Below, in pieces: positions 1 to 64,000 of a DNA stretch of 64,000 nt. Positions within the stretch are counted from its first letter, which is position 1; each line of letters begins with the position of its first letter. A program made the position numbers and the translations under genes. Where the stretch lies: NCBI RefSeq assembly GCF_900091315.1, contig NZ_FLSP01000032.1:1-64000 (forward strand), written 5' to 3'. Under the pieces are notes generated by a model. That model did not search any database. It was given only the letters and a program-made list of their open reading frames with translations, and had not been told where the DNA came from. The DNA is from Streptomyces sp. DI166 (GTDB lineage Bacteria; Actinomycetota; Actinomycetes; Streptomycetales; Streptomycetaceae).

Positions 1-204
1 CCGCACGTCAGAGGGCGCCGAGCCCTCCGCCAAGGCACGCCCGGCCGCCCCGAACCCACAGCCCCGGTCCAGCCCGCGGCCACCGAGTGCGCACCCGCAC
101 CGCAGCGCCGACGCCCGGTGCCCGCGTCCCGCACGTCAGAAGCCGTCGAGCCCTCCCCGCGAAGCACGGCCGTCCTACCCACAGCACCCGTCCAGCCCGC
201 GGCC
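1..204. repeat. Imperfect tandem duplication in noncoding DNA
   Basis: Positions 1-81 and 129-204 are diverged copies of one segment. Both begin CCGCACGTCAGA, share CGAGCCCTCC, and end TCCAGCCCGCGGCC. The copies are offset by 128 bp at the left end and 123 bp at the right, so small indels have accumulated. No gene can be supported in 1-247; the frames here have no ribosome site and low-complexity Pro/Arg/Ala translations. The downstream gene is read leftward and ends at 248, so this is its 3' flank. Confidence 0.6.
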
Positions 205-247
205 CCCGGGATGCACACCCAACACCCCGGTGGCCGACGTGCGCTGT

Positions 248-1081
248 TCACATCGCGTGGGTCAGGAAGCGGCGGGCCGTTTCCTGCAGGACCTCCCTGC
301 CGTCCCGGGACCAGAGGCCGTCGTTGAACAGTTCCACCTCGATGGCGCCGGTGTAGCCGGCGGCCTCGACGTAGCCGCGCCACTCGCGCATGTCGATGGC
401 GCCGTCGCCGATCTGGCCGCGGCCGTTGAGGACGCCCTCGGGCAGCGGGGTGGTCCAGTCGGCAAGCTGGAAGGTGTGGATGCGGCCGCCCGCGCCCGCG
501 CGGGCGATCTGCGCGGGGGCGGTGTCGTCCCACCAGATGTGGTACGTGTCCACGGTGACGCCGACCTGCTGGGCGGGGAAGCGTTCGGCGAGGTCCAGGG
601 CCTGGGCGAGGGTGGAGACCACGCAGCGGTCCGAGGCGAACATGGGGTGCAGCGGCTCGATGGCCAGCCGCACCCCGTGGGACTCGGCGTACGGGCCGAG
701 TTCGCCGAGCGCGTCGGCGATCCGCTCCCGCGCGCCGTGCAGGTCCCGAGAACCGGTCGGCAGGCCGCCGCTGACCAGGACGAGGGTGTCGGTGCCGAGC
801 ACGGCCGCCTCCTCGACGGCCCGGCGGTTGTCGGCGAGGGCCGCGTCCCGCTCCTTCGGGCCGAGCGCGGTGAGGAAGCCGCCGCGGCACAGGGTGGTGA
901 CGGTCAGGCCCGCGTCCCGGACCAGCTTGGCCGTCGCCTCAAGTCCGTACGCCTGCACGGGCTCCCGCCACAGGCCGACGTTGCGGATGCCCAAGTCGCC
1001 GCAGGCCTCGACGAGTTCCGGCAGCGAGAGCTGCTTGACCGTCATCTGGTTGATGGAGAAGCGGGCGAGGTCGTCGGTCAC
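248..1081 (-). CDS. Sugar phosphate isomerase/epimerase, TIM barrel
   Basis: A 277-residue protein of the xylose-isomerase-like TIM-barrel family (AP-endonuclease family 2 fold), the group that isomerises, epimerises or cleaves sugar derivatives using a bound divalent metal. Visible family features are EPLHP (metal-ligand Glu), VDTYHIWWDD (Asp/His), HTFQLADW and the late EVELFND. It is the last gene of a three-gene leftward operon. The GTG start is chosen because GTGA overlaps the upstream stop by 4 nt, which implies translational coupling. With the oxidoreductase and aldolase-like partner it probably processes an oxidised sugar or glycoside; the exact substrate cannot be read from sequence. 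Confidence 0.85.
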   Translation of the reverse strand: MTDDLARFSINQMTVKQLSLPELVEACGDLGIRNVGLWREPVQAYGLEATAKLVRDAGLTVTTLCRGGFLTALGPKERDAALADNRRAVEEAAVLGTDTLVLVSGGLPTGSRDLHGARERIADALGELGPYAESHGVRLAIEPLHPMFASDRCVVSTLAQALDLAERFPAQQVGVTVDTYHIWWDDTAPAQIARAGAGGRIHTFQLADWTTPLPEGVLNGRGQIGDGAIDMREWRGYVEAAGYTGAIEVELFNDGLWSRDGREVLQETARRFLTHAM

Positions 1082-2229
1082 TGGTCCACTCCGTACAGCG
1101 CGAGCAGGGTCTTCATCCGTTCCTCGGCGAGCTTGGGGTCCGGGAACAGGCCCAGGCCGTCGGCGAGTTCGTAGGCGCGGGCGAAGTGGGGCAGGGAGCG
1201 GGCCGACTGCAGGCCGCCCACCATCGTGAAGTGGGCCTGGTGGCCCGCGAGCCAGGCCAGGAACACCACTCCGGTCTTGTAGAAGCGGGTCGGGGCCTGG
1301 AAGAGGTGCCGGGACAGTTCGACCGTGGGGTCCAGCAGGGCGCGGAAGCCCTGGGTGTCTCCGGTGTCCAGGACCCGGACCGCCTCGGCGGCCAGCGGGC
1401 CGAGCGGGTCGAAGATGCCGAGCAGGGCGTGGCTGAAGCCCTGCTCGTCGCCCGCGATCAGCTCGGGGTAGTTGAAGTCGTCGCCGGTGTAGCAGCGCAC
1501 CCCGTCGGGGAGCCTGCGGCGCAGGTCGATCTCGCGCTGGGCGTCCAGCAGGGAGACCTTGATGCCGTCGACCTTGTCGGGGTGGGCGGCGATGACCTCC
1601 AGGAAGGTCTCGGTGGCCGTGTCCAGGTCGGCGGAGCCCCAGTAGCCGTCGAGCGCCGGGTCGAACATGGGGCCGAGCCAGTGCAGGATCACCGGTTCGG
1701 CGGCCTGGCGCAGCAGATGGCCGTAGACCTCCAGGTAGTGCTCGGGGCCGCGGGCGGCGGCGCACAGGGCGCGGGAGGCCATGAGGATGGCCTGCGCGCC
1801 GGACTCCTCGACCACGGCCAGCTGTTCCTCGTAGGCCGCGCGGACCTCGGCGAGGGTGCCCGCGGTGAGCTGGTCGGTGCCGACGCCGCAGGCGATCCGG
1901 CCGCCCTCGGCGCGCGCCTCGGCGGCCGAGCGGCGGATGAGTTCGGCGGCGCCCGCCCAGTCCAGGCCCATGCCGCGCTGTGCGGTGTCCATCGCCTCGG
2001 CGACACCGAGCCCGTGGGACCACAGGTGGCGGCGGAAGGCGAGGGTGGCGTCCCAGTCGACGGCGGCGGGCGAGTCGGGGCTGACGTCGGCGAACGGGTC
2101 GGCGACGACGTGCGCGGCCGAGAAGACCGTACGGGAGGTGAAGGGTGCACCGGTGTGCAGGTCGAGGGGCTCGGGGCGGGGTTCGTACGTCCTGAACCCG
2201 CCCTCGGCGCCGGGGAGTCGGATCGTCAC
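1078..2229 (-). CDS. DUF993 family, dihydrodipicolinate-synthase-like protein
   Basis: A 383-residue protein matching the DUF993 group, which is related to class I aldolases of the dihydrodipicolinate synthase / N-acetylneuraminate lyase fold. VDGIKVSLLD contains a Lys in a strand-end position suitable for a Schiff base, followed by YTGDDFNYPELIAGD. It sits between the oxidoreductase and the isomerase with GTGA 4-nt overlaps at both ends, so the three products are made in a coupled way. A lyase or aldolase step on a 3-keto or 2-keto sugar intermediate is an inference; no member function is known to me. Confidence 0.8.
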   Translation of the reverse strand: MTIRLPGAEGGFRTYEPRPEPLDLHTGAPFTSRTVFSAAHVVADPFADVSPDSPAAVDWDATLAFRRHLWSHGLGVAEAMDTAQRGMGLDWAGAAELIRRSAAEARAEGGRIACGVGTDQLTAGTLAEVRAAYEEQLAVVEESGAQAILMASRALCAAARGPEHYLEVYGHLLRQAAEPVILHWLGPMFDPALDGYWGSADLDTATETFLEVIAAHPDKVDGIKVSLLDAQREIDLRRRLPDGVRCYTGDDFNYPELIAGDEQGFSHALLGIFDPLGPLAAEAVRVLDTGDTQGFRALLDPTVELSRHLFQAPTRFYKTGVVFLAWLAGHQAHFTMVGGLQSARSLPHFARAYELADGLGLFPDPKLAEERMKTLLALYGVDQ

Positions 2230-3377
2230 AGCGTGATCTCCGGTACGTCGATACGGCGGCCCTCGGCCGAGGACTTCAGACCCAGTTCGGCGAGCTGGAC
2301 GCCGCGGGCGCCGGCCAGCAGGTCCCAGTGGTAGGGGGCGTCGGCGTAGACGTGCCTCAGGAACAGCTCCCACTGGGCCTTGAAGCCGTTGTCGAACTCG
2401 GCGTTGTCGGGGACCTCCTGCCACTGGTCGCGGAAGACCTCGGTGGCCGGGATGTCGGGGTTCCAGACCGGCTTGGGGGTGGCCGAGCGGTGCTGGACGC
2501 GGCAGTTGCGCAGCCCGGCGACGGCGGAGCCCTCGGTGCCGTCGACCTGGAACTCGACCAGCTCGTCGCGGTTGACGCGCACCGCCCAGGAGGAGTTGAT
2601 CTGGGCGATGGCGCCGCCCTCCAGCTCGAAGACGCCGTAGGCGGCGTCTTCGGCGGTGGCGTCGTAGGGCTTGCCGTTCTCGTCCCAGCGCTGCGGGATG
2701 TGGGTGGCGGCGAGCGCCTGGACGGACTTCACGCGGCCGAACAGCTCGTGGAGCACGTACTCCCAGTGCGGGAACATGTCGACGACGATGCCGCCGCCGT
2801 CCTCCGCGCGGTAGTTCCAGGAGGGGCGCTGGGCGGACTGCCAGTCGCCCTCGAAGACCCAGTAGCCGAACTCGCCGCGCACCGACAGGACGCGGCCGAA
2901 GAAGCCGCCGTCGATCAGGCGCTTGAGCTTGAGCAGGCCCGGAAGGAACAGTTTGTCCTGGACGACGCCATGCTTGATGCCGCGCTCGGCGGCGAGCCGG
3001 GCCAGTTCGAGGGCGCCGTCGAGGCCGGTGGCGGTGGGCTTCTCGGTGTAGATGTGCTTGCCCGCGGCGATCGCTTTCCTGATCGCCTCCTCGCGGGCGG
3101 AGGTGACCTGGGCGTCGAAGTAGATGTCGACGGCCGGGTCGGCGAGGACCGCGTCGAGGTCGGTGGAGACGTGCTCCAGGCCGTGCTTGTCGGCGAGTGC
3201 CCTGAGCGCGTGCTCGCGGCGGCCGACCAGGACCGGTTCCGGCCACAGCACGGTGCCGTCGCCGAGGTCGAGTCCGCCCTGTTCGCGCAGGGCGAGGATG
3301 GAGCGCACCAGGTGCTGGCGGTAGCCCATGCGCCCGGTGACGCCGTTCATGGCGATACGCACCGTCTTGCGTGTCAC
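2226..3377 (-). CDS. Gfo/Idh/MocA family NAD(P)-dependent oxidoreductase
   Basis: A 383-residue dehydrogenase. The N-terminal Rossmann part begins VRIAMNGVTGRMGY; the conserved EKP of the family is present as YTEKPTATG around residue 110, and the C-terminal alpha/beta domain follows. Such enzymes oxidise or reduce sugars, inositols and glycosides with NAD(P). An upstream in-frame ATG at 3431 exists, but GTG at 3377 has a good ribosome site (GAAGGGA) and matches the family's usual beginning. First gene of the operon; the upstream region holds a LacI-type operator and a divergent LacI gene, so it is likely induced by its substrate or a derivative. Confidence 0.88.
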   Translation of the reverse strand: MTRKTVRIAMNGVTGRMGYRQHLVRSILALREQGGLDLGDGTVLWPEPVLVGRREHALRALADKHGLEHVSTDLDAVLADPAVDIYFDAQVTSAREEAIRKAIAAGKHIYTEKPTATGLDGALELARLAAERGIKHGVVQDKLFLPGLLKLKRLIDGGFFGRVLSVRGEFGYWVFEGDWQSAQRPSWNYRAEDGGGIVVDMFPHWEYVLHELFGRVKSVQALAATHIPQRWDENGKPYDATAEDAAYGVFELEGGAIAQINSSWAVRVNRDELVEFQVDGTEGSAVAGLRNCRVQHRSATPKPVWNPDIPATEVFRDQWQEVPDNAEFDNGFKAQWELFLRHVYADAPYHWDLLAGARGVQLAELGLKSSAEGRRIDVPEITL

Positions 3378-3443
3378 GTCGGTCCCTTCGCAGAAGTCGT
3401 ACGCGGTTGTGCGCGCCGCGTACGCCTCCATTGCAGGCGTGAC

Positions 3444-3457
3444 AGCAAGCGCTTTCT
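3444..3457. promoter_or_regulatory. LacI-family operator
   Basis: AGCAAGCGCTTTCT is centred on the perfect palindrome AAGCGCTT (3448-3455) with extended symmetry AG.AAGCGCTT.CT, the classic LacI/GalR operator form with a central CG. It lies 67-80 nt upstream of the oxidoreductase start and between it and the divergent LacI gene, placing it to repress the operon and perhaps the regulator itself. Confidence 0.75.
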
Positions 3458-3629
3458 ATCCAACAAGAAGCTAGCCTCTGAGCAGGGCCTGGGACAAGAC
3501 CGTGATGAGGACGAGTTGTTCGAGGGGGCGAACAACCGGGGGGCCTGGCCGTAAAGTCACGGAACCGGGCCATGGGCGCCCGCGTGTACGACGACGTACG
3601 ACTGACATGCTCGACCGGAGGACGACGAG

Positions 3630-4676
3630 ATGACGGTGACCCTGGCGGACGTGGCGGCCCGCGCGCAGGTCTCGCCCGCGACGGTGTCGCGCGTACTGAA
3701 CGGGAACTACCCCGTGGCCGCGTCCACCCGTGAGCGGGTGCTGCGCGCCGTGGACGAGCTGGACTACGTACTGAACGGCCCGGCCAGCGCGCTGGCCGCG
3801 GCCACGTCCGACCTGGTCGGCATCCTCGTCAACGACATCGCCGACCCCTTCTTCGGGATCATGGCCAGCGCCATCCAGACCGAGATCGGCGGGCCCGGCG
3901 GACGGGCCGGGGGCGAGCGGCTGGCGGTCGTCTGCAACACCGGGGGCTCGCCCGAGCGGGAGCTGACCTATCTGACCCTGCTCCAGCGGCAGCGGGCGGC
4001 GGCCGTGGTGCTGACCGGCGGGGCCGTGGAGGACGAGCCGCACGCGGCGGCCGTGGCGGCGAAGCTGCGCAAGCTCAGCGAGGCGGGGACCAAGGTCGTA
4101 CTGTGCGGGCGGCCCCCCGCGCCGGACACCGGGGCCATAGCGCTGACCTTCGAGAACCGCGGCGGCGGCAAGGAGCTCACCGAGCACCTGATCGGCCTCG
4201 GCCACCGCCGCCTCGGTTACATCGCCGGCCCCGAGGAGCGGACCACCACCCGGCACCGGCTCGAAGGACACCGGGCGGCACTCGCGGCGCACGGCATCGA
4301 GGAGGACCCGCGCTGGACGGTCCACGGCCGCTACGACCGGCGCTCCGGTTACGAGGCCACGCTGGAACTCCTGCGCCGTGACCCGACGTTGACCGCGGTC
4401 GTCGCCGCGAACGACTCCGTCGCGCTCGGCGCGTGCGCGGCCATGCGGGAGTCCGGTCTGCGCATCCCGGAGGACGTGTCGGTCGCCGGGTTCGACGACC
4501 TGCCGTTCAGCATCGACGCGGTGCCTGCCCTGACGACGGTACGGCTGCCGCTCGCGGAGGCGGGGGCGCGGGCCGGACGCATCGCCATGGGGCGGGAGGA
4601 GGCGCCGCCCGGTGGAATCGCCACGATCCGGGGCGAGTTGATGGTGCGGGGGTCGACGGGGGCGCCTCGGGGGTGA
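3630..4676 (+). CDS. LacI-family transcriptional regulator
   Basis: A 348-residue repressor. Residues 2-24 hold the canonical LacI helix-turn-helix and hinge (VTLADVAARAQVSPATVSRV followed by LNG), and the rest is a periplasmic-binding-protein-like effector domain with VGILVNDIADPFFG, YIAGPEERTTTRHRLEG and VSVAGFDDLPFS. The ribosome site GGAGG precedes ATG at 3630. It diverges from the sugar operon and almost certainly acts on the AAGCGCTT operator between them. The effector is unknown, probably a sugar or glycoside linked to the operon. Confidence 0.92.
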   Translation: MTVTLADVAARAQVSPATVSRVLNGNYPVAASTRERVLRAVDELDYVLNGPASALAAATSDLVGILVNDIADPFFGIMASAIQTEIGGPGGRAGGERLAVVCNTGGSPERELTYLTLLQRQRAAAVVLTGGAVEDEPHAAAVAAKLRKLSEAGTKVVLCGRPPAPDTGAIALTFENRGGGKELTEHLIGLGHRRLGYIAGPEERTTTRHRLEGHRAALAAHGIEEDPRWTVHGRYDRRSGYEATLELLRRDPTLTAVVAANDSVALGACAAMRESGLRIPEDVSVAGFDDLPFSIDAVPALTTVRLPLAEAGARAGRIAMGREEAPPGGIATIRGELMVRGSTGAPRG

Positions 4677-4784
4677 CGGGTGCCGTCGGGAACGGCCTCC
4701 CGGCGCGCCGATGAGTTTTCGGGCCCGCCCCGGTCTTCACTACCGACACCACAACATCGGTAACCGGAGCGGGAGATCACCCCC

Positions 4785-5387
4785 ATGCGCATTGTCGTCA
4801 CCGAGTTCATCAGCCTCGACGGGGTCGTGCAGGCACCGGGCGGCCCGGAGGAGGACACCGACGGCGGCTTCGCGCACGGGGGTTGGTCGCACCCGTACTT
4901 CGACCCGGAGGTGCTGGGCGGGGCCTTCGACGCGGGGCTGCGGAACGCGGACGCGCTGCTCTACGGTCGCCGAACGTTCCTGACCATGGCGGCGGCCTGG
5001 CCGGGGCGGGCCGGGGATCCCTTCGCGGACCGGATGAACTCGCTGAAGAAGTACGTCGTTTCCGGCACGCTGTCCGAGGCCGACCTGACCTGGAACAACT
5101 CCGAGCTGATCCCGGCGGAGGGCGCCCTGGACCGGATCCGGGAGCTGCGGGACGCCGAGGGCGGCGACCTCGCCATGATGGGCAGCCCGACCCTCGTGCG
5201 CGCCCTCGTCGCGGCGGGCCTGGTCGACGAGTTGCAGCTCGTCGTGATGCCGGTGCTGCTGGGCGGGGGCAAGTCGATCTTCCCGGCCGACGGTGGCAAG
5301 CGCCCGCTGGAACTGGTCTCCACGACCACGGCCAAGACCGGGGCGCAGGTGTGCGTGTTCCGGCCGGCGGGCGGGGACGAGGGGTAG
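4785..5387 (+). CDS. Dihydrofolate reductase-like (RibD C-terminal domain) protein
   Basis: A 200-residue cytoplasmic protein of the RibD C-terminal / DHFR-like NADPH-binding fold, beginning MRIVVTEFISLDGVVQ with LLYGRRTFLTMAAAWP near residue 65 and a glycine-rich LLGGGKSIF near residue 160. Members are common in Streptomyces; few have a defined substrate. A small inverted repeat ACCGA/TCGGT (4742-4761) lies upstream. It stands alone, followed 79 nt later by the MarR-GNAT gene in the same direction. Confidence 0.85.
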   Translation: MRIVVTEFISLDGVVQAPGGPEEDTDGGFAHGGWSHPYFDPEVLGGAFDAGLRNADALLYGRRTFLTMAAAWPGRAGDPFADRMNSLKKYVVSGTLSEADLTWNNSELIPAEGALDRIRELRDAEGGDLAMMGSPTLVRALVAAGLVDELQLVVMPVLLGGGKSIFPADGGKRPLELVSTTTAKTGAQVCVFRPAGGDEG

Positions 5388-5427
5388 CCGGGGCCGGTTC
5401 CGGGCGCCTAGGCTCGGTGTGCGGGTA

Positions 5428-5446
5428 TCTCTGACTGAGTCAGAGA
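5428..5446. promoter_or_regulatory. Perfect 19-bp palindrome, probable MarR-family operator
   Basis: TCTCTGACTGAGTCAGAGA has 9-bp arms that are exact reverse complements around one central G. It ends 20 nt before the MarR-GNAT start codon. Size, symmetry and position fit a dimeric winged-helix operator, so autoregulation of the adjacent gene is likely (inference). Its core TGACT.AGTCA differs from OhrR sites. Confidence 0.72.
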
Positions 5447-5466
5447 CCGGCAGCATCGGGGAGTGG

Positions 5467-6408
5467 GTGAGCGACATGACCGTGCAGGACGTCCGGGCCT
5501 TCAACCGGTTCTATACGAACGTCATCGGCGCCCTCGACTACAGCCGTCAGCTCTACGCCCCGTACACCCTCACCGAGGCCCGGGTGCTGTACGAGCTGGC
5601 GCACTCGGCGCGTACCGATGCCGCCGATCTGCGGGCCGGGTTGTCGTTGGACTCGGGGTATCTGAGCCGGATCCTGGCGAGGTTCGAACGGGACGGGCTG
5701 GTCGAGCGGGCGCCGTCCGTGGAGGATCCGCGGCGGCGGCGGATCACGCTCACCGCGCGGGGGCGGGAGACCGCCGCGCTGCTGGGCGAGCGGTCGGACC
5801 AGGCGGTGGCCGGCCTGCTGGCGGGCGTTCCGGCCGATCAGCGGGAACGGCTCGGCGAGGCGATGCGGACCGTTCGCGAGATCCTCTCCGGCGGGCGGAC
5901 CCCTCGCCCCGAGGACGTGCTGCTGCGTGAGCCGGAGGCCGGGGACCTCGGCTGGATCGTGCGGCGCAACGCCGCGCTGTACGCCGCCGAGTTCGGCTGG
6001 AACGCCGACTACGAGGGCCTGGTCGCGCGGATCGTCGCCGACTTCGCCGAGGACCACGACCCGCATCTGGAGCGGGTGTGGATCGCCGAGCTGGAGGGGC
6101 GTCCGGTGGGGTGTGTGATGTGCGTACGGGACGAGGCCCCGGCCACCGCCCGGCTGCGGCTGCTGCTGGTGGAGCCGGACGCGCGCGGCCTCGGTATCGG
6201 CGACCGGCTGGTGAGTGCCGTGATCGGCTTCGCGCGCGGCGTCGGCTACCGCGACCTGGTGCTGTGGACCAACGACGTCCTGACCTCCGCCCGCCGCATC
6301 TACCAGCGCCACGGCTTCGTCCTGGTCGCCGAGAAGCCGCACCGCTCCTTCGGCAAGGACCTGGTGGGCCAGGACTGGCGCCTCGACCTGACCGGCGTTC
6401 CCGGGTGA
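5467..6408 (+). CDS. MarR-GNAT fusion: winged-helix regulator with acetyltransferase domain
   Basis: A 313-residue two-domain protein. Residues 1-150 form a MarR winged helix (FYTNVIGALDY, ARVLYELAHS, LSLDSGYLSRILARFERDGLV, then the wing EDPRRRRITLTARGRE). Residues 155-310 form a GNAT acetyltransferase with the acetyl-CoA loop ARGLGIGDRL near residue 240. Such fusions may couple ligand acetylation to gene control; the substrate is unknown. GTG 5467 is used because the reading frame extends further upstream only through the palindromic operator; ATG 5476 is the alternative. The operator immediately upstream suggests self-repression. Confidence 0.88.
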   Translation: MSDMTVQDVRAFNRFYTNVIGALDYSRQLYAPYTLTEARVLYELAHSARTDAADLRAGLSLDSGYLSRILARFERDGLVERAPSVEDPRRRRITLTARGRETAALLGERSDQAVAGLLAGVPADQRERLGEAMRTVREILSGGRTPRPEDVLLREPEAGDLGWIVRRNAALYAAEFGWNADYEGLVARIVADFAEDHDPHLERVWIAELEGRPVGCVMCVRDEAPATARLRLLLVEPDARGLGIGDRLVSAVIGFARGVGYRDLVLWTNDVLTSARRIYQRHGFVLVAEKPHRSFGKDLVGQDWRLDLTGVPG

Positions 6409-6425
6409 ACGGCCGGGGTTCCGCG

Positions 6426-6431
6426 TAGAGT
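6426..6431 (+). promoter_or_regulatory. -10 element of a leaderless transcript
   Basis: TAGAGT lies exactly 7 nt before ATG 6439, and no purine-rich ribosome site is present. This TAnnnT plus 7-nt spacing is the usual signature of leaderless actinobacterial mRNA, in which the start codon is at or near the 5' end. Confidence 0.6.
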
Positions 6432-6438
6432 CGCGGGC

Positions 6439-7239
6439 ATGAAGCTGGCGTTCTCCACCCTCGGTGTCCCCGGCCTTCCCCTCGACGACGTGGTACGGCT
6501 CGCGTCCGATCACGGCTATCACGGGGTGGAGCTGCGCGCCCACCCCGAGGAGCCGGTGCATCCCGGGCTGGGCCCCGCCGAACGGGCCGAGGCCGCCGCC
6601 CGGTTCAAGGACACCGGTGTCGAGGTGCTCGCCCTCGCCGGGTACGCGAAGGTCGCCGCGCCCGGCGCCGACGCGCCCGTCGTCGAGGAGATCCGCAGGC
6701 TGATCGACCTCGCCCACGATCTGGGCGCCGGGTACGTCCGTGTCTTCCCCGGCGCCGGGGACTCCCAGAAGCCGGAGGACGCCGACGCGGTCGCCGCCCG
6801 CAGGCTCGGCACCGCCGCCGAGCACGCCGCCGACCGGGGCGTACGGATCCTGCTGGAGACGCACGACTCGCACCGCACCGGGGCCGACGCGATCCGGGTG
6901 CTGGGTCTGGTCGGGCACCGGCAGGTCGGCTCGCTGTGGGACGTGATGCACACCTGGCTGGGCGGCGAACAGCCCAACGAGTCCTACGCCGCCCTCTCCC
7001 CCTACCTCGGCTATGTCCAGGTCAAGGACATCGCCTCGGCCGCCGACACCACCCCGCTCCCGCTCGGCGCCGGGGTACTGCCGCTCGCCGAGTGCGTGGA
7101 GGTGCTCTCCCGCCACGGCTGGGACGGCTGGCTGTGCTGGGAGTACGAGAAGCGCTGGTACGAGACGGCGGCCCCGCTGCCGGAACTGCTGGACGCGGGG
7201 CACGACCATCTGGCACGGCTGCTGAACGACTCGGCGTAG
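6439..7239 (+). CDS. Sugar phosphate isomerase/epimerase, TIM barrel
   Basis: A 266-residue xylose-isomerase-like TIM-barrel enzyme. Metal-ligand motifs appear in strand order: GYHGVELRAHPEEP, ILLETHDSH near residue 140, GSLWDVMHTW near residue 165, YVQVKDI near residue 195 and CWEYEKRW near residue 235. It is a paralogue of the enzyme at 248-1081 but is not in that operon; it is monocistronic or followed by the MFS gene 92 nt later. The substrate is unknown. The start is supported by the -10/7-nt leaderless arrangement. Confidence 0.85.
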   Translation: MKLAFSTLGVPGLPLDDVVRLASDHGYHGVELRAHPEEPVHPGLGPAERAEAAARFKDTGVEVLALAGYAKVAAPGADAPVVEEIRRLIDLAHDLGAGYVRVFPGAGDSQKPEDADAVAARRLGTAAEHAADRGVRILLETHDSHRTGADAIRVLGLVGHRQVGSLWDVMHTWLGGEQPNESYAALSPYLGYVQVKDIASAADTTPLPLGAGVLPLAECVEVLSRHGWDGWLCWEYEKRWYETAAPLPELLDAGHDHLARLLNDSA

Positions 7240-7280
7240 GGCGGGCATTAATTCGCTGGTCCGGGGTGGTGCGCGGGGGC

Positions 7281-7286
7281 TAGCGT
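7281..7286 (+). promoter_or_regulatory. -10 element ahead of a 13-codon leader ORF
   Basis: TAGCGT stands 7 nt before ATG 7294, the same leaderless geometry seen at 6426. The transcript would therefore begin on the leader ORF, not on the exporter gene. Confidence 0.5.
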
Positions 7287-7293
7287 CCCCGGC

Positions 7294-7335
7294 ATGACCC
7301 CGCTCGCGCAGCCGCGTTCCGCCATGCCCTCATGA
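7294..7335 (+). CDS. Putative 13-residue leader peptide coupled to the MFS gene
   Basis: A 14-codon frame, ATG to TGA, encoding MTPLAQPRSAMPS. Its TGA overlaps the ATG of the transporter as ATGA (7332-7335). Because the presumed transcript starts at this ATG and the transporter lacks its own clear ribosome site, reading this short frame could deliver ribosomes to the transporter start by termination-reinitiation. It is too short for homology, so support is purely positional; a chance frame is possible. Confidence 0.4.
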   Translation: MTPLAQPRSAMPS

Positions 7336-8564
7336 GCCTCGCCCGTTCCTTCGTCGACGTACGGCCGCTGCGCGCCTCCCCCGTCTTCCGGCGGCTGCTG
7401 ATCGGCCGTACCGCCTCCGTCCTGGGCTCCTTCATGACCGTGGTGACGGTCATGTACCAGGTCTGGGACCTGACCCACAGCGCGGTGTGGAGCGGTGCGG
7501 TGGGGCTCGCGCAGGCGGTGCCGCTGGTGGTGGTCGGGCTGTTCGCGGGGTCATGGGTGGACCGGGGCGACCGGCGGCGGATCTTCCTGGTCGCGACGGT
7601 CGGCCAGGCGGTGTGCTCGCTGCTGCTGGCGGTGCAGGGGTTCACCGGGGGCGTGCCGGTGCCGGTGATCCTCGCGCTGGTGGCCGCGGCGTCCTGCTTC
7701 GGCGCGGTGGGCGGACCGGCGGCCGGGGTGTTCGTACCGCGGCTGCTGCCGAAGGACCAGGTGGCGGCGGGGCTGGCCCTCAACCAGGTCACCGGGCAGG
7801 CGATGATGCTGCTCGGCCCGGCGCTGGGCGGGCTGTTCCTGGGCTGGTTCGGGATCGGCGTCTGCTATCTGATCGACTTCCTCAGCTTCGGCCTGTCCTT
7901 CTACGGCGCCTTCGGCCTGCCCGCGCTGCCGCCGGAGGGCGAGCCGTCACGGCCCGGACTGCACGGGGTGTGGGACGGGCTGCGGTTCCTGGGCGGGCAC
8001 CGGGTGGTGCGCGGGGCGCTGGTGACCGACCTCGCGGCGACCTTGCTGGCGATGCCGATGAGTCTCTTCCCGCTGGTCAACGAGGAGCGCTTCGGCGGCA
8101 GTCCGCGCACGCTGGGCCTGTTCATGTCCGCCGTCGCGATCGGCGGGGTCACCGCCACCGCGTTCTCCGGGCGGCTGACCCGGCTGGCCCGGCCCGGCGC
8201 GGTGATGCTGTGCGGGGCCGGGGTCTGGGGCGCGGCGCTCGCCCTGTTCGGGATGACCACCAGCGCCTGGGCGGGGCTCGGGCTGCTGATGGTGGCGGGG
8301 GCGGCGGACTCGGTCTCGGTGCTGTCGCGTACGACGATCGTGCAGACCCGCACCCCGGACGCGCTGCTGGGCCGGGTGACCGCCGCCGAGCAGATCGTCG
8401 GCCAGGCCGGACCGCACCTGGGCAACCTGCGCGGCGGCCTGGTGGCGGGCTGGACGTCGGGTGCGACCGCCCTGATCACCGGTGGGCTGCTGTGCGTACT
8501 GGCGGTGGCCTGTGTCGCCGCCAGTACGCCGGAACTGCGGAACGGGGCCGCGCGGCCGGACTGA
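7332..8564 (+). CDS. MFS transporter (drug-exporter-like)
   Basis: A 410-residue integral membrane protein with about 12 hydrophobic segments and the MFS loop motif FAGSWVDRGDRRRI between segments 2 and 3. The set LPKDQVAAGLALNQVTGQAMMLLGPALGG is typical of the macrolide-efflux/enterobactin-exporter-like branch of MFS. A multidrug or metabolite efflux role is likely, substrate unknown. It follows the sugar isomerase gene in the same direction but has its own -10 and leader ORF. It is convergent with, and 7 nt from, the EPSP synthase gene. Confidence 0.87.
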   Translation: MSLARSFVDVRPLRASPVFRRLLIGRTASVLGSFMTVVTVMYQVWDLTHSAVWSGAVGLAQAVPLVVVGLFAGSWVDRGDRRRIFLVATVGQAVCSLLLAVQGFTGGVPVPVILALVAAASCFGAVGGPAAGVFVPRLLPKDQVAAGLALNQVTGQAMMLLGPALGGLFLGWFGIGVCYLIDFLSFGLSFYGAFGLPALPPEGEPSRPGLHGVWDGLRFLGGHRVVRGALVTDLAATLLAMPMSLFPLVNEERFGGSPRTLGLFMSAVAIGGVTATAFSGRLTRLARPGAVMLCGAGVWGAALALFGMTTSAWAGLGLLMVAGAADSVSVLSRTTIVQTRTPDALLGRVTAAEQIVGQAGPHLGNLRGGLVAGWTSGATALITGGLLCVLAVACVAASTPELRNGAARPD

Positions 8565-8571
8565 TCCGGAG

Positions 8572-9804
8572 TCACAGACGGGCGCGCAGGGCCGCGAACT
8601 CCTCGTGGAAGCCGGGGAAGGTCTTGCGGACGCAGCCGGGGTCGTCGAAGGAGATGCCGGGAACGCGCAGGCCGGTGACGGCGAAGGACATGACGATGCG
8701 GTGGTCGCCGTAGGTCTTGATCTCCGTGCCCCTGGGGGCCGCGCCGGGGTGGATCTCGATCCAGTCCGGGCCGGTCTCCACCCGGACCCCGAGCGCGCGG
8801 AGGTTCTCCGCGCAGGCCTCCAGGCGGTCGCACTCCTTCACCCGGGTGTTGGCGACGTCCTCGATGCGCACCGGGCCGTCGGCGAAGGGGGCGATGGCGG
8901 CGAGGGTGGGCATGGTGTCGGAGATGTCCCGCATGTTGACGGTCAGGCCGCGCAGGGTGCCGGTGCCGCGGACCGTGGTGCGGTCCCCGCCGATCTCCAC
9001 GTCGGCACCCATCCGGCGCAGTACGTCCACGAAGCCCAGGTCGCCCTGGAGGGCGCCCTCGCCGAGGCCCGGCACGGTGACCTCGCCGCCGGTCAGGGCC
9101 GCGGCGGCGAAGAAGTAGCTGGAGGTGGAGGCGTCGGGCTCGATGGGGTAGGTGGTGGCGCGGTAGCCGCCCGGCGGGACCACGAAGTCGTTGCCCTCCC
9201 GGGTCACCTCCACCCCGAACGCCCGCATCATCGCGGTCGTGATCTCCACGTACGGCACCGAGACCAGGTCGGTGACGTGGACGCGCAGGCCCTTCTCGGT
9301 GAGCGGGCCCAGCATGAGCAGCGCGGTCAGGTACTGCGAGGACTGACCGGCGTCCAGCGTCACCTCGCCGCCCGCGACGCCGGACGCGTGCACGGTCAGC
9401 GGGTGGTGGCCCTCGCGGTCCTCGTGCCGCAGGTCCACACCCAGGTCGCGCAGGGCGCGGGTGAGCGGCAGCAGCGGACGGCGGCGCATCTGCTCGGAGG
9501 CGTCGAACCGGTACGTGCCGTGGCCCGCGGCGGCCAGCGTCGGCAGGAAGCGGGCGGTCGTCGCACCGTCCCGGCAGTACACGTCGGCCTCGGCGACGGC
9601 GGGGCCCTGCGGCCGCCCGTCCACCTGCCAGCTGTCCGGCGTCCGCCCCACCCGGTAGCCGAGCCGGGTCAGTCCCTCCGCGAATCCCTCGGTGTCGTCC
9701 GACCGCAGCGGCCGCACCAGGGTGGTGACTCCGTCGGCCGCCGCCGCCAGGAAGAGGGCGCGCGCGGTGATGGACTTGGAACCGGGGATGTCGACGACTG
9801 GCAT
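8572..9804 (-). CDS. aroA: 3-phosphoshikimate 1-carboxyvinyltransferase (EPSP synthase), atypical paralogue
   Basis: A 410-residue enzyme joining PEP to shikimate 3-phosphate. Family motifs in order are PGSKSITARAL, RPLRSDDT, LDAGQSSQYLTALLM, the PDAST region, GDLGFVDVLRRMGA, DTMPTLAAIAP (catalytic Asp), RVKECDRLEA (Lys-Glu pair) and TYGDHRIVMS with a terminal KTFPGF. The PEP/glyphosate loop, usually NAGTAMR, reads DGATTAR at residues 79-85, so the Gly corresponding to E. coli Gly96 is Ala81. Start 9804 has GATCAT 7 nt upstream (leaderless type); ATG 9813 is an alternative. It may serve primary or specialised metabolism. Confidence 0.85.
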   Translation of the reverse strand: MPVVDIPGSKSITARALFLAAAADGVTTLVRPLRSDDTEGFAEGLTRLGYRVGRTPDSWQVDGRPQGPAVAEADVYCRDGATTARFLPTLAAAGHGTYRFDASEQMRRRPLLPLTRALRDLGVDLRHEDREGHHPLTVHASGVAGGEVTLDAGQSSQYLTALLMLGPLTEKGLRVHVTDLVSVPYVEITTAMMRAFGVEVTREGNDFVVPPGGYRATTYPIEPDASTSSYFFAAAALTGGEVTVPGLGEGALQGDLGFVDVLRRMGADVEIGGDRTTVRGTGTLRGLTVNMRDISDTMPTLAAIAPFADGPVRIEDVANTRVKECDRLEACAENLRALGVRVETGPDWIEIHPGAAPRGTEIKTYGDHRIVMSFAVTGLRVPGISFDDPGCVRKTFPGFHEEFAALRARL

Positions 9805-9917
9805 ACCCCCCATGATCGCCCGGTCCGACCCCTCCTCGCCCGGAAGTCCACGAGATGGACGGGGAATGGTCAGCGGGGGTTCGTCTTTGACACAACCGGA
9901 GAGCGGCGGGCGGCGGA

Positions 9918-11255
9918 TCAGTCCGTCGCCATGTCGTCCGGGGTCGAGCGGGCCAGGGCCGCCAGGGTCCGCAGGGTGGTCGACAGCGTCTCCGGTGCCG
10001 GGGTCGCCAGGCCCAGGCGGACGGCGTTGGGGGCGTGGGCGTCGCCCACGGTGAACGCCGCCGCGGGCGGCACGCCGATGCCGTAGCGGGCGGCCGCCGC
10101 CACGAAGGTGTCGGCCCGCCAGGGGCGCGGGAGCTGCCACCAGCAGTGGTAGGAGCGGGGGTCCGTGCGGACGGTGAACCCGGTGAGGCGGCGGGCCGCC
10201 ACCTCCTGGCGGGCCGCCGCGTCCCGTTGCTTGGCGCGGACCAGGCGGCGTACCACGCCCTCGTCCTGCCAGCGGGTCGCCGCCTCCAGGTTGAAGTGCT
10301 GGGCCGTCCAGCCGCCCGAGCGCAGGGCGGCGGCCACGTCGCCGAGCAGGGGGGACGGAGTCACCACGTAGCCGAGCGAGAGGCCCGGCGCCAGGCGCTT
10401 GGAGAGGCTGTCCACCAGGACCGTCCGCTCGGGGGCGAGGGCCGCCACGGGGGGCAGTTCGTCCCTGAGGAACGCCCAGATCGTGTCCTCGACCAGGCGC
10501 AGGTCCAGGCGGCGGAGCTGCTCGGCCAGCTCGTGCTTGCGCGGGTCCGGCATCGTCAGCGACAGCGGGTTGTGCAGCACCGGCTGCGCGTACACCGCGT
10601 GCAGCGGCGTCGAGCGGTGGGTCTCCGCCAGGGCGCGCGGGATCAGGCCCTCCTCGTCCACGGGCAGCGGGACCGGGGTGATGCCCAGGCGGCCGACGAT
10701 CGCCTTCACGACCGGGTACGTCAGCTCCTCCACGCCGATCCGGCCGCCCGGCGGGACCAGGGCCGCGAACACCGCCGACAGCGCCTGGCGGCCGTTGCCC
10801 GCGAACAGCACCCGCGCCGGGTCCGGGCGCCAGCCGCCCCGGGTGAGGAGGTCGGCCGCCGCCTCCCGCGCCGCCGTATGGCCGGCCGGGCCCACCGGAC
10901 GCAGCGCCGCCCGGAAGGCATCGGCGCGCAGCAGGCCCTCCAGGCTTCCGGCGAGCAGCGCCGGCTGCTCGGGCACCGTGGGGTAGTTGAACTCCAGGTC
11001 GACCCTGGTGCCCGCCGGTTCGCCCAGTGCGGGCGGGTCGGTGGGGGCGGCGGCCCGTACGAAGGTGCCGCGGCCCACCTCGCCGACGGTCAGTCCGCGC
11101 CGGCCCAGCTCCTGGTAGACGCGGGTGGCCGTGGAGTTCGCGATGCCGTAGCGGCGGGCGAAGGCGCGCTGCGGCGGGAGCCGGTCCCCCGGCTTCAGGG
11201 CACCGGACCTGATCTCCGCCGCCACCTCGTCGGCCACGCTCCGGTAGTCCCGCAC
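9918..11255 (-). CDS. MocR-type regulator: GntR helix-turn-helix fused to aminotransferase-like domain
   Basis: A 445-residue protein. Residues 1-70 are a GntR winged helix (VADEVAAEIRSGALKPGDRL, then ANSTATRVYQELGRRGLT and VGRGTFV). Residues 80-440 resemble fold-type I aminotransferases, with VLFAGNGRQAL, VEELTYPVVK and the PLP-lysine motif DSLSKRLAPGLSLGY. MocR proteins use PLP or an external aldimine as effector rather than catalysing transamination. It diverges from a LysE exporter; four ATTGC/GCAAT half-sites lie between them, so control of amino-acid efflux and of itself is the natural reading. Confidence 0.9.
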   Translation of the reverse strand: MRDYRSVADEVAAEIRSGALKPGDRLPPQRAFARRYGIANSTATRVYQELGRRGLTVGEVGRGTFVRAAAPTDPPALGEPAGTRVDLEFNYPTVPEQPALLAGSLEGLLRADAFRAALRPVGPAGHTAAREAAADLLTRGGWRPDPARVLFAGNGRQALSAVFAALVPPGGRIGVEELTYPVVKAIVGRLGITPVPLPVDEEGLIPRALAETHRSTPLHAVYAQPVLHNPLSLTMPDPRKHELAEQLRRLDLRLVEDTIWAFLRDELPPVAALAPERTVLVDSLSKRLAPGLSLGYVVTPSPLLGDVAAALRSGGWTAQHFNLEAATRWQDEGVVRRLVRAKQRDAAARQEVAARRLTGFTVRTDPRSYHCWWQLPRPWRADTFVAAAARYGIGVPPAAAFTVGDAHAPNAVRLGLATPAPETLSTTLRTLAALARSTPDDMATD

Positions 11256-11306
11256 CAGCCCATCACCTCATGGTCGAAGAACGCCGATCGCTCACCCAAC
11301 CACAGA

Positions 11307-11345
11307 ATTGCACCGAGGGCAATGTTTTCATTGCCTTGAGGCAAT
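11307..11345. promoter_or_regulatory. Four alternating half-sites, probable MocR operator
   Basis: Half-sites ATTGC (11307), GGCAAT (11318), ATTGCC (11330) and GGCAAT (11340) alternate in orientation. The last two make the near-perfect palindrome ATTGCCTTGAGGCAAT (11330-11345). The middle two form a 7-bp inverted repeat GGCAATG/CATTGCC around TTTT. The array is centred about 70 nt upstream of each divergent gene, consistent with cooperative dimer binding by the MocR regulator. Confidence 0.65.
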
Positions 11346-11401
11346 CCCTCTTCCTAGACTCGGTGCATTCAGAAGCGCACCCGTGGACGGGGGAATTGCT
11401 C

Positions 11402-12049
11402 GTGGTCGATCCCAGTGGAGTCCTCGGTGTCTTCGTCATCGCCCTCGGCATGGTGCTCACACCGGGGCCGAACATGCTCTACCTCGTCTCGCGCAGCATC
11501 ACCCAGGGCCGCCGTGCCGGAGTGATCTCCCTCGGCGGGGTCGCCGTCGGGTTCCTCGTCTACCTCACCTGCGCCAACCTCGGCCTCTCCGTCGTCTTCT
11601 ACGCCGTCCCCGAGCTGTACGTCGCCGTCAAGCTGGCCGGTGCCGGCTACCTCGGCTGGCTCGCGTGGTGTGCCCTGCGGCCGGGCGGGGTCTCGGTGTT
11701 CGCGCCGAAGGACGTGCCGCACGACTCGCCGCGGCGGCTGTTCACGATGGGGCTGGTGACCAATCTGCTCAATCCGAAGATCGCCATCATGTACCTGTCC
11801 CTGATCCCGCAGTTCATCGATCCGCAGGCCGGTCATGTGCTGGTCCAGGGGCTGCTGCTCGGCTCGGTGCAGATCGCGGTCGCGGTGACCGTCAACCTCT
11901 CCATCGTGCTGGCCGCCGGGACCATCGCGGTCTTCCTCGCCCGCCGCCCGGGCTGGCTGCGGATCCAGCGCTATGTGATGGGCACCGTGCTCGGCGGGCT
12001 CGCCGTCTCCCTGGCCGTCGACACCTCGGGCCCGGCGAAGGCGAGCTGA
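11402..12049 (+). CDS. LysE/RhtB-family amino-acid exporter
   Basis: A 215-residue inner-membrane exporter with about six hydrophobic helices. The family motif LTPGPNMLYLVSRSITQGRRAG follows the first helix, and NLLNPKIAIMYLSLIPQF is the second conserved signature. GTG 11402 is preferred because GGGGGAA sits 7 nt upstream, whereas the longer frame (from 11270) would translate through the operator. Members export amino acids or homoserine-lactone-like compounds; the substrate here is unknown. Control by the divergent MocR protein is expected. Confidence 0.87.
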   Translation: MVDPSGVLGVFVIALGMVLTPGPNMLYLVSRSITQGRRAGVISLGGVAVGFLVYLTCANLGLSVVFYAVPELYVAVKLAGAGYLGWLAWCALRPGGVSVFAPKDVPHDSPRRLFTMGLVTNLLNPKIAIMYLSLIPQFIDPQAGHVLVQGLLLGSVQIAVAVTVNLSIVLAAGTIAVFLARRPGWLRIQRYVMGTVLGGLAVSLAVDTSGPAKAS

Positions 12050-12099
12050 CACCGCCTCAACCGTCCCGTGCGGAACAGGCGTACCGACTTACGGAAATC

Positions 12100-12131
12100 C
12101 GGGCGCGGGCGGGAACCCTGCCCCGCGCCCG
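12100..12131 (+). terminator. Hairpin terminator after the LysE gene
   Basis: Perfect 10-bp stem CGGGCGCGGG / CCCGCGCCCG with a 12-nt loop, beginning 50 nt after the stop codon. There is no T run, as is common for Streptomyces terminators. Confidence 0.55.
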
Positions 12132-12240
12132 CTCGTCCAACCCGCGAGCTGTCGGAGAGTCACCACGGCGCGGTGTCGGCCTCGCTGCTGGCTGCGAACG
12201 CTGACCCACCCTCTCCGCCGCGCCGCGGCCGACAGCCTCT

Positions 12241-12279
12241 CCGCCATCGGCGCGCCCCCCTCCAAAGCGCCGATGGCGG
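12241..12279. terminator. Long perfect hairpin in the 12050-12431 gap
   Basis: Arms CCGCCATCGGCGC (12241-12253) and GCGCCGATGGCGG (12267-12279) pair perfectly over 13 bp with a 13-nt loop. It could be a second terminator insulating the GH3 gene or a structured RNA element. The remainder of this 382-nt gap between LysE and GH3 shows the first hairpin, this one and the repeats at 12337-12405; I see no gene. Confidence 0.5.
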
Positions 12280-12336
12280 ACCCTCATTCCCGGGTTCACC
12301 GCCGCGCCCGCGTTACTGTGCACTCTCTTGACTGGC

Positions 12337-12405
12337 AGAAACTTCCCGGATATTGGTGACTCCTCGGAAGTTTCTTTCAGCGGAACCCCTCTGAAGCCAC
12401 TTCAG
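12337..12405. promoter_or_regulatory. Inverted repeats upstream of the GH3 hexosaminidase
   Basis: AGAAACTTCC (12337-12346) and GGAAGTTTCT (12366-12375) are exact 10-bp inverted copies 19 nt apart. CTGAAG-CCA-CTTCAG follows at 12391-12405, and TTCAGCGGA is directly repeated at 12376 and 12401. They lie within the 95 nt before the TTG start, where a promoter and regulator sites are expected. The regulator is not identifiable; the GAAA/TTTC-type sequence resembles carbohydrate-operon operators only loosely. Confidence 0.5.
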
Positions 12406-12431
12406 CGGACCACCTCCGGAAGGAGTGCACG

Positions 12432-14222
12432 TTGCCCTCCAGACGCACCGTCCTCGCCGCCACGGCGGGAGTCGCCGCCGCCCTCGCGGTCGGCGGCACC
12501 GCCCACGCGGACGACAGGAAGCTCCGGTCCCTCATCTCCCGTATGCCGCTTCAGGAGAAGGTCGGCCAGCTCTTCGTGATGCGGGTCTACGGCCACTCCG
12601 CCACCGCCCCCGACCAGGCCGACATCGACGCCAACCTCAAGGAGATCGGCGTCCGCACGGCGGCCGAGCTGCTCGCCAAGTACCGCGTCGGCGGCATCAT
12701 CTACTTCGCCTGGGCCCACAACACCCGCGACCCGCACCAGATCGCCGGCCTCTCCAACGGCATCCAGAAGGCGTCCCTGGACCTGCCGCGCGGCCTGCCC
12801 GTGCTGATCTCCACCGACCAGGAGCACGGCATAGTCGCGCGCGTGGGCGAGCCCGCCACCCTGTTCCCCGGCGCGATGGCCGTCGGCGCCGGCGGTTCGA
12901 CCGCCGACGCCCGCACCCTCGGCCGGATCGCCGGCAAGGAGCTGCGCGCGCTCGGCATCCGGCAGAACTACTCCCCCGTCGCCGATGTGAACGTCAACCC
13001 GGCCAACCCGGTCATCGGCGTACGCTCCTTCGGCTCGCAGCCCGCCGCGGTGTCCCGGCTGGTCGCCGCCGAGGTCACGGGCTACGAGCACGCCTCGGTC
13101 GCGGCGACGGCCAAGCACTTTCCCGGGCACGGCGACACCGAGGTGGACAGCCACTACGGCTTCCCGGTCATCAACCACACCCGCGCCCAGTGGGAGGAGC
13201 TGGACGCACCCCCGTTCCGGGCGGCGATCGCCGCGGGCATCGACTCGATCATGACCGCGCACATCATGGTCCCGGCACTGGACGACTCCGGCGACCCGGC
13301 CACCCTCTCCCACCCGATCCTCACCGGCATCCTGCGCGAGGAACTGGGCTACGACGGGGTGGTGGTGACCGACTCGCTCGGCATGGAGGGTGTGCGCACC
13401 AAGTACGGCGACGACCGGGTGCCGGTGCTGGCCCTGAAGGCGGGGGTGGACCAGCTCCTCAACCCGCCGAACCTGGACGTCGCCTGGAACGCCGTACTGA
13501 AGGCGGTGCGCGACGGCGAGCTGACCGAGGCGCGCCTGGACCGGTCGATCCTGCGCGTCCTGCGGCTGAAGGCGCGGCTCGGGCTGTTCACCGACCCCTA
13601 CGTCACCCACCGGGGCGTGGACCGCACGGTCGGCATCGGCGCCCACCTCAGGGCCGCCGACCGGATCGCCGAGCGCACCACGACGCTGCTGGTCAACGAG
13701 GGCGGTCTGCTGCCCCTCTCCCCCGCCGGGACGAAGAAGCTCCTGGTGGTCGGCGCCGATCCGGCCTCCCCGTCGGGCACCACCGGCCCGCCGACCGGGG
13801 TCCTCGCGGGCGCCCTCACCGAACTCGGCTTCACCGCCACCGCGCTGTCCACCGGCACGGCCCCCTCCGCCGCGGTGATCGCCCGCGCGGTCGCCGCCGC
13901 GCAGGAGGCGGACGCGGTCGTGGTGGGGACGTACAACGTGACGGCGGCCAGCAGCCAGAAAACCCTCGTCACCGAACTCCTCGCGACCGGGAAGCCAGTG
14001 GTGGCGGTGGCGATCCGCAACCCGTACGACGTCGCCCATCTGCCCGCGGTCAAGGGATACCTGGCCGCGTACTCCTGGACGGACGTCGAGCTGCGGGCGG
14101 CGGCCCGGGTGATCGCCGGGGCGGTCGGGCCGCGCGGGAAGCTGCCGGTGCCGGTGCAGCGGGCCGACGATCCGGGCCGGGTGCTCTATCCGGTAGGACA
14201 CGGACTGTCGTATCGGGCGTAG
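12432..14222 (+). CDS. Secreted GH3 beta-N-acetylhexosaminidase
   Basis: A 596-residue glycoside hydrolase family 3 enzyme releasing terminal GlcNAc. TTG 12432 is the start because GGAAGGAG lies 6 nt upstream and the protein then opens with a Tat-like signal (SRRTVLAATAG, cleavage after AHA near residue 26). The NagZ-type signature KHFPGHGDTEVDSH begins at about residue 228 and supplies the His/Asp catalytic pair; VVTDSLGMEGV near residue 315 carries the nucleophilic Asp. A C-terminal GH3 domain follows. It probably acts on extracellular chitin- or peptidoglycan-derived oligosaccharides. It is transcribed alone. Confidence 0.9.
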   Translation: MPSRRTVLAATAGVAAALAVGGTAHADDRKLRSLISRMPLQEKVGQLFVMRVYGHSATAPDQADIDANLKEIGVRTAAELLAKYRVGGIIYFAWAHNTRDPHQIAGLSNGIQKASLDLPRGLPVLISTDQEHGIVARVGEPATLFPGAMAVGAGGSTADARTLGRIAGKELRALGIRQNYSPVADVNVNPANPVIGVRSFGSQPAAVSRLVAAEVTGYEHASVAATAKHFPGHGDTEVDSHYGFPVINHTRAQWEELDAPPFRAAIAAGIDSIMTAHIMVPALDDSGDPATLSHPILTGILREELGYDGVVVTDSLGMEGVRTKYGDDRVPVLALKAGVDQLLNPPNLDVAWNAVLKAVRDGELTEARLDRSILRVLRLKARLGLFTDPYVTHRGVDRTVGIGAHLRAADRIAERTTTLLVNEGGLLPLSPAGTKKLLVVGADPASPSGTTGPPTGVLAGALTELGFTATALSTGTAPSAAVIARAVAAAQEADAVVVGTYNVTAASSQKTLVTELLATGKPVVAVAIRNPYDVAHLPAVKGYLAAYSWTDVELRAAARVIAGAVGPRGKLPVPVQRADDPGRVLYPVGHGLSYRA

Positions 14223-14339
14223 TCCCGGTACGCCACGGCATGGGCGCACCACCCCTGTTCGTCGCATTGCGTCCCGTATGTCTGGCGTGTGCCCGCCCGC
14301 GCGGGCCACGCTGGACGCGGGGGAAGTGGGGGGAATGCG

Positions 14340-14948
14340 ATGCGTGGGAGACATGCCGTGGGGGCGGCCCTGCTGGCGGCGGTGCTGCTGGCGGGCTGCC
14401 AGTCGGAGGAACCGGTGGCCGGGAACACCTCCTCGGCACCGGTCGAGCGCCGGCCCTCAGGGTACGGCTCGGTGTTCCTGGCCATGGACGAGTGCAGTTC
14501 CTTCGGGACCACCAGCTTCACCGAGGTGCCCTGCGACGGGGAGCGCGCGGCGGCCCGGGTGGTCGCCCGGCACGACGGCACCGTGCGGGACGGCCCGCCC
14601 TGTCCCGGCACCACCGACTTCGTCCTGCACATCTCCGAGCAGAGCCCGTCGGACGAGGACGGCGACGGCGCGGTGCCCCAGGGCTACGCCTGCATGCGCA
14701 ATCTGGAGCCGCCGCATCCCGGCGACCCGGGCGCGGGCGGCGGTCCTCGCACGATCGTCGGGGACTGCGTGTACTCCACCGGCGGCGGCCGGCAGGTGAG
14801 GGAGACGTCCTGCGACGGCAAGTCGGAGAAGAAGCCGCAGTACAAGGTGGTCAAGGCGGTCGGCAAGCGCTCCCAGTGCCCGGTCTCGACGGCTCTGTAC
14901 GTCCAGCTCGGCGGGGAGCGCCCGGTGGGCTGTGCCCGGCCGGTGTGA
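14340..14948 (+). CDS. Putative lipoprotein of unknown function
   Basis: A 202-residue exported protein with lipobox AVLLAGC (lipidated Cys20) after a short Arg-containing n-region and hydrophobic core. The mature part has eight further cysteines, several in short CDG and CP contexts, suggesting disulfides outside the cell, and an acidic SPSDEDGDG stretch. ATG 14340 is preferred over the longer frame because GGGGGAA precedes it and it gives a proper signal. I do not recognise the family. The GH3 gene upstream is co-directional, 117 nt away. Confidence 0.75.
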   Translation: MRGRHAVGAALLAAVLLAGCQSEEPVAGNTSSAPVERRPSGYGSVFLAMDECSSFGTTSFTEVPCDGERAAARVVARHDGTVRDGPPCPGTTDFVLHISEQSPSDEDGDGAVPQGYACMRNLEPPHPGDPGAGGGPRTIVGDCVYSTGGGRQVRETSCDGKSEKKPQYKVVKAVGKRSQCPVSTALYVQLGGERPVGCARPV

Positions 14949-14961
14949 CCGGCCGGGCACA
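14931..14961. terminator. Bidirectional hairpin between convergent genes
   Basis: Perfect 13-bp stem TGTGCCCGGCCGG / CCGGCCGGGCACA with a 5-nt loop. It includes the stop codon of the lipoprotein gene and lies 18 nt from the end of the convergent peptidase gene, so it can serve both. Confidence 0.7.
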
Positions 14962-14978
14962 GACCTACCGGGGTCGTC

Positions 14979-16400
14979 CTACGGACGCAGGGTCCGCTCC
15001 ACGCCCCGCTTGTCGAGCTTCGCGTCGAACTTCGCCAGCGGCTTCGCCTTGGCCGGGTTCGACCGGACCGAGGAGGGTGCGACCCCGGCCCACTGGAGGA
15101 TCCTCGCCGTGGCGAGGGCCTTCTCGGACTCCACCAGACCGTCCACGCGCGCCCCGTGGTTGGCGCCGGGCGCGGTGAAGACGTAGGAGTCGCGCGCGCC
15201 CTTGCCGAGGCGGAACCGCTCCGCTCCCCACGGGTCGTTCTCGCCGTACACGAAGAGCATGTGGCGGGCGTTGTGGCGGACCCAGGAGTCGACGTCACGC
15301 ATGGCGTGCGGGTCGAAGCGCATCGGGATCGAGCGCGGCACGAAGTTGCGCGGCGGCAGGTAGCCGTAGCGGATGTAGCGCTTCTCGATGTGCGGGAACA
15401 CGATCGTCGGCGCGCCGAGCTGGGTGCCCGCCTGGTAGTAGTACGGCGTGTACGGCTCCAGGCCCTGGTCGGTGTAGAAGCTGAAGCCCGCGATGGTGTC
15501 GATGGAGTTCCAGATCTCCTCGTCCGTCGCGGTCCTGGCGTTGGCCGGGATGGTGTCGCAGTCCGAGAGCAGGCTGTACTGCCAGAAGCCCCAGACGTAG
15601 TCGAGGACGGTCGCCTCGTACGCCTTGTCCAGGCTGCCGACGGTGTCGAAGGTGTAGCCGTTCTCGGCCGCGAAGGCGGCGTAGCGCTGCTCCAGCGGCT
15701 CGCGGCGGACCAGCGCCTCGCGCTGCACGCCGTTCAGCCGGTCGCGGCACTCCTTGGTGCCGACCTTCGCGAAGAACCTGTCGTAGGCGGAGTCCTCCTT
15801 GTTCACCACGTCGTTGGGGGCGACGTAGGCGACCACGCCGTCCATGTCGCGCGGGTAGAAGCGCTCGTAGTAGGTGGCGGTCATGCCGCCCTTGGAGCCG
15901 CCGGTGGAGATCCAGTTCTTGGCGTAGATCGGCTTCAGCGCCTTGAAGATGCGGTGCTGGTCGCTGGCCGCCTGCCAGATGTCCAGCTTCGACCAGTCGG
16001 CCGGGGCCGGGCGCGACGGGGTGAAGAAGCGGTACTCCATGGAGACCTGGTTGCCGTCCACGATCTGCGTCGGCTCGCGCCGGCTGGGGTTCGTGGAGAC
16101 GTTGTAGCCGCCGGTGTAGAACACCGTCGGACGGCTGACGTCCTTGTGCAGCACGGTGATCCGCTGCTGGAACGTGCCCTTCGACGGATGGCGGTGGTCG
16201 ACCGGCTGGGTGTAGTTCAGGACGAAGAAGCGGTAGCCGGGGTACGGCTTCTCCTCGACCAGGCTCATACCGCGAATCGCGAGCAGCCGGTCCTTGATGT
16301 CGGCGGTGGCCTCCGGCTGGGCGGCGGTGGCCGTCCCCGCCGTGCTCAATGTGCCTATGAGCACCGTGAGCGCCAGCAGCCATCTGAGCGCCTTGCGCAT
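14979..16400 (-). CDS. Secreted S37-family prolyl tri/tetrapeptidyl aminopeptidase
   Basis: A 473-residue secreted serine peptidase of the S37 (PS-10) family known from Streptomyces, which removes N-terminal tri- or tetrapeptides, usually after proline. A signal peptide ends near residue 27 (ATA-AQP). The nucleophile motif is STGGSKGGMTATYYERFYP, the Asp lies in VYGENDPWG, and the His in APGANHGARV, in alpha/beta-hydrolase order. It probably acts outside the cell in protein turnover. ATG 16400 has GGGAGGGTGC upstream. Convergent with the lipoprotein gene. Confidence 0.9.
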   Translation of the reverse strand: MRKALRWLLALTVLIGTLSTAGTATAAQPEATADIKDRLLAIRGMSLVEEKPYPGYRFFVLNYTQPVDHRHPSKGTFQQRITVLHKDVSRPTVFYTGGYNVSTNPSRREPTQIVDGNQVSMEYRFFTPSRPAPADWSKLDIWQAASDQHRIFKALKPIYAKNWISTGGSKGGMTATYYERFYPRDMDGVVAYVAPNDVVNKEDSAYDRFFAKVGTKECRDRLNGVQREALVRREPLEQRYAAFAAENGYTFDTVGSLDKAYEATVLDYVWGFWQYSLLSDCDTIPANARTATDEEIWNSIDTIAGFSFYTDQGLEPYTPYYYQAGTQLGAPTIVFPHIEKRYIRYGYLPPRNFVPRSIPMRFDPHAMRDVDSWVRHNARHMLFVYGENDPWGAERFRLGKGARDSYVFTAPGANHGARVDGLVESEKALATARILQWAGVAPSSVRSNPAKAKPLAKFDAKLDKRGVERTLRP

Positions 16401-16531
16401 GCACCCTCCCCTGTGAGTCAGATGTGCGCCCGGAAGCTATCGGAGCAACTGACGACCACACCAGAGGAGTTACCGACAAAACCTTGTGTGACAGGGGCTC
16501 AGAAGTGTGGTCGGCGGCGGGTTCCGGGGGC

Positions 16532-16921
16532 TCAGCACAGGATCCAGCCCGACGCTCCCTTGCCACCGCCCACCCTGCCGGTCACCTTCACACAGCGCTG
16601 ACCGGCGTAGACCGACACGGTGCGCGTCTTGCGCCGGTGCTTGCCCGAGTACGGCACCGGTCGGTGGCCGCGCGCCTGCACGCTGACCGCCATCGTGCGC
16701 TTGGGGCCGGGATTCTTGGCGAGGGTGAAGGCGCACACCGTGCCGCCGCTGCGGTACACCTGCACGGACCCGGTGGAGAACGGCACCGTGCGGACCTTGC
16801 GGCCCGGGCACGACGTCCCGGCGGCGTGCGCGTCGGCCGGCGCCGCGAGGGCCAGCAGTCCGGACGCGGTCAGCAGGGCGAGCCCCGTCCCCAGCCGTCG
16901 GCGTATCGCACCACTGTCCAC
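16532..16921 (-). CDS. Small secreted basic protein, unknown function
   Basis: A 129-residue precursor with an Arg-rich n-region, hydrophobic core and AHA cleavage site near residue 35. The roughly 95-residue mature protein is strongly basic and has four Cys (one each near TSCPG, GTVCAF, GQRCVK and the final residue), suggesting two disulfides. GTG 16921 is chosen for GGGGAGGA 6 nt upstream. Its size, charge and paired Cys resemble small secreted structural or inhibitor-like Streptomyces proteins, but I recognise no domain. Confidence 0.7.
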   Translation of the reverse strand: MDSGAIRRRLGTGLALLTASGLLALAAPADAHAAGTSCPGRKVRTVPFSTGSVQVYRSGGTVCAFTLAKNPGPKRTMAVSVQARGHRPVPYSGKHRRKTRTVSVYAGQRCVKVTGRVGGGKGASGWILC

Positions 16922-17002
16922 GTGTCGTCCTCCCCGTACCCCGACGATGAGCGTACTGATGTACGGACGCACGGCGGACACCGGACGGTTGCGCGGCGGG
17001 GC

Positions 17003-20000
17003 TCAGACCGACTCGACTCCGACCGGTTCGCCCAGGAACGTCCGCCACAGCTCGGCGTACCGGCCGCCGCGGGCGAGCAGTTCGTCGTGCGTGCCGTCCT
17101 CGGCGACCCGGCCGTGGTCCATCACCACCACCCGGTCGGCGCGCGCCGCCGTGGTCAGCCGGTGCGCCACCACCAGCGTCGTACGGCGCCCCGCCAGCCG
17201 GTCGGTGGCCTGGTTGACCTGCGCCTCGGTGGCCAGGTCCAGGGCCGCCGTCGCCTCGTCCAGCAGCAGGATGTCGGGGTCGACCAGCTCGGCGCGGGCC
17301 AGCGCGATCAGCTGGCGCTGACCGGCCGAGAGGTTGCGTCCGCGCTCGGCGACCTCGTGCAGATAGCCGCCCTCCAGCGTGGCGATCATCTCGTGGGCGC
17401 CCACCGCGCGGGCCGCCGCCTCCACCTCGGCGTCCGTCGCCTCGGGCCGCCCGTAGGCGATGGCGTCGCGGACGGTGCCCTGGAAGAGGTACGCCTCCTG
17501 CGGGACGACGCCGAGCCGGTGCCGGTACGCCGTCATGTCCAGGGCGCGCACATCGGTGCCGTCGACGGTGACCCGGCCGGAGGTCGGGTCGTAGAACCGG
17601 GCGACCAGCTTGACCAGGGTGGACTTGCCCGCGCCGGTCTCGCCGACGAACGCGACGGTCTGCCCGGCCGGGATGTGCAGGTCGATGCCGGTGAGGGCCT
17701 CCTCGTCGTCGCCGTAGGCGAAGTGCACGTCCTCGAAGGCGATCTCGCCGCGCAGGGAGAGCACGTCGAGCGGTTCGACCGCGCTCTTGGTGGACGTCGG
17801 CTCCCGCAGCAGCTCCTGGATACGGCCCAGCGACACGGTGGCCTGCTGGTAGCCGTCGAAGACCTGGGAGAGCTGCTGGACCGGGGCGAAGAACAGGTCG
17901 ATGTAGAGCAGGTACGCCACCAGCGCGCCGGTCGTCAGTGTCGCCGCGTCGATCCGGCCCGCGCCCACCACCAGCACCGCCGCCACGGCCGCCGACGACA
18001 GGAACTGCACGAAGGGGAAGTACACCGAGATCAGCCACTGGCCGCGGATACGGGCCTGCCGGTAGCTGTCGCTGCGCTCGGCGAACCGGGCGCCGCCGTC
18101 GCGCTCGCGCCGGAAGGCCTGCACGATCCGCAGCCCCGCGACCGACTCCTGGAGGTCGGCGTTGACCACCGACACGCGTTCGCGGGCCAGTTCGTACGCC
18201 TTCACGCTCGCGCGGCGGAAGAAGAAGGTGGCGAGGATCAGCGGCGGCAGGGTGGCGAAGACGACCAGGGCGAGCTGGAGGTCGATCACCAGCAGGGCGA
18301 CCATGATGCCGAAGAAGGTGACGACCGAGACGAACGCGGTGACCAGGCCGGTCTGCAGGAACGTCGACAGGGCGTCCACGTCCGTGGTCATCCGGGTCAT
18401 GATCCGGCCGGTCAGCTCGCGCTCGTAGTAGTCCAGCCCGAGCCGCTGGAGCTGGGCGAAGATCTTCAGCCGCAGCGCGTACAGCACCCGCTCGCCGGTG
18501 CGCCCGGTCATCAGGGTCTCGCCGATCTGCGCCACCCACTGCACGGTCACCGCGAGCAGCGCCAGCAGGGAGGCCGCCCAGACGGCGCCGAGGGCGAGTT
18601 CGGAGACGCCGCTGTCGATGCCGTGCCGGATCAGCACCGGCAGCAGCAGCCCGGTGCCCGCGTCGACGGCGACCAGGGCGAGGCTGGCCAGCAGGGGCAG
18701 CCCGAAGCCGCGCAGCAGGCGGCGCAGGCCGTAGGAGTCCTCCGGGGTGACCGCGCGGGCCTCGTCGACCTCGGGCGTGTCGGTGGCCGGGGGCAGCGCC
18801 TCGACCTGGGCGAGGAGTTCGGGGGTGGCCGGGGCGCCGTCCATGGCGGTGTCGCGGGGGGTGCGCTCGCCCGCCCACAGGCGGGGCGTGATCCCGCGCT
18901 CGGCGTCGAACTCGGCGTCCAGTTCCGCCCGTACGGAGGTGTCCTCCTCCTCGGGACACGCGGCCGGGGTGTGGCCCGGGGAGACGCCGCCGAGTTCGTC
19001 GGGGTCGGTGAGCAGCCTGCGGTAGAGGGCCGAGCGCTGCTGGAGTTCCTCGTGGGTGCCGAGGTCGGCGAGCCGGCCGCCGTCGAGGACGGCGATGCGG
19101 TCGGCGAGGTTCAGGGTGGAGCGGCGGTGGGCGATGAGGAGGGTCGTGCGGCCCTCCATGACCTGGGCGAGGGCCTGGTGGATCTCGTGCTCCACGCGCG
19201 CGTCGACGGCGGAGGTGGCGTCGTCCAGGACCAGCAGGCGCGGGTCGGTGAGGATGGCGCGGGCCAGGGCGATGCGCTGGCGCTGGCCGCCGGAGAGGGT
19301 CAGGCCGTGCTCGCCGACCTTGGTGTCGTAGCCCTCCGGCAGCTCGGCGATGAAGCGGTCGGCCTGGGCGGCGCGGGCGGCCTGCTCGATCTGCTCCCGG
19401 GTGGCGTCGGGGCGGCCGTAGGCGATGTTGTTGCGGACCGTGTCGGAGAAGAGGAAGGAGTCCTCGGGGACCAGGCCGATCGCGGCGCGCAGGGAGTCCA
19501 GGGTCAGTTCGCGCACGTCGTGGCCGCCGACCAGGACGGCGCCGTGGGTGACGTCGTAGAAGCGGGGCAGCAGCAGGGACACCGTGGACTTGCCGGAGCC
19601 GGAGGAGCCGACGACGGCGAGGGTCTCGCCGGGGCGGATCTCGAAGCTGAGGCCGTCCAGGACGGGGGTGCCGTCGGAGTAGGCGAAGGAGACGTCGTCG
19701 AACTCGACGGTGGCCGGGGCGTCGGCGGGCAGCTCCTTGGTGCCGTCCTTCAGGGAGGGCTCGGTGTCGATCAGCTCCAGGACGCGCTCGGTGCCCGCGC
19801 GGGCCTGCTGGCCGACGGTGAGGACCATGGCGAGCATCCGCACCGGGCCGACGAGCTGGGCGAGGTAGGTGGAGAAGGCGACGAAGGTGCCGAGGGTGAT
19901 GTGCCCGCGCACCGCCAGCCAGCCGCCGAGGGCGAGCATGGCGACCTGGCCGAGCGCGGGGACCGCCTGGAGGGCCGGGGTGTACCTGGCGTTGAACCGG

Positions 20001-20740
20001 ATGGTGCGCAGCCGCCCGGCGAACAGCCGCCTGCTGACGTCCCTGAGCTTGCCGGTCTCCTGCTCCTCCTGCCCGAAGCCCTTGACCACGCGCACGCCGC
20101 TGACCGCGCCGTCGACGACGCCCGCGACGGCGGCGGCCTGCGCCTGCGCGTACCAGGTGGACGGGTGCAGCTTGGCGCGGCTGCGGCGGGCGATCCACCA
20201 CAGGGCGGGCGCGACGGCCAGGGCGACGGCGGTCAGCGGCAGGGACAGCCAGGCCATGACGACGAGGGAGATCGCGAACAGGGCGAAGTTCCCGATGGTC
20301 ATCGGGAGCATGAACAGCAGGCCCTGGATCAACTGGAGGTCGCTGGTGGCACGGCCGACGACCTGCCCGGTGGACAGCTCGTCCTGACGCCGCCCGTCGA
20401 GCCGGGTGATCGTGTCGTACATCGCGGTGCGCAGGTCGTGCTGCACGTCGAGGGCGAGCCGTCCGCCGTAGTAGCGGCGGATGTAGGTGAGCACGTACAC
20501 GGCGACCGCGGAGGCGATCAGCAGACCCGCCCACAGGGCCATGCCGCGGGTCTTGTCGCCGATCACGTCGTCGATGATCACCTTGGTGATCAGCGGGACG
20601 AGTGCCATGACGGCCATGCCCGCGAGGGAGGAGCCGAGGGCGAGGACCACGTCCTTCGGGTAGCGCCAGGCGTACCCCCACAGTCTCCGCGCCCAACCCT
20701 GCCGCGCTGCCACGTCCGGCCCTCCCTTGTGATCGTCCAC
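17003..20740 (-). CDS. Fused two-unit ABC exporter (TMD-NBD-TMD-NBD), asymmetric ATP sites
   Basis: A 1245-residue membrane exporter carrying two complete half-transporters in one chain. Unit 1 has Walker A VVGSSGSGKST, signature LSGGQRQ, and Walker B LLVLDDATSAVD, in which Asp replaces the catalytic Glu. Unit 2 has Walker A FVGETGAGKST, signature LSAGQRQ and Walker B ILLLDEATAALD with intact Glu. Since each ATP site pairs the Walker motifs of one domain with the signature of the other, one site carries both deviations (degenerate) and the other is canonical, as in heterodimeric exporters. H-loops (IAHRR, VAHRL) are present. The substrate is unknown. GTG start. Confidence 0.92.
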   Translation of the reverse strand: MDDHKGGPDVAARQGWARRLWGYAWRYPKDVVLALGSSLAGMAVMALVPLITKVIIDDVIGDKTRGMALWAGLLIASAVAVYVLTYIRRYYGGRLALDVQHDLRTAMYDTITRLDGRRQDELSTGQVVGRATSDLQLIQGLLFMLPMTIGNFALFAISLVVMAWLSLPLTAVALAVAPALWWIARRSRAKLHPSTWYAQAQAAAVAGVVDGAVSGVRVVKGFGQEEQETGKLRDVSRRLFAGRLRTIRFNARYTPALQAVPALGQVAMLALGGWLAVRGHITLGTFVAFSTYLAQLVGPVRMLAMVLTVGQQARAGTERVLELIDTEPSLKDGTKELPADAPATVEFDDVSFAYSDGTPVLDGLSFEIRPGETLAVVGSSGSGKSTVSLLLPRFYDVTHGAVLVGGHDVRELTLDSLRAAIGLVPEDSFLFSDTVRNNIAYGRPDATREQIEQAARAAQADRFIAELPEGYDTKVGEHGLTLSGGQRQRIALARAILTDPRLLVLDDATSAVDARVEHEIHQALAQVMEGRTTLLIAHRRSTLNLADRIAVLDGGRLADLGTHEELQQRSALYRRLLTDPDELGGVSPGHTPAACPEEEDTSVRAELDAEFDAERGITPRLWAGERTPRDTAMDGAPATPELLAQVEALPPATDTPEVDEARAVTPEDSYGLRRLLRGFGLPLLASLALVAVDAGTGLLLPVLIRHGIDSGVSELALGAVWAASLLALLAVTVQWVAQIGETLMTGRTGERVLYALRLKIFAQLQRLGLDYYERELTGRIMTRMTTDVDALSTFLQTGLVTAFVSVVTFFGIMVALLVIDLQLALVVFATLPPLILATFFFRRASVKAYELARERVSVVNADLQESVAGLRIVQAFRRERDGGARFAERSDSYRQARIRGQWLISVYFPFVQFLSSAAVAAVLVVGAGRIDAATLTTGALVAYLLYIDLFFAPVQQLSQVFDGYQQATVSLGRIQELLREPTSTKSAVEPLDVLSLRGEIAFEDVHFAYGDDEEALTGIDLHIPAGQTVAFVGETGAGKSTLVKLVARFYDPTSGRVTVDGTDVRALDMTAYRHRLGVVPQEAYLFQGTVRDAIAYGRPEATDAEVEAAARAVGAHEMIATLEGGYLHEVAERGRNLSAGQRQLIALARAELVDPDILLLDEATAALDLATEAQVNQATDRLAGRRTTLVVAHRLTTAARADRVVVMDHGRVAEDGTHDELLARGGRYAELWRTFLGEPVGVESV

Positions 20741-20862
20741 GAAGGGGCAACGTGCCGGGGGTCGGATTTCATCCCCGGCCCGTCGATATGAGCATCGGCA
20801 CTCAGGGCGTCTGAGTAGCCGGTCGCTGCCGCGGCGGCCGGGGCCCGGCTTTGATCGTCGGC

Positions 20863-21441
20863 ATGGAGAAGCGAACCACGGTCATCACGGTCGCCGGCTG
20901 CGTCGTCCTGGTGGCGCTGCTGGCCCTGACGGCCAAGGCGTGCGAGTCGGCCATGGGCGGGCCGGTGCGGACGACGGAGGACCTGCGCGCGTATGTGCGG
21001 GCCACCACGGACGCGGGCAACACCGTGTACCTGGCCCTCTCCCCGGCCCCGCGGGGCGAGCCCTACCCGGTGCAGGAGGGCAGCTCCTCCTGCGTGGACG
21101 ACTTCGGCTTCGACGACGGCGACGTGACCCGGGACGAGCCGGCCTACTCCTGGCAGCTGGACTTCGCGAGCCCCGCGGACTACCGGGCCGCGATGAAGGC
21201 GCTGGCGGCGCGGTGGCGGAAGGACGGGCGGGAGGTGGAGAAGACCGACACCGGCATCACGACCGTGCTGGACGACGGCATCCGGGTCACCTTCCACCGC
21301 AACCTCTACACCGACGAGCCCGAGCTGCGCGCGACGGGCGAGTGCATGCGCTACCGGGACACCTACGGCGACTCCTACGACTACCGGCTCGACAAGAACG
21401 GCGACGGCACGGTCGACGAGGACGAGCGGCGGGAGTACTGA
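20863..21441 (+). CDS. Membrane-anchored or secreted protein with one EF-hand loop
   Basis: A 192-residue protein with an N-terminal hydrophobic segment (TVITVAGCVVLVALLALTA) that is either a signal or an anchor. The extracellular part has an acidic patch DDFGFDDGDVTRDE. The C-terminus contains DKNGDGTVDEDE, which has Asp, Asn, Asp, Asp and Glu at EF-hand positions 1, 3, 5, 9 and 12, so calcium binding is likely. A TTG at 20851 extends the frame by four codons; ATG 20863 is more credible. Divergent from the ABC exporter. Function unknown. Confidence 0.75.
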   Translation: MEKRTTVITVAGCVVLVALLALTAKACESAMGGPVRTTEDLRAYVRATTDAGNTVYLALSPAPRGEPYPVQEGSSSCVDDFGFDDGDVTRDEPAYSWQLDFASPADYRAAMKALAARWRKDGREVEKTDTGITTVLDDGIRVTFHRNLYTDEPELRATGECMRYRDTYGDSYDYRLDKNGDGTVDEDERREY

Positions 21442-21599
21442 CGGGACCGGAGCTTTGCCAGAGCCGCACCCGGAGGTAATCGGCCGTCGGAGAGGGACTG
21501 GAACTGGAGAGCGCAAGCCCGGGCTCGCGCAACAACCCAGCGCATCACCCCTCCCATCCGCAACGGGGGAGCGGATACGCTGGGCCGTACCTGGGCCGG

Positions 21600-22766
21600 T
21601 CAGACAGGCCAGCTGTTCTCCGGAGTGTCCAGCCAGGCTTGCTGAGTACCGTCTTCGGTCACCGTCAGACCGAAGCGCTCGAAGCCCGGCTGGCCGGCTG
21701 TGTGCCACCAGTCCAGGGCGGCGGCGACTTCGTCCCAGAGTCTGCGCGGCCCGGACTGCCAGACCTGCGCCACGGTCTGGCCGTCACGGAACATGGCGCA
21801 CGCCCACGACCGGTCGCCCAGACCGTAGAACCAGACCGGGCGCGCACCGTCCCGCTTGTCCGCCACCGTGCGGCAGCAGTCGCGGACACGTAGTCCCACC
21901 GCGAACGACGCGACCGCGAACCGGCTGACGCCAAGCAGCTCGGACTCCGTAACCTTCGTGGTCGAGCGGTCGGCGCCGCTCACACCATCGGGTACATATG
22001 CGGCATGTCCGGCGAACGGCAGACGCTGTGCGCGCATCTTCATGAACTCCACCGGCTCCGTGAACCGGCCCACACCCCCGCCGTCGCCGACGCCCACGCA
22101 GACGACGGCGTCCTGGTTGCTGTAGTGAGTCCCCCACGGGGCCACGATGCGTCCGCCGGGCCTGCACTGGGCAAGCCAGGCGGGCGGAATACGGCGCAGT
22201 CCGGCCGTGGCAATGATCCGATCGTACGGCGCACCCGGCTCGTGGCCGTCTGTCCCGTCCTGCACCAGCACCCGAACCGGCAGCCCGGTCCGCGCGAGCC
22301 GCTCACGTGCCTGAACCGCGATCTCCGGGTCGATTTCGATGCTGACCACGTGGCCGGGGCCGAGCCGGTGGGCGAGCAGGGCCGCGTTCCAGCCAGTGCC
22401 CGTGCCTATTTCCAGCACCCGGTGGCCACGCTTTACATCGAGTTCGCGCAGCATCCGGAACACCACGGACGGCATGGACGCCGACGACGTGGGCACACGG
22501 CCGGGGCCGTCGGTCACGCCGTCGTCCCACTGCGTGACAATCGGCACGTCCGCGTCGGCGTACGAGGACCACAGCACGGGGTCGTCACGCTGATCCACCG
22601 TGACAGCGGCACCGGTCTCCATGTCGTGCGGCCATATCCGGTCCGGTAGGAATGCGGACCGGGGCACGGCCGCGAACGCCGGGGCCCAGTCCGATGTCAT
22701 CGCCTTGCGCTCCAGAAGGGAGCGGCCCAACTCGGACCGCCCCTCCTCTGCCCCTGTGAACGTCAT
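21600..22766 (-). CDS. PIMT-like O-methyltransferase of the RiPP-associated type
   Basis: A 388-residue SAM-dependent methyltransferase related to protein-L-isoaspartate methyltransferase. PTSSASMPSVVFRMLREL precedes SAM motif VLEIGTGTGWNAALLA (about residues 118-135), then SIEIDPEIAVQARERL and YDRIIATAGLRRIPPAWL; a 190-residue C-terminal extension follows. Such extended PIMTs occur in graspetide, lanthipeptide and imiditide loci, where they methylate Asp and promote aspartimide formation. ATG 22766 is preferred because it starts 1 nt after the stop of the small upstream gene (TGA-C-ATG). No ATP-grasp, LanB or LanC gene is nearby. Convergent with the EF-hand gene. Confidence 0.82.
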   Translation of the reverse strand: MTFTGAEEGRSELGRSLLERKAMTSDWAPAFAAVPRSAFLPDRIWPHDMETGAAVTVDQRDDPVLWSSYADADVPIVTQWDDGVTDGPGRVPTSSASMPSVVFRMLRELDVKRGHRVLEIGTGTGWNAALLAHRLGPGHVVSIEIDPEIAVQARERLARTGLPVRVLVQDGTDGHEPGAPYDRIIATAGLRRIPPAWLAQCRPGGRIVAPWGTHYSNQDAVVCVGVGDGGGVGRFTEPVEFMKMRAQRLPFAGHAAYVPDGVSGADRSTTKVTESELLGVSRFAVASFAVGLRVRDCCRTVADKRDGARPVWFYGLGDRSWACAMFRDGQTVAQVWQSGPRRLWDEVAAALDWWHTAGQPGFERFGLTVTEDGTQQAWLDTPENSWPV

Positions 22767-22767
22767 G

Positions 22768-22887
22768 TCAGCGTCGGCCGCCATCGGGAGACGGAGGCTC
22801 CGGCGGCACCGGCCACGGCTCGCCGGGCAGACCGTCACCGCCCTCGCCGCCGCCTCCGCCGCTCACGTGGATCGCTTCTGCCCTCAT
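22768..22887 (-). CDS. 39-residue Gly/Pro/Asp-rich peptide, candidate modified-peptide precursor
   Basis: A 39-codon frame with a strong ribosome site (GAGGAGAA, 6 nt before ATG). The product starts MRAEAIHVS, then five glycines, EGGDGLPGEPWPVPPEPPSP and a final DGGRR. It has two Asp-Gly pairs (Asp18-Gly19, Asp35-Gly36), the sequence most prone to aspartimide formation, and one Trp. It ends 1 nt before the PIMT-like methyltransferase start, so the two are translationally coupled. A role as substrate of that enzyme is inferred from position and composition; it is not an FxLD-type or lanthipeptide precursor (no Cys, no FxLD). Confidence 0.55.
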   Translation of the reverse strand: MRAEAIHVSGGGGGEGGDGLPGEPWPVPPEPPSPDGGRR

Positions 22888-22969
22888 CGCTGCTTCTCCT
22901 CGTACATGCCGGACTTCATCGTGCTTTCCGCTGTTCCCGCGCCGGAAGACAACGGCTTGGGACCCGACC

Positions 22970-22988
22970 TTCAGGAGTCCTTCCTGAA
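22970..22988. promoter_or_regulatory. Inverted repeat upstream of the peptide-methyltransferase pair
   Basis: TTCAGGA and TCCTGAA are 7-bp exact inverted copies around GTCCT, 83-101 nt before the peptide start and 64 nt after the end of the DUF6415-like gene. It may be an operator for the peptide operon or a terminator for the preceding gene; there is no T run. Confidence 0.35.
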
Positions 22989-23051
22989 ACCCCTACGGGG
23001 CGGGTGCTTGTGAGTGCGGCCCTGTCCCGAGACGGCCGCCATGGGCCCCGT

Positions 23052-23552
23052 TCACGCCGGGGAGGCGTTGGTGCAGCGGTCATGGATCCGGCCGACGGGC
23101 GTCCAGCCTCCGGCCGGGCTGCCCTGGTCGTCGTACGGCCGAGTCGCGTCTCCCGGCCTGACGGGCTGGTCGCAGACCAGGCACATACGGACTCCGGTGA
23201 GTGTCTCGTAGTGGTCGCACAGCGCCAGCAGTGACCGTCCGAGCCTGCGCGCGTGCGCTGCCGCGTCGGAGGGCAGCGGGCCGGGTACTGCCGTCAGCCT
23301 GCCGCGGGCCCAGGTGACGCAGGCGAGGGCGACGTAGCGGGGCACGTCGTCGGCGGGAAGCCTCCGGGCCGCCTCCTCGACCTCGGGGATGAGCACTGAC
23401 ATGTGGCTGCGCAGCAGCCCGCTCAGCGTGTCCAGCCTCGCCCCGTCGATAGGGGTCGCCTCGGGTGGCAGCACCTCGGCAACGCTCGCACGGATCGCCG
23501 CGACGTCCACTGCGGGCCCTCTGGTGCTCGTACGGCTTTCGGCAGAGGTCAT
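23052..23552 (-). CDS. DUF6415-like protein, natural-product-locus associated
   Basis: A 166-residue cytoplasmic, mainly helical protein. Its C-terminal third contains MCLVCDQPV and RIHDRC, a Cys-x2-Cys plus His/Cys arrangement that could bind zinc. I associate it with the DUF6415 group described as natural product biosynthesis proteins; no biochemical role is known to me. ATG 23552 overlaps the stop of the small upstream gene as ATGA. It lies between the peptide-methyltransferase pair and the divergent XRE regulator, which suggests one functional locus. Confidence 0.65.
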   Translation of the reverse strand: MTSAESRTSTRGPAVDVAAIRASVAEVLPPEATPIDGARLDTLSGLLRSHMSVLIPEVEEAARRLPADDVPRYVALACVTWARGRLTAVPGPLPSDAAAHARRLGRSLLALCDHYETLTGVRMCLVCDQPVRPGDATRPYDDQGSPAGGWTPVGRIHDRCTNASPA

Positions 23553-23665
23553 GACTCTGCCTCGCTGTCCTTCGCAGTGAGGAGGCCACCGACCACGACC
23601 GTGGGGTGCGCGGAGGCGAGCCGGCCCGCGATGTTCGAAGCGGTGTCACGCAGTGGGGTTCTCAT
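23549..23665 (-). CDS. 38-residue small protein coupled to the DUF6415-like gene
   Basis: A 38-codon frame encoding MRTPLRDTASNIAGRLASAH, then PTVVVGGLLTAKDSEAES. Its stop overlaps the ATG of the next gene by 4 nt (ATGA), the usual coupling arrangement. It is predicted amphipathic with a short hydrophobic TVVVGGLL run. The ribosome site is weak (GAG about 8 nt upstream). I recognise no family. It is first in the leftward transcript facing the XRE regulator, so it could be a small regulatory partner or a conserved leader; both are speculation. Confidence 0.45.
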   Translation of the reverse strand: MRTPLRDTASNIAGRLASAHPTVVVGGLLTAKDSEAES

Positions 23666-23719
23666 AGGCACTCGGCCGTCCACAGCAGCACCTTCCCTAT
23701 ACGCTCAGTTGCTGGATGA

Positions 23720-23734
23720 CTACCTTCACGGTAG
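23720..23734. promoter_or_regulatory. Small inverted repeat in the divergent XRE/DUF6415 promoter
   Basis: CTACC-TTCAC-GGTAG lies 76 nt before the XRE start and 55 nt before the 38-codon gene. Its position between divergent genes fits an operator, but the arms are only 5 bp. Confidence 0.3.
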
Positions 23735-23809
23735 GAAGCGACCATCACGGCCTGAAGTGACCACCGGTACAGGTAAGGCAGTGGCAGGCCACGGGGATTG
23801 GGTGGATTC

Positions 23810-24841
23810 ATGCCCTCGAACTCACGCGAAACCCTGCCCTGCAGTCGGGGTTCGGCGTCACGGCCCCGTGTCGGGGTCATCACCGGGTACGTATTCCGGA
23901 TCATTCGGGAACAGCTCGGCTGCACACAGGAGTCCGCCGCCGAACGGCTCGCCGTGTCGCCGGACACGGTCGCGGGCTGGGAGTCCGGCAGGCGGCCCCT
24001 CACGGCAATCCCCGTCGGACAGATGCTCGCGCTGCGGCACCGGCTGATGCAGATGGGGACCGCTCCGAAGCTGCTTCAGGCGCTGGAGCGCGCCATGGAG
24101 GCAGACGTGCTCCTGGCCAGTGCCCTGGACGACGAAACGCCCGTGGACCAGAGCCCTCTGGGCGCCTGGGTCATGCAGCGGGACCTGATCGAGGTGCTGG
24201 CCTGGCCGCTCAACGGCGTGCCCCCGCAGCCCGTACGTGCGTTGCCCGCACCGCCCCTGCCCCGCCGCGGCCCAGTTCCGTCGGCCCCCACGCTCACCGC
24301 GTCCGACCTGCGCCGATTCTTCGAGCGGATGCGGGACGCGGCAGAACAAGCCCCCCACGAAGACCAGTTCCTGTTACGCCGTCAAGCCCTGTATCTGTCC
24401 GGCTACGACGACCAGTCAGACACTGCGGACTGGCTGGCCCACCAGCAGGCCACAGAACGACCGAGAAACCGGCTGATGGACTGGCTCAATTCGCGATCCG
24501 TGGCGGCCGTGGCTGCCCGGCAGGGCGACCGGGACCGGATGAACCACTTCATCGACACCGCGCTCGTCGACGACGAGGCCGGTGAGGCAGCGAACTTGAA
24601 CTACTGGGCGTACTGGGTCGGCGAGAACGCTCACCTCGAACTGTCCGACGGCTTCCTCGCTTCCCGTAGGCCTGGGCCTTGGCCCGGGGACAGGCTGCTC
24701 CTGCACCTGGCCCACGGTCTCGCGCCCGAGCACGGGTACGTGGACCTGAACATCCACTCCCTGTGGTCTTTGCTCGCCGTCCGCCCCACCTTCTCAAGTC
24801 CCGTGCTGTCGGCCGGGCCCTACGCGATCGGCTTCCCGTGA
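23810..24841 (+). CDS. XRE-type regulator with a TTA codon and disrupted C-terminus
   Basis: As read, a 343-residue protein. Residues 20-60 are a helix-turn-helix of the XRE type ([20 protein letters not shown], then [13 protein letters not shown]), followed by a helical sensor-like region of the kind found in Streptomyces regulators lacking enzymatic motifs. Leu189 is encoded by TTA (24374-24376), so translation should depend on the bldA tRNA. The last 22 residues read as an out-of-family tail (see the next feature). It is divergent from the DUF6415-like gene and 94 nt before the HD gene. ATG 23810 is used; TTG 23798 is an alternative. Confidence 0.75.
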
Positions 24842-24923
24842 TGTTGGATAGCCCGGGGCTGTTACTCGTGCTCGCCGTGAGTTGGGCAGCATCACCTACG
24901 CGATCCGCCTTGCCGAGGCGTGA
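24781..24923 (+). pseudogene. Displaced C-terminal coding remnant of the XRE gene (two frame changes)
   Basis: After SLLAVRP the annotated frame ends in an unrelated tail. The next frame reads [18 protein letters not shown] and continues to DSPGLL. The third frame then reads TRARRELGSITYAIRLAEA and stops at 24921-24923, only 12 nt before the HD gene. Joining the three pieces needs one added base near the C run at 24784-24787 and one near 24862, and gives a coherent helical C-terminus. Either the gene is truncated or the assembly lost two bases. Confidence 0.55.
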
Positions 24924-24935
24924 GAGGAGACCGGC

Positions 24936-25514
24936 GTGACCGAGGGCCTGGACCAGGTGGCGCGATTCCTGTTCGAAGCGGGGACGCTGAAGCAGTCGAA
25001 GCGGACCGGGTGGTGGATGGCCGGTGTGCGCGACCCGGAGAGCGTCGCCGAGCACTCCTGGCGGACCTCGCTGATCGCGTCCGTGATCGCCAAGCTGGAG
25101 GGCGCCGATCCAGCACGCGCGGCGTTCCTGGCGGTGTGGCACGACTCGCAGGAGACGCGCACCGGCGACATCAACCACCTCGCGAAGAAGTACGCCGACG
25201 AGCCTGATCCACAGGCCGTCACTACGGACCAGGTCTCGGGCATGCCGGAGGTACTCGCCTCGACGGTGCGGGACCTGGTCGCGGAGTACGAGGCAAGGGA
25301 ATCGGCCGAGGCGATCTGCGCGCGGGACGCCGACAAGCTGGAGTGCATGCTCCAGGGCATCGAGTACAAGGCGCAGGGCTACGAGCTCGCACAGCGGTGG
25401 ATCGACAACAGCCGCGGCCGTCTGGTGACGAAGACGGCGAACGCGCTCGCCGACCAGTTGCTGGCCACGCACCCGCTGGACTGGCTGCGCAGCACGCTCG
25501 GCGAACAGCGCTGA
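24936..25514 (+). CDS. HD-domain phosphohydrolase (YfbR-like)
   Basis: A 192-residue HD-superfamily hydrolase. Metal ligands are His in ESVAEHSWRTS near residue 35, the His-Asp pair in AVWHDSQETRTGDI near residue 70, and the late Asp in ARDADKLECM near residue 130. Small members of this group dephosphorylate deoxynucleoside 5'-monophosphates. GTG 24936 has GAGGAGA upstream. It begins 12 nt after the displaced end of the XRE frame, so the two are probably one operon. Why an HD nucleotidase accompanies this locus is unknown. Confidence 0.82.
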   Translation: MTEGLDQVARFLFEAGTLKQSKRTGWWMAGVRDPESVAEHSWRTSLIASVIAKLEGADPARAAFLAVWHDSQETRTGDINHLAKKYADEPDPQAVTTDQVSGMPEVLASTVRDLVAEYEARESAEAICARDADKLECMLQGIEYKAQGYELAQRWIDNSRGRLVTKTANALADQLLATHPLDWLRSTLGEQR

Positions 25515-25688
25515 ACCTGCCCCCCGGTCTGGGGAGCGGGCGTTCGGCGAACGGGCATGGTGCAGTCGGGTGTTGGCCGCCAGCAAGGTTGTTGCCGCCG
25601 GTGCGGTGGCGAAGGCGGTTCGTCCTCGCCATCGCCGCATGCCCGTCACCGTAGGGCGGGCGGGTGACGGGCGGGAGACCGCAGGGCG

Positions 25689-26528
25689 TCAACTCGCGTC
25701 GAGATCGCGGTGGATGACCTTGGCGACGCCCTGGATGGTGGTGATGCCGTAGTTCATCGTGCTGTTGCCGTGGGTCAGCACGGTCATCACGTAGTCGTGC
25801 CCGCCGCCCTTGAAGGTGCCGACGCTGTGCACCCGCCAGCCGTTGGTGGCCCGCTGCAGCCAGCCGTTCTTGACGTGCACGAGGACGTCGGAGGGCGCGC
25901 CGTAGGGGGTTCCCCAGCGCTGGGAGGAGACCACCTTGCCCATCAGCTGGCGCACGTACTTGCGGGAGGCGTCGGTGAGCACCGTGTTCTTCTCGATGAG
26001 CAGCTTCATCAGCTTCTGCTCGTCGGTGACGGTGATCTGGGTCAGGCCCCAGTAGCCGTTGGCACCCGGCTTGGTCTGGGTCATACCGGCCGCGGTGAGG
26101 AACTTCTTCACCTTGGTGACGCCGAGCTGGTTCCACAGGGTGGTGGTCGAGGCGTTGTCCGACTTGGTGATCATGGCCGTGGCGAGGGACTTCTCCCGGC
26201 TGGTGAGGGAGCGTCCGGTCTTCTGCGCGTCCCACAGCAGGGTGGCGAGGACGGTGACCTTGACCACGCTGGCCGAGTCGTAGGCGGTCGAGGCGCGCAG
26301 GGTGCACGTGGTCCTGGTGGACCGGTCGTAGAGACCGACCGCGATGGTGCCCTTGCGGTTGGCGAGCGCGGCGGTGATGTCCTTCTTCAGCTTCGTGGCG
26401 AGTCCGGCGTTGGCGGACGTGCAGCTGACGGTGGGTGTCGCGGCGCTCGCGGGGGTGACCGCGGCCACGGAGGCGAGCAGCACGCCGCCCGCGACCCATC
26501 GGGCCCGTCTGGATATGCGGTGAGTCAT
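25689..26528 (-). CDS. Secreted serine beta-lactamase-like protein
   Basis: A 279-residue exported protein of the class A beta-lactamase / penicillin-recognising fold. The signal peptide (RRARWVAGGVLLASVAAVTP) is cleaved near ASA-ATP. The active-site SxxK appears as SASVVKVTVLATLL, SDN as TKSDNASTTTLW, and the KTG-like triad as HVKNGW. There is no obvious class A Glu166 loop signature, so it may be a peptidoglycan-directed hydrolase rather than a resistance enzyme. ATG 26528 is preferred; the longer frame to 26612 adds residues before the signal. Divergent from the endonuclease gene with 224 nt between. Confidence 0.83.
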   Translation of the reverse strand: MTHRISRRARWVAGGVLLASVAAVTPASAATPTVSCTSANAGLATKLKKDITAALANRKGTIAVGLYDRSTRTTCTLRASTAYDSASVVKVTVLATLLWDAQKTGRSLTSREKSLATAMITKSDNASTTTLWNQLGVTKVKKFLTAAGMTQTKPGANGYWGLTQITVTDEQKLMKLLIEKNTVLTDASRKYVRQLMGKVVSSQRWGTPYGAPSDVLVHVKNGWLQRATNGWRVHSVGTFKGGGHDYVMTVLTHGNSTMNYGITTIQGVAKVIHRDLDAS

Positions 26529-26752
26529 GCCCGGTTGACCCGCGGACGCCGGAAGCGGTTGTAGGCGTTGGGGAAGGGTTGTACAAGCCGTTATCGCGGC
26601 GTGCCGTTTCACGTGTCAACTCGCGGGGACAACACCCGATTTGCCGTTTCCGGTCACTCAATCGACACGCGATGTCCATTTACAGCCCCTCATGTGCATG
26701 TCACGCTCACTGGTGCCGCCTTCAATCAACCCGCGTAGATGGGACTCCCCAC

Positions 26753-27553
26753 ATGCTGGCGACACGCATACCCCGCTTCCGGCCGGTGGCCCTCACCACC
26801 GCCGCCGTCCTGGTCGCACTGAGCGCCCCCGCCCTCACCGCGACCCCCGCCGCGGCGACCACGACCGCCTACGACAGCACGTACTACAAGAACGCGATCG
26901 GCAAGTCCGGTACGAGCCTGAAGAGCGCCCTGCACACCATCATCAAGTCCCAGACCAAGCTGTCCTACTCGGCCGTCTGGGAGGCGCTGAAGGTCACCGA
27001 CCAGGACCCGAACAACAGCAGCAACGTCAAGCTGCTCTACTCGGGCATCTCCCGCAGCAAGTCGCTCAACGGCGGTGACGTGGGCGACTGGAACCGGGAG
27101 CACGTCTGGGCGCAGTCCCACGGCGGCTTCGGCACCTCCGCCGGTCCCGGCACCGACCTGCACCATCTGCGCCCCGAGGACGTCCAGGTCAACAGCACCC
27201 GCGGCAACAAGGACTTCGACAACGGCGGCAGCAGCTTCACCAACTCCGGCGGCAGCCTGACCGACTCCAACTCCTTCGAGCCCCGCGACGCCGTCAAGGG
27301 CGACGTGGCCCGCATGATCCTCTACATGGCCGTCCGCTACGAGGGCGAGGACGGCTGGCCCGACCTGGAGCCCAACGACTCCATCAACGGCAGCGTCCCG
27401 TACCACGGCCGCCTCTCGGTCCTGAAGCAGTGGAACGACGAGGACCCGCCGGACGCCTTCGAGGAGCGCCGCAACAACGTCATCTACACCAACTACCAAG
27501 GAAACCGGAACCCGTTCATCGACCACCCGGAGTGGGTCGAGGCGATCTGGTAA
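26753..27553 (+). CDS. Secreted endonuclease I family nuclease (His-Me finger)
   Basis: A 266-residue extracellular nuclease. A signal peptide ends near AAA-TTT (about residue 36). The beta-beta-alpha metal motif is WNREHVWAQSHGG with catalytic His117, followed by TDLHHLRPEDVQVNSTRGNK, the conserved metal/phosphate-binding part of EndA-type endonuclease I. It would degrade extracellular DNA for nutrition or during colony lysis. The start at ATG 26753 gives a standard signal. A strong terminator follows. Transcribed alone. Confidence 0.9.
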   Translation: MLATRIPRFRPVALTTAAVLVALSAPALTATPAAATTTAYDSTYYKNAIGKSGTSLKSALHTIIKSQTKLSYSAVWEALKVTDQDPNNSSNVKLLYSGISRSKSLNGGDVGDWNREHVWAQSHGGFGTSAGPGTDLHHLRPEDVQVNSTRGNKDFDNGGSSFTNSGGSLTDSNSFEPRDAVKGDVARMILYMAVRYEGEDGWPDLEPNDSINGSVPYHGRLSVLKQWNDEDPPDAFEERRNNVIYTNYQGNRNPFIDHPEWVEAIW

Positions 27554-27576
27554 CCCACCCGCCCCCCCCCACGGGC

Positions 27577-27617
27577 GGCCTCGTATCAGGGCTCCCCAGT
27601 GACCCTGATACGAGGCC
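27577..27617 (+). terminator. Terminator of the endonuclease gene
   Basis: A 15-bp perfect stem GGCCTCGTATCAGGG / CCCTGATACGAGGCC with an 11-nt loop, starting 24 nt after the stop codon. It is one of the most stable hairpins in the window. Confidence 0.8.
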
Positions 27618-27718
27618 TGCGGACCCCCTGCCGCGCGACGGCAGGACGGCTCGGTTCCGACCGGTCCGACGGAGAGTCTCACCCGCCCCTGCTGTGCTTT
27701 CCACGTGCGGTTATTGCA

Positions 27719-27724
27719 GATAAT
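27719..27724 (+). promoter_or_regulatory. -10 element of a leaderless regulator transcript
   Basis: GATAAT lies 7 nt before ATG 27732, and no ribosome site precedes that ATG, matching the leaderless geometry seen at 6426. Confidence 0.5.
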
Positions 27725-27731
27725 GCGACCC

Positions 27732-28718
27732 ATGCGACTCACCACTGGCGACCGTGCCGCACTGAAGAAGGTGCTTCAGGAGCGGCGTGCCGCGATCGAT
27801 CCCGCGAGCAAGGGGTTTCCGCGGCGGGCCGGCGGGCCCGGAAGACGGGCCGCCGGGTTGAGCCAGGAGCAGATGGACGATCTGCTGGCCCGCGCCCGGG
27901 GCACGTACAACAGGTTCGAGAACGGCCAACTGCGGCGTCCGCCCGCCGATTTCCTCACCGCCGTCGCGAAGAGCCTGGAGCTGAGCGAGCAGGAGTGGAT
28001 GTTCCTGTGGCAGCTCACCCGCAGGGAGAACCCGCCCCGCGCGCTGCACGAGCCCTCCGCAACGGCGCTGTCGGGGATGTGGCAGGAGTTGCTCGACCGG
28101 GTCGACGGGGTGATCGCGTACGTGAACGACACCGAGTTCGACATCGTCGCGCACAGCGAGGACTTCCGGCTGTTCTTCCCGCCCGGACGCGCACCGTCCA
28201 ACGTGATGCGCGGACTGCTGCTGGACCCCGAGATACGCACCAGGACGCTGCAGGAGTGGGAGACCGCCTGGGCCCCGGCGGTCATGCCGTTCCTCAAGCA
28301 GGCCGTGCAGTTGCGGCCGGGCAACGCCGGGCTCGCCGCACTGGAACGCGATGTCCTCGCCGATCCGGTGGCCGGTCCCCTCTACCGCGCCTCCGCCTCG
28401 GTGCCCCTCCCCCACACCGACGGCTCGGAACTGCCCGTCAACCACGCCGTGCACGGCCGCGGTTGGCTGGTCACCTGCCTCGCCGAGCCCCTGGTCGCCC
28501 CCGGGGCCAAGATCAACCTCAGCTTCTACCGGGCCGATCCCGGCGCCGGCTCCTCGTGCGCAGGTGCTTCGTGCGTCGGCGCGAACAGCCGCAGCACAGC
28601 GGGGAGTACGACGACGGAGGGCCCCGGCGCGGCCAGCGCCTTGGCCAGGTCCGCCGCCAGCGCCTCCGGGCTGGTGCGCACCCCGGGCACGCCGAAGGAC
28701 TCGGCCAGCGCCACATAG
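27732..28718 (+). CDS. XRE/MmyB-like transcriptional regulator with antisense-overlapping tail
   Basis: A 328-residue protein: N-terminal XRE helix-turn-helix (GLSQEQMDDLLARARGTYNRF, residues 45-70) and a MmyB-like ligand-binding domain (LLDRVDGVIAYVNDTEFDIV, then PSNVMRGLLLDPEIR). These are common actinobacterial regulators with unknown ligands. Family-like sequence stops near LSFYRADPG; the last 64 codons are low-complexity Ala/Ser/Thr and run antisense through the 3' end of the TPP-enzyme gene (28526-28718). ATG 27732 is chosen for the -10 spacing; GTG 27705 and ATG 27723 are upstream alternatives. Confidence 0.8.
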   Translation: MRLTTGDRAALKKVLQERRAAIDPASKGFPRRAGGPGRRAAGLSQEQMDDLLARARGTYNRFENGQLRRPPADFLTAVAKSLELSEQEWMFLWQLTRRENPPRALHEPSATALSGMWQELLDRVDGVIAYVNDTEFDIVAHSEDFRLFFPPGRAPSNVMRGLLLDPEIRTRTLQEWETAWAPAVMPFLKQAVQLRPGNAGLAALERDVLADPVAGPLYRASASVPLPHTDGSELPVNHAVHGRGWLVTCLAEPLVAPGAKINLSFYRADPGAGSSCAGASCVGANSRSTAGSTTTEGPGAASALARSAASASGLVRTPGTPKDSASAT

Positions 28719-30247
28719 TCCGGGCGGGTCAGCTCGGTGCCCGTGGTCCGGCCGAAGGCGTCCGTCATGTACTCGCGCAGGACGCCGTAGCCGCCGTCGT
28801 CGACGATCAGCCAGGTGACGTCCAGGTCGTACTGGCGGGCCGTGGCCAGCTCCGCGACCGAGTACAGCGCGCCGCCGTCCCCGGAGACCGCCAGCACCGG
28901 GCGCGTCGGGTCGGCGACCGCCGCGCCGAGCGCCGCCGGGAAGCCGTAGCCGAGGCCGCCCGCGCCCTGCGCGGAGTGCATACGGTTGGGGCCCTTGGCG
29001 TCGAAGGCGGACCAGGCCCAGTACGCGAGGATCGTCATGTCCCAGAAGGACGGCGCGTCGGCGGGCAGCGCCTTGCGGACGGCCGCCAACACCTGCTGCT
29101 CCAGCGTGAGTTCCTGCGCCGCGATCCGCGCGGCGACCTTGGCCAGCAGCTCCCGCACCCGCTCCGGCGCGGTGTCGTCGGTCCGCTCGGACACCGTCTC
29201 CAGCAGCGCCTGCAGGGCGAGCCGGGCGTCGGCGTGGATGCCGAGGGCGGGGTGGTTGGACTCCAGCTTGCCGAGGTCCGCCTCGATCTGGATCACCCGG
29301 CCGCGCGGGGTGAACGTGTGGTAGTTCGAGGAGAGTTCGCCCAGTCCCGAGCCGACCACCAGCAGCACGTCCGCGTCCTGAAGGAAGTCGGTGGTGTGCC
29401 GGTCCTCGATCCAGGACTGGAGGGAGAGGGGGTGCTTCCAGGGGAAGGCCCCCTTGCCGCCGGGGGTCGTGACGACCGGCGCCTTCAGCCGCTCGGCGAG
29501 CTGCTTCAGCTTGCCGCTCGCGTCGGCGCGTACGACACCGCCGCCCGCGATGATCGCCGGGCGCTCGGCGCGGGAGAGCAGGTCGGCGGCGACGGCGGTC
29601 AGTTCGGGCCGGGGCGGCAGTTCCTCGGGGAAGGCGTCCACGCCGGTCACCACCGGCAGGGTGGTCTCGGCGTTCAGCACGTCCTGTGGGATCTCCACCC
29701 ACACCGGGCCGTGCGGGGCGGTCAGCGCCGACTTCCAGGCCGCCGCGATCGCGGACGGGATCTGCGACTGGCTGCGCACGGTGTGCACGGACTTCACCAC
29801 GCCGCGGAACGAGGCCGCCTGGTCGGGCAGTTCGTGCAGATAGCCGTGGCGCCCGCCGCCCAGGCCCGCGGTCGGGACCTGGCTGCAGATGGCCAGCACC
29901 GGCGCGGAGGCGGCCGCCGCCTCCTGGAGCGCGGGCAGCGAGGTCAGCGCGCCGGGGCCGGTGGACAGCAGCAGCGGGGCGGCCTCGCCGGTGATCCTGC
30001 CGTAGGCGTCCGCCGCGAAACCGGCGTTGTTCTCCACGCGCAGGCCGACATAGCGCAGATCGCTGCGGCCCACCGCGTCGAACAGGCCGAGCGCGTGCTG
30101 GCCGGGCAGCCCGAACACGGTCGTCGCGCCGAGCCCGGCCAGCGTCTCCACGACCAGGTCCCCGCCGGTGCGCCCGGGCGGCGGATTGAGCGCCGCCTCC
30201 GTCTGGGCGGCGGTGGGGCGGAGCACCAGGTCGTGGTCGTGGGTCAC
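28526..30247 (-). CDS. Thiamine-diphosphate enzyme, acetolactate-synthase-like; possible 2-ketoarginine decarboxylase
   Basis: A 573-residue ThDP enzyme. The N-terminal Pyr domain has [18 protein letters not shown] and the conserved Glu in [18 protein letters not shown]; a central domain follows; the PP domain carries the Mg/ThDP motif [12 protein letters not shown] ending in DDGGYG. GTG 30247 overlaps the upstream amidinohydrolase stop (GTGA), so the two are coupled. The AruI/GbuA pair of bacterial arginine catabolism is a ThDP 2-ketoarginine decarboxylase with guanidinobutyrase, which fits; CeaS/Pah of clavam synthesis is a similar pairing. Function is inferred. Confidence 0.82.
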
Positions 30248-31212
30248 TTCGCGCGTGCCTCTGCAATCTGGCGGGACATGATCGTGGTCAGCTCGTACGC
30301 CGTGTGGGAGGCGGCGACCGAGGTGATCTCCGCGTGATCGTACGCGGGCGCGACCTCGACGACGTCCGCCGAGACCAGGTTGCAGGAGGCGAGTCCGCGC
30401 AGGATCTCCAGCAGCTCGCGGGAGGTCATACCGCCCGCCTCGGGCGTGCCGGTGCCGGGGGCGTGCGCCGGGTCCAGGCAGTCGATGTCGATGGAGATGT
30501 ACAGCGGGCGGTCGCCGATGCGCTGGCGCAGCTGGTCGGCGACCTCGTCGGCGCCGCGGCGGTAGATGTCCGCGGAGGTGACGATGCCGAAGCCCATCTT
30601 CTCGTCGTCGGTGAGGTCCTGCTTGCCGTAGAGGGGGCCGCGGGTGCCGACGTGGGAGAGGGCGGAGGTGTCGAGGATGCCCTCCTCCACGGCACGGCGG
30701 AACGGGGTGCCATGGGTGTACTCGGCTCCGAAGTAGGTGTCCCAGGTGTCCAGGTGGGCGTCGAAGTGGAGCAGGGCGACCGGGCCGTGCTTCTTGGCGA
30801 CGCTGCGCAGCAGGGGCAGGGCGATGGTGTGGTCGCCGCCGAGGGTCATCAGGCGCGCGCCCGTACCGAGCAGCTCGTCGGCGGCGGCTTCGACGGTCTC
30901 CACGGCCTCGTTGATGTTGAACGGGTTCACCGCGATGTCGCCGCCGTCGGCGACCTGCGCGAGGGCGAAGGGGGAGGCGTCCTGCGCGGGGTTGTAGGGG
31001 CGCAGCAGACGGGAGGCCTCACGGATGGCGTTGCCGCCGAAGCGGGCGCCGGGGCGGTAGGAGACACCGGAGTCGAAGGGCACGCCCACGACGGCGACGT
31101 CGGCGCGGCCGACCTCGTCGAGGCGGGGCAGCCGGGCGAAGGTGGCCGGGCCGGCGTACCGGGGGATGCGCGAGGAGTCGACGGGGCCGCGGGGCGTCTC
31201 GTTGCTGCTCAT
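30244..31212 (-). CDS. Agmatinase/guanidinobutyrase family amidinohydrolase
   Basis: A 322-residue manganese hydrolase of the arginase fold that removes urea from a guanidino compound. Metal-ligand motifs are [12 protein letters not shown] near residue 120, [12 protein letters not shown] near residue 145 and [24 protein letters not shown] near residue 230. It leads the operon with the ThDP enzyme, and a PucR regulator is divergent. The substrate is agmatine or 4-guanidinobutyrate; the neighbour favours the latter (inference). ATG 31212 start. Confidence 0.9.
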
Positions 31213-31265
31213 GAGGTACTGCCTTCTTTCCTACGCTTTCGTCGCGTATATCCGTCTCAGTCTGC

Positions 31266-31277
31266 CGGTCCGGACCG
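31266..31277. promoter_or_regulatory. 12-bp perfect palindrome between amidinohydrolase and PucR genes
   Basis: CGGTCCGGACCG is perfectly self-complementary and sits 54 nt before the amidinohydrolase start and 77 nt before the PucR start, a natural operator position for the divergent regulator. Confidence 0.45.
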
Positions 31278-31354
31278 ACCCTAAGCGGGCGGAAAGCGAC
31301 TGCGAAGTGTACATTTCATCCATTGCGGCGGTACGGAATGGAGGGAACGCACAT

Positions 31355-32935
31355 ATGCCCGACCCGTCCGTGCCACCCACCCCACCTGTCCCGCTCTCGG
31401 CGCTGCTGGCCCGGGACGACCTGGGCCTGCGCCCGATCGCGGCGGTGCCCGACCCGGCCGCCGTGCCGATCCACTGGGCGCACGCCTCGGAAATGACGGA
31501 CCCGTACCCGTACCTGCTGGGCGGCGAGCTGCTCCTCTCGGCGGGCGTCCACATCCCCTCCTCCGGCGACCCGGCCCCCTACTTCGACGCCTACGTCTCC
31601 CGGATCGTCGCGGCGGGCGGTGCCGCCCTGGGCTTCGGCCTGGCCCCGGTCCACGACACGGTGCCGCCGGCCCTGGTGGCGGCCTGCGAGACCCACGGTC
31701 TGCCCCTCCTGGAGGTCCCGCCCAGGACCACGTTCTCGGCGGTGGCCCGAGCGGTGTGGCAACTCATGGCCCAGGCCCGCCTCTCCGAACTCCGCCGCGT
31801 TACCGAGGCCCAACAGAGCCTCGCCACAGCGGCCTCCCGCCCGGACCCGGTCCCGTCGGTCCTACGGCAACTGTCGCAGCGGGTCGGGGGGTGGGCGGCG
31901 CTGTACGGGCCGGACGGCACCGAACTGTCAGCAGCGGGCCGCGGCCCGAGGCCGGAGGTGAGGAAGGCCCTGGCGGAACTGACGGGGGTGGTACGGCCTT
32001 CTGACAGAACTGCGGGCAGTCGTGCCGCTGGGGCGGCCCCCGCAACCAAAGAGGCGGCACCCCGCAAGCGCGGGCAAGCGAACCCCACCCCGCCCCCAGC
32101 CACCGGCGCCGCCGCACCGGCACCCGCCTCAGCCACCGACACAGTCGCCGGCACCCACCTCGCCGCATACGCCCTCGGCCCGACCCCCGGCTTCGTACTC
32201 GGAGTCGCGACCACCCACACCGACCAGGCCACCCACACCATCGCCTCGGTAGCCGCCGTCCTCCTAACCCTCCTCACCGGCGAACAACAGACCGGCACAG
32301 GCGCCGCCCGCACCTCCGCCCTGGTCCGCCTCCTCCTCGGCGCCGAACCAAAACACGTCGCCCCCCTCCTCGGCACCGGCCCCCACGTGGTCGTACACGC
32401 CCACCCCGACCCCCACACCACCCCCGACCCCCTCACCGCCTCCGCCCTCGGCACCGCCCTGGGCTCCCCCCTCGTCGACCTCGCCCAGGAGACGGACGTC
32501 GTCCGCGTCCTCGTCCCCGCCGACCGCGAGATCACCCCCCAGCCCGGCTGGACGCTGGGCGTCAGTGACCCGGCGCCCCCGGACCAGTGGCCCGCCGCCG
32601 ACACCCGCGCCGCCCGCGCCCTCGCCCACGCGAAAGCGACCCGCGCTCCCCTGGTCCGCCACGGCGCCCGCACCGGCCTCGCCCAGCTCGTACCCGACGA
32701 CGCGGCCGAGGCGTACGCCCGTACGCTCCTCCAACCGATCGCCGACACCCCCGCGCTGGTCGAGACGCTGCGCACCTGGCTGTCCCTGCACGGCAGTTGG
32801 GACCGCACCGCCGTGGCCCTCGCCGTGCACCGCAACACCGTCCGCCAGCGCATCACCCGCTGCGCCACCCTGCTCGGCACCGACCTCGACGACCCGGACG
32901 TCCGCATGGAACTCTGGTTCGCCCTACGGCAGTGA
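31355..32935 (+). CDS. PucR-family transcriptional regulator
   Basis: A 526-residue activator-type regulator. The N-terminal PucR ligand domain (residues 10-140) includes LGLRPIAA and a run like LAACETHGLPLLEVP. A Pro/Ala-rich linker with very biased composition occupies about residues 220-270. The C-terminal PucR helix-turn-helix (LRTWLSLHGSWDRTAVALAV, then HRNTVRQRI) is at residues 465-500. ATG 31355 has GGAGGGA upstream; longer frames run back into the divergent promoter. It probably controls the guanidino operon in response to nitrogen-rich metabolites. Confidence 0.88.
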   Translation: MPDPSVPPTPPVPLSALLARDDLGLRPIAAVPDPAAVPIHWAHASEMTDPYPYLLGGELLLSAGVHIPSSGDPAPYFDAYVSRIVAAGGAALGFGLAPVHDTVPPALVAACETHGLPLLEVPPRTTFSAVARAVWQLMAQARLSELRRVTEAQQSLATAASRPDPVPSVLRQLSQRVGGWAALYGPDGTELSAAGRGPRPEVRKALAELTGVVRPSDRTAGSRAAGAAPATKEAAPRKRGQANPTPPPATGAAAPAPASATDTVAGTHLAAYALGPTPGFVLGVATTHTDQATHTIASVAAVLLTLLTGEQQTGTGAARTSALVRLLLGAEPKHVAPLLGTGPHVVVHAHPDPHTTPDPLTASALGTALGSPLVDLAQETDVVRVLVPADREITPQPGWTLGVSDPAPPDQWPAADTRAARALAHAKATRAPLVRHGARTGLAQLVPDDAAEAYARTLLQPIADTPALVETLRTWLSLHGSWDRTAVALAVHRNTVRQRITRCATLLGTDLDDPDVRMELWFALRQ

Positions 32936-32948
32936 ACCCCCGCGGTGA

Positions 32949-33017
32949 CCCCGTCAGTGACCCACCAGTGGCCCCGTCAGTGACCCCCGCAATGCCCCGA
33001 CAGTGACCCACGTCCCA
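32949..33017 (+). repeat. Three tandem copies of a 23-bp unit
   Basis: Units start at 32949, 32972 and 32995. Each begins CCCCG(T/A)CAGTGACCC, with 14 of the first 15 bases identical in all three, and ends in a variable 8-bp part. A partial copy (GGTGACC) precedes. The array fills most of the gap between the PucR stop and the next gene's promoter. It may be a slippage product or a binding array. Confidence 0.7.
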
Positions 33018-33056
33018 GCACCCAGGGTCGCCCCGCACACCCGCGGGGGTCTGCCG

Positions 33057-33062
33057 CACAAT
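33057..33062 (+). promoter_or_regulatory. -10 element of a leaderless transcript
   Basis: CACAAT is 7 nt before ATG 33070, the same geometry as the other leaderless candidates; this favours ATG 33070 over ATG 33061, which overlaps the element. Confidence 0.45.
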
Positions 33063-33069
33063 GGGACAC

Positions 33070-33861
33070 ATGCCGATACCCGGGACACCCAGCCGCGCCG
33101 AGCTCGTCGAACACCTCGTCAGAACCCGTATCGCGGGGGATGTCGCCACTCCCCGCGAGAACAACCTCTCCCACTACCGCAAGCTCGCGAACGGCGACCG
33201 CAACTTCTGGCTCGGCCTGGAGCTGGGTGACCGCTGGACCGACGAGCAGGACGTGCTCGCGGTGATGGCGGAGCGCGTCGGGGTGAACGACGACCCCGAG
33301 TACCGCTTCGGCCAGGACACCATCGACCCCGAGCTGACCGTCGCCGGTCTGGAGCGCATGGCGAGCCGCCTGCGCAAGGCGGCGGACGCCGGCCAGCGGG
33401 TGCTGTTCGCCACCGGCCACCCCGGCGGTCTGCTGGACGTGCACCGGGCCACCGCCGCCGCCCTACGCGCGGCGGGCTGCGACATCGTGGTGATCCCGGA
33501 CGGGCTGCAGACGGACGAGGGCTACGTCATGCAGTTCGCGGACGTGGCGGTGCTGGAGCACGGCGCCACGCTGTGGCACACCCATTCGGGCGAGCCGATG
33601 AAGGCGATCCTGACGGCTCTGGAGCGGATCGGCCGCCCGCTGCCGGACCTGGTGGTCGCCGACCACGGCTGGGCGGGCTACGCGGCCCAGCACGGCGTCG
33701 AGGCGGTCGGCTACGCGGACTGCAACGACCCGGCCCTCTTCCTCGCCGAGTCCGAGGGGACCCTCCAGGTGGCGGTCCCGCTCGACGACCACGTGGTCAG
33801 CCCCCGCTACTACGACCCGATGACGGCGTACCTGCTGGCCGAGGCGGGTCTGGAGGGCTGA
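33070..33861 (+). CDS. Conserved phosphatase-like protein
   Basis: A 263-residue cytoplasmic protein usually labelled phosphatase in Streptomyces, with no well-known catalytic motif that I can place. Conserved-looking stretches are ENNLSHYRKLANGDRNFWLG, VLFATGHPGGLLDVHRATA (a P-loop-like glycine-rich segment), VVIPDGLQTDEGY and VVADHGWAGYAAQHGVEAVG. Asp/His residues in the last two could bind metal. It stands alone between the PucR gene and the convergent thioesterase gene. Function should be regarded as unknown. Confidence 0.75.
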   Translation: MPIPGTPSRAELVEHLVRTRIAGDVATPRENNLSHYRKLANGDRNFWLGLELGDRWTDEQDVLAVMAERVGVNDDPEYRFGQDTIDPELTVAGLERMASRLRKAADAGQRVLFATGHPGGLLDVHRATAAALRAAGCDIVVIPDGLQTDEGYVMQFADVAVLEHGATLWHTHSGEPMKAILTALERIGRPLPDLVVADHGWAGYAAQHGVEAVGYADCNDPALFLAESEGTLQVAVPLDDHVVSPRYYDPMTAYLLAEAGLEG

Positions 33862-33885
33862 CCCCACGGGGTGGCACCGCCCCGG

Positions 33886-34752
33886 TCAGCGCGGGACGCG
33901 GACCACGCCCTCCTGGATGACCGACACCGCGAGCCGGCCGTCCTGGGTGTAGATCCGCGCCTGGCCCAGGCCCCGGCCGCCGGAGGCCGACGGCGACTCC
34001 TGGTCGTACAGGAGCCATTCGTCGGCGCGGAAGGGGCGGTGGAACCACATGGCGTGGTCCAGGGAGGCGCCGACCACGTCGCCGATCGCCCAGCCGCCCC
34101 GGCCGTGTGCGAGCAGCACCGAGTCCAGCAGCGTCATGTCGGAGACATAGGTGGCGAGCACGACGTGCAGCAGCGGGTCGTCCCCGAGCTTGCCGTTGGT
34201 GCGGAACCACACCTGCGAGTGCGGCTCGCGCGGCTCGCCGAACTTCCCGTACGGGGGTTCGTCGACGTAGCGCAGGTCGACGGCCTCGCGGGCGGAGAGG
34301 AAGTGCTCCACCACGCGCGGGTCGAGGTGCGCGTAGCGGCGCAGCCGGTCGTTCGAGGTCGGCAGGGTCGCCGGGTCCGGCGCGGGCGGCATGGGGGCCT
34401 GGTGGTCCAGGCCCTCCTCGTACGTCTGGAAGGACGCGGAGAGGGCGAAGATCGGCCGGCCGTGCTGGACGGCCACCACCCGCCGGGTGGTGAAGGAGCG
34501 GCCGTCGCGCATCCGCTCGACGTTGTAGACGATCGGCGCGCCCGGGTCGCCCATGCGCAGGAAGTACGCGTGCAGGGAGTGCGGGGCGCGGTCCGCGGGG
34601 ACCGTGCGCCCGGCCGCGACCAGCGCCTGCGCCGCCACCTGCCCGCCGAAGACGCGCGGGACGACGGCGGGCCGGGACTGGCCGCGGAAGATGTTCTCCT
34701 CGATCGGCTCAAGGTCGAGCAGATCGAGGAGATCCTGTAGTGCCTGGCTCAC
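33886..34752 (-). CDS. tesB: Acyl-CoA thioesterase II
   Basis: A 288-residue double-hotdog thioesterase that hydrolyses acyl-CoA to free acid and CoA. N-terminal RPAVVPRVFGGQVAAQALVA and the C-terminal second hotdog with DSVLLAHGRGGWAIGDVVGASLDHAMWFH are characteristic; the Asp in DHAMWFH belongs to the catalytic set. It starts 8 nt after the acyl-CoA dehydrogenase stop, forming a two-gene operon, which suggests removal of acyl-CoA products or overflow from that pathway. Confidence 0.9.
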   Translation of the reverse strand: MSQALQDLLDLLDLEPIEENIFRGQSRPAVVPRVFGGQVAAQALVAAGRTVPADRAPHSLHAYFLRMGDPGAPIVYNVERMRDGRSFTTRRVVAVQHGRPIFALSASFQTYEEGLDHQAPMPPAPDPATLPTSNDRLRRYAHLDPRVVEHFLSAREAVDLRYVDEPPYGKFGEPREPHSQVWFRTNGKLGDDPLLHVVLATYVSDMTLLDSVLLAHGRGGWAIGDVVGASLDHAMWFHRPFRADEWLLYDQESPSASGGRGLGQARIYTQDGRLAVSVIQEGVVRVPR

Positions 34753-34760
34753 CTGTGTCC

Positions 34761-35918
34761 TTACAGGCCCATGTCCTTGGCGATGATCGTCTTCATGATC
34801 TCGCTGGTGCCACCGTAGATCCGGTTGACCCGGTTGTCCGCGTACAGGCGGGCGATCGGGTACTCGTTCATGAAGCCGTAGCCGCCGTGCAGCTGGAGGC
34901 AGCGGTCGATGACGCGGTGGGCGACCTCGGTGCAGAACAGCTTGGCGGAGGCGGCCTCGGCCGGGGTCAGCTCACCGGCGTCCAGGGCCTCCAGGGCGCG
35001 GTCGACGACGGCCTCGGCGGCGTCCACCTCGGCCTGGCAGGCGGCCAGCTCGAACTTGGTGTTCTGGAAGGCGGCGACCGGCTTGCCGAAGACGGTGCGC
35101 TCCTGCACGTACTGCTTGGCGAACCGGACGGCGGCCTTGGCCTGGGCGTAGGCACCGAAGGCGATGCCCCAGCGCTCGGAGGCCAGGTTGTGGCCGAGGT
35201 AGTAGAAGCCCTTGTTCTCCTCGCCGAGCAGGTCCTCGACCGGGACCTTGACGTCGACGAAGGCCAGCTCGGCGGTGTCGGAGGTCTTCAGGCCGAGCTT
35301 GTCGAGCTTGCGGCCGACGGAGTAGCCCTCGGACTTGGTGTCCACCGCGAACAGGGAGATGCCGTGGCGGCGGTCCTCGGCGGTGGGCGCGGCGGTGCGG
35401 GCGCAGACGATGACGCGGTCGGCGTGGACGCCGCCGGTGATGAAGGTCTTGGCGCCGTTGAGGATGTAGTGGGTGCCGTCCTCGGAGAGCTTGGCGGTGG
35501 TCTTCATGCCCGCGAGGTCGGAGCCGGTGCCCGGCTCGGTCATCGCCAGCGCCCACATCTCCTCGCCGGAGACGAACTTCGGCAGGTAGCGCTTCTTCTG
35601 CTCGTCGGTGGCGAGCATCTTGATGTACGGCAGGCCGAGCAGCACGTGCACACCGGAGCCGCCGAACTGCACACCGGCGCGGGCGGTCTCCTCGTACATC
35701 ACCGCCTCGAACTTGTACGAGTCGATGCCGGCGCCGCCGTACTCCTCGTCGACGCGGATGCCGAAGACACCCAGCTCGGCGAGCTTGTAGTAGAAGTCGC
35801 GGGGCGCCTGGCCGGCCGCGAACCACTCGTCGTACACCGGTACGACCTCGGCCTCGATGAAGGCGCGGATGGTCTCCCGGAACGCCTCGTGGTCCTCGTT
35901 GAACACAGTACGGCGCAC
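34761..35918 (-). CDS. Acyl-CoA dehydrogenase
   Basis: A 385-residue FAD enzyme forming the alpha-beta double bond in acyl-CoA. Flavin/substrate motifs are WALAMTEPGTGSDLAGM and ILNGAKTFITGG; the C-terminal part has HGGYGFMNEYPIARLYAD followed by IYGGTSEIMKTIIAK, near which the family places its FAD contacts and base. The GTG start gives the usual family length. First gene of the operon with tesB. The chain-length preference cannot be read directly. Confidence 0.92.
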   Translation of the reverse strand: MRRTVFNEDHEAFRETIRAFIEAEVVPVYDEWFAAGQAPRDFYYKLAELGVFGIRVDEEYGGAGIDSYKFEAVMYEETARAGVQFGGSGVHVLLGLPYIKMLATDEQKKRYLPKFVSGEEMWALAMTEPGTGSDLAGMKTTAKLSEDGTHYILNGAKTFITGGVHADRVIVCARTAAPTAEDRRHGISLFAVDTKSEGYSVGRKLDKLGLKTSDTAELAFVDVKVPVEDLLGEENKGFYYLGHNLASERWGIAFGAYAQAKAAVRFAKQYVQERTVFGKPVAAFQNTKFELAACQAEVDAAEAVVDRALEALDAGELTPAEAASAKLFCTEVAHRVIDRCLQLHGGYGFMNEYPIARLYADNRVNRIYGGTSEIMKTIIAKDMGL

Positions 35919-35958
35919 GCCGCCACCTCCACCTGCGTATGTCTAAGCGCTTGCTCAC

Positions 35959-36612
35959 TCAACCGTACCGGCGAGTACGAAGCACCGTCCAGGGGAACCG
36001 GCCCGTAACGCTCGTCACTCCTGCGCCGCCGCGAAGGCCCCCTTCGCCATGCGGTGCAGCAGCTGTGAGGTGGCCCCGCGGCCGGGCAGGGGAGCCGGGG
36101 CGGCCGAGGTGCGGGGTGGAGTTGAGCAGGCCGAAGACCGAGTGGACGGCGGAGCGGGCGGTGGGCTCGGTGAGCGCGGGGTAGGCCTTGCGGACCACCT
36201 CCACCCACAGCTCGACGTACTGGCGCTGGAGCTGGCGGACCAGCTTGCGGTCGCTGTCGCGCAGCCGGTCCAGCTCGCGGTCGTGCAGCGTGATCAGCGG
36301 GCGGTCGTCGAGCGCGAAGTCGATGTGCCCCTCGATCAGGGAGTCCAGCACCGCCGCGGGCCCGTCCCCGTCGGCCTCCGCGAGCCGCCGCTTGGCCCCC
36401 GTCAGCAACTGGCCGCTGATGCCCACCAGCAGCTCCGCCAGCATCGCGTCCTTGCCCGGGAAGTGCCGGTACAGACCGGGTCCCGAGATGCCGACGGCGG
36501 CACCTATCTCGTCGACCCCCACACCGTGGAAACCGCGTTCGGCGAAGAGCCGCGCGGCCTCCTTGAGGATCTGCTCTCGCCGGGTGGGTGCGTCGGTTCT
36601 GGTGGCTGCCAT
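35959..36612 (-). CDS. TetR-family regulator, 3' end frameshifted
   Basis: A 217-residue reading. The N-terminal TetR helix-turn-helix (RREQILKEAARLFAERGFHG, VDEIGAAVGISG, LYRHFPGKDAML) is intact. After LLNSTPHLGRPGSPA the frame runs into an Arg/Gly-rich tail, but removing one C from the CCC run lets the sequence read GRGATSQLLHRMAKGAFAAA and QE, stopping at 36015, a typical TetR terminus. It diverges from the leucine-degradation operon, and two 16-bp operators lie between, so it probably represses that operon in response to an acyl-CoA. Confidence 0.85.
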   Translation of the reverse strand: MAATRTDAPTRREQILKEAARLFAERGFHGVGVDEIGAAVGISGPGLYRHFPGKDAMLAELLVGISGQLLTGAKRRLAEADGDGPAAVLDSLIEGHIDFALDDRPLITLHDRELDRLRDSDRKLVRQLQRQYVELWVEVVRKAYPALTEPTARSAVHSVFGLLNSTPHLGRPGSPARPRGHLTAAAPHGEGGLRGGAGVTSVTGRFPWTVLRTRRYG

Positions 36613-36634
36613 GCGAGCAATTCTAGACAGGGAG

Positions 36635-36650
36635 GTTAGCGGTCGTTAAC
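36635..36650. promoter_or_regulatory. TetR operator 1
   Basis: GTTAGCGGTCGTTAAC, an imperfect palindrome with GTTA/TAAC ends, 23 nt upstream of the TetR start and 29 bp (same register) from operator 2. Confidence 0.7.
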
Positions 36651-36663
36651 CTGGAGGAAATGC

Positions 36664-36679
36664 GTTAACGCTCATTAAC
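36664..36679. promoter_or_regulatory. TetR operator 2
   Basis: GTTAACGCTCATTAAC shares 13 of 16 positions with operator 1 and has perfect GTTAA/TTAAC arms. It ends 20 nt before the carboxyltransferase start, so binding would cover the promoter of the catabolic operon. Confidence 0.72.
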
Positions 36680-36699
36680 AAGGGTGAGGGGACCGCAGG

Positions 36700-38316
36700 A
36701 TGCACGAGGCACCCGAGCTGACGAGCGCGGCAGATCCCGCGTCGGCGGCCTGGCAGGCCAATGAGGAGGCGCAGCTCGCGCTGGTCGAGGAGCTGCGCGG
36801 CAAGCTCGCCGCGGCGCGCCTGGGCGGCGGCGAGAAGGCACGCGCGCGGCACACCGCGCGCGGCAAGCTGCTGCCCCGGGACCGGGTGGACACCCTCCTG
36901 GACCCCGGCTCCCCCTTCCTGGAGCTGGCCCCGCTCGCGGCGGAGGGCATGTACGACGGACAGGCCCCGGCCGCCGGGGTGATCGCCGGGATCGGCCGGG
37001 TCAGCGGGCGCGAGTGCGTGATCGTCGCCAACGACGCCACCGTCAAGGGCGGCACCTACTACCCGATGACGGTGAAGAAGCACCTCCGGGCGCAGGAGGT
37101 GGCCCTGGAGAACCGGCTGCCGTGTCTGTACCTGGTCGACTCCGGCGGCGCCTTCCTGCCCATGCAGGACGAGGTCTTCCCCGACCGCGACCACTTCGGG
37201 CGGATCTTCTTCAACCAGGCCCGGATGTCCGGCGCGGGCATCCCGCAGATCGCGGCGGTCCTCGGCTCCTGCACGGCCGGCGGCGCGTACGTCCCGGCGA
37301 TGAGCGACGAGGCGGTCATCGTCCGCAACCAGGGCACGATCTTCCTCGGCGGCCCGCCGCTGGTGAAGGCGGCCACCGGCGAGGTCGTCACGGCCGAGGA
37401 GCTGGGCGGCGGTGAGGTCCACTCGCGCGTGTCGGGCGTGACCGACCATCTCGCGGAGGACGACGCGCACGCCCTCAGGATCGTGCGGAACATCGTCTCC
37501 ACGCTCCCCGCGCGCGGGCCGCTGCCCTGGCAGGTGCTGCCCTCCGTCGAGCCCAAGGTCGACCCCTACGGCCTGTACGGCGCGGTCCCGGCCGACCCGC
37601 GCACGCCCTACGACGTCCGCGAGATCATCGCGCGCGTGGTCGACGGCTCCCGGTTCGCGGAGTTCAAGTCCGAGTTCGGCCAGACCCTGGTCACCGGCTT
37701 CGCCCGGATCCACGGCCACCCGGTCGGCATCGTCGCCAACAACGGCATCCTGTTCTCCGAGTCCGCCCAGAAGGGCGCCCACTTCATCGAGCTGTGCGAC
37801 CAGCGCGGCATCCCGCTGGTGTTCCTGCAGAACATCTCCGGGTTCATGGTGGGCCGCGACTACGAGGCGGGCGGCATCGCCAAGCACGGCGCCAAGATGG
37901 TCACCGCGGTCGCCACCACCCGCGTCCCCAAGCTGACGGTCGTGGTGGGCGGTTCGTACGGCGCCGGGAACTACTCCATGTGCGGCAGGGCCTATTCGCC
38001 GCGCTTTTTGTGGATGTGGCCGGGCGCCAAGATCTCCGTCATGGGCGGCGAGCAGGCCGCCTCAGTCCTCGCCACCGTCAAGCGCGACCAGTTGGAGGGC
38101 CGCGGCGAGCAGTGGCCCGCGGAGGAGGAAGAGGCGTTCAAGGCGCCGATCCGCGCCCAGTACGAGCGCCAGGGCAACGCCTACTACGCGACCGCCCGCC
38201 TCTGGGACGACGGGGTCATCGACCCCCTGGAGACCCGGCAGGTGCTGGGCCTGGCACTGACCGCCTGCGCGAACGCGCCGCTGGGTGACCCCCAGTTCGG
38301 CGTCTTCCGGATGTGA
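36700..38316 (+). CDS. Methylcrotonyl-CoA carboxylase-type carboxyltransferase (beta) subunit
   Basis: A 538-residue biotin-dependent carboxyltransferase that moves CO2 from carboxybiotin to an acyl-CoA. The MCC-like signature is continuous: [77 protein letters not shown] and, in the second crotonase half, [27 protein letters not shown] precedes the ATG. It leads a four-gene operon whose other members define leucine/isovalerate breakdown. Repressed, presumably, by the divergent TetR. Confidence 0.9.
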
Positions 38317-38322
38317 GGACCC

Positions 38323-40254
38323 ATGTTTGACACAGTGCTCGTCGCCAACCGCGGTGAGATCGCGGTCCGGGTGATCCGCACCCTGCGCGCCCTCGGCGTC
38401 CGCTCGGTCGCCGTCTTCTCCGACGCGGACGCCGACGCCCGGCACGTCCGGGAGGCCGACACGGCGGTACGGATCGGACCGGCGCCCGCGGCCGAGAGCT
38501 ACCTGTCGGCCGAGCGGCTGCTGGAGGCCGCCGACCGCACCGGCGCCCAGGCCGTCCACCCGGGATACGGATTCCTCGCCGAGAACGCCGACTTCGCGCG
38601 CGCCTGCGCCGAGGCCGGACCGGTCTTCATCGGGCCGCCCGCCGAGGCGATCTCCCTGATGGGCGACAAGATCCGCGCCAAGGAGACCGTGAAGGCGGCC
38701 GGAGTGCCGGTCGTCCCCGGCGGACGCGACCCCGAACTCGCCGCCGCGGCCCGCGAACTGGGCGCGCCGGTGCTGCTCAAGCCCAGCGCGGGCGGCGGCG
38801 GCAAGGGCATGCGGCTGGTGCGGGACCTCGCGGTGCTGGACGAGGAGATCGCGGCGGCCCGGCGTGAGGCGGCGTCCTCCTTCGGCGACGACACGCTGCT
38901 GGTCGAGCGGTGGATCGACCGCCCCCGGCACATCGAGATCCAGGTGCTGGCCGACGGCCACGGCCATGTCGTCCACCTCGGCGAGCGCGAGTGCTCCCTC
39001 CAGCGGCGCCACCAGAAGATCATCGAGGAGGCGCCCTCGGTCCTGCTCGACGAGGAGACGCGGGCCGCGATGGGCGAGGCGGCCGTGCAGGCGGCCCGCT
39101 CCTGCGGCTACCGGGGCGCGGGCACGGTGGAGTTCATCGTGCCGGGCGTCGACCCGTCCGCGTACTACTTCATGGAGATGAACACCCGCCTCCAGGTGGA
39201 GCACCCGGTCACCGAGCTGATCACCGGGATCGACCTGGTCGAGTGGCAGCTGCGGGTCGCGGCCGGGGAGAAGCTCGCCTTCGCGCAGGACGACATCCGC
39301 CTCGACGGCCATGCCGTGGAGGCCCGGATCTGCGCCGAGGACCCCGCGCGCGGCTTCCTCCCCTCCGGCGGCACCGTGCTGCGGCTGCGCGAGCCCTCCG
39401 GGGACGGGGTGCGCACCGACTCCGGGCTCACCGAGGGCACCGAGGTCGGCAGCCTGTACGACCCGATGCTCTCCAAGGTCATCGTGCACGCCGCGGACCG
39501 CCCGACCGCCCTGCGCAAACTCCGCGCGGCGCTCGCGGAGACGGTGACGCTGGGCGTGCAGACCAACGCCGGGTTCCTGCGCCGCCTGCTGGCCCATCCG
39601 GCCGTGGTGGCCGGGGAGCTGGACACCGGGCTCGTCGAGCGCGAGGTCGACGGGCTGGTCGCCTCAAAGGTCCCGCAGGAGGTGTACGCGGCTGCGGCGG
39701 CAGTACGGCTGAACGCGCTGAAGCCCGCAGGCGACGGCTGGACGGACCCGTTCTCGGTGCCGAGCGGCTGGCGCCTCGGCGGTACGGCCCAACCGCCCGC
39801 CTTCCCCCTGCGCGTGCCGGGGCTCGACCCCGTCACCCAGGAGGCGCCCGGCACCGGCACGGTCACCGGCGACACCGTCTCCGTCACCCTCGACGGCGTC
39901 CGGCACACCTTCCACCGCGCCGCCGACTGGCTCGGCCGGGACGGCGACGCCTGGCACGTGCGCGACCACGACCCGGTCGCCGCCTCCCTCACCCGCTCCG
40001 CCCACTCCGGCGCCGACTCCCTCACCGCGCCCATGCCCGGCACCGTGACCGTGGTCAAGGTCGCCGTCGGGGACGAGGTGAGCGCCGGTCAGAGCCTGCT
40101 GGTGGTCGAGGCGATGAAGATGGAGCACGTCATCTCCGCCCCGCACGCCGGCACCGTCGCCGAACTGGACGTCAAGCCCGGCACCACGGTCGCCATGGAC
40201 CAGGTGCTCGCGGTCATCGCCCCGGCGGAGAGCGACGAGGAGGAAACGGCATGA
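38323..40254 (+). CDS. Biotin carboxylase / biotin-carrier (alpha) subunit of acyl-CoA carboxylase
   Basis: A 643-residue alpha subunit. Biotin carboxylase occupies residues 1-445 ([34 protein letters not shown], the ATP loop [28 protein letters not shown]), a BT-like linker follows, and the carrier domain ends the protein with [12 protein letters not shown], where Lys599 is the biotinylation site. It starts 6 nt after the beta-subunit stop. Together they should form methylcrotonyl-CoA carboxylase, although related actinobacterial complexes also accept other acyl-CoAs. Confidence 0.92.
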
Positions 40255-41195
40255 GCGCCCTCGGCCTCGCCCTCCCCATGACCGTCCCCGCGCCCGGACT
40301 GCCCGCACGGGTACGCATCCACGAAGTCGGCGCCCGCGACGGCCTCCAGAACGAGAAGGCGACCGTGCCGACCGAGGTGAAGGCGGAGTTCATTCGCCGC
40401 CTCGCCGACGCCGGCCTGACCACGATCGAGGCCACCAGCTTCGTGCACCCCAAGTGGGTGCCCCAGCTCGCCGACGCCGAGCAGCTCTTCCCGCAGGTCT
40501 CGGACCTGTCGGTGGACCTGCCGGTGCTGGTGCCCAACGAGCGCGGCCTGGACCGCGCGCTCGCCCTCGGCGCACGCCGGGTGGCCGTCTTCGCCAGCGC
40601 CACCGAGTCCTTCGCCAAGGCCAACCTCAACCGCACGGTCGACGAGGCGCTCGCCATGTTCGAGCCGGTGGTGGCCCGCGCGAAGGCGGACGGCGTCCAT
40701 GTGCGCGGCTATCTGTCGATGTGCTTCGGCGACCCCTGGGAGGGACCCGTGCCCGCGGCCCAAGTGGTCCGGGTGTGCACGGCGCTGCTGGACCTGGGCT
40801 GCGACGAGCTGAGCCTCGGCGACACCATCGGCGTGGCCACCCCGGGCCAGGTGACCGCGCTGCTCACCGCGCTGAGCGCGGAGGGCGTGCCCACCGAGGC
40901 CCTCGGCGTGCACTTCCACGACACCTACGGACAGGCGCTGGCGAACACCCTTGCCGCGCTCCAGTACGGCGTCAGCACCGTCGACGCCTCCGCGGGCGGC
41001 CTGGGCGGCTGCCCGTACGCCAAGTCCGCCACCGGGAACCTCGCCACCGAAGACCTCGTGTGGATGCTGCACGGCCTCGGCATCGACACCGGGGTCGACC
41101 TCGGCCGTCTCGTCGCCACAAGCGAGTGGATGGCCGACCGACTGGGCCGCCCCAGCCCGTCCCGCACCGTACGAGCCCTCTCCCACAAGGAGTGA
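40251..41195 (+). CDS. Hydroxymethylglutaryl-CoA lyase
   Basis: A 314-residue TIM-barrel lyase that splits HMG-CoA into acetyl-CoA and acetoacetate, the last leucine-pathway step. The N-terminal [14 protein letters not shown] has the conserved Arg-Asp pair, [14 protein letters not shown] has the metal His, and [18 protein letters not shown] carries the active-site Cys of the lyase signature. ATG 40251 overlaps the preceding stop (ATGA), so it is coupled to the carboxylase subunit. Confidence 0.92.
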
Positions 41196-41200
41196 CCCCC

Positions 41201-42361
41201 ATGGACCACAAGCTCTCCCCCGAGCTCGAAGAACTGCGCCACACGGTGGAGGAGTTCGCGCACGACGTCGTGGCGCCCAAGATCGGTGACCTGTACGAGC
41301 GGCACGAGTTCCCCTACGAGATCGTCCGCGAGATGGGCCGCATGGGCCTGTTCGGGCTGCCGTTCCCCGAGGAGTACGGCGGCATGGGCGGCGACTACAT
41401 GGCGCTCGGCATCGCCCTGGAGGAACTGGCCCGGGTCGACTCCTCGGTGGCCATCACCCTGGAGGCGGGCGTCTCGCTGGGCGCCATGCCGATCCATCTG
41501 TTCGGCACCGAGGAGCAGAAGCGCGCGTGGCTGCCCCGGCTGTGCACCGGCGAGATCCTCGGCGCCTTCGGGCTGACCGAGCCGGACGGCGGCTCCGACG
41601 CGGGCGCGACCCGCACGACGGCCCGGCTGGACCCGGAGACCGACGAGTGGGTGATCAACGGCACCAAGTGCTTCATCACCAACTCCGGTACCGACATCAC
41701 CGGTCTGGTCACGGTCACCGCCGTCACCGACCGCAAGCCCGACGGCCGGCCCGTGATCTCCTCGATCATCGTCCCGTCCGGCACCCCGGGCTTCACGGTC
41801 GCCGCCCCCTACTCGAAGGTCGGCTGGAACGCCTCCGACACCCGGGAGCTGTCCTTCGTCGACGTCCGGGTGCCGCGCGCCAACCTGCTGGGCACCGAGG
41901 GCCGTGGGTACGCCCAGTTCCTGCGCATCCTCGACGAGGGCCGGATCGCCATCGCGGCGCTGGCGACGGGGCTGGCGCAGGGCTGTGTGGACGAGTCGGT
42001 GAAGTACGCCAAGGAGCGGCACGCCTTCGGCCGCCCGATCGGCGCCAACCAGGCGATCCAGTTCAAGATCGCCGACATGGAGATGAAGGCCCACACCGCC
42101 CGGCTGGCCTGGCGGGACGCGGCCAGCCGGCTGGTGACGGGCGAGCCGTTCAAGAAGGAGGCGGCGCTGGCGAAGCTGTACTCCTCCACGATCGCGGTGG
42201 ACAACGCCCGCGACGCCACCCAGATCCACGGCGGCTACGGCTTCATGAACGAGTACCCGGTGGCCCGGATGTGGCGGGACTCCAAGATCCTGGAGATCGG
42301 CGAGGGCACCAGCGAGGTCCAGCGGATGCTGATCGCGCGGGAGCTGGGGCTGGTGGGGTAG
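41201..42361 (+). CDS. Acyl-CoA dehydrogenase of the leucine/isovalerate operon
   Basis: A 386-residue flavoenzyme. ILGAFGLTEPDGGSDAGATR and EWVINGTKCFITNSGTDITG bind flavin and substrate; ILDEGRIAIAALATGLAQG precedes the base region, and HGGYGFMNEYPVARMWRDSK with EIGEGTSEVQRMLIAREL closes the protein. It begins 5 nt after the HMG-CoA lyase stop. In this context isovaleryl- or another branched short-chain acyl-CoA is the likely substrate. A terminator follows. Confidence 0.9.
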   Translation: MDHKLSPELEELRHTVEEFAHDVVAPKIGDLYERHEFPYEIVREMGRMGLFGLPFPEEYGGMGGDYMALGIALEELARVDSSVAITLEAGVSLGAMPIHLFGTEEQKRAWLPRLCTGEILGAFGLTEPDGGSDAGATRTTARLDPETDEWVINGTKCFITNSGTDITGLVTVTAVTDRKPDGRPVISSIIVPSGTPGFTVAAPYSKVGWNASDTRELSFVDVRVPRANLLGTEGRGYAQFLRILDEGRIAIAALATGLAQGCVDESVKYAKERHAFGRPIGANQAIQFKIADMEMKAHTARLAWRDAASRLVTGEPFKKEAALAKLYSSTIAVDNARDATQIHGGYGFMNEYPVARMWRDSKILEIGEGTSEVQRMLIARELGLVG

Positions 42362-42380
42362 TCCGGCAGACGACTTCTTT

Positions 42381-42421
42381 CGAGGCCCAACCTCCGTGCG
42401 CTGCGACGGAGTTGGGCCTCG
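42381..42421 (+). terminator. Terminator of the leucine-degradation operon
   Basis: Stem of 16 bp with one bulged C: CGAGGCCCAACCTCCGT pairs with ACGGAGTTGGGCCTCG around an 8-nt loop, 19 nt after the stop codon. Confidence 0.75.
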
Positions 42422-42460
42422 GTCCGTACAGGGTGTGACCCCCGCCCCTGGACATCATCT

Positions 42461-42479
42461 GAGGTTAGGCTAACCTACC
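42461..42479. promoter_or_regulatory. Iron box (DmdR/DtxR-type) of desE
   Basis: GAGGTTAGGCTAACCTACC contains the perfect palindrome AGGTTAG-G-CTAACCT. It matches the DmdR1 consensus TTAGGTTAGGCTNACCTAA at most positions and lies 48 nt upstream of the siderophore-binding lipoprotein, so iron-replete repression is expected. Confidence 0.88.
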
Positions 42480-42526
42480 TTCGAATTGTCCGGCGCAAGA
42501 TCGCCCTGTTCGAAAGCAGCGTACCC

Positions 42527-43570
42527 ATGCCCAACGCAGCCACCCACCTCACCCGCCGTGGCATCCTCGCCGCGGGCGGAGCCCTCGGCCTCGGTGCCGT
42601 GCTCGCCGCCTGCGGTGACGACGACGCGAAAAGCGGTGGCTCCGGCGAGGAGAAGGCCGCCGCGAAGTCCGGCCCCTGGACCTTCAAGGACGACCGCGGC
42701 GAGACGGTGAAGCTCGACAAGGTGCCGACGAACATCGTCGCGTTCACCGGTGTCGCCGCCGCCCTCTTCGACTACGGCATCCAGGTCAAGGGTGTCTTCG
42801 GCCCGACCACGACCAAGGAGGGCAAGCCCGACGTCCAGGCCGGCGACCTCGACGTCAGCAAGGTCACCGTGCTCGGCAACGAGTGGGGCAAGCTCAACAT
42901 CGAGAAGTACGCGGCCCTGGCCCCCGAGGTGCTCATCACCACCACCTTCGACGACGCCGGGACCCTGTGGTCGGTGCCGCTGGAGTCCGCCGACAAGATC
43001 GCCAAGCTCGCCCCGGACGTCGCGATCTCCGTCTACGACCGCCAGCTGACCCAGCCGCTGGAGCGCATGTGGGAGCTGGCCGAGTCGCTGGGCGCGGACA
43101 TGAAGTCCGCCAAGATCGCCGACTCGAAGAAGAAGTTCGAGGCCGCCGCCGCCCGGCTGCGCGCCGCCGCCAAGGCCAAGCCCGACATCAAGGTGCTGGC
43201 GGGTTCCGCCTCCCCGGAGATCTTCTATGTCTCCGGCACCAACTTCTCCATCGACCTGGAGTACTTCAAGGCCCTCGGCGTGAACTTCGTCGAGCCCTCC
43301 GAGAAGGCCAAGGAGCCCAACGGCGGCTGGTTCGAGTCGCTGAGCTGGGAGCAGGTCGACAAGTACGAGGCGGACATCATCATCATGGACGACCGCTCCT
43401 CGACCCTCCAGCCCGCCGACATCACCGAGGCGACCTGGAAGAAGCTCCCGGCCGTCAAGGCGGGCCAGGTCATCCCGCGTTCGCCGGAGCCGATCCTGTC
43501 CTACGACAAGTGCACCCCGCTGCTGGAGAACCTGGCCGAGGCGCTGGAGAACGCCAAGAAGGTCGCCTGA
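42527..43570 (+). CDS. desE: Ferrioxamine-binding lipoprotein of an ABC importer
   Basis: A 347-residue periplasmic-type binding lipoprotein. The signal combines a twin-arginine (HLTRRGILAAGG) with a lipobox ending AVLAACG at about residue 29, so it is probably Tat-exported and lipid-anchored. The mature part has the helical-backbone fold of iron-siderophore binding proteins (VPTNIVAFTG, LAPEVLITTTFDD, YEADIIIMDDRS). Placement beside the des biosynthesis genes and the iron box identify it as the desferrioxamine receptor DesE. The permease genes are elsewhere. Confidence 0.9.
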   Translation: MPNAATHLTRRGILAAGGALGLGAVLAACGDDDAKSGGSGEEKAAAKSGPWTFKDDRGETVKLDKVPTNIVAFTGVAAALFDYGIQVKGVFGPTTTKEGKPDVQAGDLDVSKVTVLGNEWGKLNIEKYAALAPEVLITTTFDDAGTLWSVPLESADKIAKLAPDVAISVYDRQLTQPLERMWELAESLGADMKSAKIADSKKKFEAAAARLRAAAKAKPDIKVLAGSASPEIFYVSGTNFSIDLEYFKALGVNFVEPSEKAKEPNGGWFESLSWEQVDKYEADIIIMDDRSSTLQPADITEATWKKLPAVKAGQVIPRSPEPILSYDKCTPLLENLAEALENAKKVA

Positions 43571-43575
43571 CCTCC

Positions 43576-44481
43576 ATGGCCACGACCGTAGCCGTCTCGT
43601 TCCGCTTCTTCGCCCTTCAGGTCGTACGGACGAGGCGGCTCGGTCCGTCCCTGGTCCGGGTGACCTTCGGCGGCGAGGAACTGCGCGACTTCCGCTCCGA
43701 CGGGCGCGACCAGTCGCTGTCACTGTTCCTGCCGCACCCGGGGCAGGACGCCCCCGTCGTCCCCGTCGAGCTGGGTGACGGCTGGTGGCAGGGCTGGCGT
43801 GAACTGCCCGACGACGTACGGGCGGTGATGCGCTCGTACACCCTGCGCGCGCTGCGCCGGGACCCCGACGAGATCGACATCGACTTCGTCCTGCACGGCG
43901 TCGAGCCCGGCGCCCCGGTCCCGGCCGGACCCGCCTCCCGGTGGGCCGCCACCGCCCGCGCCGGGGACCGGGTGCTGCTCATCGGGCCCGCCGAGGCGGA
44001 CAACCGGGCCATCCGGTTCCGCCCGCCCGCCGACACCGACCTCGTCGTGATCTGGGGCGACGAGACCGCGCTGCCGGCCGTCTCCGCCATCGTCGAGTCG
44101 CTGCCCGCCGGGACCCGGGCCCGGGTCTGGCTGGAGGTCCAGCACGCCGGGGACGTCCAGGAGCTGAGCACGCAGGCGGACGCCGAGATCCACTGGCTGG
44201 TCCGCGAGGAGCGGGGCGGCGCCGAGGGCTCCCCCATGGCCCTCGGACCCACGACCCGCGAACCCGCACCCCGCGAGCCCATGGCCCTGGACGCCCTCCG
44301 GCGGGCCCAACTCCCGCCAGCCGAGCGCCCGTACGTCTGGATCGCCGGCGAGTCGGGGTGCGTGAAGGCGCTGCGTCGGCATTTCGTGGGTGAGCGCGGG
44401 ATCGACCGGCGCCGGGTCACCTTCGTCGGCTACTGGCGGCGTGGGATGAGCGAGGAACAGCTGCGCGAGAGCGGCGAGTAG
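43576..44481 (+). CDS. Siderophore-interacting protein (FAD-dependent ferric-siderophore reductase)
   Basis: A 301-residue flavoprotein of the ViuB/SIP family that releases iron from imported ferric siderophore by reduction. MRSYTLRALRRDPDEIDIDF carries the FAD-binding R-x-Y-T/S motif, DRVLLIGPAEADNR precedes the NAD(P)H-binding region (VIWGDETALPAVSAIVESLP), and YVWIAGESGCVKALRRHFV with RRVTFVGYWRRG is the C-terminal signature. It starts 5 nt after desE, so the two form one operon. Confidence 0.92.
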   Translation: MATTVAVSFRFFALQVVRTRRLGPSLVRVTFGGEELRDFRSDGRDQSLSLFLPHPGQDAPVVPVELGDGWWQGWRELPDDVRAVMRSYTLRALRRDPDEIDIDFVLHGVEPGAPVPAGPASRWAATARAGDRVLLIGPAEADNRAIRFRPPADTDLVVIWGDETALPAVSAIVESLPAGTRARVWLEVQHAGDVQELSTQADAEIHWLVREERGGAEGSPMALGPTTREPAPREPMALDALRRAQLPPAERPYVWIAGESGCVKALRRHFVGERGIDRRRVTFVGYWRRGMSEEQLRESGE

Positions 44482-44544
44482 AGCGCCGGACGTGACGACT
44501 GTCACGGGCGGACGCGGGTGCTCCCTGCGCAACACGTGATCGAA

Positions 44545-44563
44545 TTAGGTTAGGCTTACCTAA
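44545..44563. promoter_or_regulatory. Iron box (DmdR/DtxR-type) of the desABCD operon
   Basis: TTAGGTTAGGCTTACCTAA is an exact match to the 19-bp DmdR1 iron-box consensus and lies 75 nt before desA, controlling siderophore synthesis by iron. Confidence 0.93.
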
Positions 44564-44638
44564 GTCGACGACGTTCACTCCCGTCCCCTTTCGCTCCCTC
44601 CCCCCACTCCGCACCGGCTTCCCTTCGGAGGACCCCCC

Positions 44639-46081
44639 ATGCGCTCGCACCTGCTCAACGACACGACCGCGGAGCAGTACCGCCGCTCCGTGACCGAAGG
44701 CATAGAGCGGGTGGCCACCAAACTCGCCACCACCAAGCGCCCGTTCACCGGCGTCACCGTCGACTCCCTCGCCCCCGTCATCGACGCGATCGACCTCGAC
44801 AAGCCGCTGCACGACACCGCCGCCGTGCTGGACGAACTGGAGGACGTCTACCTCCGGGACGCGGTCTACTTCCACCACCCGCGCTACCTCGCCCACCTCA
44901 ACTGCCCCGTGGTGATACCCGCGGTGCTCGGCGAGGCCGTCCTGTCCGCCGTCAACTCCTCCCTCGACACCTGGGACCAGTCGGCCGGCGGCACCCTCAT
45001 CGAGCGCAAGCTCATCGACTGGACCACCGCCCGCATCGGCCTCGGCCCCGCCGCCGACGGCGTGTTCACCTCCGGCGGCTCCCAGTCCAACCTCCAGGCC
45101 CTGCTGCTGGCCCGCGAGGAGGCCAAGACCGACTCCCTGGCGAAACTGCGTATCTTCGCCTCCGAGGTCAGCCACTTCAGCGTGAAGAAGTCCGCCAAGC
45201 TGCTCGGCCTGAGCGCGGACGCGGTGGTCTCGATCCCGGTCGACCACGACAAGCGCATGCAGACCGTCGCCCTCGCCCGCGAACTGGAGCGCTGCGCCGA
45301 GGCCGGCCTCGTCCCCATGGCCGTCGTCGCCACCGCCGGCACCACCGACTTCGGCTCCATCGACCCGCTGCCGGAGATCGCGGAGCTGTGCGGGCAGTAC
45401 GAGACCTGGATGCACGTGGACGCCGCCTACGGCTGCGGACTGCTCGCCTCGGTGAAGTACCGGGACCGCGTCGACGGCATCGAGCGCGCCGACTCGGTCA
45501 CCGTCGACTACCACAAGTCCTTCTTCCAGCCGGTGAGTTCCTCCGCCGTGCTGGTCCGCGACGCGGCCACGCTGCGGCACGCCACCTACCACGCGGAGTA
45601 CCTCAACCCGCGCCGCATGGTGACCGAGCGCATCCCCAACCAGGTCGACAAGTCCCTGCAGACCACCCGCCGCTTCGACGCGCTGAAGCTGTGGATGACC
45701 CTGCGGGTGATGGGCGCCGACGGCATCGGGCAGCTCTTCGACGAGGTCGTCGACCTCGCCGCCGAGGGCTGGAAACTGCTCGCCGCCGACCCGCGCTTCG
45801 ACGTGGTGGTCCAGCCGAGCCTGTCCACCCTGGTCTTCCGCTACATCCCGGCCGCCGTCACCGACCCGGCCGAGATCGACCGCGCCAACCTCTACGCCCG
45901 CAAGGCCCTGTTCGCCTCCGGCGACGCCGTCGTCGCGGGCACCAAGGTCGCGGGCCGCCACTACCTGAAGTTCACCCTGCTCAACCCCGAGACCACGACG
46001 GCCGACATCGCCGCCGTCCTCGACCTGATCGCCGGCCACGCCGAGCAGTACCTGGGAGAGTCCCTTGACCGCGCTTGCTGA
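44639..46081 (+). CDS. desA: Lysine decarboxylase, desferrioxamine synthesis
   Basis: A 480-residue PLP-dependent group II decarboxylase making cadaverine from lysine, the first step of desferrioxamine synthesis. [37 protein letters not shown] (PLP-binding Asp) and the Schiff-base lysine in [19 protein letters not shown] are visible. CGGAGG precedes the ATG. First gene of a four-gene operon with overlaps between all members, downstream of the iron box. Confidence 0.96.
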
Positions 46082-47348
46082 ATCCCCGAACAAGATCTAC
46101 GACCTCGTAGGGATCGGGCTCGGCCCCTTCAACCTCGGCCTGGCCTGCCTCACCGAGCCCATCGACCAACTGGACGCCGTCTTCCTGGAGTCCAAGCCCG
46201 ACTTCGAGTGGCACGCCGGCATGTTCCTCGACGGCGCCCACCTGCAGACCCCGTTCATGTCGGACCTGGTCACCCTCGCCGACCCGACCTCGCCGTACAC
46301 CTTCCTGAACTACCTGAAGGAGAAGGGACGGCTGTACTCCTTCTACATCCGCGAGAACTTCTACCCGCTGCGCGTCGAGTACGACGACTACTGCCGCTGG
46401 GCCGCGAACAAGCTGAGCAGCGTCCGCTTCAACACCACCGTCAGCGAGGTGACGTACGACGAGGCCGAGGGGCTGTACGTCGTCGGCACCACCGGCGGTG
46501 ACCGCTACCGGGCCAAGCACCTGGTCCTCGGCACCGGGACCACCCCGCACTACCCGGAGGCCGTGCGAGGCCTGGGCGGCGACTTCTTCCACAACTCCCG
46601 TTACGTGCAGAACAAGGCGGAGCTCCAGAAGAAGGAGTCGATCACGATCGTCGGCTCCGGCCAGTCCGCCGCCGAGATCTACTACGACCTGCTCTCCGAG
46701 ATCGACGTCCACGGCTACCGGCTGAACTGGGTGACCCGCTCCCCGCGCTTCTTCCCGCTGGAGTACACCAAGCTCACGCTGGAGATGACCTCGCCGGAGT
46801 ACATCGACTACTTCCGCGCGCTGCCGGAGGCCACCCGCTACCGGCTGGCCGCGCAGCAGAAGGGCCTGTTCAAGGGCATCGACGGCGACCTCATCAACGA
46901 GATCTTCGACCTGCTGTACCAGAAGAACCTCGGCGGCCCGGTCCCCACCCGCCTGCTGACCAACTCCTCGCTGAACGCGGCCCGTTACGAGAACGGCACC
47001 TACACCCTCTCCTTCCGCCAGGAGGAGCAGGAGAAGGACTACGAGCTCCAGACCCAGGGCCTGGTCCTGGCCACCGGGTACGCCTACGCCGAGCCGGAGT
47101 TCCTCAAGCCCGTGCGGGACCGCCTGGTGCGCGACACGCACGGCAACTTCGACGTGGCCCGCAACTACGCCATCGACGTCACCGGCCGGGGCGTGTTCCT
47201 GCAGAACGCCGGAGTGCACACCCACAGCATCACCAGCCCCGACCTGGGCATGGGCCCCTACCGCAACAGCTGCATCATCCGTGAGCTGCTCGGCAGCGAG
47301 TACTACCCGGTCGAGAAGACCATCGCGTTCCAGGAGTTCGCCGTATGA
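46065..47348 (+). CDS. desB: Cadaverine N-monooxygenase, desferrioxamine synthesis
   Basis: A 427-residue FAD/NADPH-dependent N-hydroxylating monooxygenase converting cadaverine to N-hydroxycadaverine. The FAD motif is [16 protein letters not shown], the NADPH motif [17 protein letters not shown], and the C-terminal signature [18 protein letters not shown] 46065 with GGAGAG upstream is used, so it overlaps desA by 17 nt. Co-expression with desA is therefore tight. Confidence 0.95.
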
Positions 47349-47878
47349 CCTTCACCTTCCGCCCGCTCGACCCGCTGAGGGACGCCGAGCTGCTGCACCG
47401 CTGGGTCACCCACCCCAAGGCGGCCTTCTGGATGATGCAGGACGCCCGCCTGGTGGACGTGGAGCGCGCCTACATGGAGATCGCGGCCGACGAGCACCAC
47501 CACGCCCTGCTCGGCCTGGACGAGCACGGCACCCCGGCGTTCCTGATGGAGAAGTACGACCCCGCCCACCGTGAGCTGGTCGGCCTCTACGAGCCGCAGC
47601 CCGGCGACATCGGTATGCACTTCCTCACCCCGCCCACCGACACCCCGGTGCACGGCTTCACCCGCGCGGTCATCACCGCCGTCATGGCGCACCTCTTCGA
47701 GGACCCCGCGGTGCGCCGTGTGGTGGTCGAGCCGGACGTCTCCAACAAGGCCGTGCACGCCCTGAACGAGGCCGTCGGCTTCGTCCCCGAGCGGGAGATC
47801 GACAAGCCGGAGAAGCGGGCCCTGCTCAGCTTCTGCACCCGTGAGCAGTTCCTGGCCGCGACGGGGGTGGCCGCATGA
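47345..47878 (+). CDS. desC: N-hydroxycadaverine acyltransferase, desferrioxamine synthesis
   Basis: A 177-residue GNAT-like acyltransferase of the siderophore (IucB/RhbD) group that acetylates or succinylates N-hydroxycadaverine. [34 protein letters not shown] and [20 protein letters not shown] are the typical stretches. ATG overlaps the desB stop by 4 nt (ATGA). Confidence 0.95.
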
Positions 47879-49647
47879 GCCTCGCCGACTCCGTCGCCCA
47901 CCTCTCCCCCGAGCGCTGGGCGGAGGCCAACCGCAGGCTGGTGCGCAAGGCGCTGGCCGAGTTCGCGCACGAGCGGCTGATCACGCCCGAGGCCACGGCC
48001 GACGGCGGCTTCGAGGTGCGCGCCGACGACGGACTGACCGTGTACCGGTTCACCGCCGTCCGCCGCGCCCTCGATCACTGGCAGGTCGACGCCGCCTCGA
48101 TCTCCCGTCACCGGGGCGGCGCCGACCTGCCCCTGGCCGCGCTGGACTTCTTCGTCGAGTTCCAGAAGTCCCTGGGCCTGAGCGACGCGATCCTGCCGGT
48201 CTACCTGGAGGAGGTCTCCTCCACCCTCTCCGGCATCTGCTACAAGCTCACCAAGCCGCAGGTCCCGGCCGCCGAACTGGCCCGCGCGGGCTTCCAGGCG
48301 ATCGAGACCGGCATGACCGAGGGCCACCCCTGCTTCGTGGCCAACAACGGCCGGCTCGGCTTCGGCATCCACGAGTACCTGGCGTACGCGCCGGAGGCCG
48401 CGAGCCCGGTCCGGCTGGTGTGGCTGGCCGCGCACCGGTCGAGGGCCGCGTTCACGGCCGGGGTGGGCATCGACTACGAGTCCTTCGTGCGCGCCGAGCT
48501 GGGCGAGCAGACCGTCGAGCGGTTCCACGGCGTGCTGCGCGAGCAGGGCCTGGACCCGGCCGACTACCTGTTCATCCCGGTCCACCCCTGGCAGTGGTGG
48601 AACAAGCTGACCGTCACCTTCGCCGCCGAGGTGGCCCGCAAGCACCTGGTGTGCCTGGGCGTGGGCGACGACGAGTACCTGGCCCAGCAGTCCATCCGGA
48701 CCTTCTTCAACACCTCCGCCCCCGAGAAGCACTATGTGAAGACGGCTCTGTCCGTGCTCAACATGGGCTTCATGCGCGGTCTTTCGGCGGCGTACATGGA
48801 GGCGACCCCGGCCATCAACGACTGGCTGGCCCAGCTGATCGACAACGACCCCGTGCTCAGGGGGACGGGCCTGACGATCATCCGCGAGCGCGCGGCGGTC
48901 GGCTACCGGCACCTGGAGTACGAGGCGGCGACGGACCGCTACTCGCCGTACCGCAAGATGCTGGCCGCGCTGTGGCGGGAGAGCCCGGTGTCCTCCCTGA
49001 GGGAGGGCGAGACGCTCGCCACCATGGCCTCCCTGGTCCACCAGGACCACGAGGGCGCCTCGTTCGCGGCGGCGCTGATCGAGCGGTCGGGGCTGACGGC
49101 GACGGAGTGGCTGCGCCGCTACCTGAGGGCGTACTTCACCCCGTTGCTGCACAGCTTCTACGCCTACGACCTGGTGTTCATGCCACACGGCGAGAACGTG
49201 ATCCTGGTGCTGAAGGACGGTGTCGTCCAGCGCGCGGTCTACAAGGACATCGCCGAGGAGATCGCGGTCATGGACCCGGAGGCGGTACTGCCGCCGGCGG
49301 TCGAGCGGATCCGCGTGGACGTCCCCGAGGACACGAAACTGCTGTCGATCTTCACGGACGTCTTCGACTGCTTCTTCCGCTTCCTCGCGGCGAACCTGGC
49401 CGAGGAGGGCGTGCTCACCGAGGACGAGTTCTGGGGCACGGTCGCCGAGGTCACCCGCGCGTACCAGGCGTCCGTGCCGGAGCTGGCCGAGAAGTTCCGC
49501 CAGTACGACATGTTCGCCCCGGAGTTCGCCCTGTCCTGCCTCAACCGCCTCCAGCTGCGCAACAACCAGCAGATGGTGGACCTTACGGACCCGGCGGGCG
49601 CGCTGCAGCTGATCGGCACGCTGAAGAACCCGATCGCGGGCCGGTAG
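47875..49647 (+). CDS. desD: NIS siderophore synthetase (desferrioxamine assembly and cyclisation)
   Basis: A 590-residue IucA/IucC-family synthetase that adenylates and oligomerises N-succinyl-N-hydroxycadaverine units into desferrioxamine E or B. Visible are TEGHPCFVANNGRLGFGIHE (ATP-binding His/Asn region), FIPVHPWQWWNKL, SIRTFFNTSAPEKHYVKTAL and the C-terminal ferric reductase-like FhuF segment with PHGENVILVLKDG. ATGA overlap with desC. A strong terminator ends the operon. Confidence 0.96.
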   Translation: MSLADSVAHLSPERWAEANRRLVRKALAEFAHERLITPEATADGGFEVRADDGLTVYRFTAVRRALDHWQVDAASISRHRGGADLPLAALDFFVEFQKSLGLSDAILPVYLEEVSSTLSGICYKLTKPQVPAAELARAGFQAIETGMTEGHPCFVANNGRLGFGIHEYLAYAPEAASPVRLVWLAAHRSRAAFTAGVGIDYESFVRAELGEQTVERFHGVLREQGLDPADYLFIPVHPWQWWNKLTVTFAAEVARKHLVCLGVGDDEYLAQQSIRTFFNTSAPEKHYVKTALSVLNMGFMRGLSAAYMEATPAINDWLAQLIDNDPVLRGTGLTIIRERAAVGYRHLEYEAATDRYSPYRKMLAALWRESPVSSLREGETLATMASLVHQDHEGASFAAALIERSGLTATEWLRRYLRAYFTPLLHSFYAYDLVFMPHGENVILVLKDGVVQRAVYKDIAEEIAVMDPEAVLPPAVERIRVDVPEDTKLLSIFTDVFDCFFRFLAANLAEEGVLTEDEFWGTVAEVTRAYQASVPELAEKFRQYDMFAPEFALSCLNRLQLRNNQQMVDLTDPAGALQLIGTLKNPIAGR

Positions 49648-49663
49648 CGGCCGCACGGACCGG

Positions 49664-49712
49664 CGGGCGCCCCAGGAGTACGGTCCTCCTGGGGCGCCCG
49701 TCAGCGTTTTTA
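49664..49712. terminator. Rho-independent terminator of the des operon
   Basis: A 15-bp perfect stem CGGGCGCCCCAGGAG / CTCCTGGGGCGCCCG with a 7-nt loop, followed by TCAGCGTTTTTA. This is the only hairpin in the window with a clear T run. It also separates desD from the convergent TPR gene, whose stop is at 49720. Confidence 0.88.
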
Positions 49713-49719
49713 CGGCCCG

Positions 49720-52659
49720 TCAGTTCTCGTCGCGCAACTGGGCCGCCAGTTCCGTCAGCGGCTCGATGTCCTCGGTGAGGCCGAGGGGCGTCAGCCGGGC
49801 GATCGCCGCGTCGAGACGGGCCAGCGCGGGCGCGGGGCGCTCCAGGTAGATGCCCTCCAGCGCGGAGGCGAGACGGACGCACTCGGCCCACTCGCCGGCC
49901 TTCGCCGCGTCCTCCCCCGGCTCGCCGAGCAGGGCCATGGCCTTCTCCAGCGCCACGATCGCGTCCTCGTGGGCATGGGCGTGGGCGTGGACCCTGCCGT
50001 ACTCGTAGGCCAGCGCCGTGTCCAGGGAGCGCCCGTGCGCCTCGTACCCGGCCTCGCGCGCCTCGTCGGCGACCCGTCCGGCGTCCTCCAGGAACCCGAG
50101 AGCGGAGGGCAGACCCTCCGGCCCCTGCCGCTGCGCCTGGAGCCGGGCGAGTTCGCGCAGACAGTTGCTGAGCTGCTCGAAGCGCGGTTCCCGGGCGTGC
50201 GCGGCGAGGGCCTGGTCGGCTGCCTCCCGGGCCCGTTCGAACTCCCCGGACTCGGCGAGCAGTACGGCCGTCTCCGCCGCGATCATGGCGTGGCTGCCGG
50301 GGTCGTCCTCCCAGCCCGCGGACTCGGCGGCGAGGGCGACGAACTCGGCGGTGGCGGCCTTCAGGTCCTCGCCGGCGTGCAGGGCACGGGCCCGGGTCAG
50401 CCGGAGCTGGGCGAGCAGCCGGTCGTCCAGCTCGCCCGCCGCGGCGTCCGGTTCGGCGAGCACGGAGTCGAGCAGCGCGATGCAGTCCTCGACGCGGCCC
50501 AGGTCCAGGGTGAGCCGGGCGGCGTTGCTGTACGTGCAGAACGCGTCGAAGCGGCTGCCCCCGCGCAGCTCCAACTCGGCGCAGCGGGTCAGGTGCCGCA
50601 GCGCCTCGTCGGGACGGCCCAGGTGCAGGCACGCCTCGGCCAGGTCGTTGTGCAGCCGTGCGGTGGCAAGTCCCGCGGAGGGCCACTCGGCGCTCACCCG
50701 CAGCGCCTCGGACAGATCCGCGTGGGCGGCCTCGGCGTTCCCCATCCCGAGCTGCGCCTTGCCGCGCAGCCCGAGCACGCGGGGCAGGTGCCAGGCGGGG
50801 CCCTGTTCCCTCAGCCGGCCGAGGAGAGCGTCGAGTTCGGTGACGGCGGTGGGCAGGTCGCCGGAGATGGCGTGGGTGGTCGCCCGCAGCAGCACGGCAC
50901 CGGAGATCTGCCCGGGGATGTCGTGCCGGGTGGCGAACGCGTACAGCCCCTCGACCTCGGCGAGGACCTGCTCGGCGTGCTCGGGGTCGCGCGAGGACTG
51001 GAACCGCAGCGCCAGCGCGGTCGCCCTGAGCCGCAGCAGCCGGGCCTCGTGGACGGGCCGCAGCCCGGAGACCCCTTCGTGCAGCCGGACGATCGCGTCG
51101 TACGCGTCGCCCAGGGCCCCGGCCTTCACGTTGTCCTCGTGCCCGGTGGGGGCGTCCGCCGCGGACAGCTCCGCCTCGGCCAGGACGGCACCGGCGCGGG
51201 CGAGGGCCGCGAGGCCCGGTTCGCCGTCGGTCTCGTACAGCTCCGCGGCCTCCTTGAAGTGGGCCGCGGACTCGGCGTAGGCGTCGCGTTCGCCCGCGAG
51301 GTTGCCCTCGTCCTCCAGCAGGTCCGCGCGCAGCCGCGTCAGCGAGCCCAGGGCCGGGTCGTCGGGGTGGGTGTAGCCGGGCTCGGCGACCAGGGCGCGC
51401 AGCCGGGCCCAGTGATCGCGGGAGTCCGGGTGGCCCTGCTCGTCCAGTTCCCGTGCCCGTGCGATGAGTTCCGGCAGCTCATCCGGGACGGAGGGCTTCG
51501 CGGGGGCGGCGGGCGCGACGGGCGCGGCCGGGGCCACATCCTCCAGGGTGCGGGTGCGCAGGGTCAGTTCCAGCGACTCCAGCAGCGGCGCCCGCTCCAG
51601 CCTGGCCCGGCGCCGGTCGGTGTGCGTACTGGTGCCGTTGCGGGCGTCGAAGCGGGCGGCCAGGTCGTCGGCGCGGCTCTGGATCTCGGCGCGCAGGGTG
51701 CCCACGGTCCAGGTGCGCCCGGCGTACCCGGCGGCGGGCAGGTCACCGTGGCCGAGCTGTTCGACGCGCCGGAGCAGGACCTCCGCGCCGGTGAGGAAGT
51801 GGAGCTGGTCCAGCGGCGAGTCGACCTCCGCGAACAGGTTGCGGTTCTCGGCCAGCAGCTCCAGACCGCGCGCCTCGTTGCCGGTGAGCGCGCAGAACTC
51901 CAGGTGCCGCCCGACCTCCGGGGCCATGGAGGGGTTGCGGCGGCAGCCGCGGTACCCGGCGAGGTGCAGCGCCCGCGCCTGGTCGGTGCGGCCGGTGCGC
52001 AGCAGGGGCAGCAGCGCGTACGACACGGACCGGGCGGGCTCCTCCTGGCAGGACTCCTTCCCGGACAGCACGGGCTCCCAGATCCGCAGCGCCCGCTCGT
52101 CGTCGCCCGCCGCGAGGTGGTACAGCGCCCGCTCGCAGATCTCGCACGCCTCGCAGTCGCTCAGCTCTGTGCGGGTGCGGCCCGCCCACAGCTCGTAGGC
52201 GAGCGCGGTGTCCTCGCCGACGTGCGCGGCGAGCTGGTAGGCCTGCCCGTAGTACGGCTGGAGGCCGAGGCCCGCCTTCTCGTAGCGGTCACGCATCTCC
52301 GTCTGCCACTGGCGCAGGCTGGCGAGCGGTATCTCGGGCAGCTGGCGCAGGGCGTTGGCGACCCACTTGAACCGCCAGAACAGCATGTGCCGCAGGCGCC
52401 CGTCGAAGACGTCGGGCTGTTCGTCGAAGAGGTTCAGCAGCCGGGCGAAGACGACCGGCGACTTACGCGGCTCGGAGCCGTAGGTGTACGCCTCCTGAAG
52501 CTCCAGCAGGGCGTGGATGAGCGGTTCGGGCTCGCCGAACTGTTCGGCGGCGTCGACGAGTTCCTCGGCGGTGAGGGTGCGGGTGCGGCCGTAGGGGCGG
52601 CGGTCGTTCTCGCGCAGCGCCTCGTACAGCTCGTCGGTGGTCTGGGGTGCGGTCGGCAT
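49720..52659 (-). CDS. Large TPR-repeat protein, partner of the adjacent Hsp90
   Basis: A 979-residue cytoplasmic helical protein. From about residue 480 it shows successive TPR-like helix pairs (ESAAHFKEAAELYETDGEPG, AAHADLSEALRVSAEWPSAG, EALRHLTRCAELELRGGSRF, EAADQALAAHAREPRFEQLS). The N-terminal half has less regular repeats and a Cys cluster DCEACEIC near residue 165 that could bind metal. It starts 2 nt after the Hsp90 stop, so the two are co-translated, and a co-chaperone or client-recruiting role is the obvious inference. I know of no characterised homologue. Confidence 0.82.
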   Translation of the reverse strand: MPTAPQTTDELYEALRENDRRPYGRTRTLTAEELVDAAEQFGEPEPLIHALLELQEAYTYGSEPRKSPVVFARLLNLFDEQPDVFDGRLRHMLFWRFKWVANALRQLPEIPLASLRQWQTEMRDRYEKAGLGLQPYYGQAYQLAAHVGEDTALAYELWAGRTRTELSDCEACEICERALYHLAAGDDERALRIWEPVLSGKESCQEEPARSVSYALLPLLRTGRTDQARALHLAGYRGCRRNPSMAPEVGRHLEFCALTGNEARGLELLAENRNLFAEVDSPLDQLHFLTGAEVLLRRVEQLGHGDLPAAGYAGRTWTVGTLRAEIQSRADDLAARFDARNGTSTHTDRRRARLERAPLLESLELTLRTRTLEDVAPAAPVAPAAPAKPSVPDELPELIARARELDEQGHPDSRDHWARLRALVAEPGYTHPDDPALGSLTRLRADLLEDEGNLAGERDAYAESAAHFKEAAELYETDGEPGLAALARAGAVLAEAELSAADAPTGHEDNVKAGALGDAYDAIVRLHEGVSGLRPVHEARLLRLRATALALRFQSSRDPEHAEQVLAEVEGLYAFATRHDIPGQISGAVLLRATTHAISGDLPTAVTELDALLGRLREQGPAWHLPRVLGLRGKAQLGMGNAEAAHADLSEALRVSAEWPSAGLATARLHNDLAEACLHLGRPDEALRHLTRCAELELRGGSRFDAFCTYSNAARLTLDLGRVEDCIALLDSVLAEPDAAAGELDDRLLAQLRLTRARALHAGEDLKAATAEFVALAAESAGWEDDPGSHAMIAAETAVLLAESGEFERAREAADQALAAHAREPRFEQLSNCLRELARLQAQRQGPEGLPSALGFLEDAGRVADEAREAGYEAHGRSLDTALAYEYGRVHAHAHAHEDAIVALEKAMALLGEPGEDAAKAGEWAECVRLASALEGIYLERPAPALARLDAAIARLTPLGLTEDIEPLTELAAQLRDEN

Positions 52660-52661
52660 CG

Positions 52662-54497
52662 TCAGCTGTCCTTGCGCAGGGCGTGGGCGAGAAGGTCGAG
52701 GAAGGAGCGGTTGATCAGGCTCGACTCGGCGGGCCTGAGCGGGCGGCGGGAGAGCATCGCGGCCTGCCCGTAGAGGGCTTCGGCGCTGGTGCGGGCCAGC
52801 TCGGGTTCGTCGATGGTCAGGGCGGTGCGCACCAGCGGGTTGAGCTGGTTGAGGATGAGCTGGGCGCGCGGGGCCTCCTGGCGCAGGGCGCCGAGGATGT
52901 CGCCCCAGATGCCGCCCTCCTGTTCCCGGGCGAGCTGGGAGCGGGTGCGCTCGTGGCGGGCCTCGCGGCTGTCCATGAGCAGGGCGGGCGCGGAGGCCGG
53001 CTGGAAGGTGCGCAGCGCGACGTCGACGTCGAAGACGGCGAGGGCGTCCCGGGCCTGGGCGAGGTAGGCCGCGGCGGCCAGTTCGGTCTCCCGGTCGACC
53101 GGGTCGAGGTGGGCGGTGAGGGTGGCCGGGTCGAGGTCGGCGACGCTGATCTCGGGCCGTACCTCGGGCAGCCGGTGCACCAGGTCGCGGTCGTAGGTGT
53201 AGCCGCCGTTGACGACGCCGAGTCCGGCGGCGGAGGCGATGGCGGCGATCTGCCGGAACTCCTCCACGGTGGAGGTGACCAGCACGGTGCGGTGGGTGCG
53301 CGCGAACTCGTCGAGGGTGCAGTGCCCGTCGGTGGTCTCGAACGGCAGCCAGGGCAGCAGCATCCGCAGGATCTCGTCGTCGTGCACGGCGAGCGACTTC
53401 ACCGCCAGGTGGTGGGCCTGGAGGAAGCGGCCGAGCAGGTCGGGGTCGCTGGCGGCGGCGCGGGCGATCCAGGCGCGCAGCCGCTCGGCGAGCGCGTCGC
53501 GGACGGCGGCGAGGGTGTCGTCCTCGTACAGGGACTCGCGGGAGGCGGTGGGGCGCAAGCTCTCGGCGTCGACGACGCAGCGGACGAAGAACGCCCACTC
53601 GGGCAGGATCTCCTCGGCCTGCTCGGACAGCAGCATGCCCTTGACGTGCACCCGGTGCCCGTGGCGGCGCCCGGCGGGTACGGCCTCGGGCAGCACGCAG
53701 GCGATGCCCTTCAGGCCGACGGCGGGCAGGTCCAGTTCGATGGTGTCCAGCGGCTTGAAGCCGAACACCTCCTCGCCGTACGCGGCGAGCGCACGGGCCC
53801 GGGCGCCCGGGGTGGGGTGGCTCTGCGCCCAGGGCGTGGGCTCGGGGTTGACCGCGACGCCCGCCCCGCCGGTCCCGTCGTCGAAGGTGACCGGGTGGCG
53901 CAGCAGGGACCCGAAGTGCCGGGCCAGGGAGTGCACCTGGGCGGGTCGGGTCCACTCGGCGGCGTCCGCGCGCGGGGTCAGCGTGACCGTCGTACCGGGG
54001 CGGGGCCGGCTGGAGGCGGGCAGGGTGCGCACGCTGTACGAGCCGTCCCCGCGGCCCCGCCACTCCACGGCCGGGGCGTCGGGGATGCGGGCGGAGCGGC
54101 TGACGACGTGGATCTCGTCGGCGACCAGGAAGCAGGACAGCAGGCCGATGCCGAACTGGCCGATGAAGTCGGCGCGCTGCTCGGCGATCTTCTCGGCGCG
54201 CTTGCTGCTGCGGCCGATGGTGGCGAGGAAGGTGTGCACATCGGCCTCGGTGAGACCGACGCCGTCGTCCTCCACGCGTACGACGGAGCCGTCCGCGTAC
54301 AGCCGGATGCCGAAGGCGCCCGCGGGGGCGTCGGGTTCGAGGGTGTGCCGGGCGGTGAGCGCGTCCACCGCGTTCTGCATCAGTTCGCGCAGGTAGACGC
54401 GGGGGCTGGAGTAGAGGTGGTGGGAGAGGAGGTCGACGAGGCCGCGCAGGTCGACCTGGAAGGTGCGGTCGGCGGCGGCGTTCGCGGGCAGAGTCAT
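52662..54497 (-). CDS. htpG: Hsp90-family ATPase chaperone
   Basis: A 611-residue HtpG-type protein. GHKL ATPase motifs are YLRELMQNAVDA (catalytic Glu38, Mg-binding Asn42), DDGVGLTEADVHTFLATIG and GQFGIGLLSCFLVADEI. The middle-domain catalytic Arg is in TASRESLYEDD. The C-terminal dimerisation part is short and lacks a MEEVD-like tail, ending LAHALRKDS. ATG 54497 is used; the longer frame to 54956 runs into the next gene. It is the second gene of a three-gene operon with the TPR protein and a helical protein. Confidence 0.9.
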   Translation of the reverse strand: MTLPANAAADRTFQVDLRGLVDLLSHHLYSSPRVYLRELMQNAVDALTARHTLEPDAPAGAFGIRLYADGSVVRVEDDGVGLTEADVHTFLATIGRSSKRAEKIAEQRADFIGQFGIGLLSCFLVADEIHVVSRSARIPDAPAVEWRGRGDGSYSVRTLPASSRPRPGTTVTLTPRADAAEWTRPAQVHSLARHFGSLLRHPVTFDDGTGGAGVAVNPEPTPWAQSHPTPGARARALAAYGEEVFGFKPLDTIELDLPAVGLKGIACVLPEAVPAGRRHGHRVHVKGMLLSEQAEEILPEWAFFVRCVVDAESLRPTASRESLYEDDTLAAVRDALAERLRAWIARAAASDPDLLGRFLQAHHLAVKSLAVHDDEILRMLLPWLPFETTDGHCTLDEFARTHRTVLVTSTVEEFRQIAAIASAAGLGVVNGGYTYDRDLVHRLPEVRPEISVADLDPATLTAHLDPVDRETELAAAAYLAQARDALAVFDVDVALRTFQPASAPALLMDSREARHERTRSQLAREQEGGIWGDILGALRQEAPRAQLILNQLNPLVRTALTIDEPELARTSAEALYGQAAMLSRRPLRPAESSLINRSFLDLLAHALRKDS

Positions 54498-54550
54498 CGG
54501 CAGTTCCGGTAATCGGGGCGCGGGCGGCGGGGTGACGGGGTGCGGCGGGC

Positions 54551-55534
54551 TCAGAAGGCCTTGCGGAAGCGCGCGTACACCTTCTGCGGGTCCGACATGT
54601 ACGTCCAGGGCCACTCGGTGTACACGCCCTCCAGCTCGCGGAAGACGTTCGAGGCCGTGCTGCTCCCGGCCAGGGAGAGGGCCATGGCGAACATGTTGTA
54701 GTCGCCCTGCCAGCCGAGGCGCCGCTCGTAGGCGTGGTGCAGGATGCTGCGCTCGGCGGCCTGCCTCAGCTCGGTGCGGATGCGGGGCTGCTGGAGGCAG
54801 TTCTTGTCGTCGGACTCCACCCACTCCTCGATGTACGCCATGGCCAGCACGCAGCCGAGCCGGTGCCCGTCGGGTGCGGAGGCGTACGTCTCGCGGGCGT
54901 ACTCCAGGGCCTGCCCCGGCTCGCCGCCCCAGCGGGGCTGGAGCTGCGAGAGCCATGCGAGGTGGGTGTCCAGGTCCAGCGGGTCACGGCGCAGCGCGGC
55001 GTCCCGCCGGGCCTCGGCGACCGAGGAGTCGAGGGACATGCCGCGCGCGGAGGTGAGCAGGTGGCGCCACGGCGTGATCCACTCCGGGCGCAGCTCGGCC
55101 GCCTCCAGCAGGTGTTCCTCGGCGATGCGGAGCCGCTCGAAGAAGGTCTGCCACTGCTCGCGCGAGACGTTCGCGGCACGGTCGGCGGTGCGCGCCTCCC
55201 AGCCCCAGTGGATGTGCCGGATGCCGGATATCAGCAGCGCGGTCGCCCGGTGCTCCTTGTCCTCCTCGACGGCCCGGACGATCCAGTCCTGCACCCCGTC
55301 CAGCTCGGCCAGTTGCCCGATGACGGCGTGGTCGCGGCCCGGGTCGAAGGGGTCGAGCGCCGCCTTGACGGCCGCCCAGTCGCCCGCCTCGGCGGCCTCG
55401 ATCAGGGTGAGCACCCGGGTGTCGCCGAGCGCGACCAGCTCGTACGTGCCGTTCTTGCGCTTGCGCGGAGCGGGGAGAGCATGCGGATTGCCGTCCGTTC
55501 TCTCCCCGCCCCTGCCGAACAGACTGCCGAACAT
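54551..55534 (-). CDS. Helical-repeat protein (possibly DUF4034), first gene of the Hsp90 operon
   Basis: A 327-residue cytoplasmic protein, all-helical by composition, with TPR-like spacing of aromatic and Ala/Leu residues (LRIAEEHLLEAAELRPEWIT, then PWRHLL; AWLSQLQPRWGGEPGQALEY). The length and WxxR/Leu-rich pattern suggest DUF4034, but I am not certain. ATG 55534 has GGAGGG upstream. The Hsp90 gene follows after 53 nt, so the product probably works with that chaperone. Confidence 0.72.
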   Translation of the reverse strand: MFGSLFGRGGERTDGNPHALPAPRKRKNGTYELVALGDTRVLTLIEAAEAGDWAAVKAALDPFDPGRDHAVIGQLAELDGVQDWIVRAVEEDKEHRATALLISGIRHIHWGWEARTADRAANVSREQWQTFFERLRIAEEHLLEAAELRPEWITPWRHLLTSARGMSLDSSVAEARRDAALRRDPLDLDTHLAWLSQLQPRWGGEPGQALEYARETYASAPDGHRLGCVLAMAYIEEWVESDDKNCLQQPRIRTELRQAAERSILHHAYERRLGWQGDYNMFAMALSLAGSSTASNVFRELEGVYTEWPWTYMSDPQKVYARFRKAF

Positions 55535-55650
55535 TGCGCGCCCTCCCCTGATCCACGTGATCGTCGCGGTGCAGCATAAGGGCACCCTCCGACATCGCTT
55601 CCACAGGGTTTTCGCTGGACGTACATGTTTTCGGGCAGCTCGGGGACGTC

Positions 55651-57240
55651 CTACTCAGCGGGCCAAGGCACCTGCGGTGACCGGTGGAAGCCGATTCCCA
55701 GGGCCTCCCAGCGCGGCGCCTGGGCGGCGAGGCGTACCCGGTAGTCCTCCCAGTCGTGCGTCGCGGCGGGCGACCAGCCGAGTTCCGCCACCCCGGCCGC
55801 GCGCGGGAACGCCATGAACTCGATGTGCGCGGAGGTCTCCAGCGTCTCGCTCCACAGCGGCGCCTCGACCCCGCGCACCGCGGACTGCGGCACCCCCGGC
55901 AGATAGGTTCCCGGGTCCCAGTCGTAGGAGCGCCGCACGTCGACATAGCCCGCCCAGGACAGGCCGAGCGGGGTGTTGGCGTCGTACTTCATGTCCAGGT
56001 AGATCCGGTCGGCGGGCGACAGGATCAGCCCGGTGCCGTTCCGTGCCGCCGCGGCCACCTGGGCCTTCTCCTCGGCGCCGGTCCCGTCGAGCCCCCAGTA
56101 CTGGGCGAGCGCCCCCTGCACCGGGGAGGCGCCGGTGAGCTGGTGCCAACCGACCACCGTCTTGCCGTACTTGGTGACGGTCCGCTGGGCGCGCTCCATG
56201 AACGCCACGTAGTCCTCGTGCGGGGTGGAGTGCGCCTCGTCGCCGCCGATGTGCAGATAGCGGCCGGGTGTGAGCGCGGCCAGTTCCCGGATCACGTCGT
56301 CGACGAAGTCGTACGTGATCTCCTTGCCGACGCACAGCGAGCTGAAGCCGACCTCGGTGCCGGTGTAGAGCGGCGGCGCCACTGAGTCACAGTTCAGTTC
56401 GGCGTACGAGGCGAGGGCCGCGTTGGTGTGGCCGGGCATGTCGATCTCGGGGACGACCTCCAGGTGCCGGGAGGCGGCGTAGCGGACGATCTCCTTGTAG
56501 TCGGCCTTGGTGTAGTAGCCGCCGGGGCCGCCGCCGACCTCGGTGGAGCCGCCGTAGGTGGCAAGGCGCGGCCAGGAGTCGACGGCGATGCGCCAGCCCT
56601 GGTCGTCACTGAGGTGCAGATGCAGCCTGTTGAACTTGTACAGCGCCAACTGGTCGATGTACCGCTTGACTTCGCCGACGTCGAAGAAGTGCCGGGAGAC
56701 GTCGAGCATGGCGCCGCGCCAGGCGTAGCGCGGCCGGTCCTCGATGGTGCCGCCCGCCACCGGCCAGGGGCCGGGCTGCACGGAGTCCTTCTCGACGGCC
56801 GCGGGCAGGAGCTGGCGCAGGGTCTGGACGCCGTGGAAGAGGCCGGCGGGCTCGGCGGCGGTGATGACGACGCCCTTGCGGCCGCTGTCGAGGCGGTAGC
56901 CCTCGGCGCCGAACGGGCCTTTCTTCAGGCGCAGTTGGATGCCACCCGCGCCGTGGGTGGTGACGGGGAGGCGGTAGCCGGTGGAGGGGCGAAGGATCCC
57001 GGCGAGGTACTCGCCGACGCGGCGGGTCTCGCGGGAGGCGTCCACGCGGATGTGGGTGGCGCGGGTGATGCGGTAGGGGGAGCCGCCCGGTTCGGCCGAG
57101 ACGGGCGCGGGGACCACCCGGTCGAGCGGGGTGGCGGTCGCGGACGCGGCCGGTGCGGGGGCGGCGCCGGTCAGCGAGGCGCTCGCCGCGATCAGCAGCA
57201 GGGATCCGAGAAGGCGAAGCGTTCTGTGGTGCTGTCTCAC
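55651..57240 (-). CDS. Secreted GH20 beta-N-acetylhexosaminidase
   Basis: A 529-residue exported glycosidase releasing GlcNAc from chitooligosaccharides. The signal peptide (TLRLLGSLLLIAASASLTGA) is followed by the GH20b domain and the GH20 TIM barrel. The paired catalytic residues are in YLHIGGDEAHSTP (Asp polarises the N-acetyl group, Glu is the acid). FNRLHLHLSDDQGWRI and VVPEIDMPGHTNAAL are further family markers. GTG 57240 has GAAGGA upstream. A DasR-type operator 62 nt upstream indicates control by amino-sugar phosphate. Confidence 0.92.
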   Translation of the reverse strand: MRQHHRTLRLLGSLLLIAASASLTGAAPAPAASATATPLDRVVPAPVSAEPGGSPYRITRATHIRVDASRETRRVGEYLAGILRPSTGYRLPVTTHGAGGIQLRLKKGPFGAEGYRLDSGRKGVVITAAEPAGLFHGVQTLRQLLPAAVEKDSVQPGPWPVAGGTIEDRPRYAWRGAMLDVSRHFFDVGEVKRYIDQLALYKFNRLHLHLSDDQGWRIAVDSWPRLATYGGSTEVGGGPGGYYTKADYKEIVRYAASRHLEVVPEIDMPGHTNAALASYAELNCDSVAPPLYTGTEVGFSSLCVGKEITYDFVDDVIRELAALTPGRYLHIGGDEAHSTPHEDYVAFMERAQRTVTKYGKTVVGWHQLTGASPVQGALAQYWGLDGTGAEEKAQVAAAARNGTGLILSPADRIYLDMKYDANTPLGLSWAGYVDVRRSYDWDPGTYLPGVPQSAVRGVEAPLWSETLETSAHIEFMAFPRAAGVAELGWSPAATHDWEDYRVRLAAQAPRWEALGIGFHRSPQVPWPAE

Positions 57241-57301
57241 AAAACCGTCCTTCCATGAGCCATGGCCTGTGGCCGGTGTCCATAAGCCATGGAACCCCCA
57301 A

Positions 57302-57317
57302 AGAGGTCTGGACCACT
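57302..57317. promoter_or_regulatory. DasR-like operator (dre) of the hexosaminidase
   Basis: AGAGGTCTGGACCACT differs at two positions (3 and 9) from AGTGGTCTAGACCACT, the palindromic DasR site. It lies 62-77 nt upstream of the leftward hexosaminidase start and 32-47 nt before the rightward DUF4429 gene, so it could act on both. It links the locus to GlcNAc-responsive chitin control. Confidence 0.78.
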
Positions 57318-57348
57318 CTCTCGTGAGACAGATGAAACAATCCACCCC

Positions 57349-58236
57349 ATGGCGGAAATCATCCAGAAGGACGGCACCTGGGCCTTCGACGGGGACGCAC
57401 TGCGACTGACGCCCGGACGGGACAAGAACGTCAGCCTCCTCCGCAAGACCCTGGGGGAACTCGTCGTCCCGCTGGGCGCGTTGGCGGGGGTCTCGTTCGA
57501 GCAGGGCAGGAAGGCGGGGCGGCTGAGGCTGCGCCTGCGGGACGGCGCGGACCCGCTGCTGCACGCCACCGGCGGACGGCTCACCGAGCCGCACGACCCG
57601 TACCAGCTGATAGTCGAGCCCGGCCGCTACGGCGTCGCCGAGTACTTCACCGAGGAGGTGCGCACCGCCCTGATGCTGGACCAGGTCCCCTCGGACCCGG
57701 TGCGCGAGTACCTCCTGCCGGGCCCCGCGGTGCCGCTGTCGGTCTCGGCCGGGGACGGCACGGCGAGCTTCGACGGGGAGCGGATCCGGCTGGAGTGGAA
57801 CTGGAAGACGGAGGACGCCAAGGCGGCGGCCGGGGCCCGCGCGCTGAACCTGGAGGACATCACGGCGGTGGAGTGGCTGCCCGCCGCCGGCCTGGAGAAC
57901 GGCCACCTGCGCTTCACCGTGCGGGGCGCCCCGACCAAGGCCCCGCCGAAGTACGACCCGAACGCGGTGGAGCTGTGGGGCTTCAAGAAGGACCCCCTGA
58001 TGGCCCTGGTCGCGGCAGCCGTCCAGGCCCGCCTCCCGCACCCGGCGGCGCCCCAGGACGACGTACGCCACCCGGACCCCGAACCGGACCGCACCGCGCT
58101 GCCCCCGGCGCCCGCCGAGGACGACCACGACGCCCTGCTGCGCCGCCTGCGCGAGCTGGGCGAGCTGCACCGCACGGGAGTCCTCACGGACGAGGAGTTC
58201 GCCCTCGCCAAACAGGCCGTCCTGAAGCGCATGTAG
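57349..58236 (+). CDS. DUF4429 protein with C-terminal SHOCT motif
   Basis: A 295-residue cytoplasmic protein with two DUF4429-like beta-rich halves (DGTWAFDGDALRLTPGRDKN; DGTASFDGERIRLEWNWKTE) that resemble PH-like folds, and a terminal SHOCT helix hairpin LRELGELHRTGVLTDEEFAL used for oligomerisation or binding. ATG 57349 has AACAAT 7 nt upstream (leaderless geometry) and no ribosome site; a longer frame begins at 57289 inside the operator region. The function of DUF4429 proteins is unknown to me. Divergent from the hexosaminidase. Confidence 0.82.
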   Translation: MAEIIQKDGTWAFDGDALRLTPGRDKNVSLLRKTLGELVVPLGALAGVSFEQGRKAGRLRLRLRDGADPLLHATGGRLTEPHDPYQLIVEPGRYGVAEYFTEEVRTALMLDQVPSDPVREYLLPGPAVPLSVSAGDGTASFDGERIRLEWNWKTEDAKAAAGARALNLEDITAVEWLPAAGLENGHLRFTVRGAPTKAPPKYDPNAVELWGFKKDPLMALVAAAVQARLPHPAAPQDDVRHPDPEPDRTALPPAPAEDDHDALLRRLRELGELHRTGVLTDEEFALAKQAVLKRM

Positions 58237-58276
58237 GACGGGTTCCCTAGCACGTCTCCGACCCCTCGACACGCCC

Positions 58277-58294
58277 CTGCCCGAAATCGGGCAG
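58277..58294. promoter_or_regulatory. 18-bp palindrome ahead of the small conserved gene
   Basis: CTGCCCGA-AA-TCGGGCAG has perfect 8-bp arms around AA. It lies 41 nt after the DUF4429 stop and 41 nt before GTG 58336, so it may be a terminator for the former or an operator for the latter; with only a 2-nt centre it would be a poor RNA hairpin. Confidence 0.5.
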
Positions 58295-58335
58295 AAATCT
58301 TGCGAAAGCCGTGGCCGTACCTCAGGATCTACCGG

Positions 58336-58593
58336 GTGCACGACGAACTCGTTGATCATCTGACGCGCACCACCCCCCTGAACCGGGGCGAGGCGCTGCG
58401 GGTGATCCAGGACGTGCTCGCCTATTTCGACGAGACGACCGAGGAGTACGTCCGTCGCCGCCACCGCGAGCTCCAGGCCCAGGGCCTGGTGAACGCGACG
58501 ATCTTCGAACGGATCTCGGCGGACCTGAAATACCGGGCGGTGGCACCGCCGGAGCTGACGCTCCGGCAACTGCGCCGCATCGTCTACGGCTAG
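58336..58593 (+). CDS. Small conserved helical protein upstream of glmS
   Basis: An 85-residue protein, mainly alpha-helical and charged (LNRGEALRVIQDVLAYFDET, VRRRHRELQAQGLVNATIFE, ending TLRQLRRIVYG). The pattern looks like a conserved actinobacterial small protein, but I know no function. GTG 58336 is chosen over TTG 58300 because the extra residues are not family-like and the upstream part is the palindrome region. It ends 14 nt before glmS and is probably co-transcribed with it. Confidence 0.65.
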   Translation: MHDELVDHLTRTTPLNRGEALRVIQDVLAYFDETTEEYVRRRHRELQAQGLVNATIFERISADLKYRAVAPPELTLRQLRRIVYG

Positions 58594-58607
58594 GGATACC
58601 TCTTTAT

Positions 58608-60425
58608 ATGTGCGGAATCGTCGGATACATCGGGAAGCGTGACGTCGCTCCTCTGCTGCTGGAGGGCCTGCAGCGGCTGGAGTACCGCGGCTACGACTCG
58701 GCCGGCATAGCGATCACCTCCCCGAAGACGGCCGGTCTGAAGACGGTGAAGGCCAAGGGCCGGGTCCGCGACCTGGAGGCCAAGGTCCCGGCGCGCTTCA
58801 AGGGCACCACCGGTATCGCCCACACCCGCTGGGCCACCCACGGCGCCCCCTCCGACGTGAACGCCCACCCGCACCTGGACGCCGAGGGCAAGGTCGCCGT
58901 CGTCCACAACGGCATCATCGACAACGCCGCCGACCTGCGCCGCAAGCTGGAGGCGGACGGCGTCGAGTTCCTCTCCGAGACCGACACCGAGGTCCTCGTC
59001 CACCTCATCGCCCGCTCGCAGGCGGAGAAGCTGGAGGACAAGGTCCGCGAGACCGTCCGGCTGATCGAGGGCACGTACGGCATCGCCGTCCTGCACGCCG
59101 ACTTCCCGGACCGCATCGTGGTGGCCCGCAACGGCTCCCCGGTCGTCCTCGGCATCGGCGAGAAGGAGATGTTCGTCGCCTCCGACATCGCCGCCCTGGT
59201 CGCCCACACCCGGCAGATAGTCACCCTCGACGACGGCGAGATGGCCACCCTCAAGGCCGACGACTTCCGCACCTACACCACCGAGGGCACCCGCACCACC
59301 GCCGAGCCCACCACCGTGGAGTGGGAGGCCGCCTCCTACGACATGGGCGGCCACGACACCTACATGCACAAGGAGATCCACGAGCAGGCCGACGCCGTCG
59401 ACCGCGTGCTGCGCGGCCGGATCGACGACCGCTTCTCCACCGTGCACCTCGGCGGCCTCAACCTGGACGCCCGCGAGGCGCGCCGGATCCGCCGCGTGAA
59501 GATCCTCGGCTGCGGCACCTCGTACCACGCGGGCATGATCGGCGCCCAGATGATCGAGGAGCTGGCCCGTATCCCCGCCGACGCCGAGCCCGCCTCGGAG
59601 TTCCGCTACCGCAACGCGGTCGTCGACCCGGACACCCTCTACATCGCGGTCTCGCAGTCCGGTGAGACCTACGACGTGCTCGCGGCCGTCCAGGAGCTCA
59701 AGCGCAAGGGCGCGCGCGTCCTCGGCGTGGTCAACGTGGTCGGCTCGGCCATCGCCCGCGAGGCGGACGGCGGCGTCTACGTGCACGCGGGCCCCGAGGT
59801 CTGCGTGGTCTCCACCAAGTGCTTCACCAACACCACGGTCGCCTTCGCGCTGCTCGCCCTGCACCTGGGCCGCACCCGTGACCTCTCCGTGCGCGACGGC
59901 AAGCGGATCATCGAGGGCCTGCGCAAGCTGCCCGCCCAGATCTCCGAGATGCTGGAGCAGGAGGACGCGATCAAGAAGCTGGCCGAGGAGTACGCCCAGG
60001 CCCGCTCGATGCTCTTCATCGGCCGCGTCCGGGGCTACCCGGTGGCCCGTGAGGCCTCCCTGAAGCTCAAGGAGGTCTCCTACATCCACGCCGAGGCCTA
60101 CCCGGCCTCCGAGCTCAAGCACGGCCCGCTGGCCCTGATCGAGCCGGCCCTCCCCACGGTCGCGATCGTCCCCGACGACGACCTGCTGGAGAAGAACCGC
60201 GCCGCGATGGAGGAGATCAAGGCCCGCAGCGGCAAGATCCTGGCGGTGGCCCACCAGCACCAGGAGAAGGCGGACCAGACGATCGTGGTCCCGAAGAACG
60301 AGGACGAGCTGGACCCGATCCTCATGGGCATCCCGCTGCAGCTCCTCGCCTACCACACGGCCCTGGCCCTGGGCCGGGACATCGACAAGCCGCGCAACCT
60401 CGCCAAGTCGGTGACGGTCGAGTAG
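58608..60425 (+). CDS. glmS: Glutamine--fructose-6-phosphate aminotransferase
   Basis: A 605-residue enzyme making glucosamine-6-phosphate for peptidoglycan and amino sugars. The N-terminal glutaminase has Cys2 (MCGIVGYIGKRD) and HTRWATHGAPSDVNAHPH; two SIS isomerase domains follow (LGCGTSYHAGMIGAQMIEEL, SQSGETYDVLAAV; RVRGYPVAREASLKLKEVSY). The C-terminus DKPRNLAKSVTVE is the conserved sugar-site tail. In Streptomyces a second glmS copy near adpA is remembered, unverified. The nearby hexosaminidase suggests an amino-sugar context. Confidence 0.96.
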   Translation: MCGIVGYIGKRDVAPLLLEGLQRLEYRGYDSAGIAITSPKTAGLKTVKAKGRVRDLEAKVPARFKGTTGIAHTRWATHGAPSDVNAHPHLDAEGKVAVVHNGIIDNAADLRRKLEADGVEFLSETDTEVLVHLIARSQAEKLEDKVRETVRLIEGTYGIAVLHADFPDRIVVARNGSPVVLGIGEKEMFVASDIAALVAHTRQIVTLDDGEMATLKADDFRTYTTEGTRTTAEPTTVEWEAASYDMGGHDTYMHKEIHEQADAVDRVLRGRIDDRFSTVHLGGLNLDAREARRIRRVKILGCGTSYHAGMIGAQMIEELARIPADAEPASEFRYRNAVVDPDTLYIAVSQSGETYDVLAAVQELKRKGARVLGVVNVVGSAIAREADGGVYVHAGPEVCVVSTKCFTNTTVAFALLALHLGRTRDLSVRDGKRIIEGLRKLPAQISEMLEQEDAIKKLAEEYAQARSMLFIGRVRGYPVAREASLKLKEVSYIHAEAYPASELKHGPLALIEPALPTVAIVPDDDLLEKNRAAMEEIKARSGKILAVAHQHQEKADQTIVVPKNEDELDPILMGIPLQLLAYHTALALGRDIDKPRNLAKSVTVE

Positions 60426-60472
60426 TCGACGCCTTCCGGACGGTCGAGCGGCCGGCACCCGCCGGGCATGGG

Positions 60473-60513
60473 ACGGCCCCCCACGTGATGCCACCACTCA
60501 CGCGGGGGGCCGT
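60473..60513 (+). terminator. Terminator after glmS
   Basis: Perfect 10-bp stem ACGGCCCCCC / GGGGGGCCGT, extended by an inner CGTG/CACG after one mismatch, 47 nt after the stop codon. Confidence 0.75.
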
Positions 60514-60558
60514 TCGGTCGGCCGGGGCGCGCCCAACACCCCGGCCTCGGCTGCCCTA

Positions 60559-61125
60559 TCAGCCGGTGGCCGTCACCCCCCGGCCGGCAGCCCGCCGAGG
60601 AATCGACGTGGGCCAGTGGGCCAGTGCCGCCGTGGCGGCGTACCAGGCCACCGCGCCCGCGGCGACCGCGCACCAGCCGCCGACCTTCGCCAGTCCGTCG
60701 TTGTCGGCGAACATCGCGATGGACAGCAGCAGCAACGACAGGAAGAACAACCCGTAGGCGCCCTGGCCGAGTTGGTCGCCGCCCGCGAGGGTCAGCGAGA
60801 GCGCCACCAGGGCGAACAGCAGCAGGAACAGTCCCGCCGCGTTGGCGGAGACGGTCGCGTCGGCGGCTACGGCCCAGGTGAACCACAGCGCGCCGAGCGC
60901 GGTGAAGGCTGTACCGGAGGCGTTGTCGTGGTCCCTGAAGGCCAGCAGACCGGCGACGAAGAGGGCAACACCGCCCACGTACTGGGCAATTGATACGGCG
61001 TCAGCGGCCGAGACACCGTCGATGACTTCGGTGTACCCGAGGCCGAAGGCCAACAGGGTTATTCCGAGGGCGAGTCGGCCGACCACGGTGGTGGTCCCGC
61101 TTCCCGCGGAGACGTCATTGTCCAC
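60559..61125 (-). CDS. GPR1/FUN34/YaaH-like membrane protein
   Basis: A 188-residue protein with about six hydrophobic helices (LALGITLLAFGLGY, YVGGVALFVAGLLAF, GALWFTWAVAA, AGLFLLLFALVALSLTLA, GLFFLSLLLLSIAMFA, AVAAGAVAWYAATAALA). Length and helix pattern fit the acetate/succinate transporter family, but the N-terminal NPAPLGL motif of SatP is absent. So it is an outlying member, substrate unknown. Transcribed leftward toward glmS, with which it converges. Confidence 0.72.
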   Translation of the reverse strand: MDNDVSAGSGTTTVVGRLALGITLLAFGLGYTEVIDGVSAADAVSIAQYVGGVALFVAGLLAFRDHDNASGTAFTALGALWFTWAVAADATVSANAAGLFLLLFALVALSLTLAGGDQLGQGAYGLFFLSLLLLSIAMFADNDGLAKVGGWCAVAAGAVAWYAATAALAHWPTSIPRRAAGRGVTATG

Positions 61126-61231
61126 GGCGGGCTCCCTTCATGCATGTTCAGTTGCGCGGTGAACCATATATGCCCTTCACAAGAGCACAAACACCTCTAC
61201 GCGCCAGTAGATTTATGCCTGGGGAAGGGGG

Positions 61232-61248
61232 GTCGGCGGAGCGCCGAC
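61232..61248. terminator. Short hairpin between the stress protein and the membrane protein
   Basis: GTCGGCG-GAG-CGCCGAC, a 7-bp perfect stem, lies 29-45 nt past the universal stress protein stop. It may terminate that transcript. Confidence 0.45.
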
Positions 61249-61276
61249 GGCGCATCTCACCTGGGACGACGCCGAG

Positions 61277-61804
61277 TTACGGAATGACGACGACGGGCCG
61301 CTTCGCCCGCTTGGCGAGCCGCCCCGCCACGGACCCGAAGATCCGCCCCACGATGCCGTGCGTGGAGCCCACCACGATGGCGTCCGCCTCGTACTCGCGG
61401 CCCACCTCTTCGAGCTCGTGGCAGATGTCGCCGCCGCGCTCGACCAGGATCCAGGGCACCTCGGCCAGATAGTCCGCGCAGGCCAGCTCCAGACCCAGCA
61501 CCTCGGTGCGGTGATCGGGCACATCCACGAAGACCGGCGGCTCGCACCCCGCCCAGACGGTGGTGGGCAGCCGGTTGGCCACGTGCACGATGATCAGGCC
61601 GGAGCCGGAGCGGTGCGCCATGCCGATGGCGTAGGCCAGGGCCCGCTCGCTGGAGGTGGAACCGTCGAAACCGACCACGACGCCGTGCTTGAAGGCAGGG
61701 TCGCAGGAATGGCGTGACTCGTCCGCCGCCAGGGGCTCGGCCGCCGTGGGGTCGGCGACGGGCCGCTTGCGGTCCGCGGGTTCGAAGAATTCGTGACCGG
61801 CCAT
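61277..61804 (-). CDS. Universal stress protein (UspA family)
   Basis: A 175-residue protein with one UspA domain from about residue 38 (VVVGFDGSTSSERALAYAIG) to the end. The C-terminal ATP-binding loop VVGSTHGIVGRIFGSVAGRL has the G-x2-to-3-G...GS pattern of ATP-binding members. A 35-residue polar N-terminal extension precedes the domain. Cytoplasmic, probably involved in dormancy or stress energy sensing. ATG 61804 is preferred to the longer frame to 61912. Confidence 0.88.
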   Translation of the reverse strand: MAGHEFFEPADRKRPVADPTAAEPLAADESRHSCDPAFKHGVVVGFDGSTSSERALAYAIGMAHRSGSGLIIVHVANRLPTTVWAGCEPPVFVDVPDHRTEVLGLELACADYLAEVPWILVERGGDICHELEEVGREYEADAIVVGSTHGIVGRIFGSVAGRLAKRAKRPVVVIP

Positions 61805-62120
61805 GGCTGTCTCGGCGTTGTGATCCTTGTGTGGGTGGGACGACAGTGTGCGGTCGGAGCTGTGTCCGGGAAACATCTTCCCAACCCCATACCCCCAAGG
61901 GTACGGCGGCACGCCTCCTTAGCCCAGATCCCGCACAGCGCTCCGGCGGGGGTTCCAGGGAGCATGCACGAGGGTGCGCCCGTAACGCAATGGTTGCTGC
62001 CCTGTACAGGCGGTTTGCACAGGAAGTGGGCCTGTGCGGACGTCACGGGCGGGCCGCGGACAGTGACCGACGGCTCGAACACGCGTTGATCCCGGCGAAC
62101 CGCCGAACAGGGAGCACGCG
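61805..62120. other. Intergenic region without a gene
   Basis: This 316-nt gap holds the promoter of the leftward universal stress protein and, near its right end, the ribosome site AGGGAG of the small membrane-protein gene. The small inverted repeat TACCC-CCAA-GGGTA (61890-61903) is 86 nt before the stress-protein start. I see no DevR-type palindrome and no short gene with a credible ribosome site. Confidence 0.5.
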
Positions 62121-62390
62121 ATGCCGGGACAGCAGCCCCAGGACTCCACCACCGACGTGGTCCGCTGGGCGGTCTTCTCCTGCGTCCTCGTCCCGGTGGT
62201 CCTCCTCTGGTACGGCACCTCACTGGCCGGCGCCACCGGAACCGCACTCGGCCTCGCCGCCGTCACCGCGGTCTGCCGGATCCTGCTGCGCCGGTCCGAG
62301 CGCGGGGCGGCCGCCGGACCCGGCACCGGCTCCGGTGGCGGCTCCACCCGGCGGGGACGGCACTCCGGGGGAAATACACCGGGCGGCTGA
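62121..62390 (+). CDS. Small membrane protein, unknown function
   Basis: An 89-residue protein with two close hydrophobic segments (WAVFSCVLVPVVLLWY; GTALGLAAVTAVCRILL) and a basic, Gly/Ser-rich cytoplasmic tail of about 35 residues. AGGGAG lies 8 nt before the ATG. It resembles the many small two-helix membrane proteins of Streptomyces whose role is unknown. It is upstream of adpA, separated by 377 nt. Confidence 0.7.
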   Translation: MPGQQPQDSTTDVVRWAVFSCVLVPVVLLWYGTSLAGATGTALGLAAVTAVCRILLRRSERGAAAGPGTGSGGGSTRRGRHSGGNTPGG

Positions 62391-62767
62391 CCGGTTTCCA
62401 TGCCCCGGGGCGATTCTTTTCAGCCAACTTCCGGCGACCACGCATCCCTGCCCCGAAACCCCCCTCAACCCCCGTTCGACCTGCACGAAAAGGGTCTGAG
62501 GGGTGTCGCGCACCCTACGTGGTTTGGCCACGGCGACAAGGCGCACTTCCCTGCACGGCCCCTGAGTGCAACGCTTCGTGATCGAATGCTTCACGCCAAG
62601 TTGCCAAGTCGACAATGTGCCGAATGCCGAACCGGCCACTGAGGCACAACGCGACACAGTAGATTCGATCTTGACTGTCTACGGCGGGGGACTCGTGCAG
62701 GACCGAGGGGAAACGTGCAGGAGCGACACAACCGAGGAGCCGCGACCACCGAGGGGGGCTTAGCAGT
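62391..62767 (+). promoter_or_regulatory. Long upstream region of adpA
   Basis: This 377-nt region precedes adpA, and long leaders are known for this gene. GAACCGGCCA (62629-62638) exactly fits the reverse complement of the AdpA consensus TGGCSNGWWY. TAGATT (62660-62665) could be a -10, putting the AdpA site over its -35. GTGCAGGA is repeated at 62695 and 62714. The ribosome site GAGGGGGG lies about 9 nt before the ATG. A 65-codon frame in this region (62566-62763) has atypical codon use and is not called. Confidence 0.6.
62629..62638 (-). promoter_or_regulatory. AdpA-binding consensus match
   Basis: GAACCGGCCA read on the opposite strand is TGGCCGGTTC, matching TGGCSNGWWY at all ten positions. 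It lies 130-139 nt before the adpA start, consistent with the autoregulation known for AdpA. Confidence 0.6.
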
Positions 62768-63991
62768 ATGAGCCACGACTCCACTGCCGCGCCGGAAGCC
62801 GCGACCCGGAAACTCTCCGGGCGCCGCCGCAAGGAGATCGTCGCGGTGCTGCTGTTCAGCGGCGGCCCCATTTTCGAGAGTTCCATACCGCTGTCGGTGT
62901 TCGGGATTGACCGCCAGGACGCCGGCGTGCCGCGCTACCGACTGCTGGTGTGCGGCGGCGAGGAAGGCCCGCTGCGGACCACAGGGGGCCTGGAACTCAG
63001 CGCGCCACATGGGCTGGAGGCGATCTCACGGGCGGGCACGGTCGTCGTGCCGGCCTGGCGCTCGATCACCTCACCGCCACCGGAGGAGGCGCTCGACGCG
63101 CTGCGCCGGGCGCATGACGAAGGGGCCCGCATCGTAGGACTGTGCACCGGCGCGTTCGTGCTCGCCGCCGCCGGTCTGCTGGACGGCCGCCCCGCGACCA
63201 CACACTGGATGTACGCGCCGACGCTGGCCAAGCGCTATCCGTCGGTGCACGTGGATCCGCGAGAACTGTTCGTGGACGACGGGGACGTGCTCACCTCGGC
63301 CGGTACGGCCGCGGGCATCGACCTCTGTCTCCACATCGTGCGGACCGACCACGGCAACGAGGCGGCCGGTGCGCTGGCCCGCCGTCTGGTCGTCCCGCCG
63401 CGCCGGACGGGAGGCCAGGAGCGCTACCTGGACCGCTCTTTACCGGAGGAGATCGGCGCCGACCCGCTGGCCGAGGTCGTCGCCTGGGCGCTGGAACACC
63501 TCCACGAGCAGTTCGACGTGGAGACCCTCGCGGCGCGGGCGTACATGTCCCGCCGCACGTTCGACCGCCGCTTCCGTTCACTGACGGGATCGGCGCCGCT
63601 GCAGTGGCTGATCACCCAGCGGGTGCTGCAGGCACAGCGGCTGCTGGAGACGTCGGACTACTCGGTGGACGAGGTCGCGGGGCGCTGCGGCTTCCGCTCG
63701 CCGGTGGCCCTGCGCGGGCACTTCCGGCGGCAGCTCGGCTCGTCGCCCGCCGCCTACCGGGCGGCGTACCGGGCCCGGCGCCCGCAGGGTGACCGCCCGG
63801 CCGCGGACGCCGACACCGCACCCGGTCCGACGCCCGCGCTCCACCCGGAGCCCGGCCCGGTCCCGCTGCAGACCCGCCGCACACCCGCGCCGGCGTCGAT
63901 GGGCCAGGCCCTCGCCGCGGCGGCCGCGGACAGCGGCCGGGAGAGTTACGTGGCGCGGGCCACGCTGCCGGGACAGCGCAGCGGCAGCTGA
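62768..63991 (+). CDS. adpA: AdpA, central regulator of development and antibiotic production
   Basis: A 407-residue AraC-family activator. Residues 20-210 form the DJ-1/PfpI-like dimerisation domain (VLLFSGGPIFESSIPLSVFG, GARIVGLCTGAFVLAAAGLL). Residues 235-335 carry the two AraC helix-turn-helices (LAARAYMSRRTFDRRFRSLT; VDEVAGRCGFRSPVALRGHF). The sequence is nearly identical, as I remember it, to Streptomyces AdpA over 330 residues. Leu225, in the linker, is encoded by TTA (63440-63442), so translation needs the bldA tRNA. The C-terminal Pro/Ala tail is variable. Confidence 0.97.
   Translation: MSHDSTAAPEAATRKLSGRRRKEIVAVLLFSGGPIFESSIPLSVFGIDRQDAGVPRYRLLVCGGEEGPLRTTGGLELSAPHGLEAISRAGTVVVPAWRSITSPPPEEALDALRRAHDEGARIVGLCTGAFVLAAAGLLDGRPATTHWMYAPTLAKRYPSVHVDPRELFVDDGDVLTSAGTAAGIDLCLHIVRTDHGNEAAGALARRLVVPPRRTGGQERYLDRSLPEEIGADPLAEVVAWALEHLHEQFDVETLAARAYMSRRTFDRRFRSLTGSAPLQWLITQRVLQAQRLLETSDYSVDEVAGRCGFRSPVALRGHFRRQLGSSPAAYRAAYRARRPQGDRPAADADTAPGPTPALHPEPGPVPLQTRRTPAPASMGQALAAAAADSGRESYVARATLPGQRSGS
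63440..63442 (+). other. TTA (bldA) codon of adpA
   Basis: In-frame TTA encoding Leu225 between the DJ-1-like and AraC domains, the known position of the developmental control codon in Streptomyces adpA. The only other in-frame TTA I found in a called gene is at 24374-24376. Confidence 0.93.
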
Positions 63992-64000
63992 GCCGGAGCG

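Follow-up and report, generated by a model that had tools for sequence, protein, structure and literature searches.

A Probable Type I Pamtide Cassette in the Exchangeable Slot of an XRE-HD Module in Streptomyces sp. DI166

Introduction

What is made by a locus in which a PIMT-type methyltransferase is coupled to a 39-residue peptide, and how did it come to lie beside an XRE regulator and an HD hydrolase? We addressed this for a compact block in the window, the 64,000-nucleotide stretch of Streptomyces sp. DI166 DNA that was analysed. Published type I pamtides (imiditides) are two-gene units of a Gly/Pro/Asp-rich precursor of ~45 aa and a PAMT, of which SpaA/SpaM of S. sparsogenes has been tested (PMC10787088). 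Graspimiditides are reported to co-occur with DUF397/DUF5753 XRE pairs (PMC13097080), and the XRE-DUF397 pairs of Streptomyces, which join an XRE regulator to a fixed small partner, are linked to specialised metabolism (PMC10364602, PMC6262351). We are fairly confident in reading the block as a type I pamtide cassette inside an exchangeable XRE-HD module, gained as an island, and its enzyme very probably converts one Asp of the peptide to aspartimide. The class has already been described, and the window pair adds a short-tailed subclade to it.

Results

Gene Content and Genomic Setting

The gene order, coordinates and TGA-C-ATG coupling of peptide and methyltransferase given in a first-pass annotation agree with the ORF coordinates, and its DUF6415-like and HD phosphohydrolase assignments are borne out by the Pfam matches given below.

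17003-20740, ABC-transporter gene, one flank of the island
20730-25635, no strand, island between the ABC-transporter and beta-lactamase-like genes; six relatives lack the block
20851-21441, rare EF-hand-like ORF within the island
21600-22766, minus strand, putative PIMT-type peptide aspartyl O-methyltransferase (PAMT), 388 aa, ATG at 22766 (PF01135, E=2e-30)
22768-22887, minus strand, precursor peptide gene, 39 aa, MRAEAIHVSGGGGGEGGDGLPGEPWPVPPEPPSPDGGRR (translation; homologous ORF in 72/80 loci)
23052-23552, minus strand, DUF6415 protein, 166 aa (PF19979, E=4e-28)
23549-23665, minus strand, 38-codon frame, ATGA overlap with the DUF6415 gene (DNA alignment with locus L048)
23670-23809, no strand, divergent promoter/operator-like region between the XRE gene and the cassette (alignment of 26 loci)
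23810-24841, plus strand, XRE-family regulator, 343 aa as read (PF01381)
24936-25514, plus strand, HD_3-type HD-domain phosphohydrolase, YfbR-like, paired with the XRE gene (PF13023, E=1e-28)
25689-26612, beta-lactamase-like gene, the other flank of the island

As had been stated, no ATP-grasp, LanB/LanC, YcaO, lasso or radical-SAM gene was found in the block. Both flanking genes were present in six of six relatives, with the block absent between them, which agrees with the earlier proposal of an acquired cassette and supports gain of the whole unit as an island in this strain. There appears to be no single attachment site, since no tRNA integration site was found in the window and the tRNA genes at 8 of 35 other loci were of different kinds.

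The Peptide and Its Methyltransferase

An SD-like sequence, aggagaagcag, lies 5' of the precursor ATG, and the TGA of the peptide is followed by a single C and then by the methyltransferase ATG. The co-occurrence of peptide and enzyme across Streptomyces, on which the first-pass annotation had let its imiditide reading depend, was found at 72 of 80 named Streptomyces/Actinacidiphila loci, picked without regard to the peptide, where a homologous small ORF lies just 5' of a homologous methyltransferase (genes of the relatives were called by a simple codon-position script, and very small ORFs may be missed). When the peptide core was compared with 13 close relatives, 16 changes fell at the first codon position, 32 at the second and 118 at the third. 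This third-position bias, together with retention beside the homologous enzyme, places the frame far above chance and indicates that it is real.

The peptide family has the motif GD-x-LPG-x-P-W...PP[S/T]PDG, and the window precursor contains 11 Gly and 8 Pro in its 39 residues. The Asp of SPDG (Asp35) is kept in 72 of 73 peptides, the remaining one having Asn, and Gly follows it in 72 of 73; Pro comes directly after Asp18 in 4 of 73. An Asp cannot form an aspartimide when the next residue is Pro. Because Gly follows Asp35 in nearly every peptide, whereas Pro sometimes follows Asp18, Asp35 is the likely target predicted for the enzyme, and Asp18 is disfavoured.

An AF2 model of the methyltransferase (pLDDT 92, pTM 0.90) had as its best PDB match the PIMT of T. 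maritima (1DL5, 383 columns), the closest solved fold for both domains; the T. maritima protein differs in having no known dedicated peptide substrate. The sequence WWHTAGQP in the C-terminal domain holds a WxxxGxP motif (W354-P360), whose W354 and P360 were invariant in alignments of 17 and of 48 sequences. In fold the enzyme is a PIMT, and it carries the C-terminal domain and motif of RiPP-modifying PIMTs. A PADLOC match to mads_2 (78.9 bits) covered the methyltransferase core alone and was dismissed as generic.

The block thus holds a PIMT homologue with a C-terminal extension of more than 100 aa (388 aa in all; 1DL5 match) as sole modifying enzyme, WxxxGxP in that extension, and an adjoining Gly/Pro/Asp-rich precursor of the ~45-aa kind with a conserved Asp near Pro/Gly. 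The imiditide reading of the first-pass annotation is supported by this conserved precursor and by the lack of any modifying enzyme besides the RiPP-type PIMT. With the type I pamtide pairs SpaA-SpaM and NmaA-NmaM (PMC10787088, PMC13001092) the window pair shares a two-gene unit of a Gly/Pro-rich precursor (~40-50 aa) and a PIMT homologue, the WxxxGxP C-terminal domain, an Asp beside Pro/Gly, the lack of any other modifying enzyme, and a Streptomyces host. Unlike theirs, the window precursor is short (39 aa), its tail is truncated to GGRR, and a DUF6415 gene lies upstream, as it does in most loci of the window enzyme's own clade (L039, L040, L042-L045, L048, L049). S. sparsogenes, the source of SpaA, has three such peptide-enzyme pairs, any of which may be SpaA-SpaM.

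Neighbouring classes fit less well. The two CxxCxGxG motifs of cysimiditide (type II pamtide) precursors are missing from the window peptide, which has no Cys. Graspimiditides (group 13 graspetides, TIGR04186/04187/04188; PMC13097080) have methyltransferases of a homologous family, and other strains have graspetide cassettes in this XRE-HD slot; unlike them, the block has neither a TIGR04187 ATP-grasp maturase nor a TIGR04186 precursor, and its enzyme scores 291.8 bits against TIGR04188, under the curated cut-off of 380.

A Recurrent XRE-HD Module

The XRE and HD genes were adjacent in 45 loci, and the divergent slot of the pair held, depending on the strain, cassettes of two pamtide lineages or graspetide, lasso or radical-SAM cassettes. 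Among 42 loci selected by XRE or HD similarity only, a PAMT was present in 9, against ~0.1 expected within 6 kb from an average of 3.35 TIGR04188-type enzymes per genome (range 0 to 14); an L209 ORF that initially fell with the PAMTs, but is a PIMT-like protein on a long branch and belongs to a lasso cluster, was left out of the nine. The PAMT tree forces at least seven label changes, and the window and S. cupreus have orthologous XRE, HD and DUF6415 genes and PAMTs from different clades. The pair is a recurrent module, seemingly a new one, whose divergent slot holds different RiPP cassettes, and the slot is without mention in the pamtide text examined (PMC10787088, PMC13001092).

Between the XRE gene and the cassette, the blocks CTAnGCT, ACGGTAG and TGAAGTGACCg..GTACnGGT are kept across loci with different cassettes (26 loci); the repeats found in this region were short two-copy matches alone. 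TTA codons occur in 16 of 42 XRE genes versus 8 of 377 other genes (2%), an enrichment restricted to the XRE genes that strengthens the earlier hint of bldA control. These associations suggest that the XRE protein controls the divergent cassette. It resembles the XRE of XRE-DUF397 pairs in having a fixed partner, and a similar-looking XRE family was found near 43 of 80 pamtide loci; unlike in those pairs, it has no DUF5753 match, only HTH matches being above cut-off, and its neighbour is an HD_3 hydrolase, not DUF397.

Flanks vary among the loci, some of which lie near different tRNA genes, and many XRE-HD slots have no recognisable RiPP enzyme, as might be seen if the pair and the RiPP cassettes merely accumulated together in hypervariable islands without a functional link. 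This is conceivable, and we doubt it, given the constant divergent arrangement, the intergenic sequence kept across different cassettes, the several associations that arose independently on the PAMT tree and the limitation of TTA enrichment to XRE. The stronger proposal, that XRE-HD is a class-independent RiPP chassis in Streptomyces, a bldA-gated module repeatedly reloaded with unrelated cassettes (pamtides of two lineages, graspetides, a lasso peptide, radical-SAM cassettes and perhaps aKG-HExxH-hydroxylated peptides), stands at even odds in our judgement.

Altered Frames in the Window

The first-pass annotation had described a divergent, TTA-containing XRE regulator. The single TTA codon is present at codon 189, but the regulator is not intact in this assembly: alignment with 10 orthologues shows that its frame ends early, frameshifted near the 3' end, and the ~45 further residues of intact orthologues sit in the window's other two frames. 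Likewise, the 38-codon frame is coupled by ATGA to the DUF6415 gene as described, but alignment with L048 shows a remnant of a gene of 169 codons (family f3) after a 131-codon in-frame deletion rather than a functional gene. S. cupreus and further XRE-HD loci carry the 169-aa f3 gene (f3 was found in 9 loci). The tail of the window peptide, GGRR, is also shorter than in sister peptides, one of which has GGPKAIG, and most relatives have GDGTHRK or GGPGVPNPPK. Recognition of type I pamtide precursors requires charged residues at the N- and C-termini, and SpaM lost its activity upon a tail substitution (PMC13001092), so activity of the window pair is not guaranteed.

The broken regulator, the deleted f3 gene and the short tail would all be expected of a former pamtide cassette that has begun to decay and fallen silent in DI166. 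We consider this unlikely: the frames of both peptide and enzyme are unbroken and retain their motif residues, f3 is absent from many loci and hence dispensable, and assembly errors, in a draft of 242 contigs, could account for the XRE frameshifts. The broken XRE frame and the f3 deletion may mean decay of the locus or errors in the assembly.

Discussion

The type I pamtide reading leaves little room for other roles of the methyltransferase. That it is a repair-type PIMT for damaged cellular proteins, with the small ORF incidental, is suggested by its PCMT catalytic domain and the similar C-terminal domain of T. maritima PIMT (PMC13001092), but is very improbable, since the small ORF is kept in sequence and position at the 72 loci, recurs next to PAMTs of a distinct lineage, there in a second form (DKPWTPP..PSPDGS), and belongs to a site empty in six relatives, and since the number of such enzymes per genome is unlike that of a housekeeping gene. 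Equally improbable is an orphan graspetide (ATP-grasp RiPP) enzyme acting on a graspetide encoded elsewhere: TIGR04188 is its best NCBIfam match, contig C19 of the same genome has a TIGR04188 homologue above the cut-off and the slot holds graspetide cassettes in other strains, but the window enzyme is below that cut-off, is directly coupled to its own conserved peptide, and groups in the PAMT tree with the peptide-coupled clade, apart from L001 and from L183, an enzyme of the graspetide slot.

For a type I pamtide cassette, presumably for a specialised metabolite as the first-pass annotation had it, we propose that peptide and methyltransferase are translated in coupled fashion, and that the enzyme would use SAM to methylate a single Asp in the linear peptide, most probably Asp35 of SPDG. 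The Gly36 amide would then attack the methyl ester to give the aspartimide (+14 then -18 Da), part of which would hydrolyse to isoaspartate. Synthesis of the XRE protein would depend on the bldA tRNA through its TTA codon, and the protein would use the conserved intergenic sequence to control the cassette that diverges from its gene. The HD hydrolase would serve as the fixed partner of the XRE protein, and the DUF6415 protein may also have a role. Different RiPP cassettes have been swapped into the slot of the recurrent module, and the unit probably arrived in this strain as an island.

Asp35 gives the short-tailed subclade of type I pamtides a single predicted target that is easily testable, and the TTA-containing XRE gene may offer a handle on when such clusters switch on. 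An XRE-HD pair and conserved intergenic region that recur beside chemically unrelated RiPP cassettes could serve as a class-independent marker in mining for new RiPPs and, if the chassis proposal is true, the pair would be a beacon for RiPP classes not yet known.

Gene content of the block and its probable acquisition

Every gene that the first-pass annotation had named was found in its place, and an EF-hand-like ORF was added.

Features of the block (coordinates, strand, gene)
20851-21441, + strand: EF-hand-like ORF, inside the island
21600-22766, - strand: PIMT-type peptide aspartyl O-methyltransferase (PAMT); PCMT PF01135, E=2e-30
22768-22887, - strand: 39-residue peptide; conserved frame
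23052-23552, - strand: DUF6415 gene; family match, E=4e-28
23810-24841, + strand: XRE regulator gene; HTH_3, E=8e-07
24936-25514, + strand: HD phosphohydrolase gene; HD_3, E=1e-28

One base separates the peptide stop from the enzyme start (TGA-C-ATG). The top NCBIfam match of the enzyme was TIGR04188, whose cut-off of 380 bits it missed with a score of 291.8. Its AlphaFold2 model (pLDDT 92, pTM 0.90) aligned with the T. maritima PIMT 1DL5 across 383 columns that take in the C-terminal domain, whereas ordinary PIMTs matched it over only ∼240. The enzyme's WWHTAGQP corresponds to the WxxxGxP motif reported in lasso, graspetide and imiditide PIMTs (PMC13001092).

Six relatives were chosen for their copy of the beta-lactamase gene that flanks the block. 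In all of them this gene lies close to the ABC transporter gene with no such cassette in between, and in five of the six a single unrelated secreted-protein gene separates the two. Homology to the window ends at ∼20.73 kb and starts again at ∼25.64 kb. These empty sites support the earlier suggestion that the cassette was acquired. Of 149 other genomes searched, just 2 encode a homologue of the EF-hand-like ORF (40-42%).

Two genes previously taken as intact are not so in this assembly. A locus of S. cupreus (L048) carries orthologues of HD (93%), XRE (82%) and DUF6415 (70%), with a 169-codon gene (family f3) at the place of the window's 38-codon frame; DNA alignment of the two loci revealed that 131 codons were lost in frame from the window, making the 38-codon frame a remnant of the f3 gene. 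The XRE frame diverges from all ten orthologues past ∼residue 328, and the absent C-terminus, including SITYAIRLAEA, was found in the other two frames. This break may reflect frameshifts, or errors of the 242-contig draft.

Conservation of the peptide and its class

Enzyme homologues (E<=1e-60) were present in 70 of the 247 Streptomyces genomes searched. When 80 named loci were collected by enzyme alone, a small ORF with the motif G-D-x-[LHV]-P-G-[EQT]-P-[WY]...P-[ST]-P-D-G was found to end near the enzyme start in 72 of them, as in the window, so the proposed conservation of the peptide frame beside homologous methyltransferases holds. When the 22-codon core was compared with 13 close relatives, first codon positions differed 16 times, second positions 32 times and third positions 118 times, a pattern that marks a translated peptide frame. 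Among the 73 motif peptides, the SPDG Asp is kept in 72 (Asn in the other) and followed by Gly in 72. Asp18 is kept in 70, and because it precedes Pro in 4, where aspartimide cannot form, these alignments favor Asp35 as the likely modification site. The S. lichenis precursor (L027, L115) has Asn at the predicted target (SPNG) and could form succinimide without enzyme, and S. specialis carries two identical pamtide copies (L087, L088) in opposite orientation, ∼17 kb apart on one contig.

Type I pamtides, of which 1,414 have been counted (PMC13001092), consist of two genes, one for a Gly/Pro/Asp-rich precursor of ∼45 aa and one for a PIMT homologue; SpaA/SpaM of S. sparsogenes, when tested, gave +14, then -18, then 0 Da (PMC10787088). 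Because the window's gene unit fits this description, and the S. sparsogenes genome holds three peptide-enzyme pairs of the kind (two with the window motif), the window pair is very probably a type I pamtide, and in itself adds no new class. It sits in a subclade whose tails are short (6-8 residues past SPDG; just three in the window) and in which most members have a DUF6415 gene upstream.

The genome that the window comes from contains a second PAMT homologue (contig C10, 18544-19617; L003), with a DUF6415 gene (20747-21211; 65% identical to the window's) ∼1.1 kb upstream, and the DUF6415-PAMT association therefore recurs within this strain. A TIGR04188 methyltransferase above the curated cut-off (contig C19, 21445-22521; L001) marks a probable graspetide (graspimiditide) locus in this genome as well.

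Exchange of cassettes beside XRE-HD

XRE and HD homologues were sought in the 247 genomes independently of the cassette, and their loci retrieved. XRE adjoins HD in 45 loci, 42 of them not selected by enzyme, and in some of these loci the slot divergent from XRE holds RiPP genes of several classes.

Cargo of the XRE-HD slot
PAMT and a second pamtide-like peptide (DKPWTPP..PSPDGS): L185, L191, L195, L196; L190 by its PAMT
Graspetide genes TIGR04186/04187 and PAMT: L183, L215; L179, L182 by homology
Radical-SAM enzyme, Cys-containing peptide and GNAT protein: L187, L192
Lasso cluster, macrolactam cyclase NF033561 above cut-off: L209
Repeat peptide beside a weak match to aKG-HExxH hydroxylase: L213, with L216 as its relative

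PAMT lies within 6 kb in 9 of the 42 loci. With a mean of 3.35 TIGR04188-type enzymes per genome, the chance expectation is ∼0.1 (42 x 3.35 x 6 kb / 8.6 Mb), an arithmetic baseline as distinct from matched control regulators. On the PAMT tree, a quick one with some long branches and genes from a simple caller, the XRE-HD label (which takes in L209) must change 9 times, and well-supported branches force at least 7 of these changes. XRE, HD, DUF6415 and f3 are common to the window and S. cupreus, yet their PAMTs belong to separate clades, and therefore the cassette was swapped inside a retained framework.

Individual slots had further features. The 50-52 aa peptides of L213 (3722-3871) and L216 (4014-4169), with a repeated LTRRLDHSVPDG-like unit and a TPR protein alongside, are possible multi-core RiPPs. 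The radical-SAM slots (L187, 4896-5860; L192, 4117-5437) encode 66-68 aa peptides with a KCSCAAGDDNPH end, and their genes matched no curated family above its own cut-off. The lasso cluster (5016-7273) also includes a PqqD-like protein and a 44-aa ORF.

Regulation

Intergenic blocks between XRE and cassette (CTAnGCT, ACGGTAG, TGAAGTGACCg..GTACnGGT) are kept across loci with differing cassettes. TTA codons occur in 16/42 XRE genes, compared with 8/377 other genes, 0/59 HD and 0/12 PAMT, which strengthens the earlier hint of bldA control and is consistent with a bldA gate that acts by way of the regulator. Alternatively, the enrichment could reflect poor codon adaptation in acquired genes, but only 4% of the cargo genes have such codons. 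We lean toward XRE-HD governing the cassette. No mention of an XRE-HD pair turned up in the literature searched, which does not prove that none exists.

A second regulatory context was seen at 43 of the 80 named pamtide loci (L039-L118), where an apparent XRE/DUF5753 regulator lies 0.5-2.6 kb upstream of PAMT. Its presumed partners are often DUF397-like or DUF6879-like, and a small protein recurs directly upstream of the peptide. DUF397/DUF5753 pairs have been reported near group 11 and 13 graspetides (PMC13097080).

In the proposed pathway, PAMT would methylate Asp35 in a SAM-dependent reaction, the ester would close to aspartimide, and this would partly hydrolyse to isoAsp, with XRE controlling the cassette and HD and DUF6415 presumably having roles in the locus. 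It is the XRE-HD slot that could surprise specialists, since it might mark RiPP cassettes whatever their class.
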